From NCBI RefSeq assembly GCF_001050195.2, contig NZ_DF967965.1, positions 1,156,597 through 1,220,596 on the forward strand: a DNA stretch of 64,000 bases, written 5' to 3'. How positions within the stretch are numbered: the stretch's first letter is position 1; every line of letters begins with the position of its first letter. This document shows, piece after piece, positions 1 through 64,000 of the stretch. This DNA comes from Anaerolinea thermolimosa. Lineage in GTDB: Bacteria > Chloroflexota > Anaerolineae > Anaerolineales > Anaerolineaceae. A program made the translations under genes and the position numbers. The notes beneath the pieces are model-generated. The model ran no database searches and was not told where the DNA came from. It saw nothing but the letters and a program-made list of their open reading frames with translations.

Positions 1-213
1 TTCATATTGCCCCGGTTCAACTTTTGGTAAAATGAGGTTCAGGCGCATTCCAGGTGTGCCTCTCTGTTCGTCGGATGTGGGGTGGTCTATTCACTACCCC
101 TCATCCATTTAACCACCTTTTTACCAGCTTTGGAACGATCACGAAAATGCCCGAGTTATAATCAAACTATAAAATGGATAACGATAGGCAACCGAATCAG
201 AGGTGTGGTGAAA

Positions 214-1500
214 ATGGACGTTCAACTGGCTTACGGGAAAAAAGGATTATCTCTTCGGTTAGACGATACCTGGAACGTGAGTGTGGTCGAACCGTTGTAC
301 ACTCCGGGGGTAACCGATGCACGCGGAGCCTTACAGGAGGCTTTACGCAACCCAACAGGTACAAGGCCCCTGCGCGAGCTGGTGAAGAACAGTGATCGGG
401 TGGGCATTATTTTCAACGATATCACCCGAGCCACTCCCAATCAGGTCATTCTACCGGCGATTCTGGCCGAGTTGGAACATGTTCCACCGGAGAAGATTAC
501 CCTGTTCAATGCCCTTGGGACTCACCGCCCAAATACGGAAGAGGAATTGCGCCAGATGCTTGGCGATTCGATTGTGAAGACCTACCGCATTGTGCAGAAT
601 AATGCGTTTGAGCGCGCGACGCAGGTAAGCCTTGGAATGACTTCGCTTGGACATGAAATCTGGATTAATCGCGAACTGGCCAACTGTGATTTTCGAATCC
701 TGACAGGGTTTATTGAACCTCACTTTTTCGCGGGTTATTCCGGGGGTGGTAAGGCGATCATGCCGGGAATGGCCGGGCTGGATACCATTCTGGGGAACCA
801 TTCAGCGCAAAACATTGGTAATCCGCGTGCGATCTGGGGTATCACTCATGGAAATCCGATCTGGGAAGAGATTCGAGAAGTAGCCTTAAAAACCGGCGCG
901 GATTTTTTAGTCAATGTGACTCTCAATCGCGAAAAAGCCATCACGGCAGTTTTTGCCGGGGACCTAGATCAGGCCCATGAAAAAGGGTGTGAGTTTGTCA
1001 GGCGCACTGCCATGGTACCGGTGGATGAACCATTTGATATTGTTGTGACTTCCAATTCGGGATATCCCCTGGACCTGAATTTGTATCAGACTGTGAAAGG
1101 AATGAGCGCCGCGGCTCAAATTGTTCGGGAAGGCGGAGCGATTATCATTGCTTCGGAATGCTGGGATGGTATTCCCGATCATGGATTGTTCGGGCAACTC
1201 CTGCGAGAATCGGCTACACCCGAAGAACTCCATTCGCGGATCAACCAGCCTGGATTCTCAAAGCAAGATCAATGGCAGGCGCAGGTGCTGGCGATGGTGC
1301 TCTTGAAAGCTGAAGTATACGTCCATAGTGATTATTTGAGCGCAGAGCAGTTGAGACAGGCAATGTTACAACCTGCGATTTCTATTGAAGAGATGGTCCA
1401 GAGTTTACTCAATCGGTATGGGAAGCAGGCGAGGATTTGCATTCTTCCAGAAGGGCCGGTGACTATTCCTTACATTCGGCAAACTGCGCGAGTCGTTTGA
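214..1500 (+). CDS. larA: LarA-family nickel-dependent racemase/epimerase homologue
   Basis: A 428-residue protein of the lactate racemase (DUF2088) family. These enzymes use a nickel-pincer cofactor to racemise or epimerise alpha-hydroxy acids. The DxTR motif is at 69-72, GTHR has H104, the PHFFAGYSGGGK stretch gives H170 and K180, and GNH gives H196. These match in order and spacing the cofactor-binding His, His, Lys and His of Lactobacillus LarA, so the protein should be catalytically competent. ATG 214 was chosen because GAGGTG lies 8 bases upstream and the upstream 44 codons do not resemble the family. LarB, LarC and LarE cofactor genes are not nearby. The true substrate is uncertain, because many family members act on hydroxy acids other than lactate. 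Confidence 0.85.
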   Translation: MDVQLAYGKKGLSLRLDDTWNVSVVEPLYTPGVTDARGALQEALRNPTGTRPLRELVKNSDRVGIIFNDITRATPNQVILPAILAELEHVPPEKITLFNALGTHRPNTEEELRQMLGDSIVKTYRIVQNNAFERATQVSLGMTSLGHEIWINRELANCDFRILTGFIEPHFFAGYSGGGKAIMPGMAGLDTILGNHSAQNIGNPRAIWGITHGNPIWEEIREVALKTGADFLVNVTLNREKAITAVFAGDLDQAHEKGCEFVRRTAMVPVDEPFDIVVTSNSGYPLDLNLYQTVKGMSAAAQIVREGGAIIIASECWDGIPDHGLFGQLLRESATPEELHSRINQPGFSKQDQWQAQVLAMVLLKAEVYVHSDYLSAEQLRQAMLQPAISIEEMVQSLLNRYGKQARICILPEGPVTIPYIRQTARVV

Positions 1501-1567
1501 TCTTCATCAACGAAAGCTTACGTGGGGTGAATTACTATCAAACAAATTCAAACTTCGAGGATACAGA

Positions 1568-1933
1568 ATGAACGCCATTCACCCCAGGCTGCAAAGAGAA
1601 CGTCGAACGATTTATGCCATGCAGGTCATTTACTGCCGGGATCATCATGGGTTTCCATCAGGTGCTCTGTGCAGTTCCTGCCAGGAGCTATTCGACTATG
1701 CGATGATGCGCCTGTCTCGTTGCCCATATCAGGAGCGCAAGCCAACCTGTGCCCGTTGCCCAATTCATTGTTACCAGCCAGTGATGAGAGAACGTGTTCG
1801 TAAGATGATGCGGTATTCAGGCCCGAAAATGCTTTTGAAGCATCCAGTCTTGGCTATGGCTCATCTTCTTGATGGCCGGCGAAAAGCGCCACCTTTACCC
1901 CGGAGGCGGATCAGAGAACAGGCCACAGATTGA
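1568..1933 (+). CDS. YgbA-family (nitrous oxide-stimulated promoter family) protein
   Basis: A 121-residue cysteine-rich protein. Its conserved pattern has C23, a CxxC at 35-38, C52, then C61, C64 and C68 in a CARCPIHCY segment, followed by RYSGPKM near 82-88. This arrangement is characteristic of the E. coli YgbA family, which is induced in the NsrR (nitric oxide) regulon and may bind iron-sulfur. The biochemical role is not settled. It lies 67 bases after the LarA homologue on the same strand and is followed by a strong terminator, so the two could be cotranscribed. I see no NsrR site. The C-terminal tail is rich in Arg and Pro. Confidence 0.8.
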   Translation: MNAIHPRLQRERRTIYAMQVIYCRDHHGFPSGALCSSCQELFDYAMMRLSRCPYQERKPTCARCPIHCYQPVMRERVRKMMRYSGPKMLLKHPVLAMAHLLDGRRKAPPLPRRRIREQATD

Positions 1934-1976
1934 ATCAATCGTACCCGGGGTATGATAAGGCGTAGAGATCCGGGCC

Positions 1977-2020
1977 AGGTGCCCTTCATGTGAGATTCTC
2001 GGATGAAGGGTACCTGTTTT
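1977..2020 (+). terminator. Rho-independent terminator after the YgbA-family gene
   Basis: A 13-bp stem (1977-1989 with 2002-2014, one G.T wobble) encloses a 12-base loop and is followed by a T-rich tract at 2015-2022. It closes the rightward larA/ygbA unit just before the convergent GH172 gene. Confidence 0.85.
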
Positions 2021-2030
2021 CTTGTTTTTT

Positions 2031-3131
2031 TTAAATGACCTCCAGGTAATTGGCATCAGGAAGCCTGGGGAAAGGTGCATGAGGTTCTGCCTGGTACCAG
2101 AAGGCTGTGGTGGCGATATCATCCTGGCGGGGGAGATAACGACCTTTCCCTTCAAACGGAGAGCGCCAACCCAGGTCTTGAATGGTGGCACGCAGGTCTT
2201 TGTCAAAACGAATGGGGTCCATAATGTGCCAGCGATACAAGCCGAAACGCATGGTGCTTCTGTACAAACCGTCAGGTTGAATCACCTGTGGCATACCCAG
2301 AAATGCTGTGGAATACACTCCATACTGTCCACGTGGATGCTCGAAGCACCATGCGCCACCGAAATAATCTTCTGTGCCGGTACCGCAGTAGGTGGGGAAA
2401 TTGGTATCGCCATCGATGAAGAATTTAACTTCTCCTTCACCCCACCAGCCATCGTTGTTAACCCCGATGGCCATATAAGTGCCCACGTAATGACCTTTTC
2501 CTTGCACTCCATCCAGGATGGTATGGTCGGTCATATAAGCCAACGGGTTAGAACGCCGCCACTGGGCATGAAAATAAGCCATAGTTTCAGGGACGGTTGT
2601 GAGGGTGTAGTCAATCTGATAGAAGAAACCGGGTACCGGATCAGGAGTGAGGTTTTCGATGGTGATGCGGGCATGTTCTCGGAAAGGCATTTCCCAGTAA
2701 CTGTTGAAACCGCCGGCAGGGTTAACCGCGATGGGCAAAGAATTTACATTACAACGTACTCCCCAGCCGTTGCAAAAAAAATCACCGAGGGGGGTCTCAA
2801 CCGATGGCGTTGGTTCGTGATCCCAGTACATGCGGAGAACCAACCGCCTCCATGCTGCTGGATCGACGGTGATCCAGATGTGTTGAATAACACCTGGACC
2901 CTGAATGTCTGCCAGATCGGTCACTTCGCGGCCCTTGAGGGTGATGCAGGGGCGAACTTTCCAGCCCTGGCCCAGCTCGCGGGCGGGTCCATCGGCCAGG
3001 CCTTCAACCGACATGCCCCCTTTACCTTTTTCTCCGCGGGGGTTTTCTGCACTGATCGAGCGGTAGACAGCCTGAGAAAGCTCAGGCAGGTTGCCGAGAT
3101 GCAACCCGAGGCCATTGAAAGGAATCTGCAT
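2031..3131 (-). CDS. GH172 (DUF2961) glycoside hydrolase family protein
   Basis: A 366-residue cytoplasmic protein, with no signal peptide, of the DUF2961 family, now glycoside hydrolase family 172. Characterised members act on D-fructofuranosyl or D-arabinofuranosyl glycosides. The diagnostic elements are WGEGEVKFFIDGD (about 230-242, E232 and E234) and GTGTEDYFGGAW (about 250-261, E254), which hold the conserved glutamates. A GGAGG site 5 bases before ATG supports the start. Its 3' end faces the terminator of the preceding rightward gene. The 5' side abuts the left end of the tRNA-Val element by about 50 bases, so the element insertion may have replaced its original upstream region. Substrate unknown. 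Confidence 0.85.
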   Translation of the reverse strand: MQIPFNGLGLHLGNLPELSQAVYRSISAENPRGEKGKGGMSVEGLADGPARELGQGWKVRPCITLKGREVTDLADIQGPGVIQHIWITVDPAAWRRLVLRMYWDHEPTPSVETPLGDFFCNGWGVRCNVNSLPIAVNPAGGFNSYWEMPFREHARITIENLTPDPVPGFFYQIDYTLTTVPETMAYFHAQWRRSNPLAYMTDHTILDGVQGKGHYVGTYMAIGVNNDGWWGEGEVKFFIDGDTNFPTYCGTGTEDYFGGAWCFEHPRGQYGVYSTAFLGMPQVIQPDGLYRSTMRFGLYRWHIMDPIRFDKDLRATIQDLGWRSPFEGKGRYLPRQDDIATTAFWYQAEPHAPFPRLPDANYLEVI

Positions 3132-3182
3132 TGTGCCTCCAAAGCAGGAAAATGATGGGTGAAAGTAAGGAAAGGGGAGAGA

Positions 3183-3230
3183 GTGGGCGGAACAGGACTC
3201 GAACCTGCGACCTCATCTTTGTAAGAGATG
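3183..3230. repeat. attL: left 48-bp att repeat (truncated tRNA-Val 3' half)
   Basis: Identical to 9802-9849. On the minus strand it reads from the anticodon stem-loop to the tRNA 3' end. Beyond 3230 the sequence no longer pairs as a tRNA 5' half: the D-arm is lost and the acceptor is mismatched. It is therefore a tRNA fragment and not a second gene. Confidence 0.9.
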
Positions 3231-3657
3231 GCCGAAACACGGCTCACCATACCGCCACAGGTGGGGGTCATGACCGCGCCGACCGCCACATATAGCCTGT
3301 TTTTAATCTTCCGTCAGAGCGCCCACAAGGAGAAGATGTGTTCGGAGCGTGAATCTCGCGGGCTGTTTTCCATTGTAAGCCGCAGGCTAAAAAAGGCAAG
3401 AAATTTTAAGGTTTCTGTAAGGTGAGCCGTGATTGCGGCGAGGCTGGCGACGATGGTGGGCACGGCAGGAGGGCGTCCATCAAAAACCGTGCAAATTTGC
3501 ATGGTTTCTAAAGATACTGCCGCCGACTTATTGAACGTCTCTCCGCGTCTTGTGGCTACCGTCAAAGCCGTAGAGCGCGAAGCGCGCAGGTTTGGCGGGC
3601 CCGGCTGGCCAGGCGGATTAGAACGCTTGTCCGCGCCACAGGTGGGGGGGTTGTGAT
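3231..3657. other. Element left-end region without an intact gene; 15-bp direct repeats
   Basis: This 427-base stretch between attL and the first element gene holds no convincing intact gene. It contains a decayed HTH-like coding fragment at 3423-3656 (listed separately). A 15-bp direct repeat CGCCACAGGTGGGGG occurs at 3253-3267 and 3634-3648. Short repeats near an att site can be recombinase arm sites or the scar of an internal rearrangement. I cannot tell which. Confidence 0.4.
3423..3656 (+). pseudogene. Decayed ParB-like HTH fragment
   Basis: From 3426 the frame reads AVIAARLATM, then later AADLLNVSPRLVATVKAVER. This resembles the helix-turn-helix part of ParB-like and phage chromosome-partition proteins, where a run like RAVIAAxLA precedes AAxLLNVSxRxV. 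The codon just before is TGA (3423-3425) where the family usually has Arg, which suggests a CGA-to-TGA change. The upstream reading in the same frame is not ParB-like. No long N-terminal domain is present. It could also be translated from GTG 3429 as a 75-residue remnant. The assignment rests on a short motif only. Confidence 0.35.
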
Positions 3658-4548
3658 TTATCCCTGCCAGTTCAGGATGGCAGGCTCACGCTTGCGTTTG
3701 AAGCGTTTGAGGGCGGTGTTGCGGTCACGCTGAAAGTTGGTTTCATGCTGATAAGCCCACTGGGGATAAAGCGAATTCCACTTTTGCATGGCTTCACGAC
3801 CGTTCAAACCTTCATGCTGGGCCGCAAAAAGGGCAAGTTGGCGGTGCTTTTCGGAAAGCGAGCGGTTGCGCTGGCGGCTTGCGGCGATGCCATAAGCACG
3901 CATGAGCAAGCGCTGGTATTCGCCAAATGCCTTTGCCAATTCACGGGGGGGACAGGTCAGGGTTACGGTGATGGTGATGGCGCTGGCAAGGGGGTAGTCC
4001 AAATTCCAGTTGCCTTTCATGGTGAACTTTTGCATAACTGGCTTTTGGCCTGTCAAAATAAAGGTGCGGGCGCTTTCGGGTGTCCAGCCGTAGGTTTTGG
4101 CAAATTCATCAGCCAGTTTTTGAACGAACGCAGAGAGTGCGGCGGTATCGAACGGGTAATCGGAAGCCCGGCAGACTTCGGCTAGAAATTCGCTTTCCCT
4201 GCCGGTTTGTGCCAGTTTGCCTTGAAAGATGGTGTCACGCAGCCGGACAAAATCAATGTGCTGGCAGGCTTGTTGAACCTGAAAATCAATCAGGGTTGCC
4301 AGCGTTTCATCCGTGCTGGTTTCGGTCAGGCGGGGCGGTTGTTTCGGCTTGTAAAGGCGCAGGGCAAGCCTGGCGGCGTCCACAAGGCTGTAAAACTGGT
4401 TTTCGCGTTCCTCGCGCTTCAAATCGGGGTCAAGGTAAGCGCCAACGTAGCCTTCGGCTTTGAGAGCGTCCCAAAGGTAATCATCCAGTTGCAGGCGTAA
4501 TTCGGCTTCAAGGGCGGTGCGTAATTCGGCTTCGGTTTTTAGTATCAC
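3658..4548 (-). CDS. Unknown element protein, 296 residues
   Basis: I do not recognise this family. The protein is soluble, begins with GTG 4548 preceded by AGGGAG at a good distance, and ends against the left-end region. The N-terminal 50 residues are acidic and helical, and the C-terminal 60 residues are rich in Arg, Lys and Gln, suggesting nucleic-acid contact. A segment near 175-215 (FTMKGNWNLDYPL followed by ITITVTLTCPPRELAKAF) looks like a beta-rich core. It is transcribed divergently from the small RHH-like gene. The 60-base spacer at 4549-4609 is AT-rich and contains a GTGT...ACAC inverted pair (about 4572-4590) that could hold divergent control. It may be an element-specific replication or maintenance protein, which is a guess. 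Confidence 0.6.
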   Translation of the reverse strand: MILKTEAELRTALEAELRLQLDDYLWDALKAEGYVGAYLDPDLKREERENQFYSLVDAARLALRLYKPKQPPRLTETSTDETLATLIDFQVQQACQHIDFVRLRDTIFQGKLAQTGRESEFLAEVCRASDYPFDTAALSAFVQKLADEFAKTYGWTPESARTFILTGQKPVMQKFTMKGNWNLDYPLASAITITVTLTCPPRELAKAFGEYQRLLMRAYGIAASRQRNRSLSEKHRQLALFAAQHEGLNGREAMQKWNSLYPQWAYQHETNFQRDRNTALKRFKRKREPAILNWQG

Positions 4549-4609
4549 TTTAACGCTCCCTAAATTGATAGTGTACGATTATTGTAACACATTTGCGGAG
4601 TGTTTGAGG

Positions 4610-4798
4610 ATGAAAAAGGAAAAAGTGACTCGAACTTTTGTCGTTCATTTGCGGTTGAGCCGGCCGGAAGCGGAAACTTTGAAACGCCTTACTAGGCACT
4701 TGGGCATGACGCAATCGGCAGTGGTGCGCTGGCTGGTGACCCGTGAGGCGGGGCGGTTGGAAGGCACGAAAAGGGGGGAAAATGGCAACGGCAATTAA
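4610..4798 (+). CDS. Small RHH/CopG-like DNA-binding protein
   Basis: A 62-residue protein. The segment VVHLRLSRPEAETLKRL, a short turn, then MTQSAVVRWLVTREAG has the strand-helix-helix pattern of ribbon-helix-helix (CopG/MetJ) repressors. The extended strand lies at about 8-16 and helices at 18-29 and 33-45. Such proteins dimerise and bind operators, often controlling copy number or maintenance of plasmids and integrative elements. The start is ATG 4610, with GGAG 9 bases upstream. It is the first gene of the rightward replication set and divergent from the 296-residue unknown, so it could regulate that intergenic region. Its 3' end overlaps the next gene by 17 bases. Confidence 0.6.
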   Translation: MKKEKVTRTFVVHLRLSRPEAETLKRLTRHLGMTQSAVVRWLVTREAGRLEGTKRGENGNGN

Positions 4799-5204
4799 TA
4801 AAACAAGGCCCGCCGTGCCCGCGGCGGGCCAAGGCACGACACGCGTGGTTGATGCGCGTCAAACCTATTATAGCGCGGACGGCAAGCCTGTGGCGCGCCT
4901 TTGTGGGCGCACTTTGAAGAAAAAGGCGCGGGCTTCAAGCCACATGCTACGCCGGCCGCCTGCTTGGGCGATTGACCTGCAAATCCTTGAAGCCGCAAGG
5001 CGTGATGGTGCGACACAAGTTGAGGTGCTGGATGTCGAAACCAGGCGGATTTATCGAGCCTCGATTGACGCCTTCGCCTTGCACGGCTTCAAACTCAACA
5101 GGGGGCACGGCGACCAAATCGGGCTGGCTTTGTCCCACTGGAAAGTAGAAGCGCGGGGGGCGGCGCAGTTGGCGCTGTTTGGAGTGCGAGATGGGCGACC
5201 TTGA
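4782..5204 (+). CDS. Unknown element protein, 140 residues
   Basis: Not recognised. ATG 4782 is preceded by AGGGGGG at 4772-4778, which decides the start. The N-terminal 60 residues are basic and look disordered (many Lys, Arg, Ala). The middle has a small folded region with WAIDLQILEAARRDG and VEVLDVETRRIYRAS, which resembles a short beta-hairpin/helix module found in some phage accessory proteins. The end, QLALFGVRDGRP, overlaps the helicase start by 14 bases. The tight packing implies translation coupled to the helicase, so a replication-accessory role is plausible but unproven. Confidence 0.55.
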   Translation: MATAINKTRPAVPAAGQGTTRVVDARQTYYSADGKPVARLCGRTLKKKARASSHMLRRPPAWAIDLQILEAARRDGATQVEVLDVETRRIYRASIDAFALHGFKLNRGHGDQIGLALSHWKVEARGAAQLALFGVRDGRP

Positions 5205-6216
5205 CGAGATGCTAAATCAAGCCAGCCAGGCGGCGCAGGGTATGCCGGCCATCATCAACGGCAAAGACCTGATGGCCATGACCTTTCCCGAACCCGCCTG
5301 GGTTGTGGATAACATCATTCCTGCGGGAATGACAATCCTAGCCGGGCCGCCCAAAAAGGGTAAATCGTGGTTAGCGCTGGAATTGGCGCTTGCGGTTTGC
5401 AATGGCGGCTATTTTTTGGGCCGCAAGGCGCAAGCCGGACGGGTGCTTTTCTGCGCGCTTGAAGATAGCCCGAGGCGATTCAAAGACCGCCTGCAAAAAC
5501 AGGGCTGGACAGCGGCGGCACTGGAAAACCTGGACGTCATCTTTGGACGCGACTTCCAAAGGCTTTTCGGAAAGCAAAACGGCCTGGCGGCTTTTACCGC
5601 ATTTATAGCCGCTGGGGATTATTCGCTTGTGATAGTGGACACAATCAGCCGGGCATTCCACATTCGGGATTGGAACGATGCGGCGCAAGTTACAAGTATC
5701 CTATCGCCGCTTCAAGAAGCGACATCAGAGAGCGGCGCTAACCTGCTTTGCCTAGACCATCACAAAAAACGTAATGGATTTGACCCAAACCCAATCGAAG
5801 ACATCATGGGCAGTGTTTCCAAGAGTGGCGTGGCGGATACCATTCTAGGCCTTTACAAAGAGAGCGGAAAGCCAGGCGCAAAACTCGCCGTTGTGGGTAG
5901 AGATGTTGAGGAGTGTACCATAGACTTGCGCTTTGACGCATTCGCCGGGTGTTGGGTGGAGACCGCAAGGAACGATAGCTTAACAGATGCGCAAAATGAG
6001 ACCATACGAACCATTGAGCGTTTAGGTGGCTTTGCTACTCTTGCGGATTTAGTAAATGCTACGAATCGCAATCGGGGAACTTTGTATAGGGAGTTGGTTA
6101 ACCTTCAAGATAAGGGGCTTGTAACATACGATGGTAAGTGCTGGAAAACCACACTTAAAGCAACAGACGCAACAGACGCAACAGACGCAACAGACGCAAC
6201 AGACGCAACAGACTAA
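5191..6216 (+). CDS. RecA-like (RepA/AAA_25-type) replicative helicase
   Basis: A 341-residue P-loop ATPase resembling the hexameric RepA helicases of RSF1010-type plasmids and phage AAA_25 proteins. Walker A is GPPKKGKS (52-59), a catalytic glutamate lies in CALEDS (about 91), Walker B is SLVIVDT (145-151), and LCLDHHKK is a sensor-like segment. A winged-helix-like C-terminal part (about 265-320) follows. The tail is six Ala-Thr-Asp repeats encoded by a 9-bp tandem repeat, which is a likely disordered extension and doubles as an iteron-like array. ATG 5191 with GGAG 6 bases upstream was preferred over the upstream TTG. It probably unwinds the element origin for the adjacent primase after excision. 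Confidence 0.75.
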   Translation: MGDLDEMLNQASQAAQGMPAIINGKDLMAMTFPEPAWVVDNIIPAGMTILAGPPKKGKSWLALELALAVCNGGYFLGRKAQAGRVLFCALEDSPRRFKDRLQKQGWTAAALENLDVIFGRDFQRLFGKQNGLAAFTAFIAAGDYSLVIVDTISRAFHIRDWNDAAQVTSILSPLQEATSESGANLLCLDHHKKRNGFDPNPIEDIMGSVSKSGVADTILGLYKESGKPGAKLAVVGRDVEECTIDLRFDAFAGCWVETARNDSLTDAQNETIRTIERLGGFATLADLVNATNRNRGTLYRELVNLQDKGLVTYDGKCWKTTLKATDATDATDATDATDATD

Positions 6217-6275
6217 TGATTTTTGTTGCCTTTGTTGCCTTTGTTGCCTTTGTTGCGTCTTTTCTAATGGCAACA
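6160..6275. repeat. Opposed arrays of a 9-bp repeat (iteron-like)
   Basis: Six perfect tandem copies of GCAACAGAC fill 6160-6213. After the AT-rich spacer 6214-6221 come four copies of TTTGTTGCC or its variant TTTGTTGCG (6222-6257). On the other strand these read GCAACAAAG/GCAACAAAC, the same core in inverted orientation. A single extra GCAACA follows at 6270-6275. The first array is translated as the tail of the helicase and the second is noncoding. The two arrays could pair as an interrupted hairpin with 6-7 bp helices in 9-base register. Position between helicase and primase suits an origin, but a transcript-level structure is also possible. Confidence 0.75.
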
Positions 6276-6286
6276 CGGAGCGAACC

Positions 6287-7342
6287 ATGAGCAATTTTGA
6301 TGCGGACTACATTCAGCGCACGTTCGACTTACTCTCTCTTGTGGAGCGAGATACCCACGTGCGCAAGGTTGGCGCAAACTGGTATGCTGGGCCGTGTCCG
6401 TTCTGCGGCGGTACTGACCGCTTCGTCTTGAAGCAGACCGCTGACGGCTGGCGCTGGTTGTGCCGCCACTGCACGGATGGCCAGTACCAGGATGCCATCG
6501 ATTACATTCAGCGGCGGGACGGGCTGGACTTCAAAGAGGCGCTGGAACGGCTGGGCGGCGGCAAACCTTCACCCTTGCGGGCTGAACCGGAGCGGACGGC
6601 TGAACCAGAACCGCAAGGGCAAACGCAGGAAACACGGGAACGGCTGAAACAAATCGCCTTCGATGCGTCCAGGCGGATTGACCTTGACGATGACCCACTG
6701 GCGCAGACCGTCAGAAATTACCTGCACGGGCGGGGATTACTACCGCCGACCTGGCAGTTTGCACTGCTGGGAGCGGCGGAAGTTTACGACCCGAAGGCGG
6801 GGCGCAAACGCCCGGCGGCGGTCATACCCTACTTCAATCGTCGCCTGGAGGTGCGGGCGGTAAAGTTTCGTTTTGTGGATGGCGCTTCGGATGGCCTGCG
6901 CTATATCGCCGCAAAGGGGAGCGTGAACGATTTATACTGGCTACCTGAGGAGGTTGGGCGCTTTGAACGCCTGCTTGTGGTGGAAGGCGAGCTGAATTAC
7001 CTGAGCCTGGCGCAAACGTTACCGGAGCTTGACCTGATAAGCACGGGCAGCCAGTCCCTCACGGCGGAGATGCAGGAAGTACTGCAAAAAGTGAGCAGGC
7101 GATACCGGCGGGTGTTTGTGTGGCTGGATGACGGCGACCGTTCGGCAAAACTGGCATTGCTTTTGAGGGGCAAAGCGTTTAAATCGCCGCTGATGGACGG
7201 GCAGAAATGGGACGCAAACCGGCTGCTGCAAGCAGACATGTTGAACGAATTTGTAGAAAAGGCTTTCAGCGTTCCCTGTCACGGCTGGCGGTTGAGCGAT
7301 TGGCGGGCGCAGTACGAACCGCAGGGGGTGATGCATGGCTGA
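6287..7342 (+). CDS. Primase with CHC2-type zinc finger and Toprim domain
   Basis: A 351-residue DnaG-like primase. The N-terminal zinc finger has C37, C40, C59 and C62 (PCPFCGG ... WLCRHC). A linker rich in Pro and Glu (about 85-115) leads to a Toprim-like catalytic region, with LLVVEGELNYLSL (Glu near 232) and VFVWLDDGD (acidic triplet near 281-284). It would lay down RNA primers on the element's unwound origin. ATG 6287 has GGAG 6 bases upstream; the longer upstream frame only reads through the 9-bp repeat. Its stop overlaps the start of the nuclease-like gene by 8 bases. Shorter than chromosomal DnaG because it lacks the C-terminal helicase-binding domain. Confidence 0.8.
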   Translation: MSNFDADYIQRTFDLLSLVERDTHVRKVGANWYAGPCPFCGGTDRFVLKQTADGWRWLCRHCTDGQYQDAIDYIQRRDGLDFKEALERLGGGKPSPLRAEPERTAEPEPQGQTQETRERLKQIAFDASRRIDLDDDPLAQTVRNYLHGRGLLPPTWQFALLGAAEVYDPKAGRKRPAAVIPYFNRRLEVRAVKFRFVDGASDGLRYIAAKGSVNDLYWLPEEVGRFERLLVVEGELNYLSLAQTLPELDLISTGSQSLTAEMQEVLQKVSRRYRRVFVWLDDGDRSAKLALLLRGKAFKSPLMDGQKWDANRLLQADMLNEFVEKAFSVPCHGWRLSDWRAQYEPQGVMHG

Positions 7343-7682
7343 CACGACCTGGAAACAAACCGAACGGGCGATAGCCGGGCGGCTGAACGGCAAGCGTCAA
7401 GGTGCAGTTGGGCGCACAGGGGCGGATGTGGTGAATGATTGGCTTGCGGTTGAGGTCAAGCACAGGCGCAGGCTGCCGCAGTGGCTGAAAGACGCACTGA
7501 CGCAGGCCCGCAGCGGCGCAGGCGACCGGTTGCCGATTGTGGTACTGCACGAGGCAGGGCAGAGGCACAGCGCCGACCTGGTACTTGTGCGCCTTGCGGA
7601 TTTTCAAGATTGGTTTGGCGAGGTGACGCATGACCCTTACCTGTTGGCGGAGGCAGGAAACGAGGCAAAATGGCAGAGATAA
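7335..7682 (+). CDS. Putative PD-(D/E)xK nuclease (resolvase-like)
   Basis: A 115-residue protein. It starts with WKQTERAIAGRLNGKRQG, then GADVVNDWLAVEVKHR, in which a conserved Asp is followed by the ExK signature of PD-(D/E)xK nucleases. A hydrophobic strand (LPIVVLHE) comes next. The size and motif spacing resemble archaeal Hjc and small phage Holliday-junction resolvases or VRR-type nucleases. It could resolve junctions formed when the element replicates or recombines. ATG 7335 has AGGGGGTG just upstream, and the gene overlaps both neighbours (8 and 13 bases), so it belongs to the replication operon. The family assignment rests on the motif alone. Confidence 0.6.
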   Translation: MADTTWKQTERAIAGRLNGKRQGAVGRTGADVVNDWLAVEVKHRRRLPQWLKDALTQARSGAGDRLPIVVLHEAGQRHSADLVLVRLADFQDWFGEVTHDPYLLAEAGNEAKWQR

Positions 7683-8074
7683 CATCCACACAACGGCGCT
7701 TCCTGGCCGCGTTGCTGGTGAGTAGAACGGTATCCGAAGCCATCCGCAGGGCGAACGTGTCCGAACGTTCGGCCTGGCGCTGGATGAAGGATGAAGCCTT
7801 CAGGGCGGCGCTGGAAGAGGCCGAAGGCCAGACGCTGGAAGATGTAATGCGCCGGTTGATTGGAATGCAGGAGCAGGCGCTGAACGCCCTTCAGGCCATT
7901 CTAGGCGACCCGCAGGCCAGGCATGGCGATAAACTGCGCGCTATCGATATGGCGCTATCTCACTTCCTGCGCCTACGGGAAGCCATCACGCTTGAAGAGC
8001 GGCTGAATGAACTGGAACGGAGGATAGAGGAGGTACGGAATGAACAACATGGCAGGCCGGTTGAAGCGGATTGA
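7670..8074 (+). CDS. Small HTH protein, terminase-small-subunit-like or regulatory
   Basis: A 134-residue protein with an N-terminal helix-turn-helix: FLAALLVSRTVSEAIRRAN then SERSAWRWMKDEAFRAAL (about 10-48). This pattern is common in phage terminase small subunits and related DNA-binding proteins that recognise packaging or origin sites. The rest is helical, and the C-terminal end (about 105-130) is a charged coiled-coil segment. No terminase large subunit or capsid gene exists in the element, so a packaging role is not supported here unless it borrows from a helper phage. Origin recognition or regulation are equally possible. It overlaps both neighbouring genes. Confidence 0.5.
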   Translation: MAEITSTQRRFLAALLVSRTVSEAIRRANVSERSAWRWMKDEAFRAALEEAEGQTLEDVMRRLIGMQEQALNALQAILGDPQARHGDKLRAIDMALSHFLRLREAITLEERLNELERRIEEVRNEQHGRPVEAD

Positions 8075-8249
8075 ACGGGCGATAAGGCCGGTAAAATGCC
8101 CGGAGTGCGGCGGCCCGGCGACAAAATACGATAATCTGAAGGTTGAAATCCACTGGCGCACCTGCGATGACCCGCCGATGAAGCCGGAATATTGCCCGAA
8201 GTGCGGGCGGCAGCTTGTGTTTGTGGTGGAGTGGCCGGATAAACGGTAA
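8040..8249 (+). CDS. Small zinc-ribbon protein, 69 residues
   Basis: Two CPxCG knuckles, CPECGG near residue 20 and CPKCGR near 56, flank a 30-residue insert. This is the pattern of a rubredoxin-like zinc ribbon. GAGGAGGT lies 6 bases before ATG 8040, and the gene overlaps the HTH gene by 35 bases. No enzymatic domain is present. It could be a nucleic-acid-binding or protein-docking accessory of the replication set. I do not recognise a named family. Confidence 0.6.
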   Translation: MNNMAGRLKRIERAIRPVKCPECGGPATKYDNLKVEIHWRTCDDPPMKPEYCPKCGRQLVFVVEWPDKR

Positions 8250-8474
8250 TAAAATGCCCGTAGAACGCGCCAGGATGCCCGTAGAGCGATTTTTCCACGG
8301 CAAGGCATAAAAACACCCTTTGCCCGGCAGAACAGGCCTTACAGGGCGTTTTGTGCCCTTTGCCCAACACAATGACTATTATGTTGTGCATACTGGCCGA
8401 CAGGGCAAAAAAAGCCCTGCCACTTGCGGCAAGGCTGAACAATCCGGGCGTGGTGGATGATTCGGTATCGGATA
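8250..8474. other. Noncoding region with short repeats and hairpins
   Basis: A 14-base repeat ATGCCCGTAGARCG occurs at 8254-8267 and 8275-8288, exactly 21 bp apart (two helical turns). Two small hairpins with AGGGC/GCCCT stems and 7-base loops sit at 8343-8359 and 8402-8418, with an inverted pair CACAA...TTGTG at 8368-8388 between them. No gene is evident. The spacing suggests protein-binding sites (recombinase arms, replication initiator or repressor), and the hairpins could stop convergent transcripts. Confidence 0.45.
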
Positions 8475-8780
8475 CTATGCGTCTTCTACGGTAACACCAG
8501 GAAAGGCTTCTTCAAGCGATACCCGCTTTTCGGGCAATTCTTCAAACATTTCTGCGGCTTCTTGCGGGGTGAGCGGTTGCAGCGCGTCTCTTTCCCCCTG
8601 CCAGCAGGTGAGGCGGATGGAGAAGTAGTTGCCTTTGGGGGTGCGGTACAGGAAGGTATTTCGTCCGTGCCGTTCAAAGTTGTGCCCATCCCAATAATCA
8701 TCGCCTGCCAGCAAGGTTGACTTGCTGACGTCATACCGCTTGCCGTTCTTGACTTCGGCCCATTCTTTAGGGGGTTTCAT
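8475..8780 (-). CDS. Unknown element protein, 101 residues
   Basis: Not recognised. The start ATG (8778-8780) has AGGAG on the minus strand 9 bases upstream. The protein seems to be a small mixed alpha/beta fold with many aromatic residues (DDYWDGHNFERHGRN, then FLYRTPKGNYFSIRLTCW), ending in an acidic helical tail. The segment order suggests a regulatory or inhibitor-type protein, but nothing decisive is visible. It is 28 bases downstream of the integrase gene on the same strand, so the two may be cotranscribed. That makes an excisionase-like or recombination-directionality role worth considering, without direct evidence. Confidence 0.5.
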   Translation of the reverse strand: MKPPKEWAEVKNGKRYDVSKSTLLAGDDYWDGHNFERHGRNTFLYRTPKGNYFSIRLTCWQGERDALQPLTPQEAAEMFEELPEKRVSLEEAFPGVTVEDA

Positions 8781-8807
8781 GGTTTTACTCCTTTCGGTCT
8801 ATGCCTT

Positions 8808-9746
8808 TTATCGGGAACTGTGCCCGGATTGTTTGAGGTTATCCACAGGGCTGGCGTGCCGGTGGGCTTCCAGCAGGTCAGTGTCCAGCCATTGAATATA
8901 ACGGCGGGTAGTTTCCAGGTTGGAATGGCCCAGGATGGTTTGCAGACTGACCAAATCCATGCCGTTTTGCAGGCTGAGCGTGGCAAAGGTGCGGCGCAGG
9001 GCGTGCGCGGAGAAGGCCACTCCCGCCTTTTTCGAGAGCCGCCGCAGGAGCGATTGCAGGCCGTGGGGAGTGAAGGGGCTGCCGCTTTCGGTCTGGAACA
9101 GCGGGGCGTCCGCGTCCTGACTGGGGCAGGTGCGCAGGTAAGCCAGCAGGGCGCGCCTTGTGGTTGCGCCAATCACGGCCAGCCGGTCTTTGCGGCCTTT
9201 GCCTTGCCGCACCCTGACCGCGCCGGTCTGTAAATCCACGTCTGCCCGTTGGAGGTTGCAGACTTCCTGACGGCGCAGGCCGCTGTCCACCAGGAACAAG
9301 ACCAGCGCCTTCTCCCGTAAGGCACACACGTTCAGCACCTTTTGCACCTGTTCGGCGGTGAGGAACGATAGCCGCTTCTGGCGCACTTTGGGCATGTCAA
9401 AGGTGACCGGCTGGGGAAGATAGCCTTCCCTGTGCCAGAAGCGGAGAAGCGTCCGAATGCGGCTGGCTACGGTGTGGGTGGTGGTGCTTTCGGCGTCCTG
9501 ATACAACGCCAGGAACTGGCGCACGTGGCGGGCGGTCACTTCATGAGGGGCGGTCATGCCTTGACCTTCCAGCCAGGAGATAAATTTACCCAGCGTGTCC
9601 GTGTAATTGGCGAGGGTAGTTTTCGAACACTGCATGGCCTGGCGGCTGAGGATGAAATCCGTCCAGGCGTCACGCAGGGCGACAGAGGCGATGTTAAAGG
9701 ATTGGGTTTCGAGGAGATGAGGTCGTTGTTTGGATGGGTGAGACAT
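8808..9746 (-). CDS. Tyrosine recombinase (integrase) of the tRNA-Val element
   Basis: A 312-residue site-specific recombinase of the XerC/D and phage integrase type. An N-terminal SAM-like core-binding domain (about 20-110) precedes the catalytic domain. Its residues are R158 (DSGLRRQE), K186 (GKGRKDR), H248 and R251 (HALRRTF), H274 (LGHSNLETT) and the nucleophile Y283. All are present, so it should be active. It should cut and rejoin the 48-bp att repeats to integrate into or excise from tRNA-Val. ATG 9746 is used; ATG 9758 and TTG 9779 are in frame upstream but fall within a perfect inverted repeat (9750-9777). No Shine-Dalgarno is evident for any of them. Confidence 0.85.
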   Translation of the reverse strand: MSHPSKQRPHLLETQSFNIASVALRDAWTDFILSRQAMQCSKTTLANYTDTLGKFISWLEGQGMTAPHEVTARHVRQFLALYQDAESTTTHTVASRIRTLLRFWHREGYLPQPVTFDMPKVRQKRLSFLTAEQVQKVLNVCALREKALVLFLVDSGLRRQEVCNLQRADVDLQTGAVRVRQGKGRKDRLAVIGATTRRALLAYLRTCPSQDADAPLFQTESGSPFTPHGLQSLLRRLSKKAGVAFSAHALRRTFATLSLQNGMDLVSLQTILGHSNLETTRRYIQWLDTDLLEAHRHASPVDNLKQSGHSSR

Positions 9747-9749
9747 AAA

Positions 9750-9777
9750 GACCGCCATATATGGGGTTATGGCGGTC
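9750..9777 (-). promoter_or_regulatory. Perfect inverted repeat at the integrase start
   Basis: GACCGCCAT (9750-9758) and ATGGCGGTC (9769-9777) form a 9-bp perfect stem with a 10-base loop, ending 3 bases before integrase ATG 9746. It could be an operator for an element repressor or an RNA hairpin limiting integrase translation. It contains two possible upstream start codons. Confidence 0.5.
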
Positions 9778-9801
9778 AAATGGTGGGGATGAACCGTACC
9801 T

Positions 9802-9849
9802 GTGGGCGGAACAGGACTCGAACCTGCGACCTCATCTTTGTAAGAGATG
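9802..9849. repeat. attR: right 48-bp att repeat within intact tRNA-Val
   Basis: Identical to 3183-3230. It covers the tRNA-Val sequence from the anticodon stem-loop through the 3' end, so the element supplies the 3' half that keeps the tRNA gene intact after integration. Confidence 0.9.
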
Positions 9850-9876
9850 CGCTCTAACCGACTGAGCTATCCGCCC
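9803..9876 (-). tRNA. tRNA-Val (anticodon TAC)
   Basis: A 74-base cloverleaf with acceptor stem GGGCGGA/TCCGCCC and discriminator A. The anticodon loop CTTACAA gives TAC (codon GTA), and the T-arm contains GGTTCGAGTCC. CCA is not encoded. It is the integration target of the neighbouring element and remains complete. Confidence 0.95.
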
Positions 9877-9942
9877 GGGTAGGGAAATTATACATGAAAA
9901 TTCATGAAGTATGTTAAACTGGCGAAAAAAGGAGGTGGTATT

Positions 9943-10704
9943 ATGCGCTTCATTCGATATAGTCTAGGGGATGAGTTACCGCGGTACGGTTGGATTTATC
10001 AGGATCATGTTGGATTGGTCGAGGGAGATATTTTTAATGAATACCGTCGGCTGGAGGCCGGGATGCCTCTGGAGCGAGTTAAGTTGTTTGCCCCTGTTCG
10101 GCCGGGAAAAATCATTGCAGTTGGAAGGAATTATGTGGAACATGCCAGAGAACGGGGTGCTGAGGTACCGGAAATCCCTTTGATCTTTCTAAAACCTCCC
10201 TCGTCGGTCGTTGGGCCTGGAGAAGCAATTTTATTACCCCCTCAATCTAAACAGGTGGACCATGAAAGTGAACTGGCCGTGGTGATTGGGAAAAGAGGAA
10301 AATGGATTGCAGCGGAGGATGCGCTGGATTACGTTTTCGGGTATACCGCGGCGAACGATGTTACTGCCAGAGATCTCCAGAAGGTGGATGGTCAGTGGAC
10401 GAGGGCTAAAGGATTTGATACCTTTTGTCCTCTTGGTCCATGGATTGAAACCGAACTCGACCCCGCCGATGTACTGATCCATTGCCGGGTTAATGGTGAG
10501 TTGCGACAGGTCGGTTCAACGAGGGATATGGTGTTTTCGGTGCAGCAGTTAATTGCGTTTATCTCTTCAGTGATGACTCTGGAACCTGGAGACGTGATTT
10601 TAACGGGAACACCAGCTGGAATTGCCCCGTTGAAAGTCGGAGATGTGGTCGAGGTGGAAATCGAAGGGATTGGAGTATTATCGAACCCGGTGAAAGCACT
10701 CTAA
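9943..10704 (+). CDS. Fumarylacetoacetate hydrolase (FAH) family protein
   Basis: A 253-residue member of the FAH superfamily: hydrolases, decarboxylases and isomerases acting on 2-oxo or diketo acids through a divalent metal. The metal ligands are visible as E108 and E110 (HESELAVV) and D139 (AANDVTARD), with the partner lysine K156 ([14 protein letters not shown]). The family signature [14 protein letters not shown] is near the C-terminus. The start is ATG 9943 with GGAGGTGG 5-6 bases upstream. Likely substrates are oxaloacetate, acylpyruvates or related ring-cleavage products, but family members cannot be separated by sequence at this level. It stands alone between the tRNA-Val gene and the convergent sortase-like gene. 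Confidence 0.85.
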
Positions 10705-10713
10705 CTGATAAGG

Positions 10714-11373
10714 TTACCTGGCCACCAGCGTATCCCCGGACGCCCAGGCGGGCGCCGGATTATAGAGTATCAAAGGAGCTGATAAGGGAGGAGTCCCGGT
10801 TTCAAGTTCCGCAATGATAAATAGCCGCCCCCAGGATGGATTCCCATTTGCCTCCAGACAGGTTTGCAGGACGAGGCGTTTACCGTCTCCGGTGGCATAA
10901 ATATGGTTAAAAAGCTCGGTGGCGGTCATTCGGCGACCGGGCGAATCCAGTGGGGAAAAGTCACTTTTTGGGCTGGAAGGAGTAAGAGCACGGTATTTTT
11001 CTATAGCAGTAATTCGATAGAGTGTAATGGAGCCATCCTGGGTGATAAGTTGAAGCGATTGCCCGGTTTTTAATTGGCTGAACGCGGCCCCCGCCAGGGT
11101 GTTATGGGCGAGCAAACCGATGGTTCCATAAGTGCGGGCAAGGGAAAAATCGGTCACAACACCGGGCTCGGAAGATACAAAGGCGGGATCCCCGGCCGGT
11201 TGAGGGGAGATCGTGAAAGAAAACAGGCTATTTGCAGAAAGCCGGGCGTATTTCAGGGAGGTTTTCTGGCTGTCAGAGGGTTGTGTTTGCGGATCTGCAT
11301 GAGCCAGCGAAGCTCCCTGAAAAAACAGGAAACAAGAGAAGAAAATGACAAGAAGGCGCACGATTTTCTGCAT
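10714..11373 (-). CDS. Sortase-like protein with N-terminal signal sequence
   Basis: A 219-residue secreted or membrane-anchored protein. A hydrophobic signal (residues 4-26, ending near AHA) precedes a sortase fold. The catalytic triad is visible: H90 in LLAHN, C172 in VLQTC (the usual TLxTC) and R183 in GRLFIIAE. Sortases join LPxTG-like proteins to surface structures or polymerise pilins. No substrate with an LPxTG tail is apparent in the window, and no cognate operon partner lies nearby. Whether it acts as a transpeptidase or a hydrolase is therefore open. It converges on the FAH gene with a 9-base gap. An inverted repeat sits just upstream of its start. Confidence 0.75.
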   Translation of the reverse strand: MQKIVRLLVIFFSCFLFFQGASLAHADPQTQPSDSQKTSLKYARLSANSLFSFTISPQPAGDPAFVSSEPGVVTDFSLARTYGTIGLLAHNTLAGAAFSQLKTGQSLQLITQDGSITLYRITAIEKYRALTPSSPKSDFSPLDSPGRRMTATELFNHIYATGDGKRLVLQTCLEANGNPSWGRLFIIAELETGTPPLSAPLILYNPAPAWASGDTLVAR

Positions 11374-11380
11374 GGCTTAT

Positions 11381-11406
11381 TAACCGTTTTGGTGTTGAAA
11401 CGGTTA
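11381..11406. promoter_or_regulatory. Inverted repeat upstream of the sortase-like gene
   Basis: TAACCGTTT (11381-11389) and AAACGGTTA (11398-11406) are perfect 9-bp arms around 8 bases, starting 8 bases upstream of the start codon. On the minus strand TATAAC overlaps the outer arm as a possible -10. It may be an operator. Confidence 0.45.
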
Positions 11407-11595
11407 TATTTTAGTTAATTTATCGGTGTTTCAGTGGTTATGGAGGCAGGTGTAAGGGGACTGTAAGGGACGAAGAACGGGTGAGTGTAGCAATGAGGGC
11501 GAAAGGGTATGAAAAGGTGAGCAGGGGTTCTATGGTATAATCTGGGCACTAGGGAGAATACTCTCCATTTACTCGCACTGAGGAGAAAACGAGGT

Positions 11596-12354
11596 ATGTC
11601 TGGTCACTCAAAATGGGCAACCATTAAGCGCAAAAAAGGCGCGGCTGATGCAAAGCGAGGCCAGGTTTTCACGCGCCTGACGCGTGAAATCGTGATGGCT
11701 GCTCGCGAAGGCGGCGGAGATGTGGACACAAACTTCAGGCTCCGCCTGGCGGTCGAAAAAGCACGCTCACAGAACATGCCTAAGGAAAATATTGAGCGGG
11801 CAATCAAACGCGGAACCGGTGAAAGTAAAGAAGGGGAAGCTTTCGAGCAGATTTTTTACGAGGGTTATGGGCCTCATGGGGTTGCCATGATGTTCGAGTG
11901 CTTCACGGAAAACCGCAATCGAACTGTGGCAGAACTCAGGCACCTTTTGAGCAAGGCGGGCGGCAGCCTTGGCGAGGCCGGTTCGGTGGGATGGCAGTTC
12001 AAACGCGTGGCTTATTTTGCGGTTCCGGCTGCAAAAGCGAATTTTGATAAAGTTTTTGAGGTGGCTGTGGAAGGTGGCGCCGATGATGTGGTGCAGGATG
12101 GCGACACGATTGAAATCTATGCGCCGGTAGAAAACTTTAAGTTGATGGGTGATGCTCTCCGGAATGCCAAAATTGAGATCGAAGAGGCCGAGTTGCGCAT
12201 GATTCCTCTGAATGAAGTTGAACTGCCGGTAGATCAGGCACTGCAGGTACTGCGCACCATCGAGATGATTGAAGACCTGGATGATGTGCAGAACGTGTAT
12301 CACACCCTGCGGCTGTCGGACGAGGCAATTGCTGCATTGGAGAGCGAAGCGTAG
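11596..12354 (+). CDS. yebC: YebC/PmpR family DNA-binding or translation factor
   Basis: A 252-residue protein of the YebC/TACO1 family. The family hallmarks are at the N-terminus (MSGHSKWATIKRKKGA) and in GEAGSVGWQFKR near 131-142. These proteins help ribosomes through polyproline or stalled stretches, and some bind DNA. The ATG is preceded by an AGGAG-type site and lies about 54 bases after a TATAAT box (11536-11541) that may be the promoter of this unit. It is directly followed by ruvC, with the stop 7 bases before the ruvC start. That conserved yebC-ruvC-ruvA neighbourhood occurs in many bacteria. Confidence 0.92.
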   Translation: MSGHSKWATIKRKKGAADAKRGQVFTRLTREIVMAAREGGGDVDTNFRLRLAVEKARSQNMPKENIERAIKRGTGESKEGEAFEQIFYEGYGPHGVAMMFECFTENRNRTVAELRHLLSKAGGSLGEAGSVGWQFKRVAYFAVPAAKANFDKVFEVAVEGGADDVVQDGDTIEIYAPVENFKLMGDALRNAKIEIEEAELRMIPLNEVELPVDQALQVLRTIEMIEDLDDVQNVYHTLRLSDEAIAALESEA

Positions 12355-12361
12355 CGGCGCT

Positions 12362-12853
12362 ATGTTGGTCCTGGGAATTGATCCGGGAACGGCAACCACT
12401 GGTTATGGTCTGGTGCGGGAGTCTCCTCAGGGCGATCTGGAGATGGTGGAGTGTGGGGTAATCAGTACCCCGGCCGGTCTGGAAGCCGAAAAGCGCCTAA
12501 AACTCTTGTATGATCGAATCGTTGAAATTTTACTTCTCCACCGCCCCGAGTGCGGAGCGGTGGAGAAGTTGTTTTTCAGGCGGAATGTGACCACAGCCAT
12601 TGCAGTGGGGCAGGCGCGCGGAGTTGCTCTGCTGGCTATGGCGCAACATCAGGTGGCTGTTGCTGAGTATACTCCCATGCAGGTGAAGCAGGCGGTGAGT
12701 GGATATGGTGGTGCCGACAAGCATCAGGTTCAGGTGATGGTACAGGCGATCTTGAATCTGGATGCGCTTCCCCAGCCAGACGACGCGGCTGATGCCCTGG
12801 CTGTGGCTATTTGCCACCTCCATAGTTATCGTTGGAACACGGCGGCAGAATGA
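12362..12853 (+). CDS. ruvC: Crossover junction endodeoxyribonuclease RuvC
   Basis: A 163-residue Holliday-junction resolvase that cleaves four-way junctions symmetrically after RuvAB branch migration. The RNase H-like fold shows the four acidic residues: D7 in GIDPGTATTGYG, a Glu in VEKLFF near 68, and two Asp in PDDAADALA near 139-142. ATG 12362 is the natural start, because the longer upstream frame overlaps yebC. It overlaps the next gene by four bases (ATGA), so translation is likely coupled. RuvA follows one gene later, while ruvB is not in this window. Confidence 0.92.
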   Translation: MLVLGIDPGTATTGYGLVRESPQGDLEMVECGVISTPAGLEAEKRLKLLYDRIVEILLLHRPECGAVEKLFFRRNVTTAIAVGQARGVALLAMAQHQVAVAEYTPMQVKQAVSGYGGADKHQVQVMVQAILNLDALPQPDDAADALAVAICHLHSYRWNTAAE

Positions 12854-13665
12854 TTACCAGCCCGAGCAACGAAAAAATTAAGTGGATAAGAAAGTTGCAG
12901 CAAAAGAAATTCCGGCAGGAAACGGGGCTTAGCTATGTTGAGGGCCTGCGGGTGGTAGGCGATGCCTGCCAGTATTCCGCCGGGGTGGAATTGCTGATCG
13001 TCTGTGAGGAATTGTTGAGAAGCCAGTTCGGAGCGGCTTTGATTGCCCGGGAAAGATCCAGAGGAACTGAGGTGGTGGAAGTGAGTAAGCCCGTGTTTGA
13101 GGCCTTTTCACTCAAAGAACACCCTCAGGGAATTGCTGCGGTGGTGAGACAACACTGGTCAATTTTGGATGAAGTAGCCCCGGAACGAGAGAAACCCTGG
13201 GTAGTCCTCGATTCAATCGCTGACCCCGGAAACCTTGGCACTATCCTTCGCAGTACCGATGGAGCGGGTGGGGCAGGAGTGATTCTGCTGGATCAATCTA
13301 CCGATCCTTATGACCCGGTTTCTATCCGGGCGAGTATGGGGGCATTGTTTCATCTGAAAATATGCCGGGCAACTCTCGAAGAATTTGCGCGATGGAAAAC
13401 TTCTCGAGGATGTTTTGTAGTTGGTACTTCAGATGCAGCCGCAACCGATTATCACCGGTTTCAATACCCGGAATATTGCGTTTTGATGATGGGAAGTGAA
13501 CGCCAGGGATTGGGCCAGGGCCATTATGCCCTCTGTGATGCGGTGGTAAGTATTCCGATGCTTGGTGTGAGCGATTCGCTCAATCTGGCTGTAGCTACTT
13601 CTCTGGTTCTTTATGAGGTTTTGAACCAGCGGAGAGACCGTTTGGAAGGAGGACTCTCCCGATGA
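12850..13665 (+). CDS. SpoU/TrmH-family RNA 2'-O-ribose methyltransferase
   Basis: A 271-residue protein with an N-terminal substrate-binding domain (residues 1-95) and a knotted SPOUT methyltransferase domain. The three signature motifs are NLGTILRSTDGAGG, MMGSERQGL and IPMLGVSDSLNLAVA. The enzyme transfers a methyl group from S-adenosylmethionine to a ribose, usually in 23S rRNA or tRNA. The domain order matches RlmB/TsnR-like enzymes and the target position is not determinable. Its start overlaps ruvC (ATGA) and its end overlaps ruvA by four bases, so it sits inside a repair-gene operon. Confidence 0.88.
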   Translation: MITSPSNEKIKWIRKLQQKKFRQETGLSYVEGLRVVGDACQYSAGVELLIVCEELLRSQFGAALIARERSRGTEVVEVSKPVFEAFSLKEHPQGIAAVVRQHWSILDEVAPEREKPWVVLDSIADPGNLGTILRSTDGAGGAGVILLDQSTDPYDPVSIRASMGALFHLKICRATLEEFARWKTSRGCFVVGTSDAAATDYHRFQYPEYCVLMMGSERQGLGQGHYALCDAVVSIPMLGVSDSLNLAVATSLVLYEVLNQRRDRLEGGLSR

Positions 13666-14243
13666 TCGCGTCTATTGAAGGGGAAATTATCGGGTTTGGT
13701 GAGAATTCCATTGTGGTTAGAACTGGAGGAATGGGATTTCAGGTAGCTGTACCCACCAGCTTACGGGCAGGTTGCCGGATCGGGGAGACCATTTCTCTTT
13801 TTACCCATCTGGTGGTGAGGGAAGATTTACTGGCTTTGTACGGTTTCGCTACAGAAGCCGAGAGAGATTTCTTTATCCTGTTGCTTGGCGTGAATGGCGT
13901 TGGCCCGCGCATTGCGCTTTCGATCCTCTCTATTCTCTCTGTAGATGCTATTCGTCGGGCGGTGTTAAGCGAACAGGCGGATTTGTTTTCCAGAGTGCCG
14001 GGCGTAGGCAAGAAAAATGCGCAGAAGATCCTGCTTCATTTGCAGGGAAAGATTAAAGGTGAAGGAATAGAGCTGGCAAGCGGCATCAGTTCAGCAGATG
14101 AGGCGGTGCTGGAAGCCCTGACCTCACTGGGTTACAGTGTGGTGGAAGCGCAGATGGCGCTTCAGTCGATTCCAAAAGATACTCCTGATGATGTGGAGGA
14201 AAGATTGCGCCAGGCACTACGGTACTTTAACCCGCGCGGATAA
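13662..14243 (+). CDS. ruvA: Holliday junction DNA helicase subunit RuvA
   Basis: A 193-residue RuvA. An N-terminal OB-fold (1-60) starts with MIASIEGEIIGF and contains LVVREDLLALYGF. Two helix-hairpin-helix motifs follow (LLGVNGVGPRIALSIL and FSRVPGVGKKNAQKIL), and a C-terminal UBA-like domain contacts RuvB. It tetramerises on four-way junctions and loads the RuvB motor. It overlaps the preceding methyltransferase gene by four bases and is the last gene of the yebC-ruvC unit; the ATP synthase promoter follows. Confidence 0.92.
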   Translation: MIASIEGEIIGFGENSIVVRTGGMGFQVAVPTSLRAGCRIGETISLFTHLVVREDLLALYGFATEAERDFFILLLGVNGVGPRIALSILSILSVDAIRRAVLSEQADLFSRVPGVGKKNAQKILLHLQGKIKGEGIELASGISSADEAVLEALTSLGYSVVEAQMALQSIPKDTPDDVEERLRQALRYFNPRG

Positions 14244-14293
14244 AGATGACCTCTGAAATCTGGAGGGGGTGTAATGGTAGGGGTCAAATTTTC

Positions 14294-14322
14294 TGGACAT
14301 TCTTTTTTCTTTCAGGTATGAT
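14294..14322 (+). promoter_or_regulatory. Sigma70-type promoter for the ATP synthase F1 genes
   Basis: TGGACA (14294-14299) and TATGAT (14317-14322) are separated by exactly 17 bases, one mismatch each from consensus. It lies 48 bases before atpA ATG 14370. Confidence 0.75.
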
Positions 14323-14369
14323 TGTTGCGTTATCCAATCGACGGTACATGCACCGGGAGTTGAAGTATC

Positions 14370-16034
14370 ATGACTGATTTTATCCGACAGATCACCGAAG
14401 ATTTACAGGCGCGAATTGAAACCTTTCAACCGGCTTTAGAAGTGCGTGATATTGGCACTGTGGTCGAAGCCGGTGATGGGATCGCCCGGGTTGACGGCCT
14501 CGCCAAAGTTCGTTCTCAAGAGCTTGTGCAATTTGCCAATGGGGTTATGGGAATTGCATTTAATCTGGAACACGATTCGGTGGGGATCATCATACTGGGA
14601 GACTACACCAGTATTAAAGAAGGTATGCAAGTTTATACAACCGGTCGGATTGCCTCGGTGCCCGTTGGAGATGGGTTAATTGGACGGGTGGTGAATGCCC
14701 TGGGTGAGCCGATTGATGGCAAGGGTGCGCTGAATTTTAACGGATACCGGGCCATCGAGCGGATTGCTCCCGGGGTGATTGAAAGGCAGGATGTTGATAC
14801 CCCGGTTCAGACCGGGATCATCGCTATTGATTCGATGATCCCAATCGGGCGCGGTCAACGTGAGTTAATCATCGGGGATCGTCAAACAGGAAAGACGGCA
14901 ATTGCCATTGACACCATTATCAACCAGAAAGGGAAAGACCTTATCTGCATTTACGTGGCTATTGGTCAGAAAAAAGCCGCTGTCGCCCGCACGATTGCTC
15001 TTCTGGAAAGATTTGGGGCAATGGAACATACGGTTGTCGTGGTGGCAGCGGCAGATGAACCGGCGGCCATGCAGTACATTGCCCCATACGCAGGTTGTAC
15101 GATTGGGGAAGAGTTCATGGAGAAAGGTAAGGATGCCCTGGTGATCTATGATGATCTTTCCAAACATGCCTGGGCATATCGGCAAGTATCGCTTTTACTG
15201 CGCCGTCCGCCGGGCCGTGAGGCGTACCCAGGCGACGTTTTTTACCTGCATTCCCGGTTATTAGAGCGGGCTTGCCGCCTGGCCGACAAGTATGTGCTGG
15301 TCAGGAAGGATTTTGAAGGAAAAGAAGCCACCATTGAAGATGCAGTGGATGGTAAGGTTTTTGGTGGTCCACTCTCACGCCATGACGCAGAACAGGCGCG
15401 AAAGGCAATGCCTTCACCGGATGAGTACAGGGTCGTCAAGCTGGCGGGAAGCGGGGGATCATTAACTGCGCTGCCCATTATTGAAACTCTGCTCGGGGAT
15501 GTATCGGCATATATCCCTACAAATGTCATTTCTATCACCGATGGTCAGATATACCTTGAGAATGATTTGTTTAATGCTGGTATTCGCCCGGCGATCAATG
15601 TAGGTATCTCGGTCTCGCGGGTGGGTGGTGCCGCCCAGACAAGAGCTATTCGTCAGGTGGCGGGGCGGTTGCGCCTGGATATGGCTGCCTACCGGTCGCT
15701 TGCGGCGTTTGCGCAATTCGGTTCAGGTCTGGATAAGGCCACCCAGAACCAGTTAAATCGAGGGCAACATCTTCAGGAAATTCTCAAGCAACCCCAGTAT
15801 GAGCCAATCCCGCTGGAACACCAGGTAATCATTCTGTACGCCGGAACCAATGGTTATGCGGATGAAATCCCATTAGATCAAATGCGAAACTGGAAACAGG
15901 CGCTGGTACGGCATATTGAGGCGGGATACCCTGAAATTGCCCGGTCGATTGCTCAGGAAAAACGTATTACCGAGGAAACAGAAGCCCGACTGAAAGAGGC
16001 CCTGCAAGCATTTACCTCAACCTGGGTCGGATGA
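14370..16034 (+). CDS. atpA: F1F0 ATP synthase subunit alpha
   Basis: A 554-residue alpha subunit of the F1 head. The P-loop GDRQTGKTA is at 169-177, the [11 protein letters not shown] signature is near 415, and the usual N-terminal ring domain is present. It is longer than the roughly 500 residues typical of the family. The extra material is mainly a segment at about 308-360, between RACRLADKY and GGSLTALPI, where Bacillus has only a few residues. The reading frame is continuous there and the flanking core matches, so this is a true insertion and not an error of frame. First gene of atpA-G-D-C; subunits a, c, b and delta are absent upstream. Confidence 0.95.
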
Positions 16035-16052
16035 TGATGGGGGAAACTGGCC

Positions 16053-18370
<2,318 letters not shown>

Positions 18371-18386
18371 TGGGATAGATAGGACG

Positions 18387-18800
18387 ATGACCATTCGTTG
18401 TGAAATTGTTTCTCAGGATCGAATCGTCTATCAGGACGACGTGGATATGGTGGTGTTACCGGGGACTGCCGGAGAAATGGGGATTTTACCTCATCATTCG
18501 CCAGTGTTAACGACTTTGAAATACGGTGTTATCCATGTGAAAAGACAGGGAGAGGAACTCTTCTTCACCGTGGCGGGAGGGATTGCAGAAGTGCAACCTG
18601 ACCAGGTAACCGTCCTGGCTGATGCAGCTGAAAATGTGGAAGAGATCAATATCCAGCGCGCCGAAGAGGCGCGTCGGAGGGCAGAGCAGCTTCTTAAAGA
18701 AGGAGCTGAAAAGAATCCGGATATCTATTTACAGGTTCAGGCAGCATTACGCCGTTCCAACCTGCGGATCAGTGCGGTAAAACGCTACCGCCGTGGATAG
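18387..18800 (+). CDS. atpC: F1F0 ATP synthase subunit epsilon
   Basis: A 137-residue epsilon subunit with an N-terminal beta-sandwich (LPGTAGEMGILPHHSPVLT, FFTVAGGIAEVQPDQVTVLADAAE) and a C-terminal helical hairpin rich in Ala, Glu and Arg. It links the rotor to the c-ring and can inhibit ATP hydrolysis. It is the last gene of the F1 set and follows atpD by 16 bases. Confidence 0.92.
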   Translation: MTIRCEIVSQDRIVYQDDVDMVVLPGTAGEMGILPHHSPVLTTLKYGVIHVKRQGEELFFTVAGGIAEVQPDQVTVLADAAENVEEINIQRAEEARRRAEQLLKEGAEKNPDIYLQVQAALRRSNLRISAVKRYRRG

Positions 18801-18879
18801 GTAGTTTGCTCATCATCGAAGAGGGGCTTCTCCCCTTATATTGGTATATAGTAGACAAAAGGTTAAGGAAAACGTATTC

Positions 18880-19884
18880 ATGGCGTTATTTACCCGAGAG
18901 CTGGGCATTGATCTGGGAACGACGAACACCGTAATCGTTGAAGGAGATCAAATTCTACTCAACGAACCAACGGTGGTGGCGATCGTTGTCTTTGAGCAGA
19001 AAATGGTGGAATGGGGAAGGGCTGCCCGCGATATGATCGGGCGGGTTTCTGACACCATTGAAGTTGTTCGACCGCTCCAGCACGGGGTGATCGCTGAATA
19101 TGAAATTACCGAGAAGCTTTTAAAATTCCTGGTGCGAAAAACCGCCGGGCCAATGCAACTCTTCCCGCCACGGCTGATGCTTACTGTGCCTTACGGGGTG
19201 ACCAGCGTGGAGTGCCGTGCGGTACATGAGGCCGGGCTTAGTGCTGGACGGGAAGTATACCTGATCCCTCAACCTCTGGCAGCTGCGATTGGGATTGATC
19301 TCCCCATTGGTACGCCTTCAGGAAACATGATTCTTTCGCTGGGAGGAGGAACCATCCAGGCGGCGGTACTGGCGATGAACGATGTGGTTCGGGCTGAAAC
19401 CCTGCGCAGTGGCGGGATTCGGATGGATGAAGCGATTATCAGTTATGTTCGGAAAAAATACGGAATTATCATCGGGCAGCCGACGGCTGAACAACTGAAA
19501 ATTCGCCTTGGTGCGGCCATTCCGCAGGACGATCAGAGTTCGATGGAAGTGCAGGGACAGGATCAGGTCACCGGTTTACCGAAACCTGTTTCTCTGACGA
19601 GCAATGATATCGTTGATGCCCTGCAGGAACCCCTTCAGGAGGTGGTGAGCTGTGCGCGCCGAGTGCTGGAGAAAACCCCACCTGAATTGATTGCTGATAT
19701 TATTGATCGGGGGGTGGCGCTGTGCGGTGGAGGGGCTTTACTGCGAGAGATCGACAAATACCTGACCAAAGCCCTGGGAATTCCGGCTTATCTGGTCGAT
19801 AATCCCACAACATGTACGGCTGAGGGGGCGGCACGGGCGCTGGGAATGCGCGATGCTTTATCTCGCAGTCTGTTACAGGTCTGA
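18880..19884 (+). CDS. mreB: MreB-family rod-shape actin homologue
   Basis: A 334-residue actin-like ATPase. Phosphate-1 motif ELGIDLGTTNT is at about 6-16, phosphate-2 LSLGGGTIQAAVLA near 150, adenosine motif RGVALCGGGALL near 281, and an MreB-type segment QPLAAAIGIDLPIG is present. It polymerises beneath the membrane and guides the cell-wall or envelope synthesis machinery. The ATG 18880 start has TAAGGAA upstream; the longer upstream frame has no support. MreC, MreD and RodA are not adjacent, which differs from the usual mre cluster. Gly-Gly-Gly in place of the common phosphate-2 GGGTTD pattern suggests a divergent member. Confidence 0.85.
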   Translation: MALFTRELGIDLGTTNTVIVEGDQILLNEPTVVAIVVFEQKMVEWGRAARDMIGRVSDTIEVVRPLQHGVIAEYEITEKLLKFLVRKTAGPMQLFPPRLMLTVPYGVTSVECRAVHEAGLSAGREVYLIPQPLAAAIGIDLPIGTPSGNMILSLGGGTIQAAVLAMNDVVRAETLRSGGIRMDEAIISYVRKKYGIIIGQPTAEQLKIRLGAAIPQDDQSSMEVQGQDQVTGLPKPVSLTSNDIVDALQEPLQEVVSCARRVLEKTPPELIADIIDRGVALCGGGALLREIDKYLTKALGIPAYLVDNPTTCTAEGAARALGMRDALSRSLLQV

Positions 19885-19893
19885 GGCTCTTTG

Positions 19894-20514
19894 TTATTCC
19901 AGGTAATACGTCATCCGTTGTAAGTAGATGATGGGATCTACATACTGGACGTGAACGCCCCGGGGGACTGAAAGCGTAATCGGGGCATAATTGAGAATAG
20001 CCCGAACTCCGGCTGCAATCAGGGAATCGGCCACTGCCTGCGCTTCACTCGCAGGCACAGTGATCATGCCGATTTTAATTCCATGATGGCGTATTTTTTC
20101 GACCATCTGATTTGCATCCTGCACGATCAGGTTGCCAGCTTTTTGACCGATTTTTAGTGGATCGGAATCGAAAATTAATGCGATGCGAAAGCCATGTTCT
20201 GCAAAGCCCTGATAATTGGCAATGGCGTGTCCTAAATTCCCTGCACCAACGAGCGCCATCTCCCAGATACGGTTAACTTTGAGGATTTCCCGGAGTTTAT
20301 GGATGAGATAATGAATGTTATACCCTTTCCCTTGCTTACCAAACTCTCCATACTGAGAAAGGTCTTTGCGAATCTGGGCGGCTGAAATTCCAATGAACTC
20401 CCCCAGTTCCTGAGAGGATGTCGTCTGGACTCCATCTTTTTCCAGGTGCTCCAGGGCCTGCAAGTAACGAGGAAGTCGGCTCACCACAACATCTGGAATC
20501 GATTTTTCGGGCAT
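19894..20514 (-). CDS. rex: Redox-sensing transcriptional repressor Rex
   Basis: A 206-residue Rex. An N-terminal winged helix (LPRYLQALEHLEKDG, then LGEFIGISAAQIRKDLSQYGEFGKQGKGY) precedes a Rossmann NAD(H)-binding domain with ALVGAGNLGHAIANY near 88-102 and a C-terminal swapped helix. Rex senses the NADH/NAD+ ratio and represses fermentation and respiration genes when NADH is low. GAGGGG precedes the start. It converges on mreB and is divergent from the ARMT1-family gene. A candidate Rex site lies in that divergent spacer. Confidence 0.94.
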   Translation of the reverse strand: MPEKSIPDVVVSRLPRYLQALEHLEKDGVQTTSSQELGEFIGISAAQIRKDLSQYGEFGKQGKGYNIHYLIHKLREILKVNRIWEMALVGAGNLGHAIANYQGFAEHGFRIALIFDSDPLKIGQKAGNLIVQDANQMVEKIRHHGIKIGMITVPASEAQAVADSLIAAGVRAILNYAPITLSVPRGVHVQYVDPIIYLQRMTYYLE

Positions 20515-20568
20515 GCTTCATCCCCTCGCGGACTTATTTGTATTAAATCTATCATAAAAGGCTGTTTC

Positions 20569-20604
20569 GTGCAAATTATCACAGGTTGCAGAGCAAGGTA
20601 TAAT
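20569..20604 (+). promoter_or_regulatory. Divergent promoter with candidate Rex operator
   Basis: GTGCAAATTATCAC at 20569-20582 has the Rex half-site layout GTG-N8-CAC; with flanks about 12 of 18 positions fit the general Rex consensus. It overlaps TTATCA (20576-20581), which with TATAAT (20599-20604) and a 17-base spacer makes a promoter for the rightward gene. The -10 is only 7 bases before ATG 20612. Confidence 0.5.
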
Positions 20605-20611
20605 CAGGCTC

Positions 20612-21829
20612 ATGTTCCAGAGATGTCATTACCCCCCTCCCTTTTCATGTTCTGAACCTGGTTCCTTTGCTGAGCATACCTTGCTGGTACGCCTACCCGA
20701 AATTGCCCGACGGGTGATTGAAGAGAATGACTTCTCGGGCTGGATTAACCGGCGGATCATGGCCCTGGTCGAAGAAATGCCGGAGGGACAGATCCGGCTT
20801 TTCAATGACCCTGGCGCGCCCGACCTGGATTATTGGGCCGTTCATCTTGCCCCATGGTTGGGAAAGTCGTGGCGCGAATTGAGTTTCCTGGCATGTGAGA
20901 TGATTTTTTACCGAAGGATGCTAGAAGCCACGCGTTATTTTCAGCCTGGTGATACTTATCTGGTAGACCCGTATGGGTTGCAAAAAAGGCTCGGTTATAA
21001 CACGTCCCGGTTAGGGGCGAAAGAACTGGTTCAACGGTCAGGGCAATGGAGAGATGCCTCAACTCCGGTTGAGGATGCTTTATATGAAGCGATTGACGCC
21101 AACTTATGGGCAAACCGGGCGGATTTGAGCATCTGGCCTGCCAGCGAAGATTCACCGGGGGCGCTTCCAAACCGGCTCCATCAGGCGGATGAATATTTGC
21201 TGGTAAACGACCTTGATCGGGCGGTGCAATGGATAAGTTCTGGTAAGGATGTGAGAAAAGAAATCCATTTTCTGATCGATAATGCGGGCTTTGAGTTGAT
21301 TCATGATCTGGCCCTTGCAGACGTGCTATTGGGGCGTCAACTGGTGGGGCGGGTGATCTTTCATGTGAAAGCTTATCCAATGTTTGTTTCAGATGCCATC
21401 GAAGGCGATGTAGTGCAGACGGTGTTGAATTTATGCGGAGAAGCGGAGCAGGAATTATCTACCTTTGGAAGAAGATTGGAGGATTATCTCGCAGGAAACC
21501 GCCTTCAAGTCATGAGTGACTTTTTCTGGTCAGCTCCGTTACCTTGCTGGGATATGCCCGCTCATCTCAAAGCCCTTTTATCAAAATCCTGGCTGGTGAT
21601 CAGCAAAGGAGACGCCAATTATCGTCGTCTGACAGGTGACTGCCACTGGTCGGAAGATACGTCCTTTCAAGAGGTCGTGGAATATTTTCCTGCGCCGGTT
21701 TTAGCGCTGCGTGTGGCAAAATCGGAAGTGATGGTTGGTCTACAACCTGGTCAGGCATCGACATTATCGGCCCGGGATCCTACCTGGAAGACGAATGGCC
21801 GCTGGGGATTAATTCAATTTCGAGGTTAA
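20612..21829 (+). CDS. ARMT1/DUF89-family metal-dependent phosphatase-like protein
   Basis: A 405-residue protein of the DUF89 (damage-control phosphatase ARMT1-like) family. Recognisable blocks are FLIDNAGFELIHDLALAD near 224, IFHVKAYPMFVSDA near 249, and LVISKGDANYRRLTGDCHW near 328, which includes the metal- and phosphate-binding Asp, Asn and Lys. Characterised relatives hydrolyse reactive sugar phosphates such as fructose-1-phosphate, preventing glycation damage. There is no Shine-Dalgarno, but a TATAAT box ends 7 bases before ATG, so the transcript is probably leaderless. The gene is divergent from rex and ends in a strong bidirectional terminator. Confidence 0.8.
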   Translation: MFQRCHYPPPFSCSEPGSFAEHTLLVRLPEIARRVIEENDFSGWINRRIMALVEEMPEGQIRLFNDPGAPDLDYWAVHLAPWLGKSWRELSFLACEMIFYRRMLEATRYFQPGDTYLVDPYGLQKRLGYNTSRLGAKELVQRSGQWRDASTPVEDALYEAIDANLWANRADLSIWPASEDSPGALPNRLHQADEYLLVNDLDRAVQWISSGKDVRKEIHFLIDNAGFELIHDLALADVLLGRQLVGRVIFHVKAYPMFVSDAIEGDVVQTVLNLCGEAEQELSTFGRRLEDYLAGNRLQVMSDFFWSAPLPCWDMPAHLKALLSKSWLVISKGDANYRRLTGDCHWSEDTSFQEVVEYFPAPVLALRVAKSEVMVGLQPGQASTLSARDPTWKTNGRWGLIQFRG

Positions 21830-21864
21830 AAAAACTGCCGGGATATGTTTACCCGGCAGTTTTT
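21830..21864. terminator. Bidirectional terminator
   Basis: AAAAACTGCCGGG (21830-21842) pairs perfectly with CCCGGCAGTTTTT (21852-21864) around a 9-base loop. The A and T tracts give U-runs in both directions, closing the DUF89 gene and the convergent metallopeptidase gene. Confidence 0.9.
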
Positions 21865-21882
21865 CACGGGGATCACCCGGGG

Positions 21883-22584
21883 TTAATCGCGTTGCCGTCC
21901 AGAGAGAAGGAACAGGTAATAAAGCACTGTGGAAACTGCCTGGATGGCAGCAGCGACGTAGGTCAGGGCGGCGGCGTCGAGCACACTGTGAATGCCCTGC
22001 ATTTCGGTATTGTATACCATGCCGCTTGTAGCCAGGATGGCCTTTGCCCGGTTACTTGCGTCAAATTCAACCGGCAGGGTGATGAGAGCAAAGACTGCTG
22101 TTGCCGCAAAGAGGATCAAACCGACCCATGCTACCGTGTTGCCCAAAAGGAATAACCCCAACATGAAAATAATCGGGCCGAGCCAGCTTCCAATTTGAAC
22201 TGTTGGAACGATGGCTGAGCGAATCTGCAGAGGGAAATAATTTTCCGCGTGTTGCAGGGCATGCCCGGCTTCATGGGCGGCAATGCCTGCTGCTGCAATG
22301 CTGTTACTGCGATACACGTTCGGGCTGAGGCGAAGGGTACGAGAAATCGGGTCGTAATGGTCACTAAGGAACCCTGAAGTCTGTTCAACCTTCACACTGG
22401 TCAGCCCGTGACTATCCAGAATTCTTCGCGCGACCTCAGCTCCAGTCAACCCGGTAAAGGTTCGGATGCGTGAGTATTTGTTAAATGCAGACTGGACTTT
22501 AATCTGTGCCCAGAAACCGAGGATCAAGGCCGGCAGGCTGAATAACAGATACAACCCGTAACCTCCGAAGTAAAATCCTCCCAT
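21883..22584 (-). CDS. Membrane zinc metallopeptidase (YugP family)
   Basis: A 233-residue membrane protein of the neutral zinc metallopeptidase family (PF04298, Bacillus YugP). It carries the zinc-binding AAHEAGHALQH (H104, E105, H108). Membrane segments lie at about 9-27, 125-148, 150-170 and 205-226. The substrate is unknown; the family is inferred to act on membrane proteins. AGGAG lies 9 bases before the ATG. It converges on the DUF89 gene through a shared terminator, and its 5' side faces the tRNA-Arg gene. Confidence 0.88.
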   Translation of the reverse strand: MGGFYFGGYGLYLLFSLPALILGFWAQIKVQSAFNKYSRIRTFTGLTGAEVARRILDSHGLTSVKVEQTSGFLSDHYDPISRTLRLSPNVYRSNSIAAAGIAAHEAGHALQHAENYFPLQIRSAIVPTVQIGSWLGPIIFMLGLFLLGNTVAWVGLILFAATAVFALITLPVEFDASNRAKAILATSGMVYNTEMQGIHSVLDAAALTYVAAAIQAVSTVLYYLFLLSGRQRD

Positions 22585-22751
22585 CTTGTTACGTCTCCTT
22601 TCACCGTATCGTCGTGGTGCTCGTTAACCCGGCCCCTGAAAGAACCGGAGAAAAGGGCAGGGTCTTTTCTTTAGATGCACTTTTTAGATAAAGATAGCAG
22701 TTCTGTATAAAAGAAAGATTAGAAAAAAGCCGACGGGTATATAGATTTGAT

Positions 22752-22775
22752 AAAAAAGGCGGCTAAGAAGCCGCC
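22752..22775 (-). terminator. Terminator downstream of tRNA-Arg
   Basis: On the minus strand GGCGGCT/AGCCGCC (7 bp, 4-base loop) is followed by six T residues (22757-22752). It ends the tRNA-Arg transcript. The remaining bases 22585-22751 before the metallopeptidase gene show nothing else definite. Confidence 0.85.
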
Positions 22776-22781
22776 GTAGAG

Positions 22782-22853
22782 CGCGCCTGCCGAGACTCGA
22801 ACTCGGGCTTCCACCTCCGGAGGGTGACGTGATATCCACTTCACTACAGGCGC
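22782..22853 (-). tRNA. tRNA-Arg (anticodon CCG)
   Basis: A 72-base cloverleaf with acceptor GCGCCTG/CAGGCGC and discriminator G. The anticodon loop CTCCGGA gives CCG (codon CGG), with T-arm GAGTTCGAGTCTC. CCA is not encoded. A hairpin terminator follows immediately. Confidence 0.93.
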
Positions 22854-22917
22854 ATAGGTTGGTGCAAATTATACAACGAGACCCACGCACTGGCAAGGCG
22901 TCGACATGGCTCTTCGC

Positions 22918-24981
22918 TCAAGCTGCCATGGTTGGCAGACCTGAAAGTTGTTGATCCATTTCCTCTGGACTGTATACAGGTTGTTTGCAGGTAAAACCTT
23001 CGCAAATGTATGCGGTGGTTCGGTTATTCTGGAGGGGGCGATGTTGTACCAAAGGAGGGTGAAGCTCAGTGGCGGGAGGTGGCGAGAGGACAGCCGTTAC
23101 CAGACGGGGTCGGAATTGATTCCATAAAACTTTGATAAAGGGGTTGTCTTCCGATATCTCAGCGGGGAAGATGAGAGCAAGTTGTTTCGTTGGGCCGATT
23201 GAAAAATCCAGCGCTTGAAGCCAACACCCAAATGCAGTGGGGTGCCGGATCATCATGTCCTGAAAGGTGGCCAGGTTGGATTCTGCCAGAGGACGATACC
23301 GATTTTCACCGGTGAATTCGGCCATGTGGAGCAGTACCAGGGTAGCAAGAGAATTCCCACAGGGTGTAGCCTGATCCTGGAAGTCTTTGGTGCGGTAAAG
23401 GATGACTTCTTCATGAGGGGAGACATCGAAAAAACCGCCTGCCGGATCGTGGAATTGCGTTATCATCTCTTCTGTAAGGACGTGGGCCACCTGATACCAG
23501 CGGAGATTGAAATCTGTCTGGTAGAGAGATAGTAATCCCAGAATAAACGAGGCATAATCTTCAAGGAAAGCCTGCTGAGTGACTTTGCCATTTCGCCAGG
23601 AACGGTAGAGTGTTCCGTTCTTCTGGAGATGATGGAGGAGAAAATCTGCATTTTTCTGAGCCGCTTTTAAGTAATCTGCGCGGTGCAGATATCGGGCAGC
23701 CTCTGCCAGTGCACGCAATGCCAGACCATTCCATGACAATAACACCTTATCGTCGGTGGATGGCCTGCTCCGACTGGAACGAACCTCCAGCAATCGCTGA
23801 TGGATGGCATCCAATCGCTTTTGCACCTCTTGAAGGGAAGACCCGGATTGATGAGCTAACTGCTCGAGACCAATTTTCTGCTGCAGAATGATCTGACCAT
23901 CAAAATTGCCCGAAGCTGGTAGATCATAAACCTGGCTGAACCATTCAAAGTCATCCGCTGAATTGATGGCCTGTTTTAATTCTGCATGGGACCACAGATA
24001 AAATTTGCCCTCTACACCTTCTGAATCTGCATCAAGACTGCTATAAAAACCTCCGTCCGGGTGGGTTAACTCTCGAAGTATAAAGTCCAGAGTTTTTGTT
24101 GCGGTTGCAAGCAGCAGTTCGTCTTTTTCCAGTAAGCCTCCGTGCAGGTATGCCAGAGCCAGCTGGGCGTTGTCGTAAAGCATTTTTTCGAAATGCGGGA
24201 CAAGCCAATGATCGTCGGTGCTGTAGCGTGCAAAACCTCCACCGACAACATCCATGATGCCGCCACGATTCATAACCCGCAAATGGTGCAGAGCGGCCTG
24301 CCGGGCTTCGGAGTTACCACGAGTACCCTGTAACAGAAGGAACTCAATGGACATGGGTTGAGGGAAACGCGGTGCTGGTCCCCAGCCTCCGAACTGCCAA
24401 TCGTACGTAGAGAGGATGGCCCGGGTGGCCTGAGGGAGCGCTTCGGAGCGAAGTTCATGGTTGGGAGAATGTCCCCAGGAAGCGTAGGTGGAAATATGGG
24501 CGGTGAGCCTGTGTGCCGTGTTGCGAATTTCCTGCCGGTCTTTTTCCCACGCCCTGGCGGCCGCCAGTAAAACCTCACTGAAGGAAGGCATACCATACCG
24601 TCGCTGGGGCGGAAAATATGTACTGCCAAAAAAAGGTTCACCTTCGGGAGTCAAGAATACACTTAATGGCCAGCCGCCCTGTCCGGTCATCGAAACGACA
24701 GCGTTCATGTAAATGCTATCTATCTCTGGTTTCTCTTCACGATCTACTTTGATGTTGATGAAATGCTCGTTCATGATCCTGGCTACTTCAGGGTCTTCGA
24801 AAGATTCATGCGCCATCACGTGGCACCAGTGACAGGACGAATAGCCAATCGATAGAAAAATGGGTTTATCTTCCGTTTTTGCCTTCTCAAATGCTTCCGC
24901 TCCCCAGGGCATCCACTCTACGGGGTTTTCGGCGTGGTGGAGAAGATATGGTGAGGATTCATAAATCAAACGGTTGGGCAT
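22918..24981 (-). CDS. YyaL/DUF255 thioredoxin-domain protein
   Basis: A 687-residue protein of the YyaL (human SPATA20) family. The N-terminal DUF255 thioredoxin-like domain carries CHWC (C50, C53) in [16 protein letters not shown]. The rest is an alpha/alpha-toroid like that of N-acylglucosamine epimerases and glycosidases, with motifs [21 protein letters not shown] and [15 protein letters not shown]. The function is not established. The combination suggests a redox-linked or sugar-related role. Start [14 protein letters not shown] matches the family N-terminus and follows a GAGAG site; 19 upstream residues in frame are not conserved. A TATACT box on the minus strand at 25015-25010 is a likely -10. 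Confidence 0.9.
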
Positions 24982-25169
24982 GGTTACTCTCTCGTAATAT
25001 GATAAATTGAGTATAAATAGTTTTGTTCCTGCGGTCAAATGACAGTCCGGGTTTTTTCCTCATGGCAGAAAGGGGTAAAAACAGGGGGTTGATAGCGAAC
25101 TCTTTGCGTATCGAATAAAGCCTTCAGGTGTATACTCAATGATCATCCTTTTTTTGTGCGGAGGAACTT

Positions 25170-26300
25170 ATGGTCACTGTCGAGAAAGTTGACACCACTT
25201 CGTCGGCTCAGGTTCATCGTTTTGTCCAGTTCCATTACGATCTGTATCGGGGAACACCGCAATGGGTGCCGCCGTTTTACAGCGACATTAAATTGATGTT
25301 GAATCGAAAAAAACATCCTTTCTTTGAACACTCCGATGGAGACTTTTTTATTGCCCTGAGGGGCAAAGAAGTGGTTGGGCGGCTGGCAATCCTGGAAAAC
25401 CGCCCATTTAACCAGTATCATGGCACAAAGAAGGCGCAATTTTATCTGTTTGATGTAATCAACGATCTCGAGGTGGCCAAAGCCCTGTTTGCCCGGGCCG
25501 AAGAGTGGTGCAAGGAGCGTGGATTAACAGAAATTGTTGGCCCGAAGGGACTCAGCCCCTTTGATGGATATGGCATTCTGGTAGAAGGTTTCGAGCATCG
25601 CCAGATGATGACGATGATGAACTATAATTTTGATTATTACCCGCGTTTGATGGAAGCAATGGGTTTTGAGAAAGAGGTGGATTTTGTTTCCTGTCACCTC
25701 ACGCGAGATAATTTCACCGTTCCGGATAAAATCCGAGAAGTTGCCCGGCGCGTCCGTGAACGAGGGAAATTCAAGGTGATCAATTTTAAATCGAAGAAAG
25801 AATTGAAAGCCTGGGCACCGAAGATTGGCGAGGCTTACAACAAAACTTTTGTGAATAACTGGGAATATTATCCACTGACTCAGAATGAAATCAAGTTCGC
25901 ACTGGATAATTTACTGGTGGTGGCCGTTCCTGAGCTGATTAAAATTATCACCTACAATGATGATGTAGTCGGCTTCATGTTTGGGTTCCCAGATGTGTCG
26001 GCGGCTTTACAGCGGCAGGGTGGGCGGATCACTCCCTGGGGACTGGTGGATATTCTCCTGGAGTTAAACCGAACACACTTCATCTCTCTCAACGGGGTGG
26101 GGGTTTTACCGGAATTCCATGGCAGAGGGGGAAATACTTTGCTTTATGATGAGATGGCCCGGGTTTTGCAGGATTCGCGTTTTACAGAAGGCGAATTGAC
26201 TCAGATGGCGGAAACCGCGGTTCAAATTCGAAAAGATATGATTACCGCTGGTGGAGTGCCATGGAAGAATCATCGGGTGTATCATAAAACAATCGGATAA
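25170..26300 (+). CDS. GNAT-like acyltransferase family protein
   Basis: A 376-residue soluble protein with a GNAT-like fold. The N-terminal part holds HYDLYRGTPQWVPPFYSD and the C-terminal part holds a typical acetyl-CoA loop in LNGVGVLPEFHGRGGNTLLYDEMAR (about 310-335; G-x-G-rich). The family is common in Bacteroidota and Chloroflexota, and its substrate is unknown to me. GGAGG precedes the ATG and a TATACT box (25131-25136) lies upstream in the spacer shared with the divergent YyaL gene. Transcription ends at a hairpin at 26346-26368. Confidence 0.75.
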   Translation: MVTVEKVDTTSSAQVHRFVQFHYDLYRGTPQWVPPFYSDIKLMLNRKKHPFFEHSDGDFFIALRGKEVVGRLAILENRPFNQYHGTKKAQFYLFDVINDLEVAKALFARAEEWCKERGLTEIVGPKGLSPFDGYGILVEGFEHRQMMTMMNYNFDYYPRLMEAMGFEKEVDFVSCHLTRDNFTVPDKIREVARRVRERGKFKVINFKSKKELKAWAPKIGEAYNKTFVNNWEYYPLTQNEIKFALDNLLVVAVPELIKIITYNDDVVGFMFGFPDVSAALQRQGGRITPWGLVDILLELNRTHFISLNGVGVLPEFHGRGGNTLLYDEMARVLQDSRFTEGELTQMAETAVQIRKDMITAGGVPWKNHRVYHKTIG

Positions 26301-26345
26301 GTGGTGGTTTTGCGTCTATCGTAACTGTTTGATAGGGAACCGTAA

Positions 26346-26373
26346 AGCCCGGCCGGAAGAGCCGGGCTATAAT
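26346..26373 (+). promoter_or_regulatory. Terminator hairpin merged with a -10 box
   Basis: AGCCCGGC (26346-26353) pairs with GCCGGGCT (26361-26368) around 7 bases, followed by ATAATTTT, which fits a terminator for the GNAT-like gene. The sequence TATAAT at 26368-26373 ends 7 bases before ATG 26381 of the next gene and could be its -10 element for a leaderless transcript. No clear -35 is visible. Confidence 0.5.
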
Positions 26374-26380
26374 TTTGGTT

Positions 26381-27895
26381 ATGAAACCATTTCGATGGGG
26401 CATTACAATTTTCCTGATGGCTCTCGCCATTCTCGCCAGGGTGATCCCTGGGCCGCGCACGATTGATGATGCGTATATAACGTTTCGATATGCCCGTAAT
26501 TTACTGAGCGGGTATGGCTTTGTATACAACCCCGGGGAGAAAGTTCTCGGTACGACCACTCCCCTTTACACCTTGTTGCTGGCTGGCATGGGAATGCTGA
26601 CCGGTGGGCAGGATGCGGATTTCTCCAGCCTGGCTCTGGCTATCAACACTGTTGCTGATGGAATTACCTGTCTTTTACTGTGGAACCTGGGGAAAAAGGC
26701 GGGTTCCTCGGGGGCAGGGCTGGCGGCGGGAATCCTCTGGGCGATTGCCCCATTTTCGGTCACTTTTGCCATTGGCGGCATGGAAACAAGCCTGGTCGTG
26801 TGTTTGCTTACCGGAGGGGTATGGGCCTTTCTGGAGCGGAGATATGCCCTTACGGGGGGGCTTGGCGCACTGGCGTTTCTGACGCGGGTGGATACCACGC
26901 TTCTCTTTGCCCCGCTGGGTTTGTTTTGGGTTATTCAGGCCCTTAGAGGAAGAGAGAAGATGCCACTCCGAGCCATTGTGGCAGCGGGCTTACCGGTAGC
27001 ATTGTGGCTTATATTTTCGATTACATTTTTTGGAAATCCCATTCCACAATCGGTTCAGGCAAAAATCCTGGCGTATCGCTTAGAACCGGGGGCCGCTTTA
27101 ATCCGTTTATTACAGCATTATGCGACCCCTTTTATGGATTACAACCTTCTGGGTTACCCGGCCAGTGTGATGGTGGGGCTATTTTTGTATCCATTTCTCG
27201 CGCTGGTTGGAACATTCACGGTTTTTCGCAGAGAGCCTCGTTTTCTCCCTTATCTCCTGTACCCATGGTTGTATTTTGTCGCCTTTGCTTTACCCAATCC
27301 CCTCATTTTCCGCTGGTATCTGACTCCTCCTCTTCCTGCATGGATTTTTCTTATTTTCTTTGGAGGTGCCAGGGTCATTTCATCTTTGAGTAAACGGCGT
27401 TGGGTCATCCTCGGCGTGGGGGCAACCCTGACGGGGCTGGCTATGGTTTCTATGTTGCTGGACTGGCGATGGCGCCCTGACCACGGCCCGGCACGACCTG
27501 CGCCAGACATGGCATATATTCAGCTGGAACTGCTCTACAAAGAGGCAGCTCAATGGGTGAAGGAGATGGCTCAGCCTGGAGATACTCTGGCAGCCGGAGA
27601 TGTTGGTGTGCTGGGGTTTGATACTAACCTGGGTATCCTTGATCTGGTGGGATTGAACTCTCCCATTGCCACTCGGTACTACCCCCTTAATTCGGATCTT
27701 TATGTGATTAACTACGCCGTCTCCCCCCAGCTTATTCTTGATACCAGGCCTGATTGGGTAGTGATCCTGGAGGTGTATGGAAGGCGTGGGCTGTTGCGTG
27801 AACCAAAATTTCTCCAGGAATATCATCTGGTGAAAACGATCGAAACGGACATGTACGGCAGTAAGGGTTTATTAATTTTTTCGAGGAAGCCTTGA
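26381..27895 (+). CDS. Polytopic GT-C-like membrane glycosyltransferase
   Basis: A 504-residue integral membrane protein with about ten to eleven hydrophobic segments from residue 7 to about 355, and a soluble C-terminal domain. The first extracytoplasmic loop has RTIDDAYITFRYARN. The acidic DD pair there matches the catalytic position of GT-C enzymes (PMT/ArnT-like) that use lipid-linked sugars. The C-terminal domain has GDTLAAGDVGVLGF, also seen in the gene at 36198, so these two are paralogues. ATG 26381 lacks a Shine-Dalgarno but a TATAAT box is 7 bases upstream. Acceptor and donor are unknown. The next gene overlaps its stop. Confidence 0.7.
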   Translation: MKPFRWGITIFLMALAILARVIPGPRTIDDAYITFRYARNLLSGYGFVYNPGEKVLGTTTPLYTLLLAGMGMLTGGQDADFSSLALAINTVADGITCLLLWNLGKKAGSSGAGLAAGILWAIAPFSVTFAIGGMETSLVVCLLTGGVWAFLERRYALTGGLGALAFLTRVDTTLLFAPLGLFWVIQALRGREKMPLRAIVAAGLPVALWLIFSITFFGNPIPQSVQAKILAYRLEPGAALIRLLQHYATPFMDYNLLGYPASVMVGLFLYPFLALVGTFTVFRREPRFLPYLLYPWLYFVAFALPNPLIFRWYLTPPLPAWIFLIFFGGARVISSLSKRRWVILGVGATLTGLAMVSMLLDWRWRPDHGPARPAPDMAYIQLELLYKEAAQWVKEMAQPGDTLAAGDVGVLGFDTNLGILDLVGLNSPIATRYYPLNSDLYVINYAVSPQLILDTRPDWVVILEVYGRRGLLREPKFLQEYHLVKTIETDMYGSKGLLIFSRKP

Positions 27896-29481
27896 AGAAA
27901 ATTATAAAATTGGAATTTCTGATCCTTACTTTTATTATCTTCGTTTCCATGGGCTGGAAAGGCTGGTTGATCTTTTCAGGGCACGTACCTTTCAATGCAG
28001 ATGAAGCGGTAGTTGGATTGATGGCCCGACATATCCTCCAAGGGGAAAGGCCCGTATTTTTTTATGGCCAGAGTTACATGGGGAGCCTGGATGCCGGACT
28101 CGTTTCGCTAGGCTTTCTCCTTTTTGGGGAACATATCTGGGTGATTCGTGCAGTGCAAAGTTTGCTCTACCTTGGTCTTCTGCTTACGACTTACTTTCTT
28201 GGAAAAGAGATGTTTTCTTCAGGTGGGGTAGGGCTGATTGCCGCGGGTTTATTGAGTATTCCAACGGTTAATATGACTTTATATACCACGGTCTCGCTTG
28301 GGGGGTATGGAGAAGCTCTGTTGCTGGGTAACTTCATATTACTGCTTACCGTCAGACTCTGGAGGCGTTTTCGGGTTGTAGAGGCTTTCTTATGGGGTGG
28401 GCTGGCTGGTTTGGGCCTTTGGGCAAACGCATTGACCATGGTCTATGTTGTACCTGCTCTGGTGTTTCTGATTGTTCATCACCGCCAAAATATTTATAAG
28501 ATGGGGAAGATGTTTCTCTGGATTGGATTGGGGGGATTGCTGGGGGCTTTTCCGTGGTGGTGGTACGCTCTGTACCATGGCTGGTATCAGCTCGTTGCGG
28601 AGTTGACCGGCTCGGCAGTTTCAGTAGAACAGGTGCCGTGGCTGGCGCGGAGTGGATTGCATCTGGTTTACTTTGTGTTACTCGGGATACCTGTGATCTT
28701 TGGGTTGCGCCCACCCTGGGCGGTGGAATGGCTGGCCTTTCCTCTGATTCCGTTCGCAGTGGCAGGGTGGGGGATTCTTCTGTTTGCATGTGCTCGTCTG
28801 GCAAGGCGTCAAACAGAAGTACAAAAGGGGTACCGACTTCTCCTGGGGGTGGGGGTGACACTAATCGTCGGCTTCGTATTCACTGCCTTTGGAGTCGATC
28901 CTTCGGGGCGGTATTTCTTGCCTCTGGCAGTTCCTCTGGCATTAATGGTAGCTACTGGAGCCTGTTATAGCCAGCTACCCCGGTGGTTAAGGAGTGCGGC
29001 GCTGATGGGCATTGTGAGCTTTCAGGTTGTCGGGAATCTGCAAACCGGTTTAACCTACCCCCCGGGATTAACCACACAATTTCATGCCCCAACCATTATT
29101 GAACATCGGTATGATGAAGAGTTAATTCAATTTCTTAAAGACCAGGGGGAGACGCGCGGGTACACTCATTACTGGGTTGCATATCCGCTGGCATTTCAAT
29201 CATCTGAGAGCCTTCTGTTCGTTCCACGTTTGCCTTATCATACCGATCTACGGTATACCAGTCGAGATAATCGGTATGCTCCTTATGACGATCTCGTAAA
29301 GTCCAGCCTGCGGGTTGCATATATTACCACGAATAACCCTGCTCTTGACAGGCTGATCACGGATGGTTTTCAGAGGTTGGGGATCACCTGGAAGGAAAAG
29401 ACCATTGGTGACTATCACATTTTTTATGCCCTCTCCCAGAAGGTAGCCCCTGAAGAACTTGGTATTGGTGAAAAACCTTGA
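27892..29481 (+). CDS. Polytopic GT-C-like membrane protein
   Basis: A 529-residue membrane protein with roughly ten to twelve membrane segments and a C-terminal soluble part of about 130 residues. The first loop after segment one reads FNADEAVVGLMARHIL, followed by YGQSYMGSLDAG. The acidic pair and the tyrosine-rich motif are recurrent in hypothetical glycosyltransferases of the PMT superfamily. The start is TTG 27892, overlapping the previous TGA and preceded by GAGGAAG, so translation is coupled. No cytoplasmic catalytic domain is visible. The function is inferred only from topology and neighbourhood. Confidence 0.65.
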   Translation: MKKIIKLEFLILTFIIFVSMGWKGWLIFSGHVPFNADEAVVGLMARHILQGERPVFFYGQSYMGSLDAGLVSLGFLLFGEHIWVIRAVQSLLYLGLLLTTYFLGKEMFSSGGVGLIAAGLLSIPTVNMTLYTTVSLGGYGEALLLGNFILLLTVRLWRRFRVVEAFLWGGLAGLGLWANALTMVYVVPALVFLIVHHRQNIYKMGKMFLWIGLGGLLGAFPWWWYALYHGWYQLVAELTGSAVSVEQVPWLARSGLHLVYFVLLGIPVIFGLRPPWAVEWLAFPLIPFAVAGWGILLFACARLARRQTEVQKGYRLLLGVGVTLIVGFVFTAFGVDPSGRYFLPLAVPLALMVATGACYSQLPRWLRSAALMGIVSFQVVGNLQTGLTYPPGLTTQFHAPTIIEHRYDEELIQFLKDQGETRGYTHYWVAYPLAFQSSESLLFVPRLPYHTDLRYTSRDNRYAPYDDLVKSSLRVAYITTNNPALDRLITDGFQRLGITWKEKTIGDYHIFYALSQKVAPEELGIGEKP

Positions 29482-31007
29482 TGTACCGATGGAGATCGCT
29501 TCTGATGTTAAAAATGCTCATGCCTAATCTCAGGCTGGTGTTCTGGGTTGCTCTGTTTTGGGGGGTGCTGGCTCTTGGCCCGACGATGATGAATGTGGAT
29601 GGAGACCTGGGCCGGCATCTTACGATTGGGGAGTATATCATCGCAACCCGGAGCATTCCTACAACTGATCTTTTCTCTCACACCATGACTGGCCAGGAAT
29701 TAACCCCTCATGAATGGATGGCTCAAATTTCCTTTGCTCTTGCTTATCGCTGGATGGGGCTAAACGGAGTGGTTTTATTGACTGCCATAGTGATTGCCAC
29801 TGCTTTCACCCTGGTTTTCCAGGCCTGCATTCGTGCGAGCCAGAGCCTGATTGTGGGGCTGTTTTGTGCGTTGCTGGCGATTGGGGCGGCCAGCCTTCAC
29901 TGGTTGACCCGCCCGCATATTTTTACTTTTTTATTTCTGGTGATCTGGGTTCGATTACTGGATCAGATTCGTCATGGGAAGTGGCAGGTCTGGGTGGCCA
30001 TGCCGTTTGTGATGGGGATGTGGGCCAATTTCCATGGGGCATTTGTGGCAGGGTTTGCTGTATGGGTGTTGTTCCTGGCTGGCCAGATCTGGGAACGCTG
30101 GATTGAAGGATCACTGGAAATACAGGGATCATCGATATGGAGGATGGCTCTCGGAGGGTTGATTTCTTTCCTTGCAACCCTGATCAACCCGGTGGGTTTC
30201 CGTTTATGGAGCACCAGTCTTGGCTATGTGAGTAATGCCTATCTTGTTGGGCATACTGCGGAATATTTATCTCCCGATTTTCATCATCCCAGTACCTGGC
30301 CGTTTCTATTAATGATTGGTCTGGCCCTTCTGACCTTTGGATTGCTGGAAAAACGTCTCAGAGCGCCAGAGATTTTTTTGGTATGTGGATGGTTGGTTAT
30401 GGGGTTATATAGCCAGAGAAATATACCTCTGAGCGCTATAATCGTCGCTCCAGTACTGGCCATAGCGATTCAAAAACTGGTGGACGGTTTACGTCCGGGA
30501 TTGCAGGTGGCAGAAGGCTTGCGGCTTATCGATGATCGGTGGCTTGTTATTGAAAAGCAGTTCGGGGGGTGGCTCTGGGCTGGAGTGGTGGTAGTGCTGG
30601 CAGGTTTAGCATTGAATCAAGGGATTCGGCTCGATTTTAACAGGCAGGGTAATACGTTCGATGCCCGGGTATTTCCTGTGGCCGCACTGGACTGGGTAGA
30701 AGAAAATCCGCAATCGGGGAAGATATTTAATTATTTTCCATGGGGGGGATACCTTCTGTATCGTGCATGGCCAGGGATTACTGTTTTTATTGATGGTCAG
30801 ACGGATTTCTACGGCGAGACTTTGAGCCGGGAATATGAACAAGTCCTTACTCTTGATGAAGGCTGGCAGGAAATTCTGGCCCGTTATGACGTTCAATGGG
30901 TGCTTATGCCCACGGAATCGGCGCTGGTCAGGGAGTTAAGGGTGACCTCTGGCTGGAAAGAAGTTTATCGGGACAATGTTGCGGTGATATTACACCGGCT
31001 GCCTTAA
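29481..31007 (+). CDS. Polytopic membrane protein, GT-C-like, 508 residues
   Basis: A membrane protein with about ten hydrophobic segments and a C-terminal extracytoplasmic domain (about 390-508). The first loop has NVDGDLGRHLTIGEYI and later LTPHEWMAQISFALAY. The DGD/His arrangement and length are typical of a family of uncharacterised bacterial GT-C-like proteins. The C-terminal part ends with PWGGYLLYRAWPGITVFIDG and YDVQWVLMP. The start is uncertain: ATG 29481 overlaps the previous stop, while ATG 29505 has a GGAG upstream. It overlaps the convergent nitrilase gene by 4 bases at its 3' end. Confidence 0.6.
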   Translation: MYRWRSLLMLKMLMPNLRLVFWVALFWGVLALGPTMMNVDGDLGRHLTIGEYIIATRSIPTTDLFSHTMTGQELTPHEWMAQISFALAYRWMGLNGVVLLTAIVIATAFTLVFQACIRASQSLIVGLFCALLAIGAASLHWLTRPHIFTFLFLVIWVRLLDQIRHGKWQVWVAMPFVMGMWANFHGAFVAGFAVWVLFLAGQIWERWIEGSLEIQGSSIWRMALGGLISFLATLINPVGFRLWSTSLGYVSNAYLVGHTAEYLSPDFHHPSTWPFLLMIGLALLTFGLLEKRLRAPEIFLVCGWLVMGLYSQRNIPLSAIIVAPVLAIAIQKLVDGLRPGLQVAEGLRLIDDRWLVIEKQFGGWLWAGVVVVLAGLALNQGIRLDFNRQGNTFDARVFPVAALDWVEENPQSGKIFNYFPWGGYLLYRAWPGITVFIDGQTDFYGETLSREYEQVLTLDEGWQEILARYDVQWVLMPTESALVRELRVTSGWKEVYRDNVAVILHRLP

Positions 31008-31795
31008 GAGCTCAACGGATAAATATCCGGGCGGCGATCCTGGAAAATCGGCAGGAAATTTCGCGCCCTAGAGATTTGGTCGATATCTACGGTCACAGTC
31101 AGGAGTTCTTCATCCCTGGAGCTGGCTTCGGCCAGGGTTTCACCCCAGGGTGAGATCACCATACTGCAACCACCAAACTCATCTCGAGTGGCCGGACCGA
31201 TACAGTTGACTGCAAACAGGAAACTCAGGTTTTCAATGGCGCGGGCATGGGTGAGAATTTTCCAATGGTGAATCCGCTTTGCAGGCCATTCTGCGCTCAG
31301 AAAGAAAAAATCAGCCCCCTGAAGGGCATAAGAACGGAACAATTCCGGGAAGCGGAGATCATAACAGATGGCCAACCCGGCTTTTCCCCACAGGGTAGAA
31401 GCCATTTGCAGGCTGTTGCCGGGTTGAAGCCAGCGGTGCTCATCCATAAGGCGGAACAGGTGAATTTTGCGGTATCGAATGGGGTCTGCATGTTGCGGAT
31501 CGAGCCAGAGGAAGGAATTGAAAATTCCAGTAGGTGAGTTTTCCAGAAGTGAACCACCGATACAGAGGTTAAACTGCCTGGTCAGTCGGCTTAACTCAGT
31601 GAGTATTTGGGGTGTCTGAGCGGCATGGCGTGAGGCGTTTTCCAGATCGTATCCGCTGCTCCAACACTCTGGAAGAAGAATGATCTGACTGCCTTGCCTG
31701 GCGGCCTCTTCAATGGCGCTGAGTGCTTTTTGCAAATTGAGAGCCACTTTTCCAGGGGTAATATAAAGCTGAGCCAGCGAGAGGGTTAAATTCAT
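31004..31795 (-). CDS. Carbon-nitrogen hydrolase (nitrilase/omega-amidase family)
   Basis: A 263-residue cytoplasmic hydrolase. The catalytic triad is E43 (LPECWSSGY), K110 (YRKIHLF) and C144 (AICYDLRFPE), each in family context. The motif after the cysteine, YDLRFPELFR, is that of the Nit2/omega-amidase branch, which hydrolyses alpha-keto amides from transamination. Deaminated glutathione is also a known target in that branch. It is alone on the minus strand in a run of membrane glycosyltransferase-like genes, facing the 3' end of one and divergent from the next. The link with them is probably accidental. Confidence 0.85.
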   Translation of the reverse strand: MNLTLSLAQLYITPGKVALNLQKALSAIEEAARQGSQIILLPECWSSGYDLENASRHAAQTPQILTELSRLTRQFNLCIGGSLLENSPTGIFNSFLWLDPQHADPIRYRKIHLFRLMDEHRWLQPGNSLQMASTLWGKAGLAICYDLRFPELFRSYALQGADFFFLSAEWPAKRIHHWKILTHARAIENLSFLFAVNCIGPATRDEFGGCSMVISPWGETLAEASSRDEELLTVTVDIDQISRARNFLPIFQDRRPDIYPLSS

Positions 31796-31903
31796 TTAAA
31801 TCCCTTTCCATGAAAAGACTTCTGGCTGATCTTTCCTGATATAAAATAAGGCTGGAAACTCATTCATTGAATCGGTATCTTTTTTTACCAGGGAGGTCAA
31901 CCC

Positions 31904-33148
31904 TTGAAACCAAGGCGTACTCATTGGGCTTTACCCTATCTGTTATTCGTTCTTGGGCTGGTGGTTATAGCAGGTATCACCTGGGGAAATTATAACTATA
32001 CACGGAAGAATCCGGGGGGAAATGATTTTCTCGTTCACTGGATGGGTAGCAGGGCGCTTCTGGAAGAAGGGATCAGCCCCTACAGTGATGAAGTGGCAGT
32101 ACGTATTCAGACTTTTGCGTACGGGAGGCCGGCCCGGCCAGGAGAGCATGAACTGCGTGTAGCCTATCCTTTATATTCGGTGTTCTTTTTTATTCCATTT
32201 GCCCTCATTAAACAATTTGAGCTGGCCCGGGCCGTCTGGATGACCCTTCTCGAAATGGGGTTGGTGGGGTTGGTCATTCTTTCTTTTCGTCTTTTTCGCT
32301 GGCGCCCTTCGTTGTGGATGACGACGGTTTTGATTCTGTTTTCTCTATTCTGGTATCACGGCCTCAGACCGTTGATCAATGGGAATGCGGTGATTCTTGT
32401 GGCGGTCTTGTTATGGGGGGGACTGCTGGCTTTGCGTAATGGTGCCGACGAGTTTGCCGGGGTACTTTTTGCCTTTTCAACCATTAAACCTCAGGTTGTG
32501 GTGGTCATTCTGGTATGGATTATTGCCTGGGCGCTGGTGCAACGGCGGTTGCGAATGTTAATCTGGTTCTTTGCCACACTTTTTCTCCTGGTAGCCGGGG
32601 CAGCTCTTATCTTGCCAGACTGGCTGATCCAGAATCTTCGAGAGGTGATACGCTACCCATCTTATAATCCACCGGGAACGCCGGGGGCAGCATTTCAAGC
32701 CTGGTGGCCTATCTTTGGTCAGCGACTGGGGTGGTTATTAACTGTTCTGGTTGCACTGATTCTTCTGGTTGAATGGTGGGCCGCGCGTAAGGCGGAGATG
32801 CGTGGGTTCCTCTGGACCGTTGGCCTGACTCTTACCGCCAGTCAATGGGTTGGAATTCAAACCGATCCCGGTAACTTTGTGATTCTTTTCCCGGTGCTCA
32901 TCATGTGCCTGGGGCTGCTGGATGAACGCTGGCGAGGTCGAGGTAACTGGTTTATTTTATTCCTTTTGTTTATCCTTTTGGTTGGCCTTTGGGCGATATT
33001 CTTAACCACGGTTGAGCACGGGGATCAACCGATCCAGAGCCCAATCATGTTTTTCCCTCTGCCAGCTTTCCTTCTGCTCTTGCTATACTGGGTACGCTGG
33101 TGGGCGGTTCAGCTACGGCGTCCATGGCTTGAGCAAATAGACTTATGA
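31904..33148 (+). CDS. GT87-like (DUF2029) membrane glycosyltransferase
   Basis: A 414-residue multi-pass protein with about ten membrane segments, resembling the DUF2029/GT87 family of polyprenyl-phosphate-mannose-dependent mannosyltransferases. Family-like features are the first-loop NPGGNDFLVHWMGSRALLEEG with YSDE, and LRPLINGNAVILVAVLL in a later membrane segment. GT87 enzymes (for example mycobacterial PimE) add mannose outside the membrane. The TTG 31904 start is decided by GGGAGGT 7 bases upstream. It begins a second rightward run of four overlapping membrane genes. Donor and acceptor are unknown. Confidence 0.7.
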   Translation: MKPRRTHWALPYLLFVLGLVVIAGITWGNYNYTRKNPGGNDFLVHWMGSRALLEEGISPYSDEVAVRIQTFAYGRPARPGEHELRVAYPLYSVFFFIPFALIKQFELARAVWMTLLEMGLVGLVILSFRLFRWRPSLWMTTVLILFSLFWYHGLRPLINGNAVILVAVLLWGGLLALRNGADEFAGVLFAFSTIKPQVVVVILVWIIAWALVQRRLRMLIWFFATLFLLVAGAALILPDWLIQNLREVIRYPSYNPPGTPGAAFQAWWPIFGQRLGWLLTVLVALILLVEWWAARKAEMRGFLWTVGLTLTASQWVGIQTDPGNFVILFPVLIMCLGLLDERWRGRGNWFILFLLFILLVGLWAIFLTTVEHGDQPIQSPIMFFPLPAFLLLLLYWVRWWAVQLRRPWLEQIDL

Positions 33149-34656
33149 TCCCATTGCGTGCCTTCCGTTCACTTGCCTGGCCCAGGTGGATGCCCTTAAC
33201 CTTCATCCTGGTGGGTGGTTTATTAATCCGATTGGTCAATATACAATCCCGGGGAATCCAATATGACGATGCCTTCAGTATCTTTTTAGCTCAGCGTAAT
33301 CTCGGTGAGATTATCCAGGGCACCGCCGCAGACACCATGCCCCCTTTGTATTATTTTCTTCTCCATTTCTGGATGAGAATGGGGCAGTCGACTGGTTTCC
33401 TGCGAATTTTAAGCGTAGTTTTATCGATGGGAGGAGTGGTGCTGGTGTATTGTTGGGTCGCGGAAATGACCAATGAAAGCTCAGCGCTTTGGGCGGCCTT
33501 GCTGATGGCTATCTCTCCCTTTCAATATTATCATGCCCAGGATCTTCGGAATTACGCTCTCCTGCAGTGTGCACAGCTTGGTTACTTCTTTTTCTTTTAT
33601 CGAATCCTTCGGGACGACAACCTGTTTCCTCGAAAGAGAGCCATTGCGTGGGTGGGGCTGGTGTTGTTTGGGGTGGTGGCCATGTACACGCATAATGTGG
33701 CCGGTATTGGTTTGATCCTGCCTGATTTGTTCCTGATTTTGAAACGAAAGTGGAAAACCCTGATTAAATTGGTCCTTGCCCAGGGTGTGATTGCTCTGGC
33801 TGCTCTGCCCTGGTTGCTGTATGTCCCCGGGCAGGTGGCAAAAATTCAGGCCGCCTGGTGGCAGGGGCGCCCTGGCCTGGTTGAATGGATCCAAATTCCG
33901 GTGATATGGGTGACGGGGCTGCCTCTTCAAGGCTTCTGGCTGGCCTTGGGGGTGTTTTTGGGATTAGAAACGCTGGCGTTGGTGACCTTTGCCTGGGTTC
34001 GAAACCGCGTCAGTGAGGATGGACTTGATTTTCTGGCTTTTATCTGTTGTGGTCTTCCGCTTATATTGTTTGTCCTGTCTTATTTCGTTAAACCTATCTT
34101 TATCCCACGGGCGTTCATTGTAGCTCACAGTGCGTTCCTCGCATTAAGCGGCTGGGTTATCTCTCATCAGTGGAAGCAAGGGGTGGGAAAGTTGATCCTG
34201 GGCGGGTTTCTTTTGGGCGCTATAATAGGTATCCCGAACCAGGCATTCTTTGATCAGTTTCCACGTTCCCCTTTCCAGCAGGCGGCAACAGACTTATCCG
34301 CTGAGATCGGAGAGGGTGAAGTGGTGGTTCACGATAATAAGTTGAGTTATTTCCCTTTTCGTTTTTATGCACCTTCTCTCCCGCAGGAATTTATTGAAGA
34401 TATTCCCGGCAGTGGAAATGACACTTTTGCACCGGGTTCGCAGTTAGCGATGGGAATTTTTCCAAAGCCAGACCTCGAAAGTGCGATTGGAAATTGTAGA
34501 AGAGTTTATTTTATTGTATTTACGCAGACAATTCAGGAATATCGAGATTTGGGTGAAGCGGAGCATCCATCCCTTCTCTGGCTGAGGAGCCGATATCGCC
34601 AGGTTGCGCATCGCTTCTACAACGACCTGGAGGTGTATGTCTTTGAGAAACCGTAA
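33145..34656 (+). CDS. GT39/ArnT-like membrane glycosyltransferase
   Basis: A 503-residue polytopic protein. The first loop QSRGIQYDDAFSIFLAQ followed by DTMPPLYYFLLHFWM closely resembles bacterial PMT-family (GT39 / PF13231-like) enzymes, in which the acidic pair is catalytic and the PPLYY motif lies at the membrane interface. HAQDLRNYALL near 130 is another family block. Such enzymes use polyprenyl-phosphate sugars and add them to proteins, lipid A or glycans outside the membrane. ATG 33145 overlaps the previous TGA. The substrate cannot be read from sequence. Confidence 0.75.
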   Translation: MIPLRAFRSLAWPRWMPLTFILVGGLLIRLVNIQSRGIQYDDAFSIFLAQRNLGEIIQGTAADTMPPLYYFLLHFWMRMGQSTGFLRILSVVLSMGGVVLVYCWVAEMTNESSALWAALLMAISPFQYYHAQDLRNYALLQCAQLGYFFFFYRILRDDNLFPRKRAIAWVGLVLFGVVAMYTHNVAGIGLILPDLFLILKRKWKTLIKLVLAQGVIALAALPWLLYVPGQVAKIQAAWWQGRPGLVEWIQIPVIWVTGLPLQGFWLALGVFLGLETLALVTFAWVRNRVSEDGLDFLAFICCGLPLILFVLSYFVKPIFIPRAFIVAHSAFLALSGWVISHQWKQGVGKLILGGFLLGAIIGIPNQAFFDQFPRSPFQQAATDLSAEIGEGEVVVHDNKLSYFPFRFYAPSLPQEFIEDIPGSGNDTFAPGSQLAMGIFPKPDLESAIGNCRRVYFIVFTQTIQEYRDLGEAEHPSLLWLRSRYRQVAHRFYNDLEVYVFEKP

Positions 34657-36214
34657 GCTCTTCTACGGGGCTTTCTTTCTTGTGGCGTTGCTTCTGGTGA
34701 CGGTGGGGGGAGGCATGCAAAAAGCACCGGGATACATGGACGCCGAATATTATTATGCAATGAGCGTCAGACTAGCCGAAGGTAAGGGAATGACTCAGCC
34801 GTTCCTCTGGAACTATCTGGACGATCCACCAAGCCTGATCGCTCCTTCTCATACCTTTTGGATGCCACTAACCTCTTTAGTAGCTGTTCCGGGATTCTGG
34901 CTTTTTCGTTCATTTACCGGCGCACGGTTGATTTTCTGGCTCTTATCTGCCCTGGTCCCTCCGCTGACGGTGTGGTTTGGATATCGTTTCCATGGGGATT
35001 GGGAGCTGGCAGTAACCGGAGGGGCTCTGGCGCTCTTCCCGGTATTTTATGGAGTCTATTTACCTGTGACCGACTCTTTTGCGCTGTATATGCTCCTGGG
35101 AATGGCTTTTTTCGTAATGACTGGCTGGCCAGCAGGGAAAATTGAAATGCAGGCTGCAGGGTTAGGGGTGGTTACAGGGTTGATGTATATGACGCGTCCG
35201 GATGGTCTCCTCTGGCTGGTTATTGCTCTTTGCTGGCTGGGGTGGAAAGTCTGGAATGAATCGGAACAAAGGGTGAAGTCCCTTTTGGCTGTGGGGGTGC
35301 TCTGTATATTGGGGTTTCTGTTCGTTGGATCGTTCTGGTTTGCCCGTAATCTGATGGTATTTCATCGCTTACTACCGCCAGGGAGTGGACGGGCTCTGTG
35401 GTTAACCCGTTATGAAGACCTTTTCCTTTACCCGGCTCAAGATCTGACTTTCGCACGGTGGTTGAGTGGGGGATGGGAACGGATTGGTTCGGGAATCTGG
35501 CAGGCAGTGGTAACAAATTTCCAGACTGCGGTGGCTGTTCAGGGAAGCATTGCATTGTTCCCGTTCATTGGGGTGGGAATGGCTACTTGCTGGAAGCGTA
35601 GTGTCGTTAAAGTGGGTTTATTACTCTGGGCTGGTATCTTCTTGATGTTCAGCCTGGTATTTCCATATCAGGGGGTTAATGGATCCTTCTTTCATGCCGG
35701 TGCGGGCGTACAGCCTTTTTTGTGGGTCATGGCATCGGTGGGAATCCAAAGAACGGTAATGGTCGTGTCCGGGTGGCGCCACTGGCAGCGGGGGCATCAG
35801 GTGCAGGTGTTTCTGGAGGTGCTGCTGGTGCTGGTATGTGTCTTTCTTACGGCAGGGCTTTTTTTGCAAAAAATCCATGGAGGGAAAACGGGTATTCCAT
35901 GGGGAGGAGGCACAGAGGCTTATTCACAAATTGAGATGGTGCTGGAAAGGCTGGGCATTTCTCCCTGTGAGCCGGTGATGGTGAATAATCCACCAGGATA
36001 TTATCTGGCCACGGGGCGAGCCGCGGTCGTTATTCCCTTTGGTGATGAGACCACAGTACGGGCGGCCTCCGAGAGGTATGGGGTGAAGTACCTGATTTTG
36101 GACCAGAATAATTCGGGCCACCTGCCTGATCTGTATTTCCACCCGGGTATATCCAGAGGGTTTAAATTTCTTATGCGATTTGGAGACGCGCGGATTTATG
36201 AAATTCTTCCGTAG
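34637..36214 (+). CDS. Polytopic GT-C-like membrane protein, 525 residues
   Basis: A membrane protein with about eleven hydrophobic segments. The first loop reads APGYMDAEYYYAMSVRLAEG then WNYLDDPPSL, with acidic residues where GT-C enzymes place the catalytic Asp, and PSHTFWMPLTSL follows. The C-terminal soluble part (about 420-525) contains NNPPGYYLATGRAAVVIPFG and YGVKYLILDQNN. ATG 34637 with GGAGG just upstream was chosen; the spacing is short (3 bases). It overlaps its upstream neighbour by 20 bases and its downstream one by 17 bases. Function inferred from architecture only. Confidence 0.65.
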   Translation: MSLRNRKLFYGAFFLVALLLVTVGGGMQKAPGYMDAEYYYAMSVRLAEGKGMTQPFLWNYLDDPPSLIAPSHTFWMPLTSLVAVPGFWLFRSFTGARLIFWLLSALVPPLTVWFGYRFHGDWELAVTGGALALFPVFYGVYLPVTDSFALYMLLGMAFFVMTGWPAGKIEMQAAGLGVVTGLMYMTRPDGLLWLVIALCWLGWKVWNESEQRVKSLLAVGVLCILGFLFVGSFWFARNLMVFHRLLPPGSGRALWLTRYEDLFLYPAQDLTFARWLSGGWERIGSGIWQAVVTNFQTAVAVQGSIALFPFIGVGMATCWKRSVVKVGLLLWAGIFLMFSLVFPYQGVNGSFFHAGAGVQPFLWVMASVGIQRTVMVVSGWRHWQRGHQVQVFLEVLLVLVCVFLTAGLFLQKIHGGKTGIPWGGGTEAYSQIEMVLERLGISPCEPVMVNNPPGYYLATGRAAVVIPFGDETTVRAASERYGVKYLILDQNNSGHLPDLYFHPGISRGFKFLMRFGDARIYEILP

Positions 36215-37676
36215 ATCCTTTGCTCTTTCCACCAAAACATGGTGGATGGTACCGGTGATGGGGATCGGTGTATGCGCGCTTTTTCTTAGCCTCAGTGCCT
36301 CGATGGCCGGGATTGGGTTCCCATTAGATGATGCCTGGATTCATCAGACTTATGCCCGTAATCTGGCTGTTATCGGGGAATGGGCTTTTATCCCGGGCCA
36401 GCCATCGGCGGGGTCTACTGCCCCTCTGTGGTCGTTTTTTCTGGCGGCAGGGTATTGGATCAACGCTGGCATGCCGTATGGGTTCACTTTCGTTCTCGGG
36501 TGGCTATGCCTGATGGTGATTGCCTGGGCGGGGCAGAATCTGGTCTGGGATTGGACAGGCAGGGGAACTGTTCCGTGGGTGGGTTTGTTTCTGGCAGGCG
36601 AATGGCATCTGGTCTGGGCCGCGCTCTCAGGGATGGAAACTTTAGCTCTTGGTTGTGTGGTCTTATTAAGCTTTTATTTTTTGAGCAAAGAAAATATCCG
36701 CTGGTTGATGATCGGGGTTCTGGTTGGGCTGGCACTCTGGATTCGGCCGGACGGCGTGACCCTTTTGGGGCCAGCTTTTTTGGTGCTTGGCCTGTCACCT
36801 CAAAAATTATGGACACGAATGCTTCGATTTTTCCAGTTTCTGGCCGGTTTCCTTATTCTGACACTACCTTATTTGTATTTCAACTGGCAGTTAAGTGGTT
36901 CAATCTGGCCGAATACTTTTTACGCGAAACAGGCGGAATATGCGGCGCTTCTGGAGCAGTCTATTTGGGTGAGGGTTGGTCAACAATTTTCATTGCCTTT
37001 GATTGGGGCGGGAGTCTTCTTTCTGGTCGGTTTCTGTTATTGCTGTATACAAGCCTTCAGGTACCGGAGATGGGCGCTGGCCGGGATGGGGTTGTGGTTT
37101 ACAGGAATGGCTTTATTGTATGCGCTTCGGTTGCCGGTTACTTATCAGCACGGGCGTTATCTAATGCCAGCCATGCCTGTGTTCTTTATTCTTGGTTGGA
37201 TGGGGAGTATAGACCTGATCCGAACAATTCCGTTAAGCCGGTGGCGTTTTATCCTTTTGCGCAGCTGGCAACTTGGGACAGGGTTAACCTGGGCAGGGTT
37301 TCTCGTCCTTGGCGCGAGAGCCTATGCTACTGATGTGGCGATCGTTCAGACAGAAATGGTGGCTACAGCGAAATGGATCGAGCAAAACACTCAACCTGGC
37401 GATCTCATCGCAGCACATGATATTGGTGCCATCGGTTACTTCAGTCACCGCCGATTAATCGATCTGGCCGGGTTGGTCTCACCGGAGATTATCCCTGTTT
37501 TACGCAATGAAGAAGCGCTGGCCAGGACGCTGGATCGAATGAATGTGGAATGGCTTGTGACTTTCCCGGGGTGGTATGTGGAATTAACGAAGGGAAAAGA
37601 AGTCGTTTTCACTACCGGTGGGATTTATGCGCCTGCCGCAGGTGGTGAAAATATGGCTGTTTATCGCTGGAAGTGA
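36198..37676 (+). CDS. Polytopic GT-C-like membrane protein, paralogue of the 26381 gene
   Basis: A 492-residue membrane protein with about ten membrane segments. The first loop has GFPLDDAWIHQTYARNLAV and SAGSTAPLWS, parallel to IDDAYITFRYARN and LGTTTPLYT in the gene at 26381. The C-terminal domain has GDLIAAHDIGAIGYF and LIDLAGLVSP, again matching that gene. The two are therefore duplicated members of one family within 10 kb. It ends 3 bases from the stop of the convergent gene at 37679. The enzymatic role is inferred from GT-C topology and the conserved acidic pair. Confidence 0.7.
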   Translation: MKFFRRSFALSTKTWWMVPVMGIGVCALFLSLSASMAGIGFPLDDAWIHQTYARNLAVIGEWAFIPGQPSAGSTAPLWSFFLAAGYWINAGMPYGFTFVLGWLCLMVIAWAGQNLVWDWTGRGTVPWVGLFLAGEWHLVWAALSGMETLALGCVVLLSFYFLSKENIRWLMIGVLVGLALWIRPDGVTLLGPAFLVLGLSPQKLWTRMLRFFQFLAGFLILTLPYLYFNWQLSGSIWPNTFYAKQAEYAALLEQSIWVRVGQQFSLPLIGAGVFFLVGFCYCCIQAFRYRRWALAGMGLWFTGMALLYALRLPVTYQHGRYLMPAMPVFFILGWMGSIDLIRTIPLSRWRFILLRSWQLGTGLTWAGFLVLGARAYATDVAIVQTEMVATAKWIEQNTQPGDLIAAHDIGAIGYFSHRRLIDLAGLVSPEIIPVLRNEEALARTLDRMNVEWLVTFPGWYVELTKGKEVVFTTGGIYAPAAGGENMAVYRWK

Positions 37677-37678
37677 GT

Positions 37679-39730
37679 TTAATGGGGTGGTTGTACCTGA
37701 TATAAAAGATAATACTGCCCTCCCACGTTTACCGGCGCAGGCAAAGAAGCCAGTAGCCGATCAAACGATTCCCAACCTGCTGAAGAGATGGCTCGGTCCT
37801 CGGCGCGCATGAAATCAGCTCCGCCTTGATATACCAGAAGGTGAGTGATACCTTCACTCTTCCATTTCTCCAAAATGGAGTTTGGATCAGATTGGGTGCG
37901 GTAGGCTTCGCGCCAGATGTCTATCCATGGGTCTGGAATGGCATGGAGGGGAGCGTACAGGCTACGCGCTTCCCAGAGCATAAGAATCTTTGAGGTTGGG
38001 GGTAATTGATCGATGGCTTTCATTGCGTAAATATAAGCCCCCAAATTTTCTTGCAGGTATTCTTCCTCAGTAATGATGCCAAGAAGATAGGGGACTACTC
38101 TCATACGGGCCCAATGAATGGCATCCTGGAAAATGGAAGTCATCAAAATGATTAAAGCCATTGCTGTTATGATAGGTTGAAGGGACACCTGGGGGATCTT
38201 CAGGGAGCACAAATTGGGCCAGGCCCAACTCGCGAGGGCCACCAGAGCTGGAAGTAATGCAAAGTACAGACGAGTCTGTTGCAGGTGAGGGTACCGTGCC
38301 CCTGCTAGAGCGATGGTACCCCATGCGATTACAAGTGAAGCTCCCAGAAACCGGGCTGTTGGGTTCTGACGGTACATGAAAACCCCCGGGATGGCAAAAA
38401 GGATCAACAACGGCCCCAGATCTGTTCCTGCCCCGGATGCACTATCGATCCCCGTCCAGGTGATGTAGAGAGGTAAAATGAGTTGTGGCAGGATGCTGTA
38501 ATCCCCAGGGGGGAGATTCGCCGCAGCCAGGCGTTCGGCTGGATAAGCGGGTGTCGGGAAAATATAGGGAAAAAGCGGGTTGCCGGTTGAAAAATAATTT
38601 TTTAAACCCCAGGGAAGAAAGGCCAGCAAAGCAAGGGCAACCCCAATTGTCCACTGGCGCAGGGAGAATTTGCGCAGGCCAGGGAGAAAAACCCCCAGCC
38701 CAAAGACGGCAATTCCAAGAATTCCGGCAGTATATTTAGTGCCCACTGCAAAGCCCACCAGGGTTCCTGCCCAGGAGATCCATGAGGGCTTCCCGGTCTC
38801 TTGCCAGAGAAAAAAAGCGTGGAATGCGGCCAGTCCAAACCATGCGGAGAAGAGATCGGTATAGGCCCATGCCATCATCCAGCGCGCAGTTGTACTGCTA
38901 AGAATCAAAATCACAGAGTACAACGCTACCTGCGATGAAAAGGGTGGCTTCCCGGTGACTTTGGGCAACCAGGTGAAAGCAAAACCTGCCATACCCGATA
39001 AGAAGAGCAGGCTGCACCACCAGGATAAAAGGGCGGCTGAAGATGGCGTTCCCAGGGTCATTGCCCAGGTATACAGCATTTCGACCAGCTGGGGATGCCC
39101 CCAGTAAGGGATATGAGGGGTAAAAACAAGCCTGCCGGCTTCCAGGTACAAGCGGGGTAAGGCGAGATGGTAGGTGAGAGCGTCATATTTTACAGGTGGG
39201 GCAGCGGCGATCCCAAGCTGGAAGATGATCAGGGTGATACTTCCAACAGCCAGCCACTTCTCCACTGGCCGCCACAGGCACCAGAGGGTTTTCCATTGCT
39301 TGAAACCCTGACACCACAGGTAAATCTCTTTTCGGAAAATGAAAAAAGACAATACGATTAAAGCAGAGGATAACCACCCATTCATGAGACCCAGTGCTCC
39401 GATTCCGAGCCAGACCAGCCCTGATACTCCTGCTCCAAGGGCAGCGAGCATGGATTGGAGAGCAAGATCGGGTGGCTGGTGGACTCTCATCAGCCATGTG
39501 CCTATCCCTGCGCAGGCTAGCACGATTGACCCGGAAAGGATGAAGTTTCTGGAAAAATCGAGCAGGGGTTTTAACTGATTGGATTGCAAGAGTGGGTGAA
39601 AAAAATAATAGCCGGTGAGGACAATGATAGCCCAAATAAGAAAGATCAATGGTATACGGGATGATTTCATAGAAGGGGTGTTATTCACGGTTTGAGCGAG
39701 TTGCGGATGTTGCCTGTAGAATGTACTCAT
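37679..39730 (-). CDS. Large polytopic GT-C-like membrane protein, 683 residues
   Basis: About thirteen membrane segments, longer than its neighbours. The family block PPVKYDALTYHLALPRLYLE (about 185-204) followed by YWGHPQLVEMLYTWAM is found in uncharacterised bacterial GT-C-like proteins of about 600-700 residues. The Asp in KYDALTYH is the candidate catalytic acid. A soluble C-terminal part contains PDPWIDIWREAYRTQSD and ILEKWKSEGITHLLVY. The start is uncertain: ATG 39730 lies inside a 14-bp palindrome containing a -10-like box, and a second ATG at 39670 is possible. Minus strand, opposite to the rest of the cluster. Confidence 0.65.
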   Translation of the reverse strand: MSTFYRQHPQLAQTVNNTPSMKSSRIPLIFLIWAIIVLTGYYFFHPLLQSNQLKPLLDFSRNFILSGSIVLACAGIGTWLMRVHQPPDLALQSMLAALGAGVSGLVWLGIGALGLMNGWLSSALIVLSFFIFRKEIYLWCQGFKQWKTLWCLWRPVEKWLAVGSITLIIFQLGIAAAPPVKYDALTYHLALPRLYLEAGRLVFTPHIPYWGHPQLVEMLYTWAMTLGTPSSAALLSWWCSLLFLSGMAGFAFTWLPKVTGKPPFSSQVALYSVILILSSTTARWMMAWAYTDLFSAWFGLAAFHAFFLWQETGKPSWISWAGTLVGFAVGTKYTAGILGIAVFGLGVFLPGLRKFSLRQWTIGVALALLAFLPWGLKNYFSTGNPLFPYIFPTPAYPAERLAAANLPPGDYSILPQLILPLYITWTGIDSASGAGTDLGPLLILFAIPGVFMYRQNPTARFLGASLVIAWGTIALAGARYPHLQQTRLYFALLPALVALASWAWPNLCSLKIPQVSLQPIITAMALIILMTSIFQDAIHWARMRVVPYLLGIITEEEYLQENLGAYIYAMKAIDQLPPTSKILMLWEARSLYAPLHAIPDPWIDIWREAYRTQSDPNSILEKWKSEGITHLLVYQGGADFMRAEDRAISSAGWESFDRLLASLPAPVNVGGQYYLLYQVQPPH

Positions 39731-39741
39731 AGTATACTATG
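39710..39741 (+). promoter_or_regulatory. Promoter of the DegS-like kinase gene, with palindromic -10
   Basis: TTGCCT (39710-39715) and TATACT (39733-39738) are 17 bases apart, which fits a sigma70-type promoter for the kinase at 39800. The -10 lies in a perfect 14-bp palindrome CATAGTATACTATG (39728-39741) that also covers the start codon of the divergent membrane protein gene. Confidence 0.55.
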
Positions 39742-39799
39742 CTGGTTCGAAATCAAAAAACGTCCCATTTCCCTCTGGTATTAGTGCAGGAGAAGAAGC

Positions 39800-40873
39800 A
39801 TGACTCTCCAGGTGCCGGTAACGCCCGAAGAAGAATCGCAGACCTCTTTCGTGGATGAGATCGAAGAGGAATACGAGAGGGTACGCCAGACTTTAAAAGA
39901 AGTCTCTCTGATGCTGGAACAGAGCCAATCAGAGATGGCAAAATTAACCCAAAGGAATGCGACCATTACCTCTCATTTACAACAGGTTCAGGCGCAATTT
40001 GATACCATGCCTCGCATGGATATAAAAATTGCCTACAACTCGGCGCTTGAAGCACAACAGCGCTTACTGGTGATGCGCGGGCAGCTCGAGAAGCTTCAGA
40101 ATGACGAAGAATCGTTGCGCAGATATTTAAACCTTTTGGAAAAGGTTCGGAACTATCTGGCACAGGACAGCCGGGCGCACGGGAATTCACGGGTTGCGAT
40201 CAGCAATCGACCTGCCTCCCTGGAGATGGTGATTAATGCCCAGGAGGCTGAACGGCAACGGTTATCGCGGCAAATGCACGATGGGCCGGCCCAGGCGCTT
40301 TCTAATTTTATTGTTCAAACAGAGATTGTTGCTCGCTTGCTGGACGTTGACCAGGAACGGGCGAAGGAAGAAATGGCCAACTTAAAGAATGCGGCCATGA
40401 GCACTTTTAAAGAAGTGCGCACCTTTATTTTTGAGCTCAGGCCGATGATGCTGGATGATCTTGGGCTCTTTCCCACCATCAAGCGTTATGTTGAGAGTTT
40501 TAAAGAGCAGACTGGCTGTGATATCCATTTAACCATTAAGGGGAGTGAAAGACGTCTGCAATCATTCCTGGAGGTTATGATCTTCCGGGCACTTCAGGAG
40601 TTGATTGGCAACGCTTACCGGCATAATCAAGACATTCCAGGTAAATTGCAAATAACAGCCGGGATTCATCTGGACGATGTGGTGATTAAGGTAAGTGTTG
40701 CGGACAATGGTAAGGGGTTCGATCCGGATATTATGGATAAGACCGGACATCTGGGATTAAATTTGATTCGGGAACGCGTTGAACTGCTCGGTGGGCACAT
40801 GGAAATCGACTCGGGAACGGGTCGGGGGACACGAGTGACATTCCAGGTGCCTGTCCTGGAAGCAGAGAGCTAA
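39800..40873 (+). CDS. DegS-like cytoplasmic sensor histidine kinase
   Basis: A 357-residue histidine kinase of the HisKA_3 (NarL/DegS) class. Residues 15-125 form a long coiled coil without membrane segments, so the protein is cytoplasmic and probably senses an internal signal, as DegS does. The phospho-acceptor is H160 in RQMHDGPAQAL. The ATPase domain has ELIGNAYRHN, DNGKGFD and GHLGLNLIRERVELLGG. No response regulator is adjacent, so its partner is encoded elsewhere. GGAG lies before the ATG. It is 29 bases upstream of the phosphofructokinase gene on the same strand, which could allow cotranscription. Confidence 0.88.
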   Translation: MTLQVPVTPEEESQTSFVDEIEEEYERVRQTLKEVSLMLEQSQSEMAKLTQRNATITSHLQQVQAQFDTMPRMDIKIAYNSALEAQQRLLVMRGQLEKLQNDEESLRRYLNLLEKVRNYLAQDSRAHGNSRVAISNRPASLEMVINAQEAERQRLSRQMHDGPAQALSNFIVQTEIVARLLDVDQERAKEEMANLKNAAMSTFKEVRTFIFELRPMMLDDLGLFPTIKRYVESFKEQTGCDIHLTIKGSERRLQSFLEVMIFRALQELIGNAYRHNQDIPGKLQITAGIHLDDVVIKVSVADNGKGFDPDIMDKTGHLGLNLIRERVELLGGHMEIDSGTGRGTRVTFQVPVLEAES

Positions 40874-40902
40874 CATCTTAACAACATTACCAGGAGGAAT
40901 GT

Positions 40903-42075
40903 ATGGCAAAAACGATTGGTGTCTTAACCGGGGGTGGAGATGTGCCGGGATTGAATCCGGCGATTAAAGCTCTGGCACTCGGGGCGATGGAAATGGGATA
41001 CCGGGTGCTCGGGATTCGACGCGGATGGGCTGGACTGCTTCACTACAACCTGGATGAGCCTTCTACTCATGATTACTATATCCGTGAATTAACCCCGGAG
41101 AGTGTTCGTACCATTGATCGAACTGGTGGAACCTTTTTGCATACCTCGCGAACGAATCCTCAAAAGGTAAGCAAGAGCGCCACCCCTGATTTCCTGAAGA
41201 ATTCTAAATGGGGAAAACCCGTTCCGGATAGCGAGGGAGTCACTGATTATACCGACTATGTTTTGAAGGTAATCGAACATTTAGGGATTGATGTGTTGAC
41301 TCCTATCGGTGGAGATGACACCTTAAGTTTTGCGGTAAGGTTACATCGAGAAGGGATGCCGGTTGTGGCGCTTCCCAAGACGATGGATAACGATGTATTT
41401 GGGACAGATTACTGCATTGGTTTTTCAACCGCTGTCACCCGCTCTGTAGAATTTATCACCAATATGCGCACTTCCGTCGGTTCCCACGAGCGCATCGGGA
41501 TTGTGGAGCTGTTTGGGCGGAACTCCGGTGAAACCAGCCTGATCAGTGCCTATCTCTCTTATGTGGATCGCGCAATCATCTCTGAGGTGCCGTTTAATAT
41601 TGAAAAATTGGCGAATTTCCTGCTGGAAGATAAGCGGAACAATCCCTCTAATTATGCCATTATGACCATCTCAGAAGGCGCGATTATGGAAGGAGGCGAG
41701 GTTATTGAGTCAGGTGAGGCCGATGCCTACGGTCACCGTAAGCTGGGCGGCGTTGGTGAGATAACAGCCCAGGCGATTAAACAACTCACCGGGCAGAATA
41801 TTATGTACCAGCAGCTGGGTTATCTCATGCGCTCCGGGGCTCCGGACTCACTTGATCGCATGGTAGCCATGTCTTTTGGCAATCTTGCGGTTCAGCTGAT
41901 TCGCCGCAATGACACCGGAAAGATGGTCGCCTTGCATGGCGGAAAGTACACAACAGTTCCTGTGGAAATGGTACTGGCTGGTAAGAAGCGGGTTGATGTG
42001 GCCAGTTACTATGATATTGATCAATATAAGCCGCGCGTTAAGGACTTCATGGGTGTGCCCATGTTCCTGAGTTAA
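40903..42075 (+). CDS. 6-phosphofructokinase, pyrophosphate-type signature
   Basis: A 390-residue phosphofructokinase that makes fructose 1,6-bisphosphate from fructose 6-phosphate. The phosphoryl-donor signature is GGDDT (D139), and the following ALPKTMDND has K159. In E. coli numbering these are Asp104 and Lys124, typical of PPi-dependent enzymes; ATP-dependent ones have Gly at both. The start [14 protein letters not shown] is normal for the family. The enzyme is therefore predicted to use PPi, giving a reversible step that serves glycolysis and gluconeogenesis. GGAGG is 7 bases before the ATG. It is followed by the aldolase gene, whose product uses its product. Confidence 0.88.
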
Positions 42076-42113
42076 TCAAAGCGGGCTAACCAATATTCGA
42101 GGAGTATAAAGCG

Positions 42114-43064
42114 ATGATCGTCACGACGAAAAAATTGTTTGAAGCGGCGTATGGCAAATACGCCATTGGCGCGTACAACATTAACAATCTGGAGCAGACC
42201 ATGGGCCTGTTCCGGGGAAATCTGGACAGCCAGGCGCCGTTTATCATCCAAATCAGCAAAGGCGCACGCAAGTATTCTGATAAACGGATGCTGGAAGCAT
42301 TGATTCGGGCTGCGGATGAAATTTTCCCTGAAGCCATCTTTGCTGTTCACCTGGATCACGGGGATGAAGAAACCTGCATGGATTGCATCAAGAGCGGTTT
42401 TTATAGTTCTGTGATGATCGATGCCAGCCATGAGGATTTTGAAACCAATGTGGCTATCACCCGCCGGGTGGTCGAAGCAGCCCATGAACGGGGAATTGTG
42501 GTTGAGGCCGAACTGGGTCAGCTGGGCGGCGTTGAAGAACATGTCAAGGTAGATGAAGCCAATGCCAAGCTAACGGATCCAGATAAAGCTAAGGAATTTG
42601 TGGAACGCACCGGTTGTGACTCTCTGGCTGTGGCGATTGGCACCAGCCACGGGGCTTACAAATTCTCTGGTTCTCAGGCGTTACGCCTGGATGTGCTGGC
42701 TGAGATCCAAAAACGGTTACCGGGCTTCCCGCTGGTGATGCATGGGTCTAGCTCGGTTCCCCAGGAAGAGGTCGAACGAATCAATAAGGCCGGTGGAAAC
42801 CTGAAGGGCGCCAAGGGTGTGGACGAAAATGCCTTCCGGCGGGCGGCTGAACTGGGTGTGACCAAGGTGAATATTGATACAGATGGACGGCTTGTCTGGA
42901 CACGGGTGCATCGTGAATATTTCATGCAACATCCTGAAGAAATCGATCTTCGCCCCATCGGTAAAATTTTTATGGCGGAATATGCAAAATTCATCGCCCA
43001 TAAGAATGAGAAACTTGGAAGTGCGGGGCGCCTGCCAGAAGTCCGTGCGTTACTCTCGGCCTGA
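42114..43064 (+). CDS. Class II fructose-bisphosphate aldolase family protein
   Basis: A 316-residue zinc-dependent aldolase. Features are D81-H82 in VHLDHGD (catalytic Asp and zinc His), EAELGQLGG with a metal-binding Glu near 136, AIGTSHGAYK and VMHGSSSVP supplying further zinc His residues, and NIDTDGR for phosphate binding. It cleaves fructose 1,6-bisphosphate to triose phosphates or acts in reverse. Length is typical of the FbaA/GatY/KbaY group, so tagatose bisphosphate is an alternative substrate. The preceding phosphofructokinase gene favours fructose bisphosphate. GAGGAG precedes the ATG. The operon ends in a GC-rich terminator. Confidence 0.9.
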   Translation: MIVTTKKLFEAAYGKYAIGAYNINNLEQTMGLFRGNLDSQAPFIIQISKGARKYSDKRMLEALIRAADEIFPEAIFAVHLDHGDEETCMDCIKSGFYSSVMIDASHEDFETNVAITRRVVEAAHERGIVVEAELGQLGGVEEHVKVDEANAKLTDPDKAKEFVERTGCDSLAVAIGTSHGAYKFSGSQALRLDVLAEIQKRLPGFPLVMHGSSSVPQEEVERINKAGGNLKGAKGVDENAFRRAAELGVTKVNIDTDGRLVWTRVHREYFMQHPEEIDLRPIGKIFMAEYAKFIAHKNEKLGSAGRLPEVRALLSA

Positions 43065-43119
43065 AGCCGGTGCGGGTAGCCCCCGTGTTACTCACCTTTG
43101 AAAGGTAAGCTAAACCTGC

Positions 43120-43147
43120 CCCCGCCTGTAAGGGCGGGGTTTTCTTT
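43120..43147 (+). terminator. Terminator after the aldolase gene
   Basis: CCCCGCC (43120-43126) pairs with GGCGGGG (43133-43139) around 6 bases, followed by TTTTCTTT. It ends the kinase-phosphofructokinase-aldolase unit. Confidence 0.85.
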
Positions 43148-43227
43148 CATCAGGAAGACAGGTTCTGGGTGGGGGCAGGAGAAGATTTGGCCAGAGGATA
43201 AGGATATGCCATCTTTTGGAGGGAGTC

Positions 43228-43734
43228 GTGGGTAAAGAGGAACAGGGAATCGATCCAAGAAAGACGCGGTATGCAGTGATCCCCCGAACGTTAAGTTTCC
43301 TTTTTCGGGGTAGTGAGGTCTTGTTGATTCAAGGAAATCCCCAAAAGAAGCTCTGGGCGGGTTTGTACAATGCTATTGGAGGCCATATTGAGCGGGGAGA
43401 AGACGTCACCTCAGGTGCACTGAGGGAGATTCGCGAAGAAACTGGTTTGGAAGTAACCCGTTTTCGGCTTGTGGGCACGGTTCTGGTGGATGTGGAGATA
43501 GATTTAGGGGTATGTTTGTTTGTGTTTCGAGGTGAAGTAAAACCCGGGGACTTGATTCCTTCCCGGGAGGGACAGCCTGCATGGATTGCGATTGAGCAAG
43601 TTTCAGAGCTACCCGTGGTGCCTGACTTGCCTTTGCTGCTCAGGCGTGTCTGGTTGATGGGCGACGGAGCCCCCCCTTTCTCGGCGCGTTCTTTTTATAA
43701 CCGGGAAGGGAAACTGGAAATGATTTTTTCCTGA
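43228..43734 (+). CDS. Nudix hydrolase
   Basis: A 168-residue pyrophosphohydrolase. The Nudix box is intact: GGHIERGEDV, then ALREIREETGLEV (G-x5-E-x7-REUxEExGU). Nudix enzymes hydrolyse nucleoside diphosphates linked to another moiety; the target cannot be read from the sequence. The start GTG 43228 is set by GGAGGGAG 5 bases upstream. The N-terminal segment (TRYAVIPRTLSFLFRGSEVLLIQ) resembles MutT-like members. It converges on rsmD with no gap. Confidence 0.85.
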   Translation: MGKEEQGIDPRKTRYAVIPRTLSFLFRGSEVLLIQGNPQKKLWAGLYNAIGGHIERGEDVTSGALREIREETGLEVTRFRLVGTVLVDVEIDLGVCLFVFRGEVKPGDLIPSREGQPAWIAIEQVSELPVVPDLPLLLRRVWLMGDGAPPFSARSFYNREGKLEMIFS

Positions 43735-44304
43735 TCAATCAGAACTGGCTTTGAGGGTATAAAAAATGAGCAGGGTATTCCCGTATTTTCGTTGATCAAA
43801 TTCCTCCAGATGTTCGAGAGGGATTGCGTGGTATTCAACGGGATCGATTTGGATGATGACCCAGCCATCGGGTGCGAGCCAGCCGATGTTCTGATCGAGA
43901 GTAGAAAGCGCTTGATCCCACAGCCCTTTATACTGGGGTGGGGCGATATAAATGTAGTCGAACTGACGATCGGGGGTCTGCTTTAAGTAGTGTAAGGCAT
44001 TGGCAAGGAGGACTTGCCCGTACTCTTTTAATCGGGTGTGTTCCAGATTATAGCGTATGGTATCGACAGCTGCGCGGTGTAAATCGATGAACCGAGAGAA
44101 TGCGGCGCCACGGCTGAGTGCTTCAATCCCAACACTGCCAGTGCCTCCAAATAAATCCAGGAAGCTTGCGTTTATAATATCGTTTCCAATAATGTTAAAA
44201 AGAGCCTCTTTGACAACATCGGTGATGGGACGGGTAATATCCCCGGGAACCATACGCAGACGCATGCCCCGGGCTTTACCGCTGATAATGCGTGGGTTAG
44301 CCAT
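43735..44304 (-). CDS. rsmD: RsmD-family RNA (guanine-N2) methyltransferase
   Basis: A 189-residue methyltransferase like RsmD, which methylates G966 of 16S rRNA. N-terminal RIISGKARGMRLRMVPG and TRPITDVVKEALFNII are family hallmarks, and SFLDLFGGTGSVGIEALSRGA is the S-adenosylmethionine site. The usual catalytic tetrad DPPY reads APPQY here (IYIAPPQYKGLW), a notable change. The frame is continuous and the surrounding motif is otherwise good, so it is not an obvious error. Activity or target may therefore differ. It lies 6 bases from the URO-D-family gene, in the same direction. Confidence 0.82.
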   Translation of the reverse strand: MANPRIISGKARGMRLRMVPGDITRPITDVVKEALFNIIGNDIINASFLDLFGGTGSVGIEALSRGAAFSRFIDLHRAAVDTIRYNLEHTRLKEYGQVLLANALHYLKQTPDRQFDYIYIAPPQYKGLWDQALSTLDQNIGWLAPDGWVIIQIDPVEYHAIPLEHLEEFDQRKYGNTLLIFYTLKASSD

Positions 44305-44310
44305 AATTCT

Positions 44311-45315
44311 TTACGATGCTGCGATCTGATCGACAATCTGACGGGCTGCCAGCAGATTCCCTGCCGGTGCAGTGATGGGAACAACGCACCCTGTGCCAAG
44401 GATGAAACGTTCCCCCAGAGTCTGGTGAATGGCGTCACGGCTTTCTTCGATCACCTGATCGGGTGTACCAAGGACCATCGTTTCCCATTGTCGTAGCCCC
44501 CCACATAAGACGCCCTTCCATTGAAGGCGAGCTTCTGCCAGCGATGGGGCGGTCTGGCGGTCGTGCCAGTTTATGATAGCTGCGGGGTAATCCAGCACCC
44601 TGGAAAACATAATATCGTTACCATGGATGTGAATGATGTTTAACCACAGATCTTCAGCAGCTTCCAGCAGGCGTAGATCGTAATAACGCCCAAAAGCGTC
44701 AAATTCAGCAGGAGACAGGATACCCAGTTGAGCATGCTGGACGGCATAGAAAATGCCATCGATGCCCGTTTTCCGAATTTCCTCAAGGAACCGAAGGGTA
44801 GTCTGAGTGATACGTTCCAGGCCGGAGTGAAGGGCATCGGGGAACTGGCGCAGGTGAACCAGCAATTTATCGCCCCCCACCAGGTTTTTTGCCTGCGCCA
44901 ACGGGCTGAAGATGGTTTGAACAATGGGTGTGTGGTGAGAAAATTCGGCGGTGAGGATGCGAAGGCAGGTGATTTGATCCCCCAGGTGGCCACTGAGCGG
45001 ATCGAGAAAGGGAAGTTTTCCCCAATCTTCAGGATGCTGGATAACACGGCGGGTGTAATCTCGGGTGCCTTCCGGGTTTCCTCGCCAGGTATCCTCTGCT
45101 CCCCAGTCTTTGAGGCAAAAAGAAGAAGAAGGAGTGACTTTGATTAAATCAAAATCATACGTGCGCTGGAAGGCGGCAGTTGCGGCGGCAAGCCCATCGG
45201 GGGTCTGATCGTCTACGGGGAAATGCCGCCACAGGGCAACCGGTACCCGGTCTGGCAACTGACCGGAAAGGCAAACTTCCAGTCTTTCACGGTGGCTGAT
45301 GGTTCGGGGCTTCAT
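44311..45315 (-). CDS. Uroporphyrinogen decarboxylase (URO-D) family protein, probably not HemE
   Basis: A 334-residue TIM-barrel protein of the URO-D family. The N-terminal RVPVALWRHFPVDDQ block is the family start, and the C-terminal part has GLRQWETMVLGTPDQV and FILGTGCVVPITAPAGNL. The HemE signature MRQAGRY is absent, and FCLKDWGAEDTWRGNPEG replaces the usual HemE substrate region. It therefore resembles the corrinoid methyltransferase-like branch (MtaA/CmuA) more than heme synthesis. ATG overlaps the stop of the upstream ChlI-like gene by four bases, so these two are probably translated together. No corrinoid-binding partner lies nearby. Confidence 0.75.
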   Translation of the reverse strand: MKPRTISHRERLEVCLSGQLPDRVPVALWRHFPVDDQTPDGLAAATAAFQRTYDFDLIKVTPSSSFCLKDWGAEDTWRGNPEGTRDYTRRVIQHPEDWGKLPFLDPLSGHLGDQITCLRILTAEFSHHTPIVQTIFSPLAQAKNLVGGDKLLVHLRQFPDALHSGLERITQTTLRFLEEIRKTGIDGIFYAVQHAQLGILSPAEFDAFGRYYDLRLLEAAEDLWLNIIHIHGNDIMFSRVLDYPAAIINWHDRQTAPSLAEARLQWKGVLCGGLRQWETMVLGTPDQVIEESRDAIHQTLGERFILGTGCVVPITAPAGNLLAARQIVDQIAAS

Positions 45316-46556
45316 TTCTCTTTGCTTTCATCAGTTTTATGGGTGGGAGGATATGCTTCAGGCGGGTTTTCAGGATGTGAAAGACATTGCTCGATATATT
45401 TCTGAAGAGCTTCGTCTTCTTTTTCCTGTTCCTCAAAATATTTTAACATGAACTCAGAGTGTCGGAATCGAAGGGCCATCGGAGCGACCATGCGCAGATC
45501 GTCTTCTGAAACCGTCGTTCGGGCATCGGCGGCTGCGAAGGCTCGTGCGGCTTCGAGAAGGGTGATTTCTGCGCGGATCGAGTCGATATTCAGGTGCCGG
45601 ATCATTTGAATGCCCAAGTGAGCCACTTTGGGAGGGATCTCAACAAAAGGAAGGAGTTCTTTCGCGGCAATAATTTCTTCCCTGGCGCGCATGGTTTCCT
45701 CCTGATATTGTTGAACCGTGGCGCGAGGGTTCAACCGATAAGCCCGGGATCTGCGATATGCTTCCAGACGCTCTTCATGATCTTCCAATCCCTTGACGAG
45801 GACACGCAGGCCGAAGCGGTCCATGATCTGGGGCCGCAAATTTCCCTCTTCCGGGTTCATCGAACCGATCAGGGTGAAGCGAGAGCGGTAAGTAGCCGAG
45901 AATTTTTCGTTTCTCACAGTGTAGGTGCCGGCTGAGGCGGCATCGAGAATGGCGTTGATAATCGCGCTATCCAGTAAATTAACTTCATCGATATACAAAA
46001 CATTGAGATCAGCCTGAGCCAGAATACCGCGCCGAATAAGCATCCGGTTCTGCGAGAGGGCATTTTCATCCATGCCTCCAATTACAGCTTCCAGCGTGGC
46101 ATTGAGAGGAAGCTCGATTAAACGAACGCGATCCTGGCGGGTAAGCGGGATACCTTCGGCGTATTTTCGGGCGCAATCGGGGCATACAGCATCTATTCCG
46201 CCCGTTTCTATATCTTCAGGTAAACATCCTAGAAAACAGTTGGAACGTTGTACATCTGGAAGGAGATGGATGAGGCTGCGAACGGCTGTGGTTTTCCCTG
46301 TTCCTCTGGGGCCGATGAGAAGGACTCCGTTGACCAGCGGATTAATGATGGAGAGAAGAAGAGCCAGCTTCATTTCTTCCTGGCCGACCAGGGCCAGAAA
46401 GGGGAAGGGTAATATCTCGGCTAAACCCGAGTCGGCGGGTTCGGCATTCGGCTGGAAATTCTTGCCAGTGACGATGTCGATTAACTCACGCAGCGACCTG
46501 ACCGTGTGAACGACATTTTCGTCTCTGGATTCTTGGTACTCAGGTTTTTCGCTCAT
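45312..46556 (-). CDS. Magnesium-chelatase ChlI-like AAA+ ATPase
   Basis: A 414-residue AAA+ protein resembling the ChlI/BchI subunit of magnesium chelatase. The P-loop is GPRGTGKTT (82-90), Walker B VLYIDEV near 187-192, and a ChlI-type insert has cysteines C107, C111, C125 and C128, a possible metal site. The C-terminal sequence (about 380-414) is acidic and helical. In a non-phototroph such proteins work with VWA-domain partners as MoxR-like chaperones rather than in chlorophyll synthesis. No ChlD-like partner is adjacent. It overlaps the URO-D-family gene and is followed by gtrA and the decarboxylase gene on the same strand. Confidence 0.8.
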   Translation of the reverse strand: MSEKPEYQESRDENVVHTVRSLRELIDIVTGKNFQPNAEPADSGLAEILPFPFLALVGQEEMKLALLLSIINPLVNGVLLIGPRGTGKTTAVRSLIHLLPDVQRSNCFLGCLPEDIETGGIDAVCPDCARKYAEGIPLTRQDRVRLIELPLNATLEAVIGGMDENALSQNRMLIRRGILAQADLNVLYIDEVNLLDSAIINAILDAASAGTYTVRNEKFSATYRSRFTLIGSMNPEEGNLRPQIMDRFGLRVLVKGLEDHEERLEAYRRSRAYRLNPRATVQQYQEETMRAREEIIAAKELLPFVEIPPKVAHLGIQMIRHLNIDSIRAEITLLEAARAFAAADARTTVSEDDLRMVAPMALRFRHSEFMLKYFEEQEKEDEALQKYIEQCLSHPENPPEAYPPTHKTDESKEK

Positions 46557-46559
46557 TCC

Positions 46560-47015
46560 TTAGCTTACATCATTATACGTCCAGAAGCGATTGGCAAAAA
46601 AATTCCAGAGCATAACTACCAGTACGGCTATGGCCAGGGCAAAGTTATGGGCAAGAAACACCGGTGTGAGGAAGAAACTCTGGGGAATAAACCGCTGGAA
46701 CAATTGCACCAGGATGCGTTCCATATAGGCGAATAATGGAGTACGAATTCCAAGCCCTATCAGGTTGACCAGAAAGAACTGGACGAGTTGCTGCGAGAGG
46801 CGTTTACTGCGCGAATCAGGGTATGTCCAGTAACGATTCCAGATAAAATTGCTGATTACGGCTGCGGTAAAAGAAACCATGCTGGCAAATACTGCCTGAA
46901 TGGGGAGGGTTTGAACGAGCAAATTAAAGGTACCGAAATCAACCACTGCCCCAATTGCGCCGACCACGGCGAAACGTAAAAAGCGGATTCTTTCCTGAGG
47001 ATTGGCAAGAATCAT
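46560..47015 (-). CDS. GtrA-family membrane protein
   Basis: A 151-residue protein with four membrane segments (about 15-35, 42-60, 83-103 and 118-140), of the GtrA/DPMS-like family. Members are proposed to help flip or position polyprenyl-phosphate sugars. Motifs such as [19 protein letters not shown] and [12 protein letters not shown] are typical. The ATG 47015 start, overlapping the decarboxylase stop by four bases, was chosen because the residues before it are hydrophilic and unconserved. Its neighbour makes UDP-xylose-type precursors, so a role in exported glycan synthesis is plausible. Confidence 0.8.
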
Positions 47016-47971
47016 TCCAACCCCATTTTTTGCTTGAAGTAAGGTATGGTGCGTTGAATGCCTTCGTGAAGCGAGGTGGTGGGTTCCCATTTTAAGATTG
47101 TCCGTGCACGGGTAATATCTGGCCTTCTTCGTTGAGGGTCATCTCCCAACCTGAGAGCCGGTTTGTAGACTATTCCTGAAGGATTTCCAATGATTTCATT
47201 GATCGTTCGGGCAAGTTCCAGGATCGTGGTCTCGACGGGGTTTCCGATGTTGACCGGTTCGTGTTCGTCGGAGAGGAGCAGGCGAATAATTCCCTCGATG
47301 AGATCATCGACATAACAGAAACTTCGGGTCTGGTTTCCTTCTCCATAAACTGTAAGAGGCTCGTGCCGCAAAGCCTGCTGGATGAAATTGGGGACAACGC
47401 GTCCGTCATCCAAACGCATCCTCGGGCCGTAGGTATTAAAGATGCGTACAATGCGTGTATCCAGACCATGGTAACGATGATACGCCATGGTGAGTGCTTC
47501 AGCAAAGCGTTTGGCCTCGTCATAAACTGAGCGTACCCCGATTGGATCGACATGCCCCCAGTAACTTTCACGCTGGGGATGCTCGAGCGGGTCTCCGTAA
47601 ATCTCGCTGGTTGAGGCCAGAAGATACCGTGCCCTGTGTGCAATGGCGACCCCAAGAGTGTTGTGGGTGCCAAGGGCTCCGGCCTTCATGGTCTGAATGG
47701 GCAGGTTGGTATAGCCGTAAGGAGATGCCGGGTTGGGGCTGGCCGGTGAAGCAAAATGCATGACGGCGTCCACTTTTCCCGGTACAAAGATGAAGTTTGA
47801 GACATCATGACGAATAAACAGGAAGTTGGGGTTTCCGGCGAGGTGAGTGAGGTTATCCGGGCTACCGGTAACAAAGTTATCCATACCAACGACCTGATGA
47901 CCATCTTTGAGTAAGCGTTCACATAGATGCGAACCGAGGAATCCGGCTGCGCCGGTTATTAAAATGCGCAT
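47012..47971 (-). CDS. UDP-glucuronate decarboxylase (UXS-like, NAD-dependent)
   Basis: A 319-residue short-chain dehydrogenase of the extended type. The NAD motif [10 protein letters not shown] is at 6-15, the UXS hallmark MHFASPASP near 71-79, and the catalytic Tyr-Lys pair Y150 and K154 in YDEAKR. HxASPASP is diagnostic of UDP-glucuronate decarboxylases and close relatives, giving UDP-xylose or the 4-keto intermediate. It is coupled to the GtrA gene by overlap, suggesting sugar nucleotides for an exported glycan. dTDP-glucose dehydratase is a less likely alternative, because its motif differs. Confidence 0.88.
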
Positions 47972-47986
47972 GAAAAAATTACCTCT

Positions 47987-49624
47987 TCACCAGTCGATTT
48001 TTTCGATAAGTCCGTCACCGGTAATCTGGCGGTAGTCACCGGTGACAGGGTTGATTAGAAAAAGGTTCCCCTGATAAATACAGGCGATCCATGGGGTATT
48101 TCCTTCCATTGGCGCAGGAGACCAGACTACCTTCTGAGGTTCTATACCCAGCTTTCCTTCATCCGGGAAGACGCGCTTCAGATTACTGCCATCACGGTCG
48201 ATGACAGTTAGCCAGTATCGCCCTGTTTCTCCCTGCTCGCGTGATGCGTTCATCAAGAAGGCAACCATGTAACTGCCATCGGCCAAACGTGGAGAAGCTA
48301 CCGGGTAGCCAAACATGCCTGACTTCTCAACCAGTGAGAGGGTGAGTCCACTATTCACCAGCCTGGCTGAAAGGTCAAAATAAGGAGAGCTTTCTGCATT
48401 TTCCATGCCGGGTTTAGGAGCATGAGAATTAAAGTATAACACTTGATGATTGGGGGACCAGCCCAACCCGGTGACCCATGCCCAATCAGCGCGGGTCTGG
48501 TATGGGGTTATATCTACCAGGGGTTTGAGGGATTTTGTTTCCAGGTCTACGAGGCCAATCCGATCGGGTTGGGCGTAAGCCAGTAACTCTCCATCAGGAG
48601 ACCAGGCAAACTGTGTTCCCCACCAACCTAAGGCTCCGCCATAATTGGCTTCGATAATTTTTTCCGTTTCCAGGATCATTCCGGTAGGGGCATAACGGGC
48701 AATGAAAAGGTCGTTGTTGGCCTGCCAGCCGGGGGCTGTGGTGCGCGGTTCTACTGTGGAGTAGGTAATGGTGAGCCCCTGTCCGGGAACCCAATCGGCA
48801 AAATGGACGATATTACTCACCCGCAAAGCAATTGGCCGGGTGTCTTCTTGTTCCAGGTTGATCATCCAGAGGGTGTTGATTTCTTCGCTGGCGGGGCGTG
48901 AAGACTTTCGGGTAAAGAGCAGCCAGTTACCGTCTGGCGATAGAGAAAAGACCCGACCATCGAGGTCCGCGGTAGTGACGACAGGCCTGCGCTCACCGGT
49001 TGATTTTTCCATAACCCAGGCATTACCACCCGCAAGGTAGACCAGCCTGCCGGGAATGGGATAGGGAGTGAAAGGTTTTTGCACCCCGATCATGGTGATC
49101 TCGGCTTTGGGTTCTACCAGACGTTCTTCTTTGAAAATAGAGCGAGACACTTCCTGCCCATCTTCGTACACAATGCGATACGTGCGCTGTAGAAGACCAT
49201 TTTTCCCGGTCTGGATGATCATTTCTCGTTGCTCGGGTAAAGACTCATTCTGAACGATCTGGCTTTCAAAGGGGAGAACCACTTCTTCCTGCTGGAACTC
49301 TTCTTTTACTCGAATGACCCGAATGGATTGTCCTTCTGTGAGGACGGTGTAACCCGGGGGGTCGATGCGGTCCAGCTGATTCAGGGTGACGCCGGCCCGA
49401 TCAAGAGCGCCCTGAACGGTTGTTCCAACTGGCACAGAAACTGAAATCTGCTGGCCATCTACCTGGATGGGGATGGTCAGGTTACCAGCCGCGCGACTCT
49501 CTACTGCGACGCAACCGCTGAGGAATATACTAAAAAACAAACAGGCCAGGAAAGCCAGAAGGTACCCTTTAATCCTTCTAAGCGGGGAAAATGAAGATGG
49601 TTCAAAGCCCGCAAGAGTGCTCAT
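47987..49624 (-). CDS. Lipoprotein with DUF348, G5 and beta-propeller domains
   Basis: A 545-residue lipoprotein. Signal segment 20-38 ends with the lipobox FLSGC (C38). Next come a DUF348-like ubiquitin-fold domain (VPVGTTVQGALDRAGVTL, about 63-105), a G5 domain (about 115-185, with EEVVLPFES and QTGKNGLLQRTYRI), and a C-terminal beta-propeller of TolB/LpqB type (about 190-545), shown by repeated SPDGNWLLF and SPDGELLAY motifs. DUF348-G5 modules bind peptidoglycan or glycans in Gram-positive bacteria. The propeller fusion is a form I associate with Chloroflexota-like proteins. It is tethered to the outside of the membrane. A TATACT box ends 6 bases before ATG, indicating a leaderless transcript. 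Confidence 0.75.
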   Translation of the reverse strand: MSTLAGFEPSSFSPLRRIKGYLLAFLACLFFSIFLSGCVAVESRAAGNLTIPIQVDGQQISVSVPVGTTVQGALDRAGVTLNQLDRIDPPGYTVLTEGQSIRVIRVKEEFQQEEVVLPFESQIVQNESLPEQREMIIQTGKNGLLQRTYRIVYEDGQEVSRSIFKEERLVEPKAEITMIGVQKPFTPYPIPGRLVYLAGGNAWVMEKSTGERRPVVTTADLDGRVFSLSPDGNWLLFTRKSSRPASEEINTLWMINLEQEDTRPIALRVSNIVHFADWVPGQGLTITYSTVEPRTTAPGWQANNDLFIARYAPTGMILETEKIIEANYGGALGWWGTQFAWSPDGELLAYAQPDRIGLVDLETKSLKPLVDITPYQTRADWAWVTGLGWSPNHQVLYFNSHAPKPGMENAESSPYFDLSARLVNSGLTLSLVEKSGMFGYPVASPRLADGSYMVAFLMNASREQGETGRYWLTVIDRDGSNLKRVFPDEGKLGIEPQKVVWSPAPMEGNTPWIACIYQGNLFLINPVTGDYRQITGDGLIEKIDW

Positions 49625-49636
49625 AAACCGAGTATA
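49625..49636 (-). promoter_or_regulatory. -10 box directly before the G5 lipoprotein gene
   Basis: On the minus strand TATACT (49636-49631) is followed by 6 bases and then ATG 49624, with no Shine-Dalgarno. This fits a leaderless transcript. Confidence 0.5.
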
Positions 49637-49669
49637 ATCAGGAAGTCTTGTGAGGAGGGAATGCCTCTT

Positions 49670-50224
49670 TCATGGAAGCATGCCTTTCAACGTCATACTG
49701 CCGTTTTCCATGGTAATCGATTCAAGTTTAAATTGTTGACCATGGAAGGTGACCAATCCGGGCATTTCCTGGTTAATCGTTTGGGTGAGGGTCTTCAAGG
49801 TTGCGTCGGGGATTGGAAGAGAACCGATTTTCCCGTCCTGGATGGTGACCTGAAGATTCCCCTGGTCGATGTATGGTTGCATGGTGAGCGAGAGATCGGT
49901 TGTGAGAGAGCTCACACTCATCTGTCCGGTCAGCTGGATGGATCCGTTTTCGAGTCTGACCTGGGCGTTTTGAATGGGCGAATCGGGCTGGGAGGCCAGT
50001 TTTTCGGCCAGATAAGAAGTGAGCTGATTTTCAGTAATGGTGAGAGAGGCTGTGCCGGTTTGTTCTAATTGAGCTACAGCGGTGGCTACATTTGACTCGA
50101 GTTCGGCGGCGGCTTCTCCAGAGGCTATGATGGTTGTTGATGGAGGTTGGGCTGTTCGGATGGGTAGAGAACACGCCAGCCCTGTAGATAGCAGGAGTAC
50201 CGATAAGAAGAGAATTGGTTTCAT
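49670..50224 (-). CDS. Small lipoprotein, LmeA/DUF2993-like fold possible
   Basis: A 184-residue lipoprotein with signal peptide residues 1-18 (lipobox STGLAC, C18). The mature region has repeated alternating strands (LTSYLAEKL, then IQNAQVRLENGSIQLTGQM and LSLTMQP) consistent with a beta-rich lipid-carrier-like fold such as DUF2993 or BPI/LptC-type proteins. I cannot assign a family firmly. It is divergent from scpB, with a 66-base spacer that must contain both promoters, and lies 45 bases upstream of the G5 lipoprotein on the same strand. Confidence 0.6.
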   Translation of the reverse strand: MKPILFLSVLLLSTGLACSLPIRTAQPPSTTIIASGEAAAELESNVATAVAQLEQTGTASLTITENQLTSYLAEKLASQPDSPIQNAQVRLENGSIQLTGQMSVSSLTTDLSLTMQPYIDQGNLQVTIQDGKIGSLPIPDATLKTLTQTINQEMPGLVTFHGQQFKLESITMENGSMTLKGMLP

Positions 50225-50290
50225 GTCCTGTCCTTAAAATTCAACCTTATGGATGGTATCGATTCGGTTTGTGAACGAAGCAATTATAGC

Positions 50291-50863
50291 ATGAGTGAAA
50301 ACAATCCTACCGATCCGCAAACATACCTGGGGATCCTTGAAGCTTTGCTTTTTGTGGCTCCGGAGCCGGTTCATCCTCAACAACTGGCCGAGGTTCTGTC
50401 GCTTTCGGTCACCGATGTTGAAACTTACCTGCGGGCACTGGATGAAGAGTATCAGAATGGGCGCGGGTTGAGGATTCAATGGCACGCTGGCCGGGTTCAG
50501 CTAACTACCGCTCCGCAGTTTTCTGAAACCATCGAGCGTTTCCTGGGTCTGGAAGCGACTGCGCGCCTGAGTCGTGCCGCTCTGGAAACCCTGGCGATCA
50601 TCGCATATCGTCAACCGGTTACCCGGCCAGCAATCGATGCTGTCCGGGGGGTTAACAGTGATGGGGTGGTTAAAAGTTTACTGGGCAAGGGACTGATCCA
50701 GGAGGTGGGGCGAGCGGATAGCCCGGGGCGGCCCATTCTCTATGGAACAACGGGTGAATTTTTACAATACTTTGGCCTGGGGTCAATTCAGGATCTTCCA
50801 CCTTATGATGTTCCGAGTGAGGATGAACTACCGACCGCGGAAAATGGAATATTGAAAGATTAA
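50291..50863 (+). CDS. scpB: Segregation and condensation protein ScpB
   Basis: A 190-residue ScpB, the winged-helix partner of SMC-ScpA that compacts and segregates chromosomes. Features include LEALLFVAPEPVHPQQLAEVL, AALETLAIIAYRQPVTRPAIDAVRGVNSDGV and LIQEVGRADSPGRP. ATG 50291 was chosen over the upstream in-frame start because the first 14 residues are not conserved. ScpA is not adjacent here, which breaks the usual scpA-scpB order, but the following RluB-type gene keeps the common scpB-rluB pairing. Confidence 0.88.
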   Translation: MSENNPTDPQTYLGILEALLFVAPEPVHPQQLAEVLSLSVTDVETYLRALDEEYQNGRGLRIQWHAGRVQLTTAPQFSETIERFLGLEATARLSRAALETLAIIAYRQPVTRPAIDAVRGVNSDGVVKSLLGKGLIQEVGRADSPGRPILYGTTGEFLQYFGLGSIQDLPPYDVPSEDELPTAENGILKD

Positions 50864-50918
50864 GTTAAGTTCATTGTTGCGATTCGGAAATGGAATAGAG
50901 AGATCAGGAAAGATATTT

Positions 50919-51653
50919 ATGGAAGAACGATTGCAAAAAATTTTATCGCGTGCAGGTTTCGGATCACGGCGTGCCTGCGAGGACTTGATCCTGGCTGGGA
51001 GAGTCAGGGTCAATGGGCAGGTAGCCAGTATTGGTTCGAAAGCCGATCCGGCGAAAGATATGATTCAGGTGGATGGACAAAAAATTCCTGCTCAACCACC
51101 GCCGGTATATATTGCTCTGCATAAACCTCAAGGGGTATTATCTGATGTGGAAACACACCATGATCCGAGGAAGACGGTACGTGATCTGGTGCCGGTTCCG
51201 GGTCACTTATTTTCGGTTGGGCGGCTGGATTATGAGAGCGAGGGATTGATTCTGTTGACCAATGACGGAGAGCTGGCCAACTTGCTGACGCACCCGAGAT
51301 ATGGTCATGAAAAGGAGTACCGTGTGCAGGTTTCCTCGCGCCCGGATGAACGGCAACTAGAAGCCTGGCGGCACGGAGTGGTGCTCGAAGATGGATATCG
51401 AACTTCCCCGGCCCAGGTCAGGCTGGAAACCATAGACGGGAAAGGGGCCTGGTTAAGGGTGATCCTTCGAGAAGGCCGGAAGCGGCAGATTCGCGAAATG
51501 GGAAAGCAAACCGGCCTCTATGTTACCAGGATTATCCGTGTGCGAATTGGTACCCTGCTTCTTGGAGACTTGAAGCCAGGAGAGTGGCGGTTTTTAAGAC
51601 CGGATGAAATTCGGTTGTTGAAGGCGGGTAAAAAGGCATCCAAAAAAGGATGA
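50919..51653 (+). CDS. rluB: RluB-family 23S rRNA pseudouridine synthase
   Basis: A 244-residue pseudouridine synthase. The N-terminal S4 RNA-binding domain (ERLQKILSRAGFGSRRACEDLI) is followed by the catalytic RluB/RsuA domain with GRLDYESEGLILLTNDGEL; the catalytic Asp is D104. The C-terminal EGRKRQIREMGKQTG is also typical. It isomerises a uridine of 23S rRNA near helix 80-89 in relatives. AGGAA lies 8 bases before ATG 50919. The gene ends in a 12-bp stem terminator. Confidence 0.88.
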   Translation: MEERLQKILSRAGFGSRRACEDLILAGRVRVNGQVASIGSKADPAKDMIQVDGQKIPAQPPPVYIALHKPQGVLSDVETHHDPRKTVRDLVPVPGHLFSVGRLDYESEGLILLTNDGELANLLTHPRYGHEKEYRVQVSSRPDERQLEAWRHGVVLEDGYRTSPAQVRLETIDGKGAWLRVILREGRKRQIREMGKQTGLYVTRIIRVRIGTLLLGDLKPGEWRFLRPDEIRLLKAGKKASKKG

Positions 51654-51659
51654 TATCAG

Positions 51660-51697
51660 GACCGGCGCGCTGATTTGAGCGCGCCGGTCTTGATTTT
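51660..51697. terminator. Terminator between rluB and the convergent membrane gene
   Basis: GACCGGCGCGCT (51660-51671) pairs perfectly with AGCGCGCCGGTC (51678-51689) around 6 bases, then TTGATTTT. It separates convergent genes. Confidence 0.85.
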
Positions 51698-52430
51698 ACT
51701 CACCCTGGGGGAGGGATTCGATCAGGGGTTGGACTTTGGCCGGAGGCACCATCATTTCCTTGGTCTTACGGCGGATAAAATCCTTGAGCTTTGAGGCAGG
51801 GAGTGTGGGATAGGGAGCATCATGGACTTCGAGACTGGCTTTGGGATTGGTAAATACAATGACCACCTCAGGATGAATAACCTCCTGATCCTTGCCACTC
51901 TTTTTAATAAACCGTAATAAATCGCTTCGATAACTTTCGGCTTCAAGATCAGGTCGGCCAATCCCTTCCTGGCCGAACAGGCGGGAGAAGAATTTTACGC
52001 CCGATTGTCGGTATCGTTTTCCATCATAAGTGATCTTCCCGGCCTGATACATGGGGGCGATAATCCAGACGCCTGCTGGCCCTACCAATAAATGAGGGAC
52101 AGGGGCTGTGTAATGATAAAGAATGAAGCGATCATCCAGGCCTTTCAGGCTGTCGGAAATCGCCTGATCGATGGTTTCTTTTCGGCCCCACCGATTTCCA
52201 AAGTAAAGGCTGATCTGGGTCAGAATCAGCCCAACGAACATGGCGATATATGAGTAGGTAAGCATACGATCGTCGATGACTGGAACCGGGTCGGTGCTCT
52301 GGAAGGTCTTTACAATTTGAGTTACAGCAAGGATAAACCCTCCGAGAAGGATGGCAAGAGCAACCAGTGAGGTATACTGGCCGATTTTCCGGTATCGAGC
52401 AACTTTCTTTTTGTCAATGATGATTTTCAT
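51696..52430 (-). CDS. Membrane protein with cytoplasmic domain, possibly NERD-like
   Basis: A 244-residue protein. Two membrane segments (about 18-40 and 62-82) are followed by a soluble domain. In that domain, VPHLLVGPAGVWIIAPMYQAGKI, then a charged region and HPEVVIVFTNPKASLEV, resemble the nuclease-related NERD fold, but the catalytic residues are not clear. The family is recurrent as a hypothetical protein in Chloroflexota-type genomes. It is 18 bases downstream of plsX on the same strand, so it may be cotranscribed. No function can be asserted. Confidence 0.55.
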   Translation of the reverse strand: MKIIIDKKKVARYRKIGQYTSLVALAILLGGFILAVTQIVKTFQSTDPVPVIDDRMLTYSYIAMFVGLILTQISLYFGNRWGRKETIDQAISDSLKGLDDRFILYHYTAPVPHLLVGPAGVWIIAPMYQAGKITYDGKRYRQSGVKFFSRLFGQEGIGRPDLEAESYRSDLLRFIKKSGKDQEVIHPEVVIVFTNPKASLEVHDAPYPTLPASKLKDFIRRKTKEMMVPPAKVQPLIESLPQGE

Positions 52431-52448
52431 GTTAATTTCCCCGACAGA

Positions 52449-53477
52449 TTAAGAAAGAGATGGATTGATTTCAGTGGATGAGCTGTTCAGCCTGAGCTTA
52501 ATTTCCTGACGCAGAGCCCCCAGCAGGTCTAGCTGAACAGCCTGACGTGCCAGGCGGAGGGCACTGTAAATGGCGCGGGCATTTGACCTGCCATGGCCAA
52601 TGAAGACAAGCCCATCGACGCCCAGCAGGGGGGCTGCGCCAACTTCTTCAGGAGACATCATTTTTCGCAGTTTTCCAAAGGCGGGTCTGGCCAGCAGTGC
52701 CCCAAGGGTGCGCAGAGGAGTGGCTCGCAACTCTTCACGAAGGATGTCTACGAGAAGCTTCGCTACTGCTTCGGATGATTTTAACAGAATGTTTCCGGTA
52801 AAGCCATCGGTGATCACCAGGTCAACTTCGCCCTGGAAAAGCTCTTTCGGCTCAACATTCCCAATAAAGTTCAGGGGGGTCTGTTGAAGTAGTTCGTGCG
52901 TTTCGTGCACCAGGGCGTTGCCTTTCATGGATTCTTCGCCATTAGACAGTAACCCAACACGAGGAGATGGAACGCCCAGGATCTTCTCAGCATACAGACT
53001 TCCCATGTAGGCAAATTGAACTAAAAACTCAGGACGACAATCTACATTGGCGCCAATATCGCATACCACGCACTGGCCTTTTCGAGTGGGGAAGATTGCG
53101 GTAAGAGCGGGGCGCTCAACTCCCTCAATACGGCGAAGGATTCGAGTGGCGTTAAACATGGCTCCACCTGTGTTCCCAGCAGTGACAAAAGCGCTGCCTT
53201 CACCGTTTTTGAGAAGCTTAAGACCGACAGCCATCGAATTGTTGGGTTTGGCGCGTGTTCCCTCAACGGGCTTGTCGGTCATTTCCAGAACGTCGGGAGC
53301 ATGTACAACCCGAAGGGGCAGATTTTCAGCATTGAATTCTTTAAGCCTGGGCAGGATCTGAGTTTCGTTCCCGACCAGGATAATTTCTTCCCTAAATTCT
53401 CTGGCGGCGGCGATAGCTCCTTCTATTTCGGGAATGGGGTAATGGTCACTTCCCATTGCGTCAAGAATGATGGACAT
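52449..53477 (-). CDS. plsX: Phosphate acyltransferase PlsX
   Basis: A 342-residue PlsX, which converts acyl-ACP to acyl-phosphate, the first step of phospholipid synthesis with PlsY. The N-terminal MSIILDAMGSDHYPIPEIEGA, NPTVE-like GNTGGAMFNATRILRRI and the C-terminal LLGVDGLVFIGHGRSNARAI are family hallmarks. GAGGGAAAG precedes ATG 53477; the 35 residues further upstream are not conserved. RpmF and FabH are not adjacent, unlike in many bacteria. Confidence 0.9.
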   Translation of the reverse strand: MSIILDAMGSDHYPIPEIEGAIAAAREFREEIILVGNETQILPRLKEFNAENLPLRVVHAPDVLEMTDKPVEGTRAKPNNSMAVGLKLLKNGEGSAFVTAGNTGGAMFNATRILRRIEGVERPALTAIFPTRKGQCVVCDIGANVDCRPEFLVQFAYMGSLYAEKILGVPSPRVGLLSNGEESMKGNALVHETHELLQQTPLNFIGNVEPKELFQGEVDLVITDGFTGNILLKSSEAVAKLLVDILREELRATPLRTLGALLARPAFGKLRKMMSPEEVGAAPLLGVDGLVFIGHGRSNARAIYSALRLARQAVQLDLLGALRQEIKLRLNSSSTEINPSLS

Positions 53478-53512
53478 GCTTTCCCTCTCTATCAAAAAAA
53501 TGGTTAATTTGC

Positions 53513-53540
53513 TTGACAACCCTACAGACCGGATTATAAT
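53513..53540 (+). promoter_or_regulatory. tRNA-Leu promoter
   Basis: Consensus TTGACA (53513-53518) and TATAAT (53535-53540), separated by 16 bases, lie 12 bases before the tRNA 5' end. Confidence 0.9.
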
Positions 53541-53552
53541 ACATCCACTCCT

Positions 53553-53634
53553 GCGCTGGTGCTGGAATTGGCAGACAGGCATGGTTGAGGGCCATGTGCC
53601 GCGAGGCGTGTGGGTTCAACTCCCACCCAGCGCA
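53553..53634 (+). tRNA. tRNA-Leu (anticodon GAG)
   Basis: An 82-base class II tRNA with acceptor GCGCTGG/CCAGCGC and discriminator A. The anticodon loop TTGAGGG gives GAG (codon CTC), and a long variable arm follows (GTGCCGCGAGGC). T-arm GGGTTCAACTCCC. CCA is not encoded. Confidence 0.95.
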
Positions 53635-53639
53635 CTCCT

Positions 53640-53661
53640 GCCGCCGTAAAGCGGCCTTTTT
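53640..53661 (+). terminator. Terminator of the tRNA-Leu transcript
   Basis: GCCGC (53640-53644) pairs with GCGGC (53651-53655) around 6 bases, followed by C and five T. The next 190 bases to 53853 show no further gene. Confidence 0.75.
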
Positions 53662-53853
53662 GTTAAAGGCGATTTGGGGGTTGGTTGATTTATAAGGCAG
53701 TCAATTTATCTGTGTGCAAGATAATTTGACGGTTCCCTGTTCTCCAATGGATAAGCTTGCTTTTCGAGGATGTTTTAAGCAATAATAAGGTCAGATATGA
53801 TTACTATTGCGTGGGGGGTTGGATATCTTCTAAACGGTTGACCAGGAGAGCGT

Positions 53854-55479
53854 ATGCCGGGTGCCTCTGTGCTTATCGTAGATGATGATCGCAGTATTGT
53901 GCGATTATGTCAGCGCTTGCTGGAACGGGCTTCATACAGTGTCCTGGCTTCAACTGATCCGATTGAGGCGTTAAAAATCCTCAATGAAACGAAAGTGGAC
54001 TTGCTCCTTGCCGATATTCGCATGCCGGTCATGGATGGATTCGAACTGATCGAGCGTGCACGCCAGATCTACCCGGATCTGGCGGTTCTGGTCATGACGG
54101 GGTTTGGAACAGTAGATACTGCGGTTCAGGCACTTTATAAAGGCGTGGATGGCTTGATTTTGAAGCCCTTTGAAAACACTGCGGATCTGGTTCAGGCGGT
54201 TCAAAGGGTTATGCTTGATCGGAAACAGAAAGAAGAGGCTGCCCGGGCACAGGCACTGCGTCCTCTGTTTGATATCAGTGAGACTCTTCTCTCCGAAACC
54301 AATCCCCGGGTGCTGGAAACGCTGGTGCCTGACACCCTGATGGAGACCTTTCAGGCGCACCATGTGGGGGTTTTTCATTCATCTCAGGCAGGCCAAGAGG
54401 GGCAGTTGCTGATCTCGCGGAACATTCCAGACCCGGTTGCAACACCGGCGTGGGCAGGGTTGGTCCGTTTCGCTCAGGAATGCCAGGCTGAAACCGCTGT
54501 GAATATCCAGGAAGAGAGTGATCCGGTTGTTCAAAACCATCTAAGAAGCCTGGGGTGGTCTTCGATGATGGTTGCCCCGGTTCTGCGCAATCAACAACGA
54601 TACCTGTTTATTGTGGCGAGAAACATGCACACCCCGGTGTTCAGGGAATCAGAACTTGAATTGTTAACGATCCTTGCAAGGCAGTCGGTTGTCGCGATGG
54701 AAAATGCGCGACTGTACACCGATTTAAAAGAATATGTCAGGAAGGTGGAAGAATCTCAACGGGCCCTGGTTCAGGCGGAAAAAATGGCCGCTGTGGGCCG
54801 GCTTATGGCTTCAATGGCTCATGAAATTAACAACCCCTTACAATCGGTACGTAATTGTTTGCACCTTGCAATGCGTGAAGATATCAGCGATAACCAGCGG
54901 AGCAATTACCTTTCTATGACGGTGACAGAAGTGGAAAGGTTGGTCAATGCCGTCCGACACATGCTGGATTTTTATCGGCCCGGGACGACTGAGAAAGAGA
55001 TGGTCAATTTGAATGGAGTGATCGAGAGGGTAGCCCATTTACTCCAGGCTCAGCTGATCAGCGCAAATATTGATTTGGAGCTTTCTCTTCCCGATGAGCC
55101 CATACTGCTGTTTGGAGTCAAAGACCAATTACAACAGGTGGTTTTTAACCTGCTCTTAAATGGGATGGATGCAGTTGAGAATCAGATGACGAAAAAAATA
55201 TGGGTGGAGTTATCGAAACAAGGTGAGGATATTACGCTGACTATTGAAGACTCCGGGCGGGGGATCCCTGCAGAGGTACAGAATCGGTTATTTGAGCCCT
55301 TTATCAGTACAAAAAGCCACGGTACGGGTTTGGGGTTGTCGATCAGTTATACAATCGTAGAGGCTCATGGGGGGCAGTTGGCTCTGGTTCCGGGCCGGCA
55401 TGGTGAGGGAGCGTGTTTTGCGGTTCAACTGCCTGTTCAACCCAAGGAAGGATCCTATGGCAAAGATCCTGGTCGTTGA
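53854..55479 (+). CDS. Hybrid sensor kinase: receiver-GAF-HisKA-HATPase
   Basis: A 541-residue protein with an N-terminal CheY-like receiver (residues 1-120; D54 in LLADIRMPVMDG, K104 as the switch lysine), a GAF sensor domain (about 140-290), a dimerisation domain with H323 in SMAHEINNPLQSV, and an ATPase domain with GMDAVENQ, DSGRGIP and GTGLGLSISYTIV. It is soluble, so its sensor reads an internal signal or an upstream kinase's output through the receiver. A GGAG-type site precedes ATG. It overlaps the next gene by 23 bases, which encodes the likely response regulator. Confidence 0.9.
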   Translation: MPGASVLIVDDDRSIVRLCQRLLERASYSVLASTDPIEALKILNETKVDLLLADIRMPVMDGFELIERARQIYPDLAVLVMTGFGTVDTAVQALYKGVDGLILKPFENTADLVQAVQRVMLDRKQKEEAARAQALRPLFDISETLLSETNPRVLETLVPDTLMETFQAHHVGVFHSSQAGQEGQLLISRNIPDPVATPAWAGLVRFAQECQAETAVNIQEESDPVVQNHLRSLGWSSMMVAPVLRNQQRYLFIVARNMHTPVFRESELELLTILARQSVVAMENARLYTDLKEYVRKVEESQRALVQAEKMAAVGRLMASMAHEINNPLQSVRNCLHLAMREDISDNQRSNYLSMTVTEVERLVNAVRHMLDFYRPGTTEKEMVNLNGVIERVAHLLQAQLISANIDLELSLPDEPILLFGVKDQLQQVVFNLLLNGMDAVENQMTKKIWVELSKQGEDITLTIEDSGRGIPAEVQNRLFEPFISTKSHGTGLGLSISYTIVEAHGGQLALVPGRHGEGACFAVQLPVQPKEGSYGKDPGR

Positions 55480-56182
55480 CGATGAAGAAATTGCCCGAAC
55501 TTCACTCGCAGATATTCTACGATTGGAAGGGCATGAAATTAAGGCAGTCAGTTCTGGTGAACAGGCGGTTCAGGTACTGGAAAGTGAACCATTTGATGTA
55601 ATGCTTCTTGATCTGCGGATGCCCGGCATGGGAGGGATTGACGTACTTCGCGCGGTGGTGGACAGGCTCCAAAGCCTCCAGGTGATTGTCCTCACGGCGC
55701 ACGGGTCTCTGGATTCGGCAATCCAGGCCCTGCGTTTCAGAGTTCATGATTACATGCTGAAGCCGGTTTCTCCGGAGCAAATTATTGCAAGTATTGAGAA
55801 GGCTTTAGATGCCAGGCGGGCGGGCGATTCGGGTGGTTCTTCACATAGCAGAAAGACTAACCTTTTTTCCCTGCCGGGTGGAACCACTTTAGACCTGGCT
55901 AAACGGGTGGTTTGCTGGAAGGAGGGAGAAATCAACCTGACACCAACCGAAGCGCGTCTCCTGGGAATTTTAATGACGCATCTGGGTGAAGTGATCCCTC
56001 ACTCCGAACTGGTCAAGCATTGCCAGGGCTACCATGTGGATAATGAAGAGGCGGCACGTATTTTAAGGCCAGTTGTGAGCCGGTTAAGACAAAAGATGAC
56101 CCTGATTCCGGGATGGGGGGAATGGATTAAAAACGTGAGAGGTTCAGGGTATATGATTGAGTTCCCGCATGATCAAAGCTGA
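55457..56182 (+). CDS. OmpR/PhoB-type response regulator
   Basis: A 241-residue regulator with receiver D52 (MLLDLRMPGMGG) and a C-terminal winged helix of OmpR type (about 145-240), containing LTPTEARLLGILMTHLGEV and a recognition region before VRGSGYMIEF. An A-rich site AAGGAAGGA precedes ATG 55457, inside the kinase gene. It is probably phosphorylated by the overlapping kinase and binds direct-repeat promoters as a dimer. Its 3' end overlaps the convergent EamA gene by 10 bases. Confidence 0.9.
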   Translation: MAKILVVDDEEIARTSLADILRLEGHEIKAVSSGEQAVQVLESEPFDVMLLDLRMPGMGGIDVLRAVVDRLQSLQVIVLTAHGSLDSAIQALRFRVHDYMLKPVSPEQIIASIEKALDARRAGDSGGSSHSRKTNLFSLPGGTTLDLAKRVVCWKEGEINLTPTEARLLGILMTHLGEVIPHSELVKHCQGYHVDNEEAARILRPVVSRLRQKMTLIPGWGEWIKNVRGSGYMIEFPHDQS

Positions 56183-57126
56183 GAGTTCCAGGGTGGTTCG
56201 GAGGCGGGAATGGACGGGGGATTGAGCCAGGAAAGCCAACCGGTACCGGCTCTTTTTTGAGGCGGAATTTTATCCAGTCCAACCAAAAGCAGGCTGATTG
56301 CCAGCAAAGCGGCACCCAACCATTGCTGAGGGCTAAAATGTTCTCCGAGAAATGCAATAGAAAGAAATACGGTCAGTAAAACCTCACTCAGCCCGAGCAA
56401 GGAGGTTTGTAACCCGCCCAGCTTTTTTACCCCCATAAATAATGTAATCCTGGAAAGGAAAGTGATCAATGCCATGGCGAAGGCTGCCCACCAGGCTACC
56501 TGAGGAGAAGGGAGGTGGTGATCGAAGATGAGGAAGGCAATTTCTACGGTGGCGGCCATACTGAGCAGGGTATAAAACGTGACCGTTGGTGCGGGTACAT
56601 CGATTAGAATTCTCTGGTTGATGAGAAGATGAAGGGCATACAAAGCTGCCGAACCGATCATCATCATGGATCCGGCCAGGTCGATTGCCCGGGTCGGGTG
56701 CACCAAAAGAAGCATCACTGCCGGGATAGATAATCCTAACCTGAAGGCAGTAAGACGCGTGATGGTTTGACGGTCAAGGAGTAACCAGAGAGCAACAAAG
56801 AGGGGATAAAGCGAATAAAGCATCTGGCCGATTCCTGCTTCAAGGCGACCGAGAGCGGTATAGTACAGAATCGACCCTACCCCATTAATCATTCCGGCGA
56901 GGAGACAACCGATTAATCCTACTGGATAAATGTAAAAAAAGGGCCGCATCCAGAACAGCATGGCGATGCTCATTAAAATTACAGCGATGCCGCTCCGTAA
57001 GGCAATAACCGCCAGTGGAGAAAAACCAGAAAGGATAGCTACTTTTCCGAGAATGGGTACTGAGCCAAGGAAGACAGCCGAAGCCAGCGCCGCTGTAATT
57101 CCCTGATGATGTGCACTGGTTCGCAT
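56173..57126 (-). CDS. EamA/DMT-family transporter
   Basis: A 317-residue membrane protein with ten hydrophobic segments in two EamA repeats (about 10-140 and 155-290). ALIVPILGKVAI-like first helices and the second-repeat QTSLLGLSEVLLTVFLSIAFLGEHFSPQQWLGAALL are typical of the drug/metabolite transporter superfamily. It exports small metabolites or drugs; the substrate is unknown. The C-terminus has an unusual proline-rich tail. It lies upstream of the response-regulator overlap in convergent orientation and 21 bases from the threonine-synthase fusion on the same strand. Confidence 0.85.
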   Translation of the reverse strand: MRTSAHHQGITAALASAVFLGSVPILGKVAILSGFSPLAVIALRSGIAVILMSIAMLFWMRPFFYIYPVGLIGCLLAGMINGVGSILYYTALGRLEAGIGQMLYSLYPLFVALWLLLDRQTITRLTAFRLGLSIPAVMLLLVHPTRAIDLAGSMMMIGSAALYALHLLINQRILIDVPAPTVTFYTLLSMAATVEIAFLIFDHHLPSPQVAWWAAFAMALITFLSRITLFMGVKKLGGLQTSLLGLSEVLLTVFLSIAFLGEHFSPQQWLGAALLAISLLLVGLDKIPPQKRAGTGWLSWLNPPSIPASEPPWNSQL

Positions 57127-57147
57127 GAGCCGTATTCCCCGGGTGTG

Positions 57148-58809
57148 CTACCCAAGCAGTGCGCGAACTTCATCGAGTAGCTCGTCGCTCAGAAAATCGC
57201 CTTTCTGCATCAGGGTTTGAATGTGGCCGCGAAGGCGATCTTTCTCGGCTGGGGTTAATTCTTTTGCGGTTACCACGATGACCGGAATTTGAGACGTCTC
57301 CGGGTCTTTTTCGAGCTCCTGAATGACCGAGAAGCCGTCCATTTCGGGCATCATGAGGTCAAGGATGATCAGGTTGGGGCGCTCATTTTTGGCGATGGTA
57401 AGCGCCTCACGTCCGTTGGTGGCTTCAAAGAGGGTGTAGTTTCCCTGGGTTTGCAGAATTCTACGAATGAGCCGGCGGACATCGGGATTATCGTCAACGA
57501 TGGCAATTCTTGGGAAACGGTCGACAGAAACCTTAGTAAGGGCTGCCAGCAAGCCTTCCTCATTCCCTTCTTCCATGGAAGAGGGAAGTGTCACCTCGCG
57601 AGACCATCCCTCGCCGAGGATATTCCGTTCAATGGGCATGGTATGGCCGGTGCAGTTAATCACCACGGTTTCGTGGGGAGCGATGACACCATTACGAACG
57701 AGTTTAACCAGCCCGGCGAAGGCAACCGCAGCTGCCGGTTCTACTGAGAATCCTTCCATCTTTGCCAGGTAATGCATGGCACGAAAAGCCTCAGCATCAG
57801 AAACACTTTCGATGGTACCACCTGAATTCTCAAGCATTTTTTGTCTGAGAAGTGAGTAAGTGCGCCCCGGATTACCAGTAGCCAGAGTGGCGATTAGGGT
57901 TTGAGGATGTTGCACGGGGGTAGCAGTGTCTTTATTTTGTTTCCATGCATGAACCATGGGCGCACACCCCTCAGCCTGAATGGCGGCAATTTTGGGGACT
58001 TTATCGATCAGTCCCATATCGTACAATTCTCTGAAACCTTTGAGAACGCCAATGGGACCCATGCCCCCCGAGACGGCCTGAATATACCAGTCTGGAGCCC
58101 GCCAGGGACCGGACGACGAGGGCTGTAAATGTGCCAGTTGTTCTGCCACTTCATACGCGATGGTTTTCATAGACTCAATACAGGTGAGGGTCCGGGCTCC
58201 CAGATCAATACTCAAACCGCGTTGTCTGGCGAAATCGGACGCGACCTGCTTGGCCTGATCGTATGAGCCTGTAATTTTGATCACCTGGGTTCCGTAAATG
58301 GCCACTTCGCGCATTTTAGCCGCCGGTACCAGGCTGGTGAGAAAAGCCCAGAGTTTAATGGAAGCCCGGGCGGCGTAAGCAGAATACGAAATGGCTACAT
58401 TCCCGGTAGAGGCGATCACGAACTCATGAATGTTTGCTTCTTTCAATGCGGCTACCGTGATGGATGCCTGCCGGTCTTTGAAAGAGGCGGTTGGGCCCTG
58501 GCGTTCGTCCTTGATGAACAGATTAGGGTTCCCAAGCATCATGCCAAGGTTGGTTGCATGGATCAGAGGTGTGCCGCCCTCTCCCAGAGAAATGGAGCGA
58601 TTGGGGGCGGAAAGGGGGAGAAGTTCCTGATAACGCCAGATATCAAACGGGCGTTGTTTAACAAGATCATAAAGACGGTTCTTCAGACCATTCAGGTCGT
58701 ACCGGGCTTCGCGCCACAGGCTTCCACAAGCCGGGCAAGCCGGTTGAGCAATGGAAAAAGAAGAGCGGTTTCCGCAGTCAAGGCATTCTACGATGAAAGA
58801 GTTTGACAT
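57148..58809 (-). CDS. Threonine synthase-like enzyme fused to a CheY-like receiver domain
   Basis: A 553-residue fusion. Residues 1-400 are a PLP-dependent fold II enzyme resembling threonine synthase (ThrC): an N-terminal zinc ribbon (C9, C12, C25, C28), PLP lysine K111 in TASFKDRQA, and AVSGGMGPIGVLKGFREL binding the cofactor phosphate region. After a Glu-rich linker (about 405-430) comes a complete receiver domain (431-553), with acidic D439-D440, phospho-acceptor D484 in IILDLMMPEMDG and switch lysine K516. The frame is continuous and the linker is uninterrupted, so a sequencing join is unlikely. Threonine synthase converts O-phosphohomoserine to threonine. The fusion suggests control of its activity by phosphorylation, perhaps by the adjacent giant kinase. 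Confidence 0.85.
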   Translation of the reverse strand: MSNSFIVECLDCGNRSSFSIAQPACPACGSLWREARYDLNGLKNRLYDLVKQRPFDIWRYQELLPLSAPNRSISLGEGGTPLIHATNLGMMLGNPNLFIKDERQGPTASFKDRQASITVAALKEANIHEFVIASTGNVAISYSAYAARASIKLWAFLTSLVPAAKMREVAIYGTQVIKITGSYDQAKQVASDFARQRGLSIDLGARTLTCIESMKTIAYEVAEQLAHLQPSSSGPWRAPDWYIQAVSGGMGPIGVLKGFRELYDMGLIDKVPKIAAIQAEGCAPMVHAWKQNKDTATPVQHPQTLIATLATGNPGRTYSLLRQKMLENSGGTIESVSDAEAFRAMHYLAKMEGFSVEPAAAVAFAGLVKLVRNGVIAPHETVVINCTGHTMPIERNILGEGWSREVTLPSSMEEGNEEGLLAALTKVSVDRFPRIAIVDDNPDVRRLIRRILQTQGNYTLFEATNGREALTIAKNERPNLIILDLMMPEMDGFSVIQELEKDPETSQIPVIVVTAKELTPAEKDRLRGHIQTLMQKGDFLSDELLDEVRALLG

Positions 58810-58818
58810 AAATAAGAA

Positions 58819-61800
58819 TCAGGATACCTTTCTATTAGAACGGAACTGGCGCAGGGCAGATTCAAGCGTATTGAGCAATTCTTTTTCGCGTAGAAATCCC
58901 TTGGAATACAAACCGTGCCCAAAGTCTTCCAGTTCCTTATGTTGTTCGGGGGTTAAGTCTGCACCGGTGAGAATAATAACCGGAATGTTCTGATAAAGCT
59001 CTGCACTGCGCAGTCTGGCGAGCAAGTCGAATCCATTGAGACCAGGCATAAAGAGGTCGAGAATGATTGCGTCGGGGACATTTTGCTGAATGCTTTCCCA
59101 GCCCGCCTCTCCGCCTTGAGCCAGCTGCACATGGAAGCGATCATTCGCTTCGATCATCTTTTGAACCAACCGAAGGTCTTCTGAATCATCGTCGATTACC
59201 AGAATGTTTTTGATTTCTCCGGTGAAATTCAAACGATTGAGAGCATTGAGAAGGTCTTCAGAAAGGAAGGGCTTGACCAGGTAATCGGCTGCACCTAAAT
59301 TAAACCCTTTTTCTTCTTCCTCAAGAATGGAGCAGACGACAATCGGGATATTCCGGGTTTCAGGGTCGTTCTTAAGGGCCTTCATCACCTGCCAGCCGTC
59401 CATTTCGGGCATCATAATATCAAGCGTGATGGCAAATGGCTTCACCTCTTTTGCCCGCTCCACTGCGGTGCGCGGGTTGGTGTGCGGAATAATTTGATAT
59501 CCTTGAGGTTGTAGATAACGCTCATAAAGATGAATGACCTGCAGATCGTCATCGATGGCCAGCACAGTATATCCTTCGCTGAGAGGTGAAGCCGTTGGAG
59601 CACTCTCGGTGACGGGTAAGGGTAAAGTGAAGAAGAAAGTACTCCCTTTCCCCACCTCACTGGAGAGCAGACCAATCCTGCCGCCATGGAGTTCGATGAG
59701 GGAACGGCAGATCGAAAGGCCCAGCCCTGTGCCTCCGGTTTTGCGGGTGGGAGAATCGTCTACCTGAGAGAAAGGCAGGAAAAGTTTAGACTGATCTTCA
59801 GGGGCAATGCCGGGGCCTGTGTCGGTGACAGTAACCATGACTTCTGGTTTTCCGTCGGGGCTTAATTGCTGGCAGGCCTCTACGGTGATAGAGCCTTCTT
59901 CTGTGAATTTAGCGGCATTAGAAAGGAAATTGATCAATACCTGGCGCACGCGAATGGCATCGGCTCGCACAAGGGGCAGGCTATCGGGCAGGTTGGTAAG
60001 AAGTTTAATGGGTTTATCCTTGACAAGCCCAACAGCTGTGGACATAGCCGAGTTGATCAGATCAAGTAGATTGACATCGGAGAAAGACAGCTCCATTTTA
60101 CCGGCTTCGATTTTGGACAGGTCGAGGATATCGTTGATGAGCATCAGAAGGTGCTGGCCAGAATTGTAGATTGCGGTCAGATCCTGAGTTTGAAGCTCAT
60201 TGATGGGGCCGTCAATTCCTTTTAAGATAACTCTGGAGAAGCCAATAATGGAGTTCAGGGGGGTACGCAATTCATGGCTCATATTAGCCAGGAACTGGCT
60301 TTTAACCCGATCAACCTCGCGCATATCTTCGATGGCTTTCTGCGAGAGTTCGTAGGCGCGGGCATTTTCTATGGCAATGGCAATCTGGTCGGCCAGGATA
60401 CCCAGGACAAATACATCGTCTTTCGAGAATGCGTTGGTACTAGTTGCATGAATATCGAGGGCACCGATAATCCGATCACCCACTTTGAGGGGGAGCCCAA
60501 TTTCTGCTCGAGTCTGGAGGAGCAGGGAGTTGGGGACAAACAGGTCTGATGAAGCCACATCGTTGAGAATCAAAGGTTGCCCCGAAGCGACAACCGTACC
60601 AATCACTGAACGGGAGCCAATAGCCACCTTATGACCGCGCCGTTTGAGTTCTGTACCGGCTGGCTCAGTGGCCTCCCGGATCACTGCAAATTGAGATTGA
60701 GGATCCACCAGGTAAATGGAGGTGTGGTAAAAACCAAACCTTTGCACCAGCAGATTGACCATCCGCGAGAGGAGCACATCCTGTGCGAGGGTGCTTGTTG
60801 TATCACGAGCGATTTCGGAAGCCGTTTGAAGTTCCAGAGCGCGCCGTTGAGCTTCTCGGAGCAGGCGTTGTTTTTCAACCGCAACTGCAACACCGTTCGC
60901 CACAGTACGGAATAACCGCACATCAGCCGGATCGAAGTTAAGGCTGGCTCTGGCCGTGGCTGCGAGGGCGCCAATGCTGCGCCCGCCAGTTCTCATGGGA
61001 ACGAAGCATGCGGATTGGATGTGGTGACGCTCCAGCGTGAGACGGGTGGCCCGGTCGATGACGGGGTCCTCGAGGTTGCTCACTGCCAGACCTTCTTCCG
61101 GGAGGATACGAATCACCGGTAATTCCTGAATGTCGAAGCGGGTTCCCTTTAAATCGAGTTTGCCCATGCTGTCATAAAAGCCACTCACTTCAACCCCGGT
61201 CATTTCTCCATCTTCATTGAGATCGGCAAGGAAAAGAAAACAGCAATCGGCACCGCGCGGGAGAACATTGTTAACCACCAGGGACACCATATCCTCGGGT
61301 TCCTGAGCCTGAGCAATACCGCTGGTGATGTTATAGAGAAGGGCAGTCTCTGCCAGGGCTGTCTGAGTTTGTTCAAACAGGCGAAGGTTTTCAACGGCGA
61401 TGGTCAACTGGTCAACCAGAGGCGGCAGAAGGCGTTTCTCACGGTTGGTAAAGATATGTCGGCGTTCACCTTCAAGGAGCAAGGCGCCGATTTGCCGCTT
61501 CCCGGAGATCATTGGCAGGATGCAGAGTGAAGTGACGTTCTGCCGCAGGAGTTCCTGCCGCATGGCTTCATCCATAAGGGCTTCACGAATGTCTTCGTAA
61601 AAAGCCTGGGAGGAATTTTGTAATGGCTTGTCGTAGATGGGTCTGGGAAGCTCCACTCCCACGGGAGGTGGAGGCGTGCCGTGCCCGCTATACCAGTTTG
61701 CCTGGACAGAAATCCTGGAGACTTTGTTGTATGCATCGACATCAAAGAGGAGCATCACACCGCGGTTAATTTCGGCGGGTTTCACGCCATTGATGACCGC

Positions 61801-63771
61801 TGCAAGCATTTCCTGGAAGTCATTGGAAATGGCCAGCCGGTTGCTCGCGTTGTAGAGGCTTTCTGTTTCGTCCAGGTTGGCGCGCAGCTGGGCAAGCAGG
61901 TTTTCGCGGATGTAGGTGTTGGCAATGGCGTCAGCGGCCACGCGCAGCAGGTTGATTTCATCTCTTTGCCATTGACGCTGCTGGTCGATTTGCTCAAAGA
62001 GTAGTAAGTCTGGAGTGGTAGAGCTTCCTGAGATGGAGAGAATGAGGACGGATTGGATATTTTGGGAGGAGAAGAAGTGCTGTGCGTTTTCCGCCTGATC
62101 GGAAGATAGCGGAAGAGCCCAGCCATCGATGCGAAGGTTGGGTATGAGGGAACTGAATACTTCGTGGTTGATCTGATGGATCTTGCTTCGGTCGAACAAA
62201 TAAGCGACCAGGGGGGAGGTCCAATCTTCACCCAATTGCCAGCTCTGTGAGCTCTCTTCATAATGAAGCAGGTAAACCCGATTGGCCTGCGATGCCTGTC
62301 CCAGGTATCGCAGTACATCTCCAAGAGCCTGGGTGCCTAACTCTGAAAGGGTGGCCACCGCGCGGGCAACGCCAGCCTGGTAACGCTCGCGGTTCTCAAT
62401 GGCTTTCAGGGCTTCCTGCATTTGTTGGAAGAGATTGGCATTTTCGAGGGCTGTGGCGGCCTGTGCAGCAGCGGTTGATAACAACTCAAGGTGAACTTCA
62501 TCAAATTGAGGGGCATTTTCCTGGTCAAAATCTTGAATCACCAGTGCACCACTTTGATGAGCCCCCATGGAGATGGGAATACCAATCAGAGAAGCAGGTA
62601 CCCGATTCTCGACAGTGATTCCAAGCTCTGCCAGCCGCTGCCCGGCCTGGTGTGTGATCAACAGAGGGGAGCGGGAAGCCATAAGATATTCTGGAAGCCC
62701 ATTCGCGGCAGGACGGCTTGCGACCTGCCGATTGATGCCATACTCACGATAGACCGGAAAACTTAGTTGATGGGTGTTGTGGTCCAGAATGCAAATATAG
62801 AGGTTGCGGTCGTCGAGTACCTGCCCGGCCATTTCAGCCAGGGTGTTAAAAATGGCATCCCGTGAGGTGAGACCGGTGAGGCGCTGACCGATCTGGTTAA
62901 GCATCGCGAGGTCGCGGTTGCGATGAAGAATGACTTCTTCAGCGCGCATACGTTCGGCGAGTTCCTGCTGGGCGGCCTGGTAAAGACGGGCATTTTCCAG
63001 CGCCAGGCTGAGCTGGGTGGCCACGTCCATCACCATTTGCTGTTCGTCTTCGCTCCAGGTGCGTCTTTCAGCCTCATCTACGACTTCAATGAGCATATCA
63101 CCCATATCGGTAACATTCACTGGCACGGCAATTGTTGCGGGGTGGTCTTCTCTGCCGTGAATGACTTTCATCTGTCGTTCTTTGAGACTGAGCTTTCCGG
63201 CAGGTGTTCGCGGCGCGAAAGCAGAAGACAGGGCATTCTGCCTGCTATGAGTTCCACTGGATGGCCGGGAACGAATGGGAAGGGTGGCAGGTGAGGGAAT
63301 GGATGATGCAGTTGCTCTTTCTGGTGAGGATGGAGAACGAAGTGTTCGCTTTTCAGATTGAGTTTCCTGGATGAGCTGGATGATGCCACGCCATGCTTCG
63401 CTTTCACCATTCACAGGCGCATGGAGAATGACGAAGCGGGCTTTTCTCCAATTACCGGAGGCATCGCGGATGGAGATTTCCGATTCAGAAGGGAATTCTT
63501 TTGCCTGGAATAAACGCTTTACGGCTTCTATCGAGGATGGATCGAGCATGAATTCATCTGCCGGTTGGTGGATCCAATCCTGTGGAGAAAACCCCAGACT
63601 CGCAATTTCAGCAGAACAAGAAAGATAGCGAAGGTTCTGGTCTGCGGTCCAGTGCCACCCTGATGGCGAGGTGACATCCTGAGAGCTGGCCCCCGGCGCA
63701 GGAGTATCCACGACCTCATTCAGGTTTGAGAAGAGAGAATTAAGCCGGTTGTGAAATTGTTTCTTGGACAT
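58819..63771 (-). CDS. Giant hybrid histidine kinase (PAS, about six GAF, two receivers)
   Basis: A 1650-residue soluble kinase. Order: PAS-like 38-135; a Ser/Pro-rich linker 140-195; a shortened GAF-like segment about 200-268; five fuller GAF domains at roughly 288-450, 465-625, 635-800, 808-970 and 982-1140; HisKA with H1166 in MSHELRTPLNS; HATPase with N-box near 1283 and GTGLGLSIC; then two receivers (about 1403-1515 with LDIMMPEMDG, and 1523-1640 with LDLFMPGLNG). No membrane segment is visible. The multiple GAFs suggest integration of several small-molecule signals. AGGAG lies before ATG 63771, and its start overlaps the end of the ParA-type gene. It is 9 bases upstream of the threonine synthase-receiver gene. 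Confidence 0.9.
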   Translation of the reverse strand: MSKKQFHNRLNSLFSNLNEVVDTPAPGASSQDVTSPSGWHWTADQNLRYLSCSAEIASLGFSPQDWIHQPADEFMLDPSSIEAVKRLFQAKEFPSESEISIRDASGNWRKARFVILHAPVNGESEAWRGIIQLIQETQSEKRTLRSPSSPERATASSIPSPATLPIRSRPSSGTHSRQNALSSAFAPRTPAGKLSLKERQMKVIHGREDHPATIAVPVNVTDMGDMLIEVVDEAERRTWSEDEQQMVMDVATQLSLALENARLYQAAQQELAERMRAEEVILHRNRDLAMLNQIGQRLTGLTSRDAIFNTLAEMAGQVLDDRNLYICILDHNTHQLSFPVYREYGINRQVASRPAANGLPEYLMASRSPLLITHQAGQRLAELGITVENRVPASLIGIPISMGAHQSGALVIQDFDQENAPQFDEVHLELLSTAAAQAATALENANLFQQMQEALKAIENRERYQAGVARAVATLSELGTQALGDVLRYLGQASQANRVYLLHYEESSQSWQLGEDWTSPLVAYLFDRSKIHQINHEVFSSLIPNLRIDGWALPLSSDQAENAQHFFSSQNIQSVLILSISGSSTTPDLLLFEQIDQQRQWQRDEINLLRVAADAIANTYIRENLLAQLRANLDETESLYNASNRLAISNDFQEMLAAVINGVKPAEINRGVMLLFDVDAYNKVSRISVQANWYSGHGTPPPPVGVELPRPIYDKPLQNSSQAFYEDIREALMDEAMRQELLRQNVTSLCILPMISGKRQIGALLLEGERRHIFTNREKRLLPPLVDQLTIAVENLRLFEQTQTALAETALLYNITSGIAQAQEPEDMVSLVVNNVLPRGADCCFLFLADLNEDGEMTGVEVSGFYDSMGKLDLKGTRFDIQELPVIRILPEEGLAVSNLEDPVIDRATRLTLERHHIQSACFVPMRTGGRSIGALAATARASLNFDPADVRLFRTVANGVAVAVEKQRLLREAQRRALELQTASEIARDTTSTLAQDVLLSRMVNLLVQRFGFYHTSIYLVDPQSQFAVIREATEPAGTELKRRGHKVAIGSRSVIGTVVASGQPLILNDVASSDLFVPNSLLLQTRAEIGLPLKVGDRIIGALDIHATSTNAFSKDDVFVLGILADQIAIAIENARAYELSQKAIEDMREVDRVKSQFLANMSHELRTPLNSIIGFSRVILKGIDGPINELQTQDLTAIYNSGQHLLMLINDILDLSKIEAGKMELSFSDVNLLDLINSAMSTAVGLVKDKPIKLLTNLPDSLPLVRADAIRVRQVLINFLSNAAKFTEEGSITVEACQQLSPDGKPEVMVTVTDTGPGIAPEDQSKLFLPFSQVDDSPTRKTGGTGLGLSICRSLIELHGGRIGLLSSEVGKGSTFFFTLPLPVTESAPTASPLSEGYTVLAIDDDLQVIHLYERYLQPQGYQIIPHTNPRTAVERAKEVKPFAITLDIMMPEMDGWQVMKALKNDPETRNIPIVVCSILEEEEKGFNLGAADYLVKPFLSEDLLNALNRLNFTGEIKNILVIDDDSEDLRLVQKMIEANDRFHVQLAQGGEAGWESIQQNVPDAIILDLFMPGLNGFDLLARLRSAELYQNIPVIILTGADLTPEQHKELEDFGHGLYSKGFLREKELLNTLESALRQFRSNRKVS

Positions 63772-64000
63772 AGGCTTTGATCTCCTGTGCCAGGGCGCGG
63801 TATTGAAAAGCGGAACGAGTTTTCGGTGCGTGGATCAGCACCGGCACACCAGCAATAGCACTTTCACGCAGGCGGGTATCAACTTCGATGACGGTATCTA
63901 ATACACCGTTGCCAAAGGTGGTGCGGAGCTGCTCACTTAAAGTGCGATGGATGCGGTTGCGACGGTCGAAGAGGGTTAAAAGGAGCCGGTAAGTCAGGTT
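63740..64000 (-). CDS. ParA/Soj-type partition ATPase, partial (C-terminal 86 residues)
   Basis: The window ends inside this gene; only the last 87 codons are present, in frame to 64000. The sequence YRLLLTLFDRRNRIHRTLSEQ, then VIEVDTRLRESAIAGVPVLI and YRALAQEIKAY, is the C-terminal block of ParA/Soj ATPases, including the RLxEA-like motif. These proteins segregate chromosomes or position protein clusters. The stop TAA (63742-63740) overlaps the kinase start by 32 bases, which suggests an operon. The P-loop would be outside the window. It could be a chromosomal Soj or a MinD/ParA-like positioning protein for the kinase cluster. Confidence 0.75.
   Translation of the reverse strand, partial: NLTYRLLLTLFDRRNRIHRTLSEQLRTTFGNGVLDTVIEVDTRLRESAIAGVPVLIHAPKTRSAFQYRALAQEIKAYVQETISQPA

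Follow-up and report, generated by a model that had tools for sequence, protein, structure and literature searches.

Two opposed arrays of a 9-bp repeat at the end of a helicase gene probably constitute a self-encoded replication origin, the iterons of which would be read by the winged helix of that same helicase. The arrays were analyzed in a 64-kb stretch of DNA, referred to below as the window, and in homologous loci. The feature is general: dozens of related elements carry facing arrays at the corresponding position. An origin whose binding sites form part of the helicase gene had been proposed in the initial annotation, and from sequence comparison it is the best-supported reading, on account of a homologue with altered surroundings (L290), of recurrence across the family, and of the concordance between recognition helix and repeat word in one clade.

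Arrays, helicase and host element

As previously described, the repeats lie between the helicase, which ends at 6216, and the primase, which starts at 6287. Six perfect units, an 8-base spacer, four inverted units and a stray GCAACA were all recovered, both in the sequence itself and by repeat scans. The relevant features, in window coordinates, are as follows.

3183–3230, minus strand: left attachment repeat of 48 bp, with the same sequence as 9802–9849; ARAGORN places a tRNA-Val at 3185–3256
5179–6216, plus strand: RepA-type (AAA_25) helicase, winged helix in the C-terminal part, (ATD)x6 as the final 18 residues
5983–6156, plus strand: winged-helix codons (residues about 269–326), the proposed reader of the repeats
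6160–6213, plus strand: forward array, six GCAACAGAC units, 100% identical, at 9-bp pitch and in frame
6214–6221, no strand: spacer TAATGATT, 8 bp, which holds the helicase stop TAA (6214–6216)
6222–6257, minus strand: opposed array, TTTGTTGCC three times plus TTTGTTGCG; four TGTTGC-core units at 9-bp pitch, non-coding
6270–6275, plus strand: extra forward GCAACA core, 3' of the opposed array, as likewise found in L032/L033 and L290
6287–7342, plus strand: DNA primase with a zinc-ribbon, DnaG-like N-terminal region, matched by Pfam and PHROGs (NCBIfam dnaG match partial and under the cut-off)
8808–9779, minus strand: tyrosine integrase, from profile matches
9802–9849, minus strand: right attachment repeat, inside the tRNA-Val at 9802–9876, the only copy called by Rfam

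Forward sites start at 6160, 6169, 6178, 6187, 6196 and 6205, reverse sites at 6224, 6233, 6242 and 6251, and the last forward site at 6270. The words GCAACA and TGTTGC occur 42 times in the whole 64 kb, and 11 of these 42 fall within 6150–6290. The two arrays are also the top two tandem repeats of the window, with TRF scores of 108 and 70 (next 48). The forward array is coding, as had been stated: the open reading frame at 5179–6216 ends in (Ala-Thr-Asp)x6 and supplies the tail of the helicase.

The AAA_25 (RecA-type) domain of the helicase was recognized by Pfam with an E-value of 4e-30 (105 bits, against a cut-off of 27). In an AF2 model built from 24 aligned sequences (mean pLDDT 83), the ATPase was confident, and the C-terminal part was predicted as a helix-helix-helix-wing with confident helices at residues 270–281, 288–295 and 299–311. 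The best PDB matches of this model, as determined by Foldseek, were those of RSF1010 RepA (1nlf/1olo), and the helicase would act as a hexamer. The tail of Ala-Thr-Asp repeats (residues 327–345) had pLDDT values below 50. Since this repeat-coded tail is predicted to be disordered, the repeats are probably unimportant as a peptide.

The surrounding DNA had been described as an integrative element, and this was upheld by the tyrosine integrase together with an exact 48-bp direct repeat, corresponding to the 3' part of tRNA-Val, that flanks the element at 3183–3230 and 9802–9849. An Rfam scan of positions 3000–10000 returned nothing but tRNA, and no RepC-like match was obtained among the ten element ORFs scanned. 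A Holliday-junction-resolvase-like protein (7335–7682, plus strand; PHROG RusA-like, E 4e-8) is located inside the replication module. The gene at 7670–8074 (plus strand) gave a weak match to a phage terminase small subunit (PHROG E 2e-4) and no such NCBIfam match, while a small protein at 4517–4798 (plus strand) showed weak VirD1-like and regulator-like matches. From its gene content, a terminase-like gene combined with integrase, primase and helicase, a phage-satellite-like element would fit.

Iteron-like arrays can serve partition, incompatibility or packaging roles. That the arrays are such a site instead of an origin is very improbable here: the weak small-terminase-like gene would speak for packaging, whereas no partition gene was recognized among the ten element ORFs scanned, and the array stays with the helicase gene in elements whose neighbouring genes differ.

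Recurrence at the helicase gene end

AAA_25 homologues were collected from 400 genomes of the same phylum and from viral contigs. An over-represented word on either strand was sought in an 820-bp search window at the helicase 3' end, with the expectation taken from a second-order Markov model and Bonferroni correction applied; 549 windows elsewhere in the same loci served as controls. From the 110 loci taken, two without a tblastn match (L021, L029) and three that end too early (L008, L043, L069) were set aside, leaving 105, which include the window's own copy and become 97 after removal of near-duplicates. Of 48 further loci (L248–L269, L280–L305), 40 were without a helicase match and were not used. 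At least 80 additional loci (L114–L193) match a pattern of four GCAACA cores at 9-bp pitch and stand outside all counts. A search of the genome contigs with a single protein gave no match.

A repeated motif was found at the helicase 3' end in 82/105 loci and 32/549 controls at E<1e-2, in 75/105 and 14/549 at E<1e-3, and in 61/105 and 4/549 at E<1e-5. Among non-redundant loci, the motif was present at E<1e-3 in 68/97 (14/27 from phylum genomes and 54/70 from viral contigs). The word itself is element-specific and differs from element to element. Thirty of the 105 loci had no motif at E<1e-3, among them L036, whose helicase is 54% identical and carries a winged helix. Three homologues that stop short of the winged helix (L011, L019, L050) showed no motif even at E<1e-2.

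Both orientations were present in 65 of the 68 non-redundant arrays; L038, L042 and L065 (3/68) carry a single orientation without opposed copies. Relative to the helicase stop, 33 of the 68 arrays lie wholly after it, 22 wholly inside the open reading frame and 13 across it. It is therefore the DNA, and not the peptide, that is kept. A function of the peptide was rejected on these positions and on the predicted disorder of the tail.

Between same-strand neighbours up to 40 bp apart, 9 bp was the commonest spacing (164/295), also where the neighbours are non-coding (74/167). Counted per element, it was the modal same-strand spacing in 41/65, and in 20/42 when non-coding neighbours only were considered. 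The pitch is thus shared by non-coding arrays and is not a codon effect. Tandem runs of two, three, four, five and six units occurred 69, 45, 8, 5 and 2 times, respectively. A link between six units and a hexamer was dropped, as runs of six are this rare. The inner gap between the arrays was AT-richer than its locus in 56/67 arrays, a count uncorrected for intergenic position; in the window the spacer is just 8 bp.

Plain slippage of a low-complexity tail, without any function, would account for the perfect forward units of the window and for a unit number that varies (6, 5 and 6 forward units in the window, L032 and L290). It is nevertheless extremely improbable, given the recurrence at one place (75/105 loci against 14/549 controls), the opposed copies, the same pitch in non-coding arrays, and the fact that all sites of an element change together. 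Slippage alone was rejected on these four points.

The closest comparisons come from two viral contigs, L032 and L033 (87% identical), and from L290, an Anaerolineae MAG. In L032/L033, five forward units are coding and the spacers vary; the opposed arrays have three and four units, with a forward core after each. The primase frame that follows the array in L032 (1723–1956) and in L033 is just 77 residues long and is succeeded by other genes, so that the array persists without an intact primase. The next long ORFs of L032 resemble phage structural genes, as judged from reading their sequences.

The helicase of L290 is 61% identical over 314 residues. Its array has the core GCAACA in the order six forward, three reverse and two forward, with forward cores at 9-bp pitch. 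The helicase stop falls inside the array, three forward units being coding and three lying past the stop. No primase was found next to the helicase when the ORFs were read by eye, on a contig that ends 575 bp past the helicase. Inverted 9-mers in homologues with differing coding sequence had been suggested as a check of the origin reading, and L290 does keep the inverted 9-mers while their coding status has changed. The array is thus retained through changes in coding status and in the downstream gene. The coupling of helicase to primase through a transcript hairpin, put forward initially as the alternative, is disfavoured by L290, where the array has no primase following it.

Several single loci deserve separate mention. 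In L012 and L015, past the helicase stop, the non-coding array DNA looks almost identical letter by letter and the adjacent helicase coding DNA has clearly diverged, which would fit either a stronger constraint on the array or its exchange. The array of L059 is unusually far away, about 480 bp past the stop, and its first copy is opposite in orientation to that of its clade mates. In L073, a strong repeat, CCGTTAACA in six copies, was observed about 1.2 kb past the helicase end and was the best of the 549 control windows; it is either a displaced origin or another site. In the Clostridiales homologue L293 (region 3547), a 9-bp unit, CTGTCCTAA, includes the helicase stop, and opposed copies follow after about 80 bp.

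Annotated homologues were also examined (11 among the 80 matches listed). In the natural plasmid pATHE01 of C. bescii (8.3 kb), the winged helix is directly followed by six in-frame 9-bp units, with opposed copies further on, and no other stretch of the plasmid ranks higher for repeats. Its Prim-Pol/AAA_25/HTH protein was the sole replication-like protein among the five of seven annotated CDS scanned with Pfam. The GC skew of pATHE01 showed no clear turning point at the array. Judged from host and size, pATHE01 would be the plasmid pBAL of PMC3643907. In a Tsukamurella plasmid, an opposed array was found right after the helicase stop, and in an S. suis mobile element three units of the 9-mer type occur in the helicase tail. 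L277 also has such repeats in the tail, but its top repeat window lies elsewhere. No array was found at the helicase end of the homologues from phage genomes (L270, L272–L275; 5/5), nor at the repA end of IncQ RepA plasmids with a separate repC (L278, L279; 2/2).

Proteins that bind iterons often autoregulate, and in the window the sites lie between helicase and primase. These two points would fit an operator through which the winged helix regulates the helicase-primase operon, with the origin elsewhere, a reading that is quite unlikely. The array is situated where the helicase gene ends and not at its promoter, and it stays in L290 without a following primase. It also stays at the 3' end where helicase and primase form one gene, as Prim-Pol/AAA_25 in pATHE01 and L276 and as Toprim/AAA_25 in L047.

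Putative recognition of the repeats

Across all pairs, no co-variation of motif with winged-helix identity was found once ATPase identity was accounted for (partial −0.03, p 0.76). Shared words tended to occur only in pairs with a winged-helix identity of at least 0.5, and the motif words evidently change fast, as far as sequence comparison goes. In a post hoc comparison of 46 cluster representatives, motifs resembled each other more in the 18 pairs whose recognition helices are similar (difference 1.34, permutation p 0.0005). For the same 46 representatives overall, the relation between motif and recognition helix was weak (rho 0.072, p 0.06), and that between motif and ATPase was about as strong (rho 0.117, p 0.044).

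In one clade of nine elements, selected post hoc, a residue of the recognition helix concords with the word in 9/9 cases. Gln-Arg in the helix goes with CTTA[CT]G (L046, L051, L054, L055 and L059, the last on the other strand). In L047, L052, L053 and L071, the Arg position holds Asn or Gln, and the word is CTT[AT]CA. Contacts of Arg with guanine and of Asn or Gln with adenine are textbook pairings. The sites within each element changed together. On a tree computed without the winged helix, the label needs three changes (two to three in bootstrap replicates), and strongly supported branches alone force one. The ATPase of L047 is closer to those of L046 and L055, which belong to the CTTA class, than to that of L071, yet its word is common to L071.

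These observations bear on a further explanation, in which the opposed copies are read as a structure: either a transcript hairpin acting in termination, attenuation or helicase-primase coupling, or a DNA stem-loop or cruciform origin of the kind put forward for pRN1, a plasmid from archaea. The presence of both orientations in 65/68 arrays is in line with it, and the window transcript can fold into a very stable structure (−51.9 kcal/mol, z −7.0). When the sites were held fixed, the real spacers folded better than shuffled ones, with mean z values of −2.38 (core ± 2) and −1.75 (core ± 4) and of −0.77 for controls; spacer folding at site ± 4 differed from the control with p 0.007. This excess points to some structural complementarity, or may partly stem from degenerate site copies missed by the mask. 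In addition, a stem-loop is required in pRN1, where it lies 3' of a replication gene that also encodes a winged helix at the C-terminus (PMC4234260).

Against a structure-read element stand the arrays without opposed copies (L038, L042, L065; 3/68), the L290 array without a following primase, and a flank identity that is equal between same-strand pairs (0.51–0.52) and opposed pairs (0.52). The dependence of the motif on the recognition helix in one clade likewise argues against it, and protein-read sites are therefore favoured over a hairpin, which is unlikely. The origin with protein-read iterons is thus retained, and by the same comparisons the winged helix would be the domain that binds the repeats. 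Weighing against this origin reading are the absent global relation between motif and winged helix, a relation with the ATPase that is about as strong as that with the recognition helix, the 30 loci without a motif, the phage homologues without an array, the GC skew of pATHE01 and the folding of the spacers.

Known systems and proposed mechanism

RSF1010 and other IncQ plasmids (RepA, RepB', RepC) use the same helicase family and fold as the window helicase. They differ in having a separate RepC, which binds the IncQ iterons, in the lack of a winged-helix extension in the RepA stretches examined, and in having no array at the repA end (L278, L279). In the lambda origin, too, binding sites lie within the coding part of an initiator gene; lambda O is, to our knowledge, not a helicase and is unrelated. 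In contrast to lambda, the array of the AAA_25 family may lie in or outside the gene.

A functional likeness was found in the rep-ori of PICI/SaPI elements, with a self-encoded helicase initiator and two iteron sets (PMC7581432, PMC6092414). According to the same sources, the origins of PICI/SaPI and SCCmec lie directly 3' of the helicase gene and are bound by its C-terminal domain; for SaPI Rep and SCCmec Cch2, this domain reads iterons (PMC7581432). The window has this type of placement, with a repeat region (6160–6275) immediately 3' of, and overlapping, the end of the helicase gene at 6216. However, SaPI Rep and SCC Cch/Cch2 are ATPases of the DUF927 or Primase_Cterm/D5 type, whereas the window helicase is a RecA-type RepA/AAA_25 protein; Pfam reported AAA_25 only in it, and neither DUF927 nor D5/Primase_Cterm. 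The arrays of the AAA_25 family also differ in lying often inside the gene and in their 9-bp pitch. Because the ATPase is from another family, the element was not filed as a PICI replicon. The best reading, by analogy, is that the window system would work like a PICI/SaPI rep-ori on an unrelated RecA-type helicase.

In plasmid pRN1, too, the origin lies 3' of a replication gene that encodes a winged helix at its C-terminus (PMC4234260), but pRN1 combines an SF3 helicase with a stem-loop without iterons, whereas the window has a RecA-type ATPase and iteron-like arrays. Fusions of an AEP primase, a RepA/DnaB helicase and a winged helix (PrimQH and relatives) bring together the same domain set in integrated elements, and for these the winged helix has been suggested to recognize the origin (PMC5862659); the word 'iteron' is absent from the main text of that source. 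Compared with PrimQH-type fusions, the arrays are the new part. No description of facing 9-bp arrays at AAA_25 helicase gene ends was found in open-licence PMC papers.

In the proposed mechanism, the array site would be the origin, and the opposed arrays would serve the replication of the integrative element of roughly 6.6 kb. The winged-helix domain, the codons of which immediately precede the array, would let the RepA-type hexameric helicase of the element bind the repeat cores. Helicase rings would be assembled or loaded with the help of the tandem units, spaced at 9 bp in two facing sets, and the excised circle would next be copied by host enzymes and the primase from the adjacent gene; the events would presumably follow in this order. 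The C-terminal tail, being predicted as disordered, would be free to vary, which may be why the array can spread into coding sequence, so that part of the origin would come to be written inside the initiator gene.

A broader proposal is held only tentatively, namely that RepA-type winged-helix helicases with facing iterons of 9-bp pitch, at or inside the gene end and with a word rewritten along with the recognition helix, represent a widespread class of origins. With the same reserve, several ideas are joined to it. A 9-bp step turns each site by about 50 degrees, near one sixth of a turn, and the successive winged helices of a hexamer could perhaps each read one unit. Two facing arrays could conceivably place two rings head to head. 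Such elements might also form a large collection of natural replicons that are compatible with one another, and the code relating helix to word could be read from them.

If the origin reading is right, sequence alone would suffice to locate the origins of a large class of integrative elements, phages and plasmids about which little is known, at the 3' terminus of the AAA_25-winged-helix gene. The PICI/SaPI logic would be extended by convergence to an unrelated helicase fold, and many orthogonal small replicons would become available for hosts with few vectors. The family would also offer a natural series of recognition helices paired with DNA words, and the facing arrays of 9-bp pitch would give a concrete and testable hint of how self-loading by a RecA-type helicase could work.

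Follow-up and report, generated by a model that had tools for sequence, protein, structure and literature searches.

A threonine synthase-like PLP enzyme fused to a C-terminal receiver domain beside a histidine kinase gene in Anaerolinea thermolimosa and other Chloroflexota

The window, a 64,000-nucleotide stretch of Anaerolinea thermolimosa DNA, contains the gene for a fusion protein in which a threonine synthase (ThrC)-like PLP enzyme is followed by a receiver domain. The gene is a single unbroken open reading frame with an ATG start, and it lies on the minus strand in the order ParA-type ATPase, GAF hybrid histidine kinase, fusion, and EamA exporter (Table 1). Upstream of the ATPase gene are genes for a Cache-HAMP-GAF protein and a GAF protein, and this order is repeated in approximately 23 loci. 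On the plus strand (53854-56182), the overlapping genes for a REC-GAF-histidine kinase and an OmpR-type response regulator converge on the EamA gene, and the pair is kept beside many fusion loci. Promoter-like matches in the operon region show no excess over chance, and terminator-like matches are slightly above chance.

Table 1. Genes and protein features at the fusion locus, with positions in the window.
Feature	Position	Strand	Evidence or remark
REC-GAF-histidine kinase, 541 aa	53854..55479	plus	convergent; position conserved in ~17 loci
OmpR-type response regulator, 271 aa as called	55367..56182	plus	position conserved in ~21 loci
EamA/DMT-type exporter, 317 aa	56173..57126	minus	Pfam EamA, E 1e-24; starts 21 bp past fusion
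ThrC-like PLP enzyme with C-terminal receiver, 553 aa	57148..58809	minus	ORF, Pfam, full-length homologues
Receiver (REC), residues 433-553	57151..57513	minus	Pfam Response_reg; conservation of D440, D484, K536
Variable linker (393-417) and conserved short helix (418-432, GLLxAL)	57514..57633	minus	conservation 0.45, then 0.63
PLP fold type II domain, residues 57-392	57634..58641	minus	Pfam PALP, Foldseek, conserved residues
N-terminal zinc ribbon, C9-x2-C12 ... C25-x2-C28	58726..58785	minus	all four Cys in 99/99 homologues
Hybrid histidine kinase, 1650 aa: GAFs, HisKA (His1166), HATPase_c, two RECs	58819..63771	minus	upstream; gap of 9 bp to fusion
ParA/MinD-type ATPase, C-terminal 86 aa of 260 aa	63740..64000	minus	extends beyond window

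The fusion protein matches Pfam PALP over residues 73-388 (E 5e-60) and Pfam Response_reg over residues 435-536 (E 1e-22). Its Schiff-base lysine, K111, is encoded at 58477-58479. The receiver contains the full set of residues of its family: the acid pair D439/D440, the phospho-Asp D484 (codon 57358-57360), T514, and the conserved lysine K536 (codon 57202-57204) within the motif MQKG. An earlier note on this DNA, made from the sequence alone, had described an intact one-frame fusion of a zinc ribbon, a PLP enzyme with K111, and a receiver with D484, and the open reading frame, the Pfam matches, and 99 homologues confirm it. The same note took K516 for the receiver lysine, which is wrong: K516, in VTAKEL, is itself well conserved but directly follows T514-A515, while K536 is present in all 98 homologues that have its column. 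An AlphaFold model of modest confidence, built from 19 sequences (mean pLDDT 77, pTM 0.67), has as its best PDB matches by Foldseek the threonine synthases of Aquifex, Mycobacterium, Thermus, and Bacillus. Region 388-430 around the linker is of low confidence in this model (pLDDT <50), and the interface between receiver and PLP domain is unreadable.

Conservation was read from 99 distinct fusion sequences aligned end to end. The four zinc-ribbon cysteines, K111, N137, D440, and D484 are invariant; S247-G-G-x-G251 and H389 are likewise kept in all 99, and position 514 is occupied by Thr or Ser. Conservation averages 0.72 across the PLP domain, 0.64 across the receiver, and 0.45 across the linker, and it rises again at the GLLxAL helix before the receiver. 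By this alignment, both domains are strongly constrained in their catalytic core. D101, E102, R103, Q114, and Q244 are family-specific invariants (99/99), which suggests one uniform substrate that differs from that of ThrC. Approximately ten homologues (L032, L036, L037, L193-L195, L214, L218, L220, L230) carry a second C-terminal receiver, are approximately 690-715 residues long, and are often followed by a stand-alone receiver gene.

Full-length homologues of identical architecture, with 48-83% identity, are present in dozens of independent genomes, and the fusion occurs in about half of the nearest 40 genomes. A GTDB-wide scan, whose patterns were derived from the window protein alone and which picks up close relatives and may miss distant ones, found approximately 20 full-length homologues, all in records titled Chloroflexota. 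Among 298 sampled Anaerolineae genomes, 138 have a match at E 1e-80 or better; 37 of these carry stand-alone enzymes only, and approximately 100 carry the fusion or a fragment thereof. Across the phylum the fusion is rarer than in Anaerolineae, at 34 of 301 sampled genomes, yet it is found in other classes too, including in the predator Herpetosiphon aurantiacus. The chromosome of H. aurantiacus 114-95T has been published and spans 6,346,587 bp (PMC3368417); the fusion homologue of this species lies at about 1,409,295-1,410,932 in CP000875. Given this spread, the fusion is old.

The fusion was absent from 151 genomes of the phylum to which genome G604, with a record titled Armatimonadota, belongs, in a scan run without a positive control, and from five genomes with records titled as other phyla; no match to plasmid records spans 80% of the fusion protein. 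One record titled Pleurocapsa minor GSE-CHR-MK-17-07R (L055, genome G599) contains two fusion copies with coordinates identical to those in an Anaerolineae genome (G094), and its cyanobacterial title appears to be wrong.

The 99 distinct full-length homologues rule out chance read-through or an assembly artefact as the origin of the fusion. Intact fusions score approximately 690 bits or more and cover essentially the entire model, stand-alone relatives score approximately 300 or less, and matches between these values are shortened or interrupted copies. Loss of the receiver at residues 405-430 by a stop or frameshift, which the earlier note named as evidence that would speak against its reading, was searched for, and no stop at the linker that yields a receiver-less enzyme was found among the copies examined. 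Incomplete copies instead reflect contig ends (L251, L252, L253, L255, L258, L260), frameshifts beyond which receiver sequence can still be detected (L254, L256, L257), or a single deletion, and receiver loss in relatives is accordingly rejected. The deletion, in L259 (G040:C1:131000-136000, about 1894-3474; also L156:8897-10474), follows fusion residue 228 and places residues 1-228 in frame with an EamA exporter gene. The resulting 525-residue open reading frame is found in one genome only, and its enzyme part is 61% identical to the fusion. A 1784-residue frame in genome G135 was considered as a kinase-ThrC-REC fusion and rejected, as its first part is an out-of-frame high-GC open reading frame.

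The enzyme half shares with ThrC (TIGR00260; 1uim/1v7c, 2zsj, 2d1f, 6cgq/6nmx) the PLP fold type II domain, the SFKDR lysine, the STGN loop that holds the carboxylate, and a Thr or Ser at the cofactor nitrogen, and it is approximately 30% identical to the solved threonine synthases over approximately 335 residues. Unlike ThrC, it lacks T88, N154, S155, R160, N188, and N191 (Thermus numbering), adds a zinc ribbon and a receiver, and belongs to a separate clade. These six positions are kept in all five solved threonine synthases used as reference for the pocket alignment and in the genome's own ThrC, and they are replaced in 42 of 42 fusions. Several of them bind the phosphate of O-phosphohomoserine in the Thermus enzyme. 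At position 160, nearly all of the 99 fusions have A, S, C, G, T, or P, and some fusions have Arg or Lys at the next residue. In a phylogenetic tree, the fusions form one clade (100/100 support) that has a long stem and is separate from the ThrC clade containing the genome's own enzyme; the tree program warns of long branches meeting, which leaves the sister group of the fusions uncertain and their monophyly well supported.

The A. thermolimosa genome carries four other ThrC-like proteins. One is a dedicated ThrC (G000:C3:25471-26523) that is 56% identical to B. subtilis ThrC and directly adjoins thrB (G000:C3:24563-25444). It scores 296.3 bits against TIGR00260, whereas the fusion scores 162.6 bits, below the cut-off of 167.1; fusion homologues range from approximately 133 to approximately 189, and several exceed the cut-off by about 1 to 21 bits. 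The best NCBIfam match of the fusion is the PRK08197 model NF006050, at 263.7-264.6 bits and below the cut-off of 303. Cysteate synthase (TIGR03844) was rejected at 118.8 bits against a cut-off of 324.9. Neither thrB nor hom was seen among the identified recurrent neighbours of the fusion, and 17 of 20 fusion-bearing genomes have a separate strong ThrC. Three genomes (G203, G049, G076) have the fusion with neither thrB nor a strong ThrC detected, and the fusion there is therefore without an evident supply of O-phosphohomoserine. Another three fusion-bearing genomes have ThrC and no thrB match, and the thrB model may thus miss unusual homoserine kinases. The fusion enzyme is probably not the real threonine synthase of the cell.

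The zinc ribbon and PLP domain are also shared with the PRK08197 (NF006050) "threonine synthases". These have the motifs KARG, TAGN, and STFKEPYR, whereas the fusion has KDRQ, STGN, and no Arg. In three genomes, the fusion is followed closely downstream by a stand-alone gene of the PRK08197 "threonine synthase" type (L152:4248-5546, L035:9903-11270, L228:10365-11552), hinting at a shared pathway.

The gene that precedes the fusion is on the same strand and at most 60 bp away in 53 of 68 loci. From these neighbourhoods, 38 upstream proteins were chosen as same-strand neighbours of 600-1700 residues; within that set, which does not stand for every locus, all 38 have GAF, HisKA, and HATPase_c domains and the invariant phospho-His, and each thus supplies the nearby candidate cognate kinase looked for beside a response regulator. 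Receivers of their own are present in 27 of the 38 kinases and missing from 11. The gene after the fusion (69 loci) encodes an EamA protein in 33 cases, a stand-alone receiver in 13, and a second REC-kinase of approximately 420 residues in 12. Neighbour genes were called with a simple greedy open reading frame picker, and single loci may be wrong while the trend is strong.

It is proposed, with moderate confidence, that the fusion works as a response regulator and that a re-purposed PLP enzyme, switched by a kinase, is its effector. The strong constraint on the catalytic core of both domains underlies this reading. The GAF histidine kinase encoded just upstream would autophosphorylate, and its phosphate would pass to D484 either directly or via the kinase's own receivers. 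Through the flexible linker and the short conserved helix, the phosphorylated receiver would then alter the dimer arrangement of the PLP domain or access to it, and thereby switch its activity. The PLP domain would be a descendant of the threonine synthase family that was re-purposed long ago, and it probably acts on another small amino acid by beta-elimination or replacement, since the cofactor machinery (the lysine, the STGN loop, and the Thr/Ser at the cofactor nitrogen) is kept and the residues that distinguish ThrC are lost. Where the operon takes its commonest form, the EamA exporter may handle the product of this reaction or a related amino acid. Phosphorylation of D484 by the adjacent kinase and a resulting catalytic change are suggested by the gene order and by the conserved residues; the allosteric switching, the reaction type, and the exporter link are likewise putative. 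Because 27 of the 38 upstream kinases have their own receiver, the phosphate may go elsewhere. Receivers are N-terminal in most response regulators, and the C-terminal position of this one, which resembles that in hybrid kinases, counts against the proposal, as do the lack of EamA in many loci and the homologues that score above the TIGR00260 cut-off. These sequences are most economically read as joining two-component signalling directly to a PLP enzyme, because the fusion is conserved, both halves keep their key residues, and the kinase gene ends 9 bp upstream. For the same reasons, the earlier note's proposal that signalling is coupled to metabolism is partly supported; its threonine synthesis part is not.

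That part corresponds to an alternative in which the protein is a true threonine synthase under phosphorylation control, with the receiver tuning threonine supply and EamA exporting the excess. The nearest structural and sequence relatives are indeed threonine synthases, zinc-ribbon ThrC-like proteins bear that name, several homologues score just above the TIGR00260 cut-off, and the threonine/homoserine exporter RhtA belongs to the EamA family. The dedicated thrC-thrB pair in the same genome, the six lost ThrC positions, the two cut-offs that the window protein misses, and the three fusion-bearing genomes without detectable thrB or strong ThrC make this account very unlikely. A different role for the PLP domain, as a non-catalytic sensor of PLP or an amino acid that gates the receiver, which in turn acts on the kinase or partner proteins, would fit the C-terminal receiver, since the PLP part then resembles an input module, and would suit an operon rich in sensor domains (GAF, Cache). 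It is nonetheless unlikely, given that the catalytic lysine and cofactor motifs are unchanged in 99 of 99 fusions, beyond what ligand sensing alone usually keeps.

The receiver could also serve the kinase complex as a sink for phosphate, a step in a relay, or a tag for localisation while the enzyme is constitutive. C-terminal receivers often act this way in hybrid kinases, and the tandem second receivers and the stand-alone receivers encoded directly downstream resemble relay parts. Such a role is quite improbable, however, as no intact member of the fusion enzyme family was found without a receiver, and the fusion receivers form essentially one clade, separate from the receivers of neighbouring kinases, a pattern that long co-evolution with the enzyme would produce. 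Recent copying of the receiver from a neighbouring kinase is unsupported by the same clade. It is similarly improbable, as a further elaboration, that the enzyme makes an amino-acid-derived signal that EamA exports and that the GAF/Cache proteins and kinase of the operon sense, with receiver phosphorylation closing a feedback loop on synthesis; filamentous Chloroflexota would then have a cell-cell signalling system whose synthase is switched by a kinase.

The preferred reading, a kinase-switched PLP effector, has partial parallels among known systems. The outputs of known receivers mostly bind to DNA, to cyclic dinucleotides, or to proteins. As in CheB, PleD, and PorX, the receiver of the fusion is covalently linked to an enzyme; unlike in these proteins, it sits at the C-terminus and has a PLP amino-acid enzyme as its effector. 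In the response regulator PorX, the effector is an unusual metalloenzyme (PMC11320123). In the CqsA/CqsS and LqsA/LqsS systems, the gene for a PLP enzyme that makes a signal adjoins a sensor kinase gene (PMC3376566). CqsA and LqsA have an aminotransferase-like fold type I, lack a receiver, and have no homology to the fold type II fusion, and the likeness is one of analogy only. Response regulators with enzyme effectors and PLP enzymes beside sensor kinases are already known; no description of a receiver joined to a PLP enzyme was found in the literature searched, which did not extend to the main response-regulator censuses (Galperin's reviews).

With a receiver so deeply conserved on a PLP enzyme, a histidine kinase would be wired post-translationally and directly to amino-acid chemistry, and signals may in this way steer a small-molecule reaction directly rather than via gene expression. 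The family is also an annotation trap, as it can automatically receive the label "threonine synthase" in organisms that mostly possess another. H. aurantiacus is cultured and completely sequenced, and its homologue makes the idea directly testable.

Two further gene associations were seen at fusion loci. Three similar tandem genes of 279-302 residues with the motif DIDTTRPSAARMYDYYLGGFHNF lie just upstream of the fusion-locus kinase in L213 (3058-5644). A gene for a GNAT-like acetyltransferase of approximately 290-300 residues adjoins subfamily-2 and Herpetosiphon fusion loci in five sampled loci (positions including L209:2038-2949, L229:1729-2595, L033:10469-11365, and L036:10044-10928).
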